NCBI GenBank assembly: GCA_947068385.1
Contig: CAMTBF010000010.1
Coordinates: 1 to 19,302, forward strand
Source: an uncultured Lachnospiraceae bacterium
GTDB taxonomy: Bacteria; Bacillota; Clostridia; Lachnospirales; Lachnospiraceae
Direction of reading: 5' to 3'
DNA: 19,302 bases
Both the position numbers and the translations under genes were made by a program. How positions within the stretch are numbered: position 1 is the stretch's first letter; each line of letters starts with the position of its first letter. Positions 1-19,302 of this stretch are shown piece after piece. The notes beneath the pieces were generated by a model that did no database searches, was not told the DNA's origin, and was given only the letters and a program-made list of their open reading frames with translations.

Positions 1-2032
1 CCACCTCATCGGCAACCCCATCGTTCACGTCTGTCTCAAAGCATTCATCCACTGTGGCTTTGCCGCTGAAGGAATGATCCGGGATGATCACGGCACATTC
101 TCCCTGATGCATCAAAAGCAGGCTTCCGTCCTCCTGCACAGTGGGCCTGCTCAGCATATGCAAAAGCCACGAAATACGGCATTCCCGCTTTGACAGAATC
201 TCATCATGAATGATCAGCTCCCTCTCTGTCAGCTCAAATGTCCTCTCATAGTGTTCCAACATCGGATACGCTGCAGCCAAATCCACCGTCAGGCGGAAAA
301 AGCATGCCCCATCATGTTCCCACCGTACAAACCGCCCCATTGCCCGATGGCTGTCCGCCTCCTGCCCGATCCCGTCTACCAAGATGCAATTATGCGCTTT
401 CGTTGTTTTAGTCCAGTTCCGATGATGCTTTGTCCCCCAGCACCTCCCGAAATAGCCGGAGGGTGAGATCAGCGTATGGTTGTTCCGGATCAGAGCGAAG
501 GAGCCCTGATCGGCATGCTGGTGGCTGACGCTGCCGAATTTGCTTGCCCGGACGAGCAGGCCTGTCCCGTGCGCCTGATCGGCGAGATTTGTCTGACAGC
601 TTGCAAGACCGCATTCCTCGAATACTGCCATGGGCGCGGCGCTTCCTGTCAGAAGATGCTCCGGTGCCTTCCCTGTGGGCAAAAACACATCCAGAAGATG
701 CAGCTCGAACAGCTTCGGCGCAGCATGCTCCGCCGCCTTCTGCCGCGCTTCATCGGGCCCGAACCGCTCGCCGTAAAGCCGGAAGGGATTCTGTGCAAAG
801 AATCCTGGCCATTCCGGATCCTCGCTCCCACACCAGTAGCCATCCCCGAATGGATGGTTTTCCCTCTCTTTTTCCGCGAAATGCAGGAAAAACTGGGAAA
901 GTCTCTGATAAAAGGGGCGATCCAGAAAGCGAACATCCGCATACCGCTCCACCGCCATGAAAAACGGCAGATACCATCGAGTATAGCTGGATGCATAAAA
1001 AGGCCCCTCCGCCCAGCCGCCATCTGACGTCCCATAGAACGGAAAGATTCCACCGTAAATTTCCAGTGCATCCGAGAGCCACAGAATCAGGGTCTCTTCC
1101 GATATATAGCTGCTTCCCTTTAAGACCATTGCGGCCTCTCCCAGATATGCCGGAAGCCGCCCCGCATGGGAATCTCCGGGGTTTTCCGTAAAATCCAGTG
1201 TATGCAGCCGTTCCCTGCACTGCTTTGCATATGCGATGATCGTTTTTTCCACAATATACTTCTGCTGTTGCGATAAAGAATCGTACAATAGGTCATATAC
1301 GGCTGGCAGGCAACGGGCATTGCTCAGGCCGATCTCATCATTCCACGGTGCATCCACTGCACATGGACCATCGGGATTCCAGCTACAGATAGTCAGTAGA
1401 AGCTCCTTTGCCTTAAGGCCGGCGCTCCTGTCTTTCAGCAGTGCATGACCCAGCGCGCAGGCCACCAGATCCCTGTCGCAATATTCCCGGTACGCTCCAA
1501 AATATTCCCGGTACTCTACCTGATTCGGAAAGCTATAAAAAAGGGGCGGCTTTGGAAGCGGCCGGGAACATGCCGCCTCGATGTTGCGCCGCAGCGTTTC
1601 CGTTTCTGGCTGCCTTTTTTTCAGGATTTCGGGAATGTCCTCCGCCAGAAACAGATGACGCGGCCGCACATCCGGGATTGCCGCAAATACGTCTGGCGCT
1701 TGCGGCCGCAGAAAAACCACGGCGTTTTCGGAAATGGAGAATTCCCACCAGCCCCGTTCCTGTTCTCCGCAAAAGAGATTCCAGCGATAGCTGCCTGCGG
1801 CGAGCCTCTCTTTCGGGATGACATAATTTCTCTCCGTTTCCGCCTCAAAAACGATTTGATTGGAAGCGTCACAGACGACAACGCGATAACGTTTTTCCTC
1901 CCCGTCCCGCAGGAACGAAAAAACAGGAGGCGTCTCCTCTATAATCTCATTGCGGGCCGGTGACGGAAAAATCTGGCTGCCACAGGTTCGCCTCTGCGCC
2001 AACGGGCTTTTTGCCTTTTCCAAATCTGACAT
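1..2032 (-). CDS. Heparinase II/III-type polysaccharide lyase (3' end cut by window edge)
   Basis: One uninterrupted reading frame of 677 codons runs from an ATG at 2032 to the left edge, so the C-terminus is missing. The N-terminal ~120 residues look like a beta-sandwich of the DUF4962 type. An alpha/alpha-toroid follows, with DAPWNDEIGLSNAR, a NPGDSHAGRLP stretch and WAEGPFYASSYTRWY. Near residue 500 the beta-sandwich domain begins with SVSHQHADQGSF, the usual H-x-H-x-D-x-x-S-F signature of heparinase II/III proteins. These families cleave uronic-acid-containing glycans (heparin, heparan sulfate, alginate or exopolysaccharide) by beta-elimination; the substrate here cannot be told. No signal peptide is visible, so it is probably cytoplasmic. 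The ATG shares one base with the stop of the upstream acyltransferase gene (TGATG), so the two are translationally coupled. An in-frame 21-bp repeat lies at 1480-1514. Base composition is visibly less GC-rich than in the genes to the right. Confidence 0.82.
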   Translation of the reverse strand, partial: MSDLEKAKSPLAQRRTCGSQIFPSPARNEIIEETPPVFSFLRDGEEKRYRVVVCDASNQIVFEAETERNYVIPKERLAAGSYRWNLFCGEQERGWWEFSISENAVVFLRPQAPDVFAAIPDVRPRHLFLAEDIPEILKKRQPETETLRRNIEAACSRPLPKPPLFYSFPNQVEYREYFGAYREYCDRDLVACALGHALLKDRSAGLKAKELLLTICSWNPDGPCAVDAPWNDEIGLSNARCLPAVYDLLYDSLSQQQKYIVEKTIIAYAKQCRERLHTLDFTENPGDSHAGRLPAYLGEAAMVLKGSSYISEETLILWLSDALEIYGGIFPFYGTSDGGWAEGPFYASSYTRWYLPFFMAVERYADVRFLDRPFYQRLSQFFLHFAEKERENHPFGDGYWCGSEDPEWPGFFAQNPFRLYGERFGPDEARQKAAEHAAPKLFELHLLDVFLPTGKAPEHLLTGSAAPMAVFEECGLASCQTNLADQAHGTGLLVRASKFGSVSHQHADQGSFALIRNNHTLISPSGYFGRCWGTKHHRNWTKTTKAHNCILVDGIGQEADSHRAMGRFVRWEHDGACFFRLTVDLAAAYPMLEHYERTFELTERELIIHDEILSKRECRISWLLHMLSRPTVQEDGSLLLMHQGECAVIIPDHSFSGKATVDECFETDVNDGVADEV
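1480..1514 (-). repeat. In-frame 21-bp direct repeat in the lyase gene
   Basis: AATATTCCCGGTAC occurs at 1480-1493 and again at 1501-1514, exactly 21 bases apart. On the minus strand it encodes YREYFGA followed by YREYCDR, seven residues per unit. It keeps the reading frame and looks like a small tandem duplication in the toroid domain. Confidence 0.6.
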
Positions 2033-2625
2033 CAGTCCTGTCCTTTCTGATTCCAGTGATATGCGCCCGTTTCCGGGTCGATCGTGCCGATTTGCCTTGC
2101 CGGGGTCCCTGCCATGATTGCATAGTCCGGCGTGCTTTTGGTCACGACGGAATTGGCGCAGACCAGATTGCACCTGCCCAGCTTTACCCCTGCGGTTACA
2201 ATCACGCCGGAGGCCAGCCAGCTTCCCTCTCCGATTCGGATGCTGTCATCGCCGTCCGCCTCTGTCCTGGCGCTGAACCATCCCGTTTGGGGGTCGAACT
2301 TATGATTTCCCGCAGCCAGCGAACAGTTCGGCCCGATCAGGGTATTCTCTCCGATTGCCACATTTCCGTTTACATAAGTATACAGACCGATAAATACATT
2401 CCTTCCGATTTTCTCTTTGTCATGGACACGGATAACCGCTCCGGGAGCCACCCGGATTTCCCTGCCGCCAAAACCCAGTGCATCCGCCCTGCGCCGATTA
2501 TCCGTTTCGTTATCGCTCTGATTTGCGTATGCCGTCAGCACTGTGAACAGCTCATCGGACAGAATCACTTTTCCGTCCGCTCCGACTCGTGCAAGCCCTG
2601 CCTCCTGTAGTTTCGCCAGCTCCAT
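2032..2625 (-). CDS. Hexapeptide-repeat acyltransferase (left-handed beta-helix)
   Basis: A 197-residue protein. Residues ~55-180 carry repeating hexapeptides (IGRNVFIG, IGENTLIGPNC, IGEGSWLASGVIV, LGRCNLVCANSVV) and end in the closing motif AGTPARQIG, as in sugar and serine O-acetyltransferases (NodL, maltose acetyltransferase, WbbJ type). NHKFD with His108 is the likely catalytic site. It would transfer an acetyl group, probably from acetyl-CoA, to a sugar hydroxyl or amine. The N-terminal ~50 residues are not the usual Mac domain and I do not recognise them. I chose ATG 2625 because AAGGAGG precedes it; the frame stays open upstream to 2796, but that part lies upstream of the predicted transcription start. 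It is the first gene of a unit with the lyase. Acyltransferases often modify surface polysaccharide; the link to the lyase substrate is inference. Confidence 0.8.
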   Translation of the reverse strand: MELAKLQEAGLARVGADGKVILSDELFTVLTAYANQSDNETDNRRRADALGFGGREIRVAPGAVIRVHDKEKIGRNVFIGLYTYVNGNVAIGENTLIGPNCSLAAGNHKFDPQTGWFSARTEADGDDSIRIGEGSWLASGVIVTAGVKLGRCNLVCANSVVTKSTPDYAIMAGTPARQIGTIDPETGAYHWNQKGQD

Positions 2626-2685
2626 TTTGCGGTATCCTCCTTCTTGTGTAGAAATTGGCGGTCCCATGCCTTCTGCTATAGATGA

Positions 2686-2714
2686 ATTATACCTTAAAGT
2701 CGCTAAAAACTCAA
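2686..2714 (-). promoter_or_regulatory. Sigma-A-type promoter of the acyltransferase-lyase unit
   Basis: On the minus strand, TTGAGT (2714-2709) and a perfect TATAAT (2691-2686) are separated by exactly 17 bases. The predicted transcript starts near 2679, about 54 bases before the chosen ATG at 2625. Confidence 0.75.
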
Positions 2715-2783
2715 TAACGCAAAAGTCTTGACCTTTTCGGGCCTTTTTGGGACGAACGTACCCGGTTGTCTGCATACGGCAAA

Positions 2784-2810
2784 ATGCCCGCTGCATGCTG
2801 CAGCGGGCAT
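2784..2810 (-). terminator. Hairpin terminator after the SPFH-RHH unit
   Basis: A perfect 12-bp stem (ATGCCCGCTGCA / TGCAGCGGGCAT) with a 3-base loop lies 5 bases beyond the stop of the ribbon-helix-helix gene. On the minus strand it is followed by only four T residues (2784-2781, partly inside the stem), so termination may be partial. It separates this unit from the acyltransferase promoter downstream. Confidence 0.65.
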
Positions 2811-2814
2811 AAGC

Positions 2815-3012
2815 TCAGATATCCAGCTCCGGCGGCACGTCCAGTTCCTCCGGGGCATATTTCCCGTTCTTCTTCCGCTGGCGGACGCACTCCGTCAGCA
2901 GGTACTCTATCTGACCGTTGACCGAGCGGAAGTCGTCCTCCGCCCAGGCGGCGATGGCGTCATAGAGCTTGGGGGACAGCCGCAGGGGAACCTGCTTCTT
3001 GGCGTCTGCCAT
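2815..3012 (-). CDS. Small ribbon-helix-helix (Arc-like) DNA-binding protein
   Basis: A 65-residue protein beginning [20 protein letters not shown]. The alternating hydrophobic strand KQVPLRLS, the following helix [13 protein letters not shown] and then [18 protein letters not shown] match the strand-helix-helix plan of Arc/MetJ/HicB-type domains (residues ~5-48). The last ~15 residues are an acidic tail ([13 protein letters not shown]). Its ATG shares one base with the TGA of the SPFH gene (TGATG), so translation is probably coupled and the products made together. Arc-like proteins usually bind operator DNA as dimers of dimers; no target site is evident here. An antitoxin role is possible from the fold, but there is no toxin-like partner, only a membrane SPFH protein. 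Confidence 0.72.
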
Positions 3013-4049
3013 CAGTATAGGCTCCCGGAATTCACGATGGGCTGGGCATCATGATTCCCGCACAGGACCACCAGCAGATTGGAGACCATCGCCGCCTTGC
3101 GCTCCTCATCCAGCTGTACCACATCGTTCTCGTTCAGCCGCTCCAAGGCCATCTCCACCATGCCCACGGCGCCGTCCACGATCATCTTCCGGGCGTCTAT
3201 GATGGCGGAGGCCTGCTGGCGCTGCAGCATCACGGCCGCGATCTCCGGGGCGTAGGCCAGGTAGGTGATCCGGGCCTCCACCACCTCGATGCCGGCCTCC
3301 TTCACCCGGGCCTGGATCTCGTCCCGTATCCTGGCGGCCACCACATCGCTGGAGCCCCGCAGGCTCCCTTCGTCCGCATGGCCGTCCCCGGTGGTGTCCA
3401 CATTGGGGGCCACGTCATAAGGGTAGACCCGCACCACCTGGCGCAGGGCGCTGTCGCACTGGAGGGAGAGGAATTCCTTGTAGTTGTCCACGTTGAACAC
3501 GGCCTTGGCCGTATCCACGATCCGCCAGGTCACCGCGATGCCGATTTCCACAGGATTCCCCAGGCAGTCGTTGATCTTCTGCCTGCTGTTGTTCAGGGTC
3601 ATGATCTTCAGGGACAGCTTCTTGCTGCCGTAATCGGCGGCCAGGTTCATGCTCTGGGCCCCGCTTGCTATGGCCAGCAGCCCGCTGCCGGGCTCCGACA
3701 CGTCCCCGCTCTGGCTCAGCTTTGTCTTGGCCGCCGGGTTCACGCCTACGCAGAAGGGATTGACGTAGTAGAAGCCGTTTTCCTTCAGGGTGCCGATGTA
3801 CTTGCCGAACAGGGTCAGCACCAGGGCCTCCTGGGGCTTCAGGACCTTCAGGCCCAGGAGGGGGATCCAGCCCAGGGAGAGCACTGCGATGCCGATGACG
3901 AGCCCTGCGACGCTGAAGGCCGAGGCCCCGTATCTGTCGATGTCGATGCCGCTGATGACCACTGCGGCAATGGCCGCCGCATAGGCCAGAATTGTTGCCA
4001 GCAGGACGGCCATGCCGTTCTTTGCGCTTTTTAAGAGTTTCTCTTCCAT
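3012..4049 (-). CDS. SPFH/band-7 domain membrane protein
   Basis: A 345-residue protein. Two hydrophobic segments (residues ~13-34 and ~43-66) form an N-terminal hairpin anchor. An SPFH/stomatin-like domain follows from ~70 ([27 protein letters not shown] is a typical start of this domain) through [30 protein letters not shown] to a coiled-coil-prone region with [33 protein letters not shown] and [18 protein letters not shown] proteins form large membrane-bound oligomers that scaffold lipid domains or regulate membrane proteases. GAGGA lies 8 bases before the ATG. The protein ends in TGA overlapping the ATG of the small DNA-binding protein, an arrangement I believe recurs in Firmicutes (from memory, not tested). 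Its exact role is unknown. Confidence 0.85.
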
Positions 4050-4103
4050 AGAAAATTCCTCGCTTTCTTCGCTTGTGTCTTTAGAAGTTCGTTTGATATT
4101 AAA

Positions 4104-4132
4104 ATGATATCATATTGATTTTGCTTTTGCAA
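4104..4132 (-). promoter_or_regulatory. Extended -10 promoter of the SPFH-RHH unit
   Basis: On the minus strand, TTGCAA (4132-4127), a 17-base spacer ending in TGA, and TATCAT (4109-4104) form a promoter with an extended -10 (TGnTATCAT). It lies 55 bases upstream of the SPFH start. The gap of about 150 bases to ldhA is AT-rich and holds no gene. T-rich runs follow ldhA, but I see no convincing terminator stem for it. Confidence 0.7.
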
Positions 4133-4198
4133 GGGCTTTTGCAAAAAAGACTGCGAAAAAAGAGGCTATGACTCTGCGAAGAGAAATTTAGGGGATTC

Positions 4199-5194
4199 CT
4201 ACCCGGCTTTCACGTCATTGGGGCTTTCCTTCCCTTCCATATAATCCATGGCGTTGCGCAGCGTGGTGGCGGCGATGGCCCCCAGGGCCTCCCTGGTGAA
4301 GAACCCCTGATGGGAGGTGATCATCACGTTGGGGAAAGACAATAGCCTTGCCGTGGTGGAGTGCTCCAGGATTTCGTCCGACCGGTCCTCGAACACATTG
4401 TTGGTCTCCTCCTCGTACACGTCCAGGCCCACCCCCGCGAACTTGTGCATGCGGATGCCCTCGATCAGGTCGTCGGTCTTCACCAGGGCGCCTCTGGAGG
4501 TGTTCACCAAAATGACCCCGTCCTTCATCTGCCGGATGGTGTCGATGTTGATGATATGGTAGGTGGAGTCCATCAGCGGGCAGTGCAGGGAAATGACATC
4601 GCTGTCAGAAAGGAGCCGCTCCAGGGGCACGTACTCCACGAAGTCTTTCAGGGCTTCGTTCTGGTACACGTCATAGGCGATGACTTTCATGCCGAAGCCC
4701 CGGCAGATGCGGCACATGGCGGCGCCGATTTTCCCGGTGCCGATGATGCCGGCGGTCTTCTCGTAGAAGTTGAAGCCCATGAGCCCGCTCAGGCTGAAAT
4801 CGTTCTCCCGCACCTTATTGTAGGCCTTGTAGAGGCGGCGGTTGCTGGCCAGCGCCAGGGCCATGGCATGCTCCGCCACGGCCTCCGGGGAGTAGCCGGG
4901 GACGCGCATGACGCGGATACCGTATTTTTTTGCGGTGTCCAGGTCCACATTGTTGAAGCCCGCGCAGCGCATGAGGAGCAGGGAAATTCCCTTCTCATGG
5001 AGAATCTCCATGGTCTGGGTGCCGATGTCGGAGCTGACGAAGGCGCAGACGGCATCGAAGCCCTCCGCCAGGGCCGCGGTGCGGGGATCCAGGTCGGATT
5101 TTGTGTACTCGATGGTGATGCTTTGGTAATCCTTCAGGGTGTCCTGGAAGGATTCCTTGTCATAGCTTTTGGTGTCGTAGAACAGGATTTTCAT
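4199..5194 (-). CDS. ldhA: D-lactate dehydrogenase (D-2-hydroxyacid dehydrogenase family)
   Basis: A 331-residue protein, the normal length for LdhA-type enzymes. It reduces pyruvate to D-lactate with NADH in the cytoplasm, a fermentative sink for reducing power. Visible features are the NAD-binding motif IIGTGKIG (residues ~150-157), Arg234 in NTSRGALV, the acidic cluster DVYEEE (258-263) that supplies the catalytic Glu, and His295 in ITSHQGFFT. These are the Arg/Glu/His triad of the family at the spacing expected for LdhA. I chose ATG 5194 because AGAGGAG lies 7 bases upstream; the open frame continues to 5338, but the extra residues are low-complexity and overlap the upstream gene. It lies 31 bases after the 111-residue gene and is probably cotranscribed with it. 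A different 2-hydroxyacid substrate is possible but less likely. Confidence 0.9.
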   Translation of the reverse strand: MKILFYDTKSYDKESFQDTLKDYQSITIEYTKSDLDPRTAALAEGFDAVCAFVSSDIGTQTMEILHEKGISLLLMRCAGFNNVDLDTAKKYGIRVMRVPGYSPEAVAEHAMALALASNRRLYKAYNKVRENDFSLSGLMGFNFYEKTAGIIGTGKIGAAMCRICRGFGMKVIAYDVYQNEALKDFVEYVPLERLLSDSDVISLHCPLMDSTYHIINIDTIRQMKDGVILVNTSRGALVKTDDLIEGIRMHKFAGVGLDVYEEETNNVFEDRSDEILEHSTTARLLSFPNVMITSHQGFFTREALGAIAATTLRNAMDYMEGKESPNDVKAG

Positions 5195-5225
5195 AGTGGT
5201 CTCCTCTCTTTTTCGGATATATCTG

Positions 5226-5561
5226 TCAATTCCAGTATGTGCTGGAGCTGCTGACGATTTTCGTCTCCCCATCCTCCGTTGTGGAATAGATCCTGGTGGT
5301 CCCCCACCACTGGGCGCTTGTGTCGCCCTCCCTGACATCGTAGGAATAGGACGCCTCCACGCTCAGCCCGGGATGCTTTTTCACAAGGGCTTCAAAGGCC
5401 CTGGCGATTGCTTCCCCGCTGGTGTCCAATGAGGCGGTGAGCACGGTGCCCGAGCGCTGCCATGAGAGCGCCGCGTCCGGGAATTCCCGGGAGAAATAAG
5501 CCTCCACGCTGTCGAAGACTGGGGAAGGGTCTTTTTCGTGGGTACAGATTAAGATGTCCAT
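5226..5561 (-). CDS. Unrecognised 111-residue soluble protein
   Basis: I do not recognise this family. The protein starts MDILICTHEKDPSPVFDSVE and ends DGETKIVSSSSTYWN. It has no membrane segment, signal peptide or cysteine pair. An amphipathic segment (GEAIARAFEALVKKHPG) is followed by alternating strands (LSVEASYSYDVR, QWWGTTRIYS), suggesting a small alpha/beta fold. ATG 5561 is preceded by GGAGGG at 4-5 bases; an upstream in-frame ATG at 5612 lies close to the -10 element and has no ribosome site. It precedes ldhA by 31 bases on the same strand and shares its promoter, which hints at a role in or alongside fermentation, but nothing in the sequence shows one. Confidence 0.6.
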   Translation of the reverse strand: MDILICTHEKDPSPVFDSVEAYFSREFPDAALSWQRSGTVLTASLDTSGEAIARAFEALVKKHPGLSVEASYSYDVREGDTSAQWWGTTRIYSTTEDGETKIVSSSSTYWN

Positions 5562-5591
5562 TGTTCCCTCCGTATGGGTTGTAATGTCAAC

Positions 5592-5600
5592 ATTATACCA
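5592..5600 (-). promoter_or_regulatory. Extended -10 promoter for the 111-residue gene and ldhA
   Basis: On the minus strand TGGTATAAT gives an extended -10 (TGn) with a perfect TATAAT at 5597-5592. The -35 at the right spacing (GTGCCG, 5620-5615) is poor, which is common for extended -10 promoters. It diverges from the GH125 promoter about 55 bases away. Confidence 0.6.
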
Positions 5601-5654
5601 TACTTTTCCCATCGCGGCACATTTTTATCACAGGGATCCGCCCCTTTTTAAAGG

Positions 5655-5683
5655 TTGACAGATTGACGGCCGACGGATATGAT
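5655..5683 (+). promoter_or_regulatory. Promoter of the GH125 gene
   Basis: A perfect TTGACA (5655-5660), a 17-base spacer and TATGAT (5678-5683) lie about 60 bases before the GH125 start. No LacI-type palindrome overlaps it. An imperfect inverted repeat (TCCGCCCCTTT at 5637-5647, AAAGGGCGGA at 5699-5708) brackets the promoter. Confidence 0.75.
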
Positions 5684-5743
5684 TAGAGAAAGGCCCGGAA
5701 AGGGCGGACCAGACAGAGTCTGACAAAGAAACGGAGGAACATC

Positions 5744-7039
5744 ATGACGATACCGGAGGCATTGAAGAACAGAGCAAAGAAGCTGGAGGCCTATTACCAG
5801 GCCCACTACAGCCCGCTGGCGCCGTTGGCCGCCCAGTGTTTCCTGAACACCATGGAGACCACGGTGAAGCAGTCGGAGGACGGAGGGTACTTCGTCATCA
5901 CCGGCGACATCCCCGCCATGTGGCTGCGGGATTCCGCGGCCCAGGTGAGGCCCTATGTGAAGTATGCCGGAGAGGACGGCCAGCTCCAGGAGATCCTGGA
6001 GGGCATCATCGCCAGGCAGGCGAAGATGGTCTGCGTAGACCCCTATGCCAATGCATTCAACGAAAGCGCCAACGGGGCAGGGGCGGGATACGAGGACGAG
6101 ACCCTGGAGAACGCCCATGTGTGGGAGCGCAAGTATGAGGTGGACTCCCTCTGCGCCCCCCTTTACCTGGGATACTATTACTGGAAGGAGACGGGGATCG
6201 GCAGGATATTTACGGAAGAGTTCCATGAGATGATCCGGGAGATCGTACACACCTTTACCGTGGAGCAGGACCACAGGAACTCCCCCTACTTCTTCCGGCG
6301 CTACAACTGCGTGAAGACGGACACCCTGCCCTGCAAGGGGAAGGGCCGTCCCGTGAACGTCACGGGCATGACCTGGTCGGGCTTCCGCCCCTCGGACGAT
6401 ACCTGCTGCTTCGGCTACCTGATTCCCTCCAACATGATGGCTGTGAAAGCCCTGGAGTACGCGGAGGAGATTTGCAGGGAGTGCCTGGGGGACGAGGCCC
6501 TGGCGAAAGAGTGCCGGGAGCTGGCTGAGGAGATCCGGGACGGCATCGAGACCTATGGGGTGGTGGAGCATCCCAAGTACGGGAAGATATACGCCTACGA
6601 GACGGACGGCTTCGGCAACCATATCCTGATGGACGATGCCAATTCCCCCAGCCTGCTGGCCATGCCTTATCTGGGATATTGCGATAAGGATGATGCGCTT
6701 TACCGGAATACCAGAAGCTTCCTCCTGTCGGGGGACAACCCCTACTATTACGAGGGCAGCCAGGCGAAGGGCATGGGGAGCCCCCATACCCCGAAAGGCT
6801 TCGTATGGCACATCGGCATCACCATGCAGGCATTGACCTCCGGTGACAGGGAAGAGATACTGCAGTGCCTGGACATGCTGGCAAAGACCCACGCCGGGAC
6901 CAACTACATGCACGAGTCCTTCGACCCCTCCGCGCCGGAGGAGTTCACCAGGCCCTGGTTCGCCTGGGCCAACACCCTGTTCGCCGAGCTGCTGGACAGG
7001 CTGATGGAGGAGGATTTCTTCGGAGAGAGGGAAATCTGA
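5744..7039 (+). CDS. GH125 exo-alpha-1,6-mannosidase
   Basis: A 431-residue protein, the usual length for glycoside hydrolase family 125 (formerly DUF1237). The family removes non-reducing alpha-1,6-linked mannose by a metal-independent inverting mechanism. Hallmarks are GDIPAMWLRDSAAQVRPY (residues ~55-72), WERKYEVDSLCAPLYL, SGFRPSDD with Asp218/219, AMPYLGYCDKDD, and MHESFDPSAPEEFTRPWFAWAN with Glu391. From memory, the characterised Clostridium perfringens enzyme uses an Asp near 220 and a Glu near 393 as acid and base, which fits this spacing. There is no signal peptide, so it acts in the cytoplasm on imported mannosides, for example N-glycan fragments. GGAGG lies 6 bases before the ATG. 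It has its own promoter and stands just upstream of an oligosaccharide importer. A 39-bp piece of its 3' end recurs at 18534-18572. Confidence 0.93.
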   Translation: MTIPEALKNRAKKLEAYYQAHYSPLAPLAAQCFLNTMETTVKQSEDGGYFVITGDIPAMWLRDSAAQVRPYVKYAGEDGQLQEILEGIIARQAKMVCVDPYANAFNESANGAGAGYEDETLENAHVWERKYEVDSLCAPLYLGYYYWKETGIGRIFTEEFHEMIREIVHTFTVEQDHRNSPYFFRRYNCVKTDTLPCKGKGRPVNVTGMTWSGFRPSDDTCCFGYLIPSNMMAVKALEYAEEICRECLGDEALAKECRELAEEIRDGIETYGVVEHPKYGKIYAYETDGFGNHILMDDANSPSLLAMPYLGYCDKDDALYRNTRSFLLSGDNPYYYEGSQAKGMGSPHTPKGFVWHIGITMQALTSGDREEILQCLDMLAKTHAGTNYMHESFDPSAPEEFTRPWFAWANTLFAELLDRLMEEDFFGEREI

Positions 7040-7078
7040 GGAAGAGCAGAAAGCAAACAGCATAAGGAAAGAAAAGGA

Positions 7079-7105
7079 CAGGAGCTGCTTCGGCGGCTCC
7101 TGTTT
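7079..7105 (+). terminator. UUCG-capped hairpin after GH125
   Basis: CAGGAGCTGC (7079-7088), loop TTCG and GCGGCTCCTG (7093-7102) form a 10-bp stem with one G-T pair, capped by the very stable C(UUCG)G tetraloop and followed by only three T residues. It may terminate weakly or protect the 3' end of the GH125 message. GCAAACAG (7053-7060) can also pair with CTGTTTGC (7100-7107), overlapping the hairpin's right arm. From 7103 to 7334 the sequence is strongly AT-rich and contains no gene. Confidence 0.5.
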
Positions 7106-7264
7106 GCATGAGGAGAAAAACCGGCCCTCCCTTTCAGAAGTGTAAAATATTACATATAAGGATTTAGAATGAAATATACTACATTTTGTAGAGAAAAAAT
7201 GTACAAAAGATGACATGGAAAATTTAGCATATGTAACAAAACAACATAAAGAGACGAAACTATG

Positions 7265-7293
7265 TTGACAAATAGCACTTAAAATGGTATATA
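7265..7293 (+). promoter_or_regulatory. Promoter of the ABC importer operon
   Basis: A perfect TTGACA (7265-7270), a 17-base spacer ending TGG, and TATATA (7288-7293) combine a consensus -35 with an extended -10. Transcription should start near 7300, exactly at the left edge of the palindromic operator. The promoter rules out the in-frame ATG at 7284 as the start of the first permease. Confidence 0.8.
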
Positions 7294-7300
7294 TAGGATA

Positions 7301-7314
7301 TGTAAACGTTTACA
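7301..7314 (+). promoter_or_regulatory. LacI/CcpA-type operator TGTAAACGTTTACA
   Basis: A perfect 14-bp palindrome with a central CpG, the form of operators bound by LacI-family repressors. It also fits the CcpA cre consensus (TGWAANCGNTNWCA). It covers about +1 to +14 of the predicted transcript, where a bound repressor would block initiation or early elongation. The LacI-family gene ~3.6 kb downstream is the obvious candidate; CcpA encoded elsewhere is the alternative. I found no second copy near the other promoters of the window. Confidence 0.75.
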
Positions 7315-7334
7315 CCAAAAGAGAGGAGAAGAGG

Positions 7335-8273
7335 ATGAAAACAAAGAATCTGCCAAAGCAGCCATGGAAGAAAACACTGAAAAAAGACCGCAAATTCCTG
7401 ATCATGTGTCTGCCGGCAATCGTCTTTTTCCTGATATTCGCATACCTGCCCATGCCGGGAATCTGGGTGGCGTTCGTAAGGTTCGACTACGCCAAGGGCA
7501 TCTTCGGCAGTCCCTTCGTAGGGCTGAGCAATCTGAAGTTCATTGCGATGTCAGGAAAGCTGGGGATGCTGGTGAGGAACACGATCCTCTACAATGTGGG
7601 CTTCATCGCCACCAGCACAGTCATGCAGATCCTGATCGCGCTGCTGTTCAATGAGCTTACCAACCGGGCGTTCCGCAAATACGCCCAGTCCTTTATGATA
7701 CTGCCCAACTTCATATCCTATGTGCTGGTGGGCGTATTCAGCTTCGTGATCTTCAACAACACCAACGGCATCCTGAACACGATCCTGAAGGCGTTCGGGG
7801 CCAGCCCCATCAACGTGTATGAAAAGGCCGCCGCGTGGCCCCTGATTCTGGTCCTGATCAACCTCTGGAAAGGCTCGGGCTACGGTTCAATCGTATACTT
7901 CGCGGCATTGATGGGGATGGACAGGGAGATGCTGGAAGCGGCCAAGGTGGACGGCGCCACCACCATCCAGAGGATCCGCTACATCACGCTTCCTTCTCTG
8001 CGGCCTACGATCATCATCCTATTGCTTTTGTCCCTGGGCGGCATCCTGCACGGCAACTTCGACCTGTTCTACAATGTGGTGGGGAGCAACAATGTCCTGC
8101 TGCAGAACAGTACGGACGTGCTGGAGACCTTTATCTTCCGGGCCATGGTCAGCAACTCCAATTTCAGCACCGCGGCCGCCGTGTCCTTCGTGCAGTCCGT
8201 GTTCGGCCTGATCGTAGTGCTGGCGACGAACTTCGTGGTCAAGAAGGTGGAGCCGGATTACGCGCTGTTCTAG
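7335..8273 (+). CDS. ABC sugar importer permease, LplB type
   Basis: A 312-residue inner-membrane protein with about six hydrophobic segments, starting with LIMCLPAIVFFLIFAYLPM after a basic N-terminus. The cytoplasmic EAA loop that contacts the ATPase is present as LEAAKVDGATTIQRIRYITL (residues ~197-216), and the C-terminus ends KKVEPDYALF. It is one half of the membrane channel of a family-1 carbohydrate importer of the LplB/YteP group, often used for oligosaccharides derived from host or plant glycans. ATG 7335 follows AGAGGAG. The partner permease begins 28 bases after its stop, and the lipoprotein follows. No ATPase gene is present, as is usual for systems that share an MsmK/MsmX-type ATPase encoded elsewhere. 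Confidence 0.92.
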   Translation: MKTKNLPKQPWKKTLKKDRKFLIMCLPAIVFFLIFAYLPMPGIWVAFVRFDYAKGIFGSPFVGLSNLKFIAMSGKLGMLVRNTILYNVGFIATSTVMQILIALLFNELTNRAFRKYAQSFMILPNFISYVLVGVFSFVIFNNTNGILNTILKAFGASPINVYEKAAAWPLILVLINLWKGSGYGSIVYFAALMGMDREMLEAAKVDGATTIQRIRYITLPSLRPTIIILLLLSLGGILHGNFDLFYNVVGSNNVLLQNSTDVLETFIFRAMVSNSNFSTAAAVSFVQSVFGLIVVLATNFVVKKVEPDYALF

Positions 8274-8301
8274 GCGTGGACGCGAGGAAGGAGGAATGAG
8301 C

Positions 8302-9210
8302 ATGAGTGAACATAAAAATAAAGTAAGGCTGGATTTTTCCGGCAGAGTCATCCAGGTGGCGGGGTATCTCTTCATCGCATTGTTCGCCCTGTCCTGCCTG
8401 ATTCCCTTTATCATGATGCTGGCGGCTTCCTTTGAGAATGAGAGGACGCTGGCCCTGGAGGGATATTATCTGTGGCCCAGGGACTTCTCCCTGGATGCCT
8501 ACAAGGCCATCTTCGGGCCGGGGAGCGAGATCCTGGGATCCTTCGTGCTGACATTGATCCTGACGGCAATCGGCACCTCCCTGGGGCTGTTCTTGACGGC
8601 GCTGACCGGATACGCCCTGCAGCGCCCGGACTTCAGGTGCAGGAACGCGGTGTCCCTGTACCTGTACATAACCACGCTGTTTTCAGGCGGGCTGGTGGCC
8701 TTCTACCTGCTGATCACCCGCTACCTGGGGCTTAAGAATTCCTATCTGGCCATTCTGCTGCCCCCGCTGATGAGCTCCTGGAACATCATCATGATGAAGA
8801 ACTTCATCAAAAACAGCATACCGCACACTGTCAGCGAGGCGGCGGAGATCGACGGGGCGTCCCCCTTCGTGACCTTCATCCGGGTGATCCTGCCCATGTC
8901 CAAGCCGGCCCTGGCCACGATCGGCCTCTTCATCGGCCTGGGCTACTGGAACGAATGGTACAATGCCATGCTGTTTCTGGATTCCAGCATGAAGTACCGC
9001 CCCATGCAATTGATTCTGTACAATCTGATCAACCAGGCATCCTATCTGAAGAACTCCCTGGCGGCCCAGAACATACCGGCCCAGGAGATGCCTTTGGAGA
9101 CGGTGAAGATGGCCACGGCGGTGATCTCCACGATTCCGATCATCATGGCATATCCCATGGTGCAGAAGTACTTCGTGTCCGGCATCACGGTGGGATCCGT
9201 AAAAGGATGA
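8302..9210 (+). CDS. ABC sugar importer permease, YtcP/AraQ type
   Basis: A 302-residue inner-membrane protein, the second channel subunit. Hydrophobic segments begin with VAGYLFIALFALSCLIPFIM, and the EAA loop is SEAAEIDGASPFVTFIRVIL (residues ~175-194). The C-terminal MAYPMVQKYFVSGITVGSVKG is typical of the YtcP group. AAGGAGG at 8288-8294 is 7 bases before ATG 8302 but only one base before the alternative ATG 8296, so 8302 is preferred. It is cotranscribed with the other permease and the binding protein. Confidence 0.92.
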   Translation: MSEHKNKVRLDFSGRVIQVAGYLFIALFALSCLIPFIMMLAASFENERTLALEGYYLWPRDFSLDAYKAIFGPGSEILGSFVLTLILTAIGTSLGLFLTALTGYALQRPDFRCRNAVSLYLYITTLFSGGLVAFYLLITRYLGLKNSYLAILLPPLMSSWNIIMMKNFIKNSIPHTVSEAAEIDGASPFVTFIRVILPMSKPALATIGLFIGLGYWNEWYNAMLFLDSSMKYRPMQLILYNLINQASYLKNSLAAQNIPAQEMPLETVKMATAVISTIPIIMAYPMVQKYFVSGITVGSVKG

Positions 9211-9272
9211 CCGTTAATAAAAAGAAGCGCAACCAATACACCATAAAATAGGTGAAAATAAGGAGGAAAATC

Positions 9273-10958
9273 ATGAAAAATCTGAAAAAATGGACGGCAA
9301 TGGCAGTATCCGCATGCATGGCGGCAGGCCTTCTGGCAGGCTGCGGCGGCACGGAGGGAACGGGCGGCCAGGACGCGGAACAGCTGGAGGAGTCCTCCCA
9401 GGGCAGCCAGGGGGATGCCGGGGAGAGCGGCGGCGAGACGTCGGAGGAATCCCAGGACTCCCAGGCATCCGGAGAAGCCTACAACGGCGTCAGCGGCAAC
9501 ACCCCGGTGGTGGACGGGGAGATCGACACCTCCCAGTTCGTCACGGTGAAGATGCTGGTGCTGGGGGATCCCCCGGCGGGCGACACGGACAAGAAGATGC
9601 TGGAGGTGCTGAACCCCATCCTGGAGGAGCGGATGAACGCGAACCTGGAGATGACCTGGATCGAGTGGAACAATTACGAGACGAAGTACCAGATGGAGCT
9701 GGTGTCCGGCACCCCCTATGACCTGGTCTTCACCTCCTCCACCTGGCTGAACCTGTGGGACAATGTGTCCAAGAACGCCTTCATGGACATCACGGATCTC
9801 CTGCCCTACTACGCGCCCCAGCTTTGGGCGGACACCACCGAGGGCGAGTGGGCGCAGTGCAGATATGACGGACGGATCTACGCCCTTCCCGAGCACAGGA
9901 TGTGGCAGCTCTCCACGCCGGGATTCGCCTATCGGCTGGACTGGGCCAGGGAATTCGGGCTGGACAGGGTGGCGTCCATGGACGACCTGGAGAAGTACTG
10001 CGACGGCATCCTGGAGAAGAAGGCGGGGGTCATCCCCTTCAATGTCAGCGGCTCCATCAACTCCACGGAATTCTACACCCTGTGGATCAACCAGGACACC
10101 GACTATGTGTTCGGCCCCGGAACCGTGGGCATGAACGCGCCTACGGCCAACGTGAGCCTGGACGACTGCTGGACCATCGCCTCCCCGATATTCGACGACG
10201 GATTTGTAGACTTCGCGATCAAGATGAAGGAATGGGGCGACAGGGGCTACTGGCCTACGGACGTGCTCAGCGCCACCATCGACGCGGAGACCATGTTCCT
10301 CTCCGGCCAGAGCGGCCTGTACCACGCCAATGTGGCGAACCTTTACGGGCTCTATGAGAAGATGGAAAAGGAGGATCCGGATGCCGAGATAGACATCTTC
10401 TTCGACGCGGAGAAGCGGGGCAAGGTGGTGGCGGACTCCGTGACCCAGGATGCCTGCGCTGTATCCGCCTACGCGGCGAACCCGGAGCGCGCCCTGATGA
10501 TGTACGACCTGTTCCAGTACGACGAGGAAATCTACCACCTGACCCAGTACGGCGTGGAGGGCGTGAACTACGCGGTGGACGAGGACGGATACAGGGTGAA
10601 GCCGGAAGGGTACGACGACCAGATGGACGCCTATTATTGGGATATGTGGAGCACCAGGAACGACAGCCTGAACATTCCGGAGTTCAATCCGAACCAGAGC
10701 AAGATAGACGAGATCAATGCCAAGATTAAGCCCTGGTCAGTGACCTCCCCCTGGGGTTCCTTCATGCTGGACACCTCCATGGTGGAGAACGAGATCACGG
10801 CGATCAACGAGGCTGCCACCACATGGCTGCCGGCCATCCAGTTCGGCAAGGCCGGAGACCCGGAGGCGGCAGTGGAGGAGCTTCGAAGCGCCCTCAAGGG
10901 AGCGGGGATCGATGCGTACATAGAGGAAGTGAACCGCCAGATGTCCGTGATGAAATAA
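9273..10958 (+). CDS. Extracellular oligosaccharide-binding lipoprotein of the ABC importer
   Basis: A 561-residue lipoprotein. The signal peptide ends in a lipobox (LLAGC, Cys24), so the mature protein is anchored to the outer face of the membrane. A ~60-residue Gly/Ser/Glu/Gln-rich linker follows (residues ~25-85), then the binding domain, beginning TVKMLVLGDPPAGDTDKKML. The C-terminal ~140 residues, with AANPERALMMYDLFQYDEEI and a DUF3502-like end, are typical of the large LipO-type binding proteins that pair with LplB/YtcP permeases. It would capture a sugar oligomer and deliver it to the permeases; the ligand is unknown. AAGGAGG stands 6 bases before ATG 9273; an in-frame GTG at 9252 lies upstream of this ribosome site. 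It converges with the LacI gene, only 8 bases apart, with no hairpin between. Confidence 0.92.
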   Translation: MKNLKKWTAMAVSACMAAGLLAGCGGTEGTGGQDAEQLEESSQGSQGDAGESGGETSEESQDSQASGEAYNGVSGNTPVVDGEIDTSQFVTVKMLVLGDPPAGDTDKKMLEVLNPILEERMNANLEMTWIEWNNYETKYQMELVSGTPYDLVFTSSTWLNLWDNVSKNAFMDITDLLPYYAPQLWADTTEGEWAQCRYDGRIYALPEHRMWQLSTPGFAYRLDWAREFGLDRVASMDDLEKYCDGILEKKAGVIPFNVSGSINSTEFYTLWINQDTDYVFGPGTVGMNAPTANVSLDDCWTIASPIFDDGFVDFAIKMKEWGDRGYWPTDVLSATIDAETMFLSGQSGLYHANVANLYGLYEKMEKEDPDAEIDIFFDAEKRGKVVADSVTQDACAVSAYAANPERALMMYDLFQYDEEIYHLTQYGVEGVNYAVDEDGYRVKPEGYDDQMDAYYWDMWSTRNDSLNIPEFNPNQSKIDEINAKIKPWSVTSPWGSFMLDTSMVENEITAINEAATTWLPAIQFGKAGDPEAAVEELRSALKGAGIDAYIEEVNRQMSVMK

Positions 10959-10966
10959 GGGGGCTC

Positions 10967-12019
10967 CTACAGATGCTTCCCGCTGCTTTCGCGGATGATT
11001 AGGTCGGGGTAGAGGTCGGGAGGCTCCGGGGCCTGGGTTCCCTGGATCATGCTCAGGAGCAGCCGGATGACATGGAGGGCCAGCCGCTCGGTGTGCCTCT
11101 CTAAGCTGGTCAGCCGGGGCGTCAGGAAGTTGCCGTCCATGAACTGGTCGCAGCTGATCAGCGCGATGTCGTCAGGCACGGAGAGGAAATAGTCGGATAT
11201 GGCCCGGATGGCGCCGATGGCGATATTGTCGTTCATGGCCAGGATGGCGGTCACGGGCCTGTCCAGCTCCAGGAGCTTCTTGGCGGCATTGTATCCGTCC
11301 GGCAGATAGTAGTCGGAGACGGATACCAGGTCGGGGTCCGTATCCAGGCCCAGCTGCTCCAGCACGGCGCGGTAGGTCTGGAGGCGGCTCTCCGTGATGA
11401 TGATGCCAGGCTCCCCTCCCGCGAAGCCGATGCGGCAATGCCCCAGGGAAGCCAGATAGCGGACGGCGATGACCATCCCCTTTTCGTGCTCCTTATTGAC
11501 GAAGCAGCAGGGGATGTCAGGAAGGGTCTGGCCGATGACCACCACCGGGATGGCCTTTGCCAGCTTTTCCAGAGCCGCTTTGTAGGAATCGCTGACCTCG
11601 CACAGGTCGATCTGCCCCCCGGCGATGATGACGCCGTCCACCTTTTTATCCAGGATCATCTGGAAATAATCCTCTTCCGTCTCCTGGCCGCCGCTCTTAT
11701 GGGAGGTGGCGGTAAAGGAAGTGATGCACAGGATGATGGAATAATGGGCCTCATGGGCGGCGCGCTCGATGATGCCCACCAAGGTGGAGAAGTAGGGGTT
11801 GGTGATGTTGGGGATGATCATCCCTAACGTCCTGGACTGGCGCAGGATCAGTCCCTGGGCCAGCGGGTTCGGACAGTAGCCATACTTGCGGACGACCTCC
11901 TCCACCCGGGCCTTCGTCTTGGGGGATACGGGGCCGGAACCGCTGAGCACCCTGGACACGGTGGCAGTGGACACGCCGCTTTCTTTTGCGATTTCTACGA
12001 TGGTGACATTTCGGCTCAT
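10967..12019 (-). CDS. LacI/GalR-family transcriptional repressor
   Basis: A 350-residue protein. The N-terminal helix-turn-helix and hinge are canonical: VTIVEIAKESGVSTATVSRV (residues ~5-24), then KARVEEVVRKYGYCPNPLAQ. The periplasmic-binding-protein-like effector domain begins RTLGMIIPNITNPYFSTLV and continues through GVIIAGGQIDL and AILAMNDNIAIGAIRAI. It should bind a palindromic operator and release it on binding a sugar; the palindrome at 7301-7314 is the likely target. AAAGGA stands 6 bases before ATG 12019. An in-frame ATG at 12058 overlaps the predicted -10 element and is unlikely. The gene converges with the importer and diverges from the catabolic operon, so it is well placed to control both. 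Confidence 0.93.
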   Translation of the reverse strand: MSRNVTIVEIAKESGVSTATVSRVLSGSGPVSPKTKARVEEVVRKYGYCPNPLAQGLILRQSRTLGMIIPNITNPYFSTLVGIIERAAHEAHYSIILCITSFTATSHKSGGQETEEDYFQMILDKKVDGVIIAGGQIDLCEVSDSYKAALEKLAKAIPVVVIGQTLPDIPCCFVNKEHEKGMVIAVRYLASLGHCRIGFAGGEPGIIITESRLQTYRAVLEQLGLDTDPDLVSVSDYYLPDGYNAAKKLLELDRPVTAILAMNDNIAIGAIRAISDYFLSVPDDIALISCDQFMDGNFLTPRLTSLERHTERLALHVIRLLLSMIQGTQAPEPPDLYPDLIIRESSGKHL

Positions 12020-12056
12020 ATACAATCCTTTCAAAAACAATTCATCAGCGATGTCC

Positions 12057-12062
12057 ATTATA
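12057..12062 (-). promoter_or_regulatory. -10 element of the LacI-family gene
   Basis: A perfect TATAAT on the minus strand (12062-12057). The -35 at 17 bases is poor (TTTCTT), so the promoter is probably weak or activated. No palindrome overlaps it, so autoregulation is not evident. I could not identify a good rightward promoter for the catabolic operon in the same gap (12063-12142). Confidence 0.5.
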
Positions 12063-12142
12063 ACAGATTATGACGAAAAAAGAAATGAGGGAAAGAGAAA
12101 TTATTCAACCAGTATGCAACCATATTCCAATGGAGGGGAACA

Positions 12143-12355
12143 GTGAACCGGGCAGATTATAAAAAGCTACTGACAGAGATCATGGATGAAATCGGGGAGC
12201 CGGAGGGGACTTTCCAGAGCGCTTTCGGGGCAAAGTCGGAGAAGGAGATGGAGGAGATCCGCTATATATCCGCCATAGCCCTGTACGCGGTGGACAGATA
12301 CTATTCCGGCCTGACGAGGCTGGCGTTCGAGAACAGGGAGAACGACAGGAAGTGA
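12143..12355 (+). CDS. Unrecognised 70-residue protein, first gene of the catabolic operon
   Basis: I do not recognise this family. The frame opens with GTG at 12143, 6-7 bases after a strong ribosome site (GGAGGGG). The protein is mostly helical in appearance (NRADYKKLLTEIMDEIGEP, then EKEMEEIRYISAIALYAVDR), with a basic tail and no membrane segment or cysteines. Its TGA overlaps a GTG at 12352 that opens the next frame, a sign of packing within one operon. Coding potential is supported by the ribosome site, operon position and high-GC third positions like those of its neighbours. It could be a small accessory subunit for the following oxidoreductase-like protein; that is inference. Confidence 0.6.
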   Translation: MNRADYKKLLTEIMDEIGEPEGTFQSAFGAKSEKEMEEIRYISAIALYAVDRYYSGLTRLAFENRENDRK

Positions 12356-12396
12356 CAGAAAACGACAGGAGACGGACGGAGGGCGGAGGCTTGAAG

Positions 12397-13251
12397 ATGA
12401 AGATTGGATTTGTGGATTATTATCTGGACAACTGGCATGCCGATTACTACCCGGGATTTATGCGGGAGGCGATCGCGAAATACGGCTATGACGCAGCGGT
12501 GACCCATGCCTATGCCCTGACCCAGCGCCCTGGCGGGGAGACCTCCGGACAGTGGTGCCAAAAGCGCCATATGCGCCTGGCGGCGGACATGGAGGAATTG
12601 ATCCACAGCGTGGACGCCATCATGGTGATTGCCGCGGACAATTCCGCCTGGCATGAGGAGGTCTGCCAGGCCCCTCTGGCCAGCGGGAAGCCGGTGTTCG
12701 TGGACAAGACCTTTGCCCCGGACCTGGAGGCCGCGAGGAGGATGTTCGGACGGGCGAAGCAGTACCATACGCCGGTGATGTCCACCTCCGCCCAGCGGTA
12801 CTGCGCCAGCATCATGGACTATCTGGAGCGGGAGCGGGGGAAGACCAGGTTCATGTCCACGGTAGGCCCCCATGACCTGAGTAATTACGCGGTGCATCAA
12901 TTCGAGCCCATCGTGGCCGTGATGGGGGTGGGCGTGAAGCGGGTGAAGGCCTTTGCGGTAGGGAGCATGGTGACGCAGCTGATCATGGATTACGGGGACG
13001 GCAGGATGGCCAGCTTTACCCAGTCCCCCAACCCTTACGCGGAGTTTAACTTCCAGGTGTCGGACGGGGAGCGGGGGGAGCGTCTGGACAGCTCGGATTA
13101 TTATATCAATGCCATGAAGGCCATCCTGGATTTCTTTGAGACGGGAATCTCCCCTGTGCCGGAGGAGGAGACCATGGAGGTATTGGCCTTGATCGACGCG
13201 GCGAAGCGGGCCAGGCAGAGCCCGGATGTATGGCTGGAACTGAGGAGGTAG
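12397..13251 (+). CDS. Gfo/Idh/MocA-like oxidoreductase (short, atypical)
   Basis: A 284-residue protein. The first half matches the nucleotide-binding half of the Gfo/Idh/MocA family: HSVDAIMVIAADNSAWHEEV, then ASGKPVFVDKTFAPDLEAAR with Asp103-Lys104 at the position of the usual EKP lysine, and TPVMSTSAQRY. Family members oxidise or reduce sugars with NAD(P). The N-terminal GxGxxG dinucleotide motif is missing: the first strand reads MKIGFVDYYLDNWHADYY. The protein is also shorter than the ~330-390 residues typical of the family. It may use the cofactor differently or have another role. ATG 12397 has GGAGG at 7 bases; a GTG at 12352, overlapping the previous stop, would add 15 residues. The ThuA-domain gene begins 3 bases after its stop, as in rhizobial thuA-thuB. 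Confidence 0.8.
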   Translation: MKIGFVDYYLDNWHADYYPGFMREAIAKYGYDAAVTHAYALTQRPGGETSGQWCQKRHMRLAADMEELIHSVDAIMVIAADNSAWHEEVCQAPLASGKPVFVDKTFAPDLEAARRMFGRAKQYHTPVMSTSAQRYCASIMDYLERERGKTRFMSTVGPHDLSNYAVHQFEPIVAVMGVGVKRVKAFAVGSMVTQLIMDYGDGRMASFTQSPNPYAEFNFQVSDGERGERLDSSDYYINAMKAILDFFETGISPVPEEETMEVLALIDAAKRARQSPDVWLELRR

Positions 13252-13254
13252 AGG

Positions 13255-14070
13255 ATGGATAAGATAAGACTGCACTATCTGGTGGGGGATGTGCACATGG
13301 GCGGCCATGACGTGCAGCGGGTGGCGGGGAACAACAAGATTCTGCTGGACGCGGCGGGCTGCTTCGACGTCCTTATGGTGTGCGACGATTCCGATGTGGG
13401 GGACATGACATTCGATCAGTATTTCCAAGGGAACAGGATGGAGGAAGGCCAGGCATTCGTGTTCGACTGTGGGAACCATCGCTTCAATGTAAAGCCGGAG
13501 CAGGAGCGCTTCGAACGCGCCATTGCCGCCGGGGCGGGCTGCGTCTTCCTCCACGGGCAGCAGGTCTGCTACTGGAAGGAGGCGGGCATGGCGGCATGGG
13601 AGGAGGTGGAGAAGATGCAGGGGCTGTTGTGGCGGAATGCCACACAGCACGGCGACTACGGGGAGGCCCATGTCGCCATCCGGAAAAAGCAGCATCCCAT
13701 CATGCAGGGCCTGACGGATTTCGACACCAAGGACGAGATCTTCTGCCGGTGCGAGAACGTGCACCAGGTAGACCTGGAGGTGCTGGCCACGGCGTACTCG
13801 GATCCCCAGGTGGTCTCCAGGCATGGCCTCAGGGGGACGGGGCAGGAGGAGCCCGTAGCCGTCACGGGAAGGTACGGGAAGGGGCGGATCTACAATCAGC
13901 TCCTGGGCCATGTGTGGCCCTATTATACCGGGCACGGCCTGGGCGAGGACACCATGCTCAGCTTCCGGCCCAGGCAGTTCCGGCAGATGTTCGTCAGGGC
14001 CTGCGAGTGGGTGGCCACGGGGGAGGTGGGGAGGACGCTTCCCTTTGACGGAAAGGCGAAGCTAGTCTGA
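13255..14070 (+). CDS. ThuA-domain (trehalose-utilisation-like) protein
   Basis: A 271-residue protein of the ThuA family, with a class I glutamine-amidotransferase-like fold. Recognisable parts are IRLHYLVGDVHMGGHDV at the start, GAGCVFLHGQQVCYW (~residues 92-106), HPIMQGLTDFDTKDEIFCR and GRYGKGRIYNQLLGHVWPYY near the C-terminus. In rhizobia ThuA acts with the Gfo/Idh-type dehydrogenase ThuB in using trehalose and related disaccharides through 3-keto derivatives. The same pairing is seen here, with the two genes 3 bases apart. GGAGG is provided by the end of the preceding gene. The chemistry of ThuA is not well established, so the role is inferred from context. The usual amidotransferase Cys-His-Glu triad is not apparent. 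Confidence 0.82.
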   Translation: MDKIRLHYLVGDVHMGGHDVQRVAGNNKILLDAAGCFDVLMVCDDSDVGDMTFDQYFQGNRMEEGQAFVFDCGNHRFNVKPEQERFERAIAAGAGCVFLHGQQVCYWKEAGMAAWEEVEKMQGLLWRNATQHGDYGEAHVAIRKKQHPIMQGLTDFDTKDEIFCRCENVHQVDLEVLATAYSDPQVVSRHGLRGTGQEEPVAVTGRYGKGRIYNQLLGHVWPYYTGHGLGEDTMLSFRPRQFRQMFVRACEWVATGEVGRTLPFDGKAKLV

Positions 14071-14103
14071 AAGAAATCGGGGAAAAGGAGAAGAAGCGGA
14101 TCG

Positions 14104-15033
14104 ATGAGGACATGTATAGCAGTGGATATCGGGGGGACAAAGATGCTGATCGCCCAGGTGCGGGAAGATGGAAAGGTAGTCAATCAGAAACGCTATCCCA
14201 CAGGGAAGCTGGAAAAGCAGGAGGTGCTGGAAAAGCTGCTCTGGGGCGTCCGCGACTATGAGTCGGAAATCGGCTGGGAGGGCGGAGAGCGGCCCGGGCA
14301 CATGGGCATCGGGGTGAATGGGGTCATCGATCCGGTGAAGGGAATCTGGAAGAAGCAGGAGGAGTCGGACAGGGAGGTTCCGGTGGCGGCCTTTGTGGAG
14401 AGGGAGCTGGGCGTGGCCTGCCATGTGGACAATGACGTGAAGTCCGCGGCAATCGCCGAGAATGTCTTCGGAGCCGGCAGGGGCTGCCGCGATATGGTCT
14501 ATATCAACCTGGGCACGGGGCTGGCCGCCGGGATCATCGCCAATGGCAAGCTGATCCGGGGCACGGACGGATTCGCCGGGGAGATCGGCTTCATGAACCT
14601 GACGGGAGGGGAGGAACCCAGGATAGAGCTGAGGGCCTCCGGCATGGGGATGTGCCATCAGGCCTTGGCTTTGTCGGCCCAGTACCCGGACTCTGCCCTG
14701 ACGGCCAGGGCGGACGGCGGGGTCAGGGGCCAGGACATCTTCGAGCTGGCCCAGGGAGGGGACGGGCTGGCGGCCCGGATCCTGGAGGAGATGACAGGGA
14801 TGATAGGGCTGGCCATTTCCAACCTGACCTGCGTGCTCTCGCCGGAGGTGGTGATCCTGGGCGGGGGATTGATCTCCCAGCAGCGGCTGCTGGATGGGAT
14901 CATAGAGGCGGTGTCCCCCAAGGCGAAGCAGCATCTGGAGAGGGGCGTGATCCTCACAGGGCTGGATCCCAACTGCGCGGGGCTCATGGGGGCCGCGGCC
15001 ATCGCCTTTGGATATCAGGAGAGATATTTTTAA
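14104..15033 (+). CDS. ROK-family sugar kinase-like protein without the zinc motif
   Basis: A 309-residue protein without a DNA-binding N-terminus, so kinase-like rather than a repressor. ROK features are IAVDIGGTKMLIAQV (phosphate loop, residues 5-19), GIGVNGVIDP, HVDNDVKSAAIAE (with the catalytic-base Asp position), and MVYINLGTGLAAGIIANGKL. ROK kinases phosphorylate glucose, mannose, GlcNAc or ManNAc at C6 with ATP. The zinc site is missing: GEIGF (residues 159-163) has Phe163 where the zinc- and substrate-binding His normally stands, and the CGCxGC cysteines are absent. Activity or substrate may therefore differ. The start ATG 14104 has its best ribosome site (AAGGAG) about 12 bases away, longer than ideal. 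The SIS gene follows 35 bases after its stop. Confidence 0.85.
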   Translation: MRTCIAVDIGGTKMLIAQVREDGKVVNQKRYPTGKLEKQEVLEKLLWGVRDYESEIGWEGGERPGHMGIGVNGVIDPVKGIWKKQEESDREVPVAAFVERELGVACHVDNDVKSAAIAENVFGAGRGCRDMVYINLGTGLAAGIIANGKLIRGTDGFAGEIGFMNLTGGEEPRIELRASGMGMCHQALALSAQYPDSALTARADGGVRGQDIFELAQGGDGLAARILEEMTGMIGLAISNLTCVLSPEVVILGGGLISQQRLLDGIIEAVSPKAKQHLERGVILTGLDPNCAGLMGAAAIAFGYQERYF

Positions 15034-15068
15034 GAAGCGGTGCCGGTGCACCGGGCTGGGAGGAGACT

Positions 15069-16136
15069 ATGGCTACGATAATGGAATGTATTGAGAGGAT
15101 TCCCTCCGTGATGGAGGGCATCCTGGAGCGGCAGGGGGAGAGCTTTGGCGGACTTGCGGAATATATGGGGGACGCTGTGGAGAGGCTGGACGAGGTGGTG
15201 TTCATAGGTTCCGGCACCTCCAACACGGCGGCCATGACTTCACAGGCCTTTGTGGAGAAGGTGTCGGGGCTGCGCACCAAGGTGGTGCTGCCCAACGATT
15301 ACATCAGGGAGGGGCGTGTATACAATCCCCATGCCCTCCATGTCTTTACCTCCCAGACAGGCACCTCCACGGTGGTCTGCCGCCTGATGGAGCGCATGCT
15401 GGGGGAAGGGCTTTCCTGCGTGGCCCTGACGGAGGGGGCGGATACGCCGCTGGCAAGGCTTTCGCCCTGCCATGTGTGCCTGAACTGCGGGAAGGAAGAA
15501 TTCCTCATGCGCACCATCGGCTATGCCGCCAGCGTCCTGAACCATATGCTCCTGGGGCTGGAGCTGGGGCTGGCGCGGAACAGCCTGTCCCCGGAGGGAT
15601 ACGAGGGGTACAGGCGCCAGGCCATGGCCGTCCCGGACAGCCACAGGGCCATTGCGGCACAGGCCAGGGAATGGTTCGAGCGGAACAAAAGACAGATCAT
15701 GCGGTCGGGGAGCGTGATCTTCACAGGGGCGGGGGCGCTGTACGGCGTGGCCCTGGAGGCGGCGGTGAAATTCTGGGAGATGCCCCAGGTGACCAGCGTG
15801 GGATACGAGCTGGAGGAGGGGATGCATGGCCCCAACTACGGCTATGACGGGAGCCACTGCCTGGTCATCCTGAACGACGGGGGCAGCGAGTCCGCAAAGG
15901 CGCTCTCCCTGGGGCGGTACGTGAAGGAGGTGCTGCACAATGGCTTCGTGGTGGGGGCGGAGGCTTTGGACGGATCCGACCTTGTGCTGGATTTAAAGGG
16001 CGGGGAGTTCGCCTGCCTGGAGCTTAGCGCGGTGCCCCAGGTGATGGCCTACTGCCTGGCGGTGGACATGAGCCGGGACATCTCCAGGCCCATAGACCAC
16101 AGCGACATGTACCGTTACTTCAATACCCACGGCTGA
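15069..16136 (+). CDS. Double-SIS-domain sugar-phosphate isomerase/deaminase-like protein
   Basis: A 355-residue protein with two SIS domains, the layout of the GlmS isomerase half and of AgaS/FrlB-type sugar-phosphate enzymes. The first domain shows VVFIGSGTSNTAAMTSQAFV (residues ~43-62) and the phosphate-binding loop FTSQTGTST (93-101). The second shows VIFTGAGALYGVALEAAVKF and the catalytic-type stretch YELEEGMHGPNYGY. It lacks the glutaminase domain of GlmS. Such enzymes isomerise or deaminate amino-sugar or ketosamine 6-phosphates in the cytoplasm. Here it would act after the ROK protein, and its presence hints that an amino sugar or keto sugar phosphate is an intermediate. GGGAGGAG lies just before ATG 15069; the frame is open further upstream but that part lies inside the ROK gene. 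GH9 begins 19 bases after its stop. Confidence 0.87.
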   Translation: MATIMECIERIPSVMEGILERQGESFGGLAEYMGDAVERLDEVVFIGSGTSNTAAMTSQAFVEKVSGLRTKVVLPNDYIREGRVYNPHALHVFTSQTGTSTVVCRLMERMLGEGLSCVALTEGADTPLARLSPCHVCLNCGKEEFLMRTIGYAASVLNHMLLGLELGLARNSLSPEGYEGYRRQAMAVPDSHRAIAAQAREWFERNKRQIMRSGSVIFTGAGALYGVALEAAVKFWEMPQVTSVGYELEEGMHGPNYGYDGSHCLVILNDGGSESAKALSLGRYVKEVLHNGFVVGAEALDGSDLVLDLKGGEFACLELSAVPQVMAYCLAVDMSRDISRPIDHSDMYRYFNTHG

Positions 16137-16155
16137 GGGCCGGAAAGGAGAGCAT

Positions 16156-18531
16156 ATGCGGGAGACATTTCGGGAGGAGCTGATCCGGACAGGGTATGTC
16201 CATTCCCCGCTGCCGCTGCACCGGGAGCGCTCGCTGGAGGCGGAGCAGGCGGCAAAGGAGGTGCTGGAGAGCCGGGCAATCTGGGACGGGGCGGATCCGT
16301 CCGAAGGGATACAGCCGGTTCTGTCAGGCATCGGCACCATGGAGATAGAAAAGTGCGGGGGCCAGGGCGGCGGGGACGCCATCCGCATCACCGCGCCCAC
16401 GGCCAGGGATTCGCTGCCCTATGAGGACGGGGCCACGGCGGCGCAGTTTCGCAGCGTCCTCACCTTCTCCCTGCCGGGGGAGAGCTGGGAGGACTACAAC
16501 CGCGTAAGCATATGGGTGAAGCCGGATTCCATGGGGAGCCACAGCGTGCACCTGCGGGTGCACATCCGCAATGAGGGCCGCAGGCCCGTGCCGGACATCT
16601 ACGGCAGGGAGGGGCAGCACCTGGCCAACCTGGTGAACCATGAATGGAACCAGGTGATCTGGGAGTTCGACGCCCTCCCCCGGGACCGGGTCACGGCCCT
16701 TACGGTGTCCATGGACGCGGACGGGCGCGATACCTCCACGGGGGAGGAGTTTTGCTTCGCGTTCTCTTCTTTCGAGCTGCAGAGGGTGAAGCGCGCGGGG
16801 AAGGAGAGGGGCTGGGACTGCGAGGCCGGGCGGATGGCATACTCCATGTCCGGATACCATTGCCTGGGAAAGAAGACGGCCATCGCAGGCACGGGCCAGG
16901 AGACATTTTCCCTGCTGGACGAAGAGGGAAGGACGGTTCTGCGGAAAGCCGTCCGGAGGGTGGACACCGGGAGAGGGAGCTTTTCCGTGCTGGATTTCAG
17001 CGAGGTGGAGGAAGCGGGATATTACCGCCTGTGCAGCGGGGATGTGGTGACGGCCCCCTTTGAGATCGGGGGGAAGGTCATGGAGAGCGCGGTCTGGAAG
17101 GCGCTGAACTTCATATTCTGCGAGCGCTGCGGCTATCCGGTCCCGGGGAAGCACGGGCGGTGCCATACGGATGTGCTGGCCAGGCATAAGGGCTGCCTGA
17201 AATCCTTTGGCGGCGGCTGGCATGACGCGGGGGACATGTCCCAGCAGATGCTGCAGACGGCGGAGGTGGCCCAGGAGCTCCTGGAGCTGGCGGGCAGGGT
17301 GGAGGACGACTGCCTGCTGCGCCACCGGCTGACGGAGGAGGGGCTCTGGGGGCTGGAGTTCACCCTGAACAGCCGCTTCGGCGACGGATACCGGGCCAGC
17401 AGCGCAGGGATTGGCCTGTGGACGGACAATCTGATTCATACCATAGACGATGTGGAGGCCAGGGTGCACAACCAGGCCTACCAGAACTTCTTCTGCGGGG
17501 CGGTGGAGGCCCAGGCCGGGTTCCTGCTGAGGGACTTCGAGCCGGAGCTGGCCTGGAAGTGCGTGCAGGCGGCAAAGGAGGATTACCGCTTCGCGAGGGA
17601 GCGCTTTGCCGAGAAGGGCATGGAGAAGCCGGTCATGTGGGAGCATACGCTGCACAGCGGGCTGTCCCAGTATTATGCCGCCGCGGCATGGGCCGCCGCT
17701 TCCATCTGCGTAAGCGGGGGAGATCCCTTTTTCGCCGGGGAGGCGAAAGAGTACGGCAGGAGGCTCCTGGCCTGCCAGGAGACGGGGACGGAGGGGGTTC
17801 CCATGCGGGGGTTCTTCTACCGGGACGAGAGCCACCGCACCATTGTGCATTATGCCCATCAGGGGCGGGAGCATTCCTTTGTGCAGGCGCTGGAGATGCT
17901 CTGCAGGGCATTCCCGGATTCCCCAGAGCGCCCGGGCTGGGAGAGGGGGATGGCGCTGTACGGGGAGTACCTGAAGGCCCTGTATGGGATGGCCACGCCC
18001 TATGGGATGCTGCCTGCCGGACTGTATTCCCTTGCGGAGGCGGAGGATGCCGAGACTTTCGGGCGGTTGCATCTGCTGGCGGACTATGAGGCTGAGAAGC
18101 CCAACTATGAGGCCCAGGTGAGGGCGGGCATCCCCCTGGGGAACGGCTATTACGTGAGGATGTTCCCCGTATGGTTCTCCTTTCGGGGGAACGCGGCGAT
18201 CATGCTGTCCATGGGGAAGGCCGCGGCCATTGTGGGAAGGTATTTCGGCGATGGGAAGCTTCTGGAGATCGCCAGGGAGCAGCTTTACTGGATGGTGGGG
18301 AAAAATCCTTTCTGCCAGTCCCTGGTCTATGGAGAGGGGGAGCGGTACTGCCAGCAGGATGCCAATTATCCCGGGGAGATGACGGGGGAGATGCCCGTGG
18401 GCATCCAGACCTGGGAGAACGAGGACGAGCCCTACTGGCCGGCGGGCAACAACGCCACCTACAAGGAGGTCTGGCTGACCACGGCGGGCCGCTTCCTCTC
18501 CATTGCGGCGGAGCTGTACCCTCATATCTAG
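16156..18531 (+). CDS. Cytoplasmic GH9-type glycoside hydrolase
   Basis: A 791-residue protein. Residues ~1-215 resemble a galactose-binding-like jelly roll (QFRSVLTFSLPGESWEDYNR, IWVKPDS). An Ig-like domain of the CelD N-terminal type spans ~225-310 and ends GYYRLCSGDVVTAPFEIG. The rest is an (alpha/alpha)6 GH9 catalytic domain. GGGWHDAGDMS gives Asp357 and Asp360, the family's nucleophilic-water-binding pair. NNATYKEVWL near the C-terminus gives Glu771 at the general-acid position. GH9 enzymes are inverting beta-glycosidases, mostly endoglucanases, with some exo-beta-glucosidases and exo-glucosaminidases. The lack of a signal peptide, and its place last in an operon fed by an importer, argue for an exo-acting intracellular enzyme on short oligosaccharides. 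AAGGAG lies 8 bases before the ATG. Assignment to GH9 is firm; substrate is unknown. Confidence 0.87.
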   Translation: MRETFREELIRTGYVHSPLPLHRERSLEAEQAAKEVLESRAIWDGADPSEGIQPVLSGIGTMEIEKCGGQGGGDAIRITAPTARDSLPYEDGATAAQFRSVLTFSLPGESWEDYNRVSIWVKPDSMGSHSVHLRVHIRNEGRRPVPDIYGREGQHLANLVNHEWNQVIWEFDALPRDRVTALTVSMDADGRDTSTGEEFCFAFSSFELQRVKRAGKERGWDCEAGRMAYSMSGYHCLGKKTAIAGTGQETFSLLDEEGRTVLRKAVRRVDTGRGSFSVLDFSEVEEAGYYRLCSGDVVTAPFEIGGKVMESAVWKALNFIFCERCGYPVPGKHGRCHTDVLARHKGCLKSFGGGWHDAGDMSQQMLQTAEVAQELLELAGRVEDDCLLRHRLTEEGLWGLEFTLNSRFGDGYRASSAGIGLWTDNLIHTIDDVEARVHNQAYQNFFCGAVEAQAGFLLRDFEPELAWKCVQAAKEDYRFARERFAEKGMEKPVMWEHTLHSGLSQYYAAAAWAAASICVSGGDPFFAGEAKEYGRRLLACQETGTEGVPMRGFFYRDESHRTIVHYAHQGREHSFVQALEMLCRAFPDSPERPGWERGMALYGEYLKALYGMATPYGMLPAGLYSLAEAEDAETFGRLHLLADYEAEKPNYEAQVRAGIPLGNGYYVRMFPVWFSFRGNAAIMLSMGKAAAIVGRYFGDGKLLEIAREQLYWMVGKNPFCQSLVYGEGERYCQQDANYPGEMTGEMPVGIQTWENEDEPYWPAGNNATYKEVWLTTAGRFLSIAAELYPHI

Positions 18532-18533
18532 GA

Positions 18534-18572
18534 TGGGCCCACGCCCTGTTCGCCGAGCTGCCGGACAGGCTG
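18534..18572 (+). pseudogene. 39-bp remnant of a GH125 gene 3' region
   Basis: Starting two bases after the GH9 stop, these 39 bases match 6965-7003 inside the GH125 gene at 36 of 39 positions, including an 18-base exact run (CCCTGTTCGCCGAGCTGC). In the GH125 frame the fragment reads WAHALFAELPDRL against WANTLFAELLDRL; all three differences change the amino acid. Similarity stops abruptly on both sides. It looks like the scar of a deleted or recombined GH125 paralogue. Confidence 0.7.
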
Positions 18573-18576
18573 CCCT

Positions 18577-19143
18577 TTAGTCCGCCCGGAATCCCCTCTC
18601 CAGGATCCGGCCGCAGATGTCCGCCATGGCCTCCGGGCTGGGCGGATCCGGCTGGGCCAGCCAGGCCTCTATCACCCCGATGCAGCCGGACACGGCGAAG
18701 GCCTCCAGGTAGGAGCCGTCCGTGGCTGCCCGGCTGGCCGCCAGGATGCTGTCCAGGCGCTCTTTCACCAGATTCTTCATCCGGTTCAGGAAGGCCAGGT
18801 CCCCGTGGGGGCCGATCATGGCCCTGGCCACCATCCTGTGCCGCTCCAGGAAGGAGAAGACCTCCAGCAGCGTCACCCGGGGGGCGTGGGCTGCCGGATC
18901 CGGCTTCAGCGTCCGGTCGATGATCTCATGGAATTCCGCGAACAGCTCGTCCTCTATCTGGGACAGCATATCATAGACATCGCTGTAGTGCAGGTAGAAG
19001 GTCCCCCTGTTGATGTCCGCCAGGTCGGCCAGCTCCTTTACGGAGATGTCCTTCACGTCCTTGCTCTCCATCAGCTGCATCAGCCCCTGCAGGAGCAGGG
19101 TCTTGGTCCTCCGGACCCTCCGGTCCGTCTTCGCGTCTGCCAT
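18577..19143 (-). CDS. TetR/AcrR-family transcriptional regulator
   Basis: A 188-residue protein. The N-terminal helix-turn-helix is clear: TKTLLLQGLMQLMESKDVKD, then ISVKELADLADINRGTFYLHYSDVYDML (residues ~35-62), where GTFYLHYSD is the family signature. The C-terminal half (FSFLERHRMVARAMIGPHGD, SGCIGVIEAWLAQPDPPSPE) resembles the TetR_C_33 ligand-binding type. It would repress a nearby gene until a small ligand binds; the target is not in the window and may lie to the right. ATG 19143 is preceded by AGGTGG at about 8 bases; in-frame upstream starts at 19224 would add 27 residues with no ribosome site. It converges on GH9 with a 45-base gap that holds the GH125 remnant. A GC hairpin (CCGGGG/CCCCGG) sits in its leader at 19168-19184. 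Confidence 0.9.
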   Translation of the reverse strand: MADAKTDRRVRRTKTLLLQGLMQLMESKDVKDISVKELADLADINRGTFYLHYSDVYDMLSQIEDELFAEFHEIIDRTLKPDPAAHAPRVTLLEVFSFLERHRMVARAMIGPHGDLAFLNRMKNLVKERLDSILAASRAATDGSYLEAFAVSGCIGVIEAWLAQPDPPSPEAMADICGRILERGFRAD

Positions 19144-19167
19144 AGCGCCGCCACCTTTCCGTAGCCT

Positions 19168-19184
19168 CCGGGGTTCCTCCCCGG
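19168..19184 (-). other. GC-rich hairpin in the TetR gene leader
   Basis: CCGGGG and CCCCGG form a 6-bp all-GC stem around a 5-base loop (AGGAA on the minus strand), about 24 bases before the TetR start. It could shape translation of the leader. The remaining bases to the right edge (19225-19302) show no gene I can support. Confidence 0.35.
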
Positions 19185-19302
19185 GCCATATTTCTAAACA
19201 TTTCATAAATATGCGACAGGTCAAGCCTGAAGTGTCGAGAAAAGCACAGTTTACTCTGAAAGGAGAAAGCAGCGATATCTACTACGATGGGCAAAAGCAT
19301 CA

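Follow-up and report, generated by a model that had tools for sequence, protein, structure and literature searches.

Inserts flanked by the partial duplication of a gene, with gene remnants left at the insert edges, are known, and so is homology-facilitated illegitimate recombination, or additive integration, of foreign DNA. GH125 genes (PF06824), which are central to the locus described here, are known as exo-alpha-mannosidase genes of glycan operons. In the genome of an uncultured Lachnospiraceae bacterium we examined a 39-bp segment that, judging from sequence comparison, is probably the non-functional leftover of the 3' end of a resident GH125 gene, a catabolic operon having presumably entered between this gene and that of a TetR-family regulator.

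The repeated GH125 tail and its surroundings

The window, meaning the whole stretch of 19,302 nucleotides that was analysed, carries a full-length GH125 gene at 5744..7039 on the plus strand (Pfam PF06824, metal-independent alpha-mannosidase, E = 2.2e-158), the tail of which is present twice. On its left, a gene of the D-2-hydroxyacid dehydrogenase family (D2HD; 4199..5338, minus strand; PF02826, E = 2.7e-51) serves as a landmark, its orthologue adjoining GH125 in the related genome G047. On its right lies a block of about 11.5 kb (7040..18533, plus strand) that is missing from the GH125-TetR interval of G047 and of a second relative, G026. The block encodes two ABC permeases, a solute-binding protein, a LacI regulator (minus strand), GFO/IDH/MocA, ThuA, ROK and SIS proteins and, as the last gene of the operon, GH9 (16156..18531, plus strand; PF00759). 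The TetR-family regulator follows on the minus strand (18577..19224 as its longest open reading frame; PF14278).

Between the stop codons of GH9 (TAG, 18529-18531) and TetR, the segment at 18534..18572 (plus strand) matches positions 6965..7003 (plus strand) within the 3' part of the intact GH125 gene at 36 of 39 positions, and the similarity stops abruptly at both ends. The two form an imperfect direct repeat of which 6965..7003 is the left copy. This was the observation from which a sequence-only reading of the locus had started, and its account of the match, from the two-base distance to the GH9 stop to the abrupt ends, proved exact. The repeat is the sole off-diagonal one in the comparison of the window with itself at E ≤ 1e-4 (E = 3.6e-9), and it was recovered with E = 1.4e-8 when positions 18100-19220 were searched against the bacterium's own genome. 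Relative to the local gene, the segment carries A>C, A>G and T>C changes, which in the GH125 frame read N>H, T>A and L>P; that all three are non-synonymous had likewise been correctly noted, and there are no synonymous differences. Read in this frame, the GH125 peptide WANTLFAELLDRL has become WAHALFAELPDRL in the segment.

Several features surround the intact gene. A 12-pair hairpin at 7077-7104 lies 3' of its stop codon (z = -3.16 for 7040-7110) and is absent from the terminator-scan list, and the spacer up to the first permease gene (7040-7283) is A+T-rich, with a G+C content of 0.357 versus 0.602 in GH125 and 0.55 in the permeases. Just upstream of GH125, a promoter-like TTGACA-17-TATGAT (11/12) is found at 5655-5683, in a region holding 3 such sites versus 1.2 expected; given this site, the gene might have a transcript separate from its neighbours. 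As for the insert, no recombinase was found among the 14 window proteins in the Pfam scan (the partial gene at 2-2173 being outside it), and ARAGORN detected no tRNA that could have been a target there; no site-specific element is therefore indicated.

GH125 and TetR in related genomes

In G047 and G026, an orthologous TetR gene sits directly beside GH125, in convergent orientation and with no GH9 operon between the two. G047 (locus L128) shows SPFH, D2HD, GH125 (85%) and TetR (72%) in the order of the window; two further open reading frames lie between SPFH and D2HD, the left flank of the window being otherwise common to both. In G047, GH125 thus has D2HD and TetR as its direct neighbours, with 86 bp and no operon between the GH125 and TetR stops, whereas in the window the GH9 operon occupies its 3' side. 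In G026 (L127), GH125 (87%) and TetR (80%) converge so closely that their stop codons overlap. When 138 genomes of the genus were searched with DNA of the GH9-TetR junction, the closest TetR genes after that of the sister genome, G063, were those of G026 and G047; three candidates were scored per genome, and the absence of TetR elsewhere holds at that sensitivity. Both genes were held by 4 of the 57 loci with GH125 or TetR, all four from G047 and G026, and among 64 GH9 loci TetR adjoined GH9 only in that of the sister (listed twice, as L003 and L069). TetR thus keeps company with GH125, not with GH9.

The side and orientation of the 39-bp segment relative to TetR are those of the intact GH125 in these relatives, a correspondence drawn from two genomes only. 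Counter-evidence comes from G116, which has a close GH125 followed by other DNA and in which the DNA search detected no TetR. Left flanks vary as well, G026 and G063 carrying other operons upstream of GH125, and the genus genomes compared (G000, G063, G026, G047 and G116) consist of many contigs each. Taken together, the comparison suggests that GH125-TetR is the older neighbourhood and that the ~11.5-kb block from permease to GH9 is the newcomer. The sequence-only reading had seen in the segment the scar of a GH125 gene and in TetR a later arrival; a degraded GH125 tail is what we also see, but the convergent GH125-TetR pairs of G047 and G026 speak for the reverse order of arrival.

G063 has GH9 (95%) and the same convergent TetR, and its stop codons of GH9 and TetR are 18 bases apart versus 48 in the window, so that the gap is 30 bp shorter. 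At most 13 bases of the segment are kept there (TGGCCCGATGCCC, itself unlike the window's), too few to be recognised alone. In the window, the stretch that G063 lacks is bounded by GCCCT on either side (18543..18547 and 18572..18576, both plus strand, 29 bp from one repeat to the other), an arrangement that fits a slip deletion in G063 together with the loss of one T. The GH125 protein of G063 is 95% identical to the window's, and its 39 corresponding bases equal those of the local gene at 39/39; it, too, lies beside these ABC permeases, its contig being a different one from that which carries the GH9 end. At four-fold sites (hand-trimmed frames) the sisters differ at 28/175 positions in GH125, 26/373 in GH9 and 4/94 in TetR. 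GH125 is thus more diverged than GH9 or TetR, and the locus may therefore have recombined since.

Source of the segment and competing explanations

Over its 39 bases, the segment is closest to the GH125 genes of the window and G063 (36 identities each), followed by those of G047 (35), G116 (33), G026 (32) and G025 (32). The peptide WANTLFAELLDRL is common to the five closest GH125 genes (window, G063, G026, G116 and G047), and the residues H, A and P of the segment occur in none of the five. All three changes are thus non-synonymous at residues that these five genes share, and the gap is shorter in the sister, both of which are signs of relaxed constraint. The non-synonymous changes had been taken as evidence of a diverged paralogue; since a non-coding relic changes regardless of the code, they are no argument against a local copy, and decaying non-coding DNA would be expected to produce them without any such paralogue. 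A second GH125 of the same genome was rejected as source, because a single copy was found there (581 contigs, 89.5% complete); G063 likewise holds only one (84% complete). Also rejected was the GH125 of Hungatella-type GH9 clusters, whose best 39-mer in two loci reaches 22/39. A degraded tail, left by a GH125 gene that formerly occupied this spot, is the best reading of the segment.

The distribution of GH9 in the genus also speaks for the operon as the newcomer. This GH9 is present at ≥95% identity in 2 of the 138 genomes, its own included, and two more carry one at 46-48%. The same gene order from permeases to GH9 recurs elsewhere in L070 and L100; neither these loci nor their genomes contained a GH125, although both genomes are drafts and the absence is provisional. 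The idea that GH125 had been the last gene of the GH9 operon, and that the segment ties the two enzymes to one substrate, finds no support in these two relatives. Nor did a full GH125 directly follow this GH9 in any of the 64 GH9 loci, which gave no GH125 match at all (best E = 1.6) within flanks of 10 kb at most, many of them shorter and those of 16 loci about 1.5 kb or less. Some genomes are represented by two of these loci (L003 and L069, for example), and the set leaves out the window's own L002, L117-L126 (10 of 58 loci; partial matches of 23-29%), L006-L028 (weak partial matches, E = 1.9e-14 or worse) and L064-L068 (31-37% identity). In L073, a second, more diverged GH9-like stretch stands in tandem after GH9 (10001-14356).

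Beyond the fetched loci, where linkage was taken from coordinates alone, GH125 is present in 12 of the 21 GH9-carrying genome handles searched (G400 and G534 being one genome twice, with identical places). Only in two Hungatella genomes, a distant case, does it follow a related GH9 on the same strand, at a distance of 11.4-11.6 kb. This is just beyond the 10-kb flanks, so that other such loci, for instance L094 and L102 with their similar layout, could hide a GH125. A same-strand series after GH9 ends with GH125 in L174 (596-15676; G544) and L173 (G551), the gene scan covering L174 only; there, the interval between the two genes encodes a binding protein, a permease, GH2, a D-serine-dehydratase-like protein, an amidohydrolase, a RidA-like protein and GH3. 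With 49% identity, the Hungatella GH125 is distant from the local gene, and its two loci contain no 39-mer that exceeds 22/39 against the segment.

These data bear on the explanation that the sequence-only reading had favoured, namely that the operon originally had a diverged GH125 of its own as last gene, after GH9, and that this GH125 was cut to 39 bp on the arrival of TetR next to it. The Hungatella series makes such a layout possible; the 64 GH9 loci without a GH125 match, the poor fit of the Hungatella 39-mers next to the 36/39 of the local gene, and the operon-free GH125-TetR pairs of G047 and G026 nevertheless lead us to consider it improbable. A later templated copy, by which a slip of repair or replication would have placed some 30-39 bp of GH125 between GH9 and TetR once this lineage and that of G063 had parted, could account for the 30-bp shorter gap of the sister and for a match to the local gene that lacks any synonymous change. 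It would, however, have to have landed by chance in the one gap, and in the one orientation, in which a genuine GH125 tail meets TetR in relatives, and the flanking GCCCT repeats are in keeping with a deletion in G063 instead; we hold it to be unlikely, though a little less so than the operon's own GH125.

Least credible of all is that the segment is no relic but a chance match, a product of misassembly or a sequence with a function, for instance a terminator separating convergent genes. The genome is indeed a draft of 581 contigs, but three scattered differences are not what a misjoin would be expected to leave. Chance was rejected on the basis of a control in which 2783 random 39-mers of the window, taken outside GH125 and the segment themselves, were compared with the GH125 gene and reached 28 identities at best, as against 36/39. 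A terminator or RNA element was rejected since positions 18529-18600 fold no better than shuffled sequences (z = 0.65 and 0.19 for the two strands).

Proposed insertion history and comparison with known inserts

In the reading that we prefer, which takes the segment as a relic of the resident gene, the order D2HD, GH125 and TetR, the last two convergent, would be ancestral. The catabolic operon of about 11.5 kb, from ABC permeases to GH9, would then have entered between GH125 and TetR, leaving the intact GH125 on its left and a second copy of the GH125 tail on its right, against TetR. The extreme end of the duplicated tail would have been lost, along with any spacer on the TetR side, and subsequent decay would account for the three changes in the window and the 30-bp shorter gap in G063. 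We infer from the comparison the direction of change, the presence of the full relic in the common ancestor with G063, and a single insertion that made the duplication. As to how the duplication arose, a short duplication of the tail, through homology-assisted or illegitimate joining, is as conceivable as a full second GH125 gene, produced for instance by single-crossover integration and later eroded.

The left joint offers some indications of its own. After the FF motif, the carboxyl end of GH125 differs between the window and G063 (MEEDFFGEREI), G047 (MAEGFFE) and G026 (MEERFFEN), and because of this difference from the relatives the final codons of GH125 may contain the joint. Near and upstream of the first permease gene, the window showed only weak similarity to L070 and L100, too little to place the left edge of the insert.

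The other side of GH125 varies as well. Between D2HD (G063:C2:21024-22393) and GH125, G063 carries an extra operon (L129, G063:C2, 7949-18377) encoding a solute-binding protein, two permeases and GH106-like, BNR-repeat, DHDPS-family and GH42 proteins; no such operon is present in the window or in G047, and no GH125 repeat was found around it. G026 and G116 have in common a GH43-permease block upstream of GH125, with 91% DNA identity over 6.8 kb including GH125. Within this block in G026, a 614-aa protein with no Pfam match is encoded directly upstream of GH125 (L127, 10212-12056). Viewed as a single locus, and as a lead, the surroundings of GH125 in this genus appear to undergo operon turnover. 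More speculatively, it might be a recurrent landing site for sugar-use operons that share it as a homology anchor, the relic being the footprint of one such event; we consider this doubtful.

The relic helps to give the direction in which the neighbourhood changed, from GH125-TetR to the later operon. It also counsels caution against taking the adjacency of GH125 and the GH9 operon as proof of one shared substrate, at a locus where several different sugar operons came to flank the same mannosidase gene on either side. The process itself would be ordinary genome evolution, with an unusually legible insertion footprint.

How closely does the locus resemble the systems known from elsewhere? The intact gene of the window is a full-length GH125 such as those of glycan operons, but in two relatives with the same gene order (L070 and L100) the GH9 operon does not include GH125. 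Homology-facilitated illegitimate recombination differs in that no donor came to light in which GH125 precedes this operon, for which reason the homologous step is only hypothetical here; it could nevertheless yield homologous joining at GH125, an illegitimate joint by TetR and a short duplication. Compared with inserts flanked by gene remnants, the right-hand copy is here cut on both sides and neither a recombinase nor a tRNA was found, whereas the arrangement as a whole agrees: one edge of the insert has the intact gene, the other a truncated 3'-end copy of it, and relatives show an empty site.
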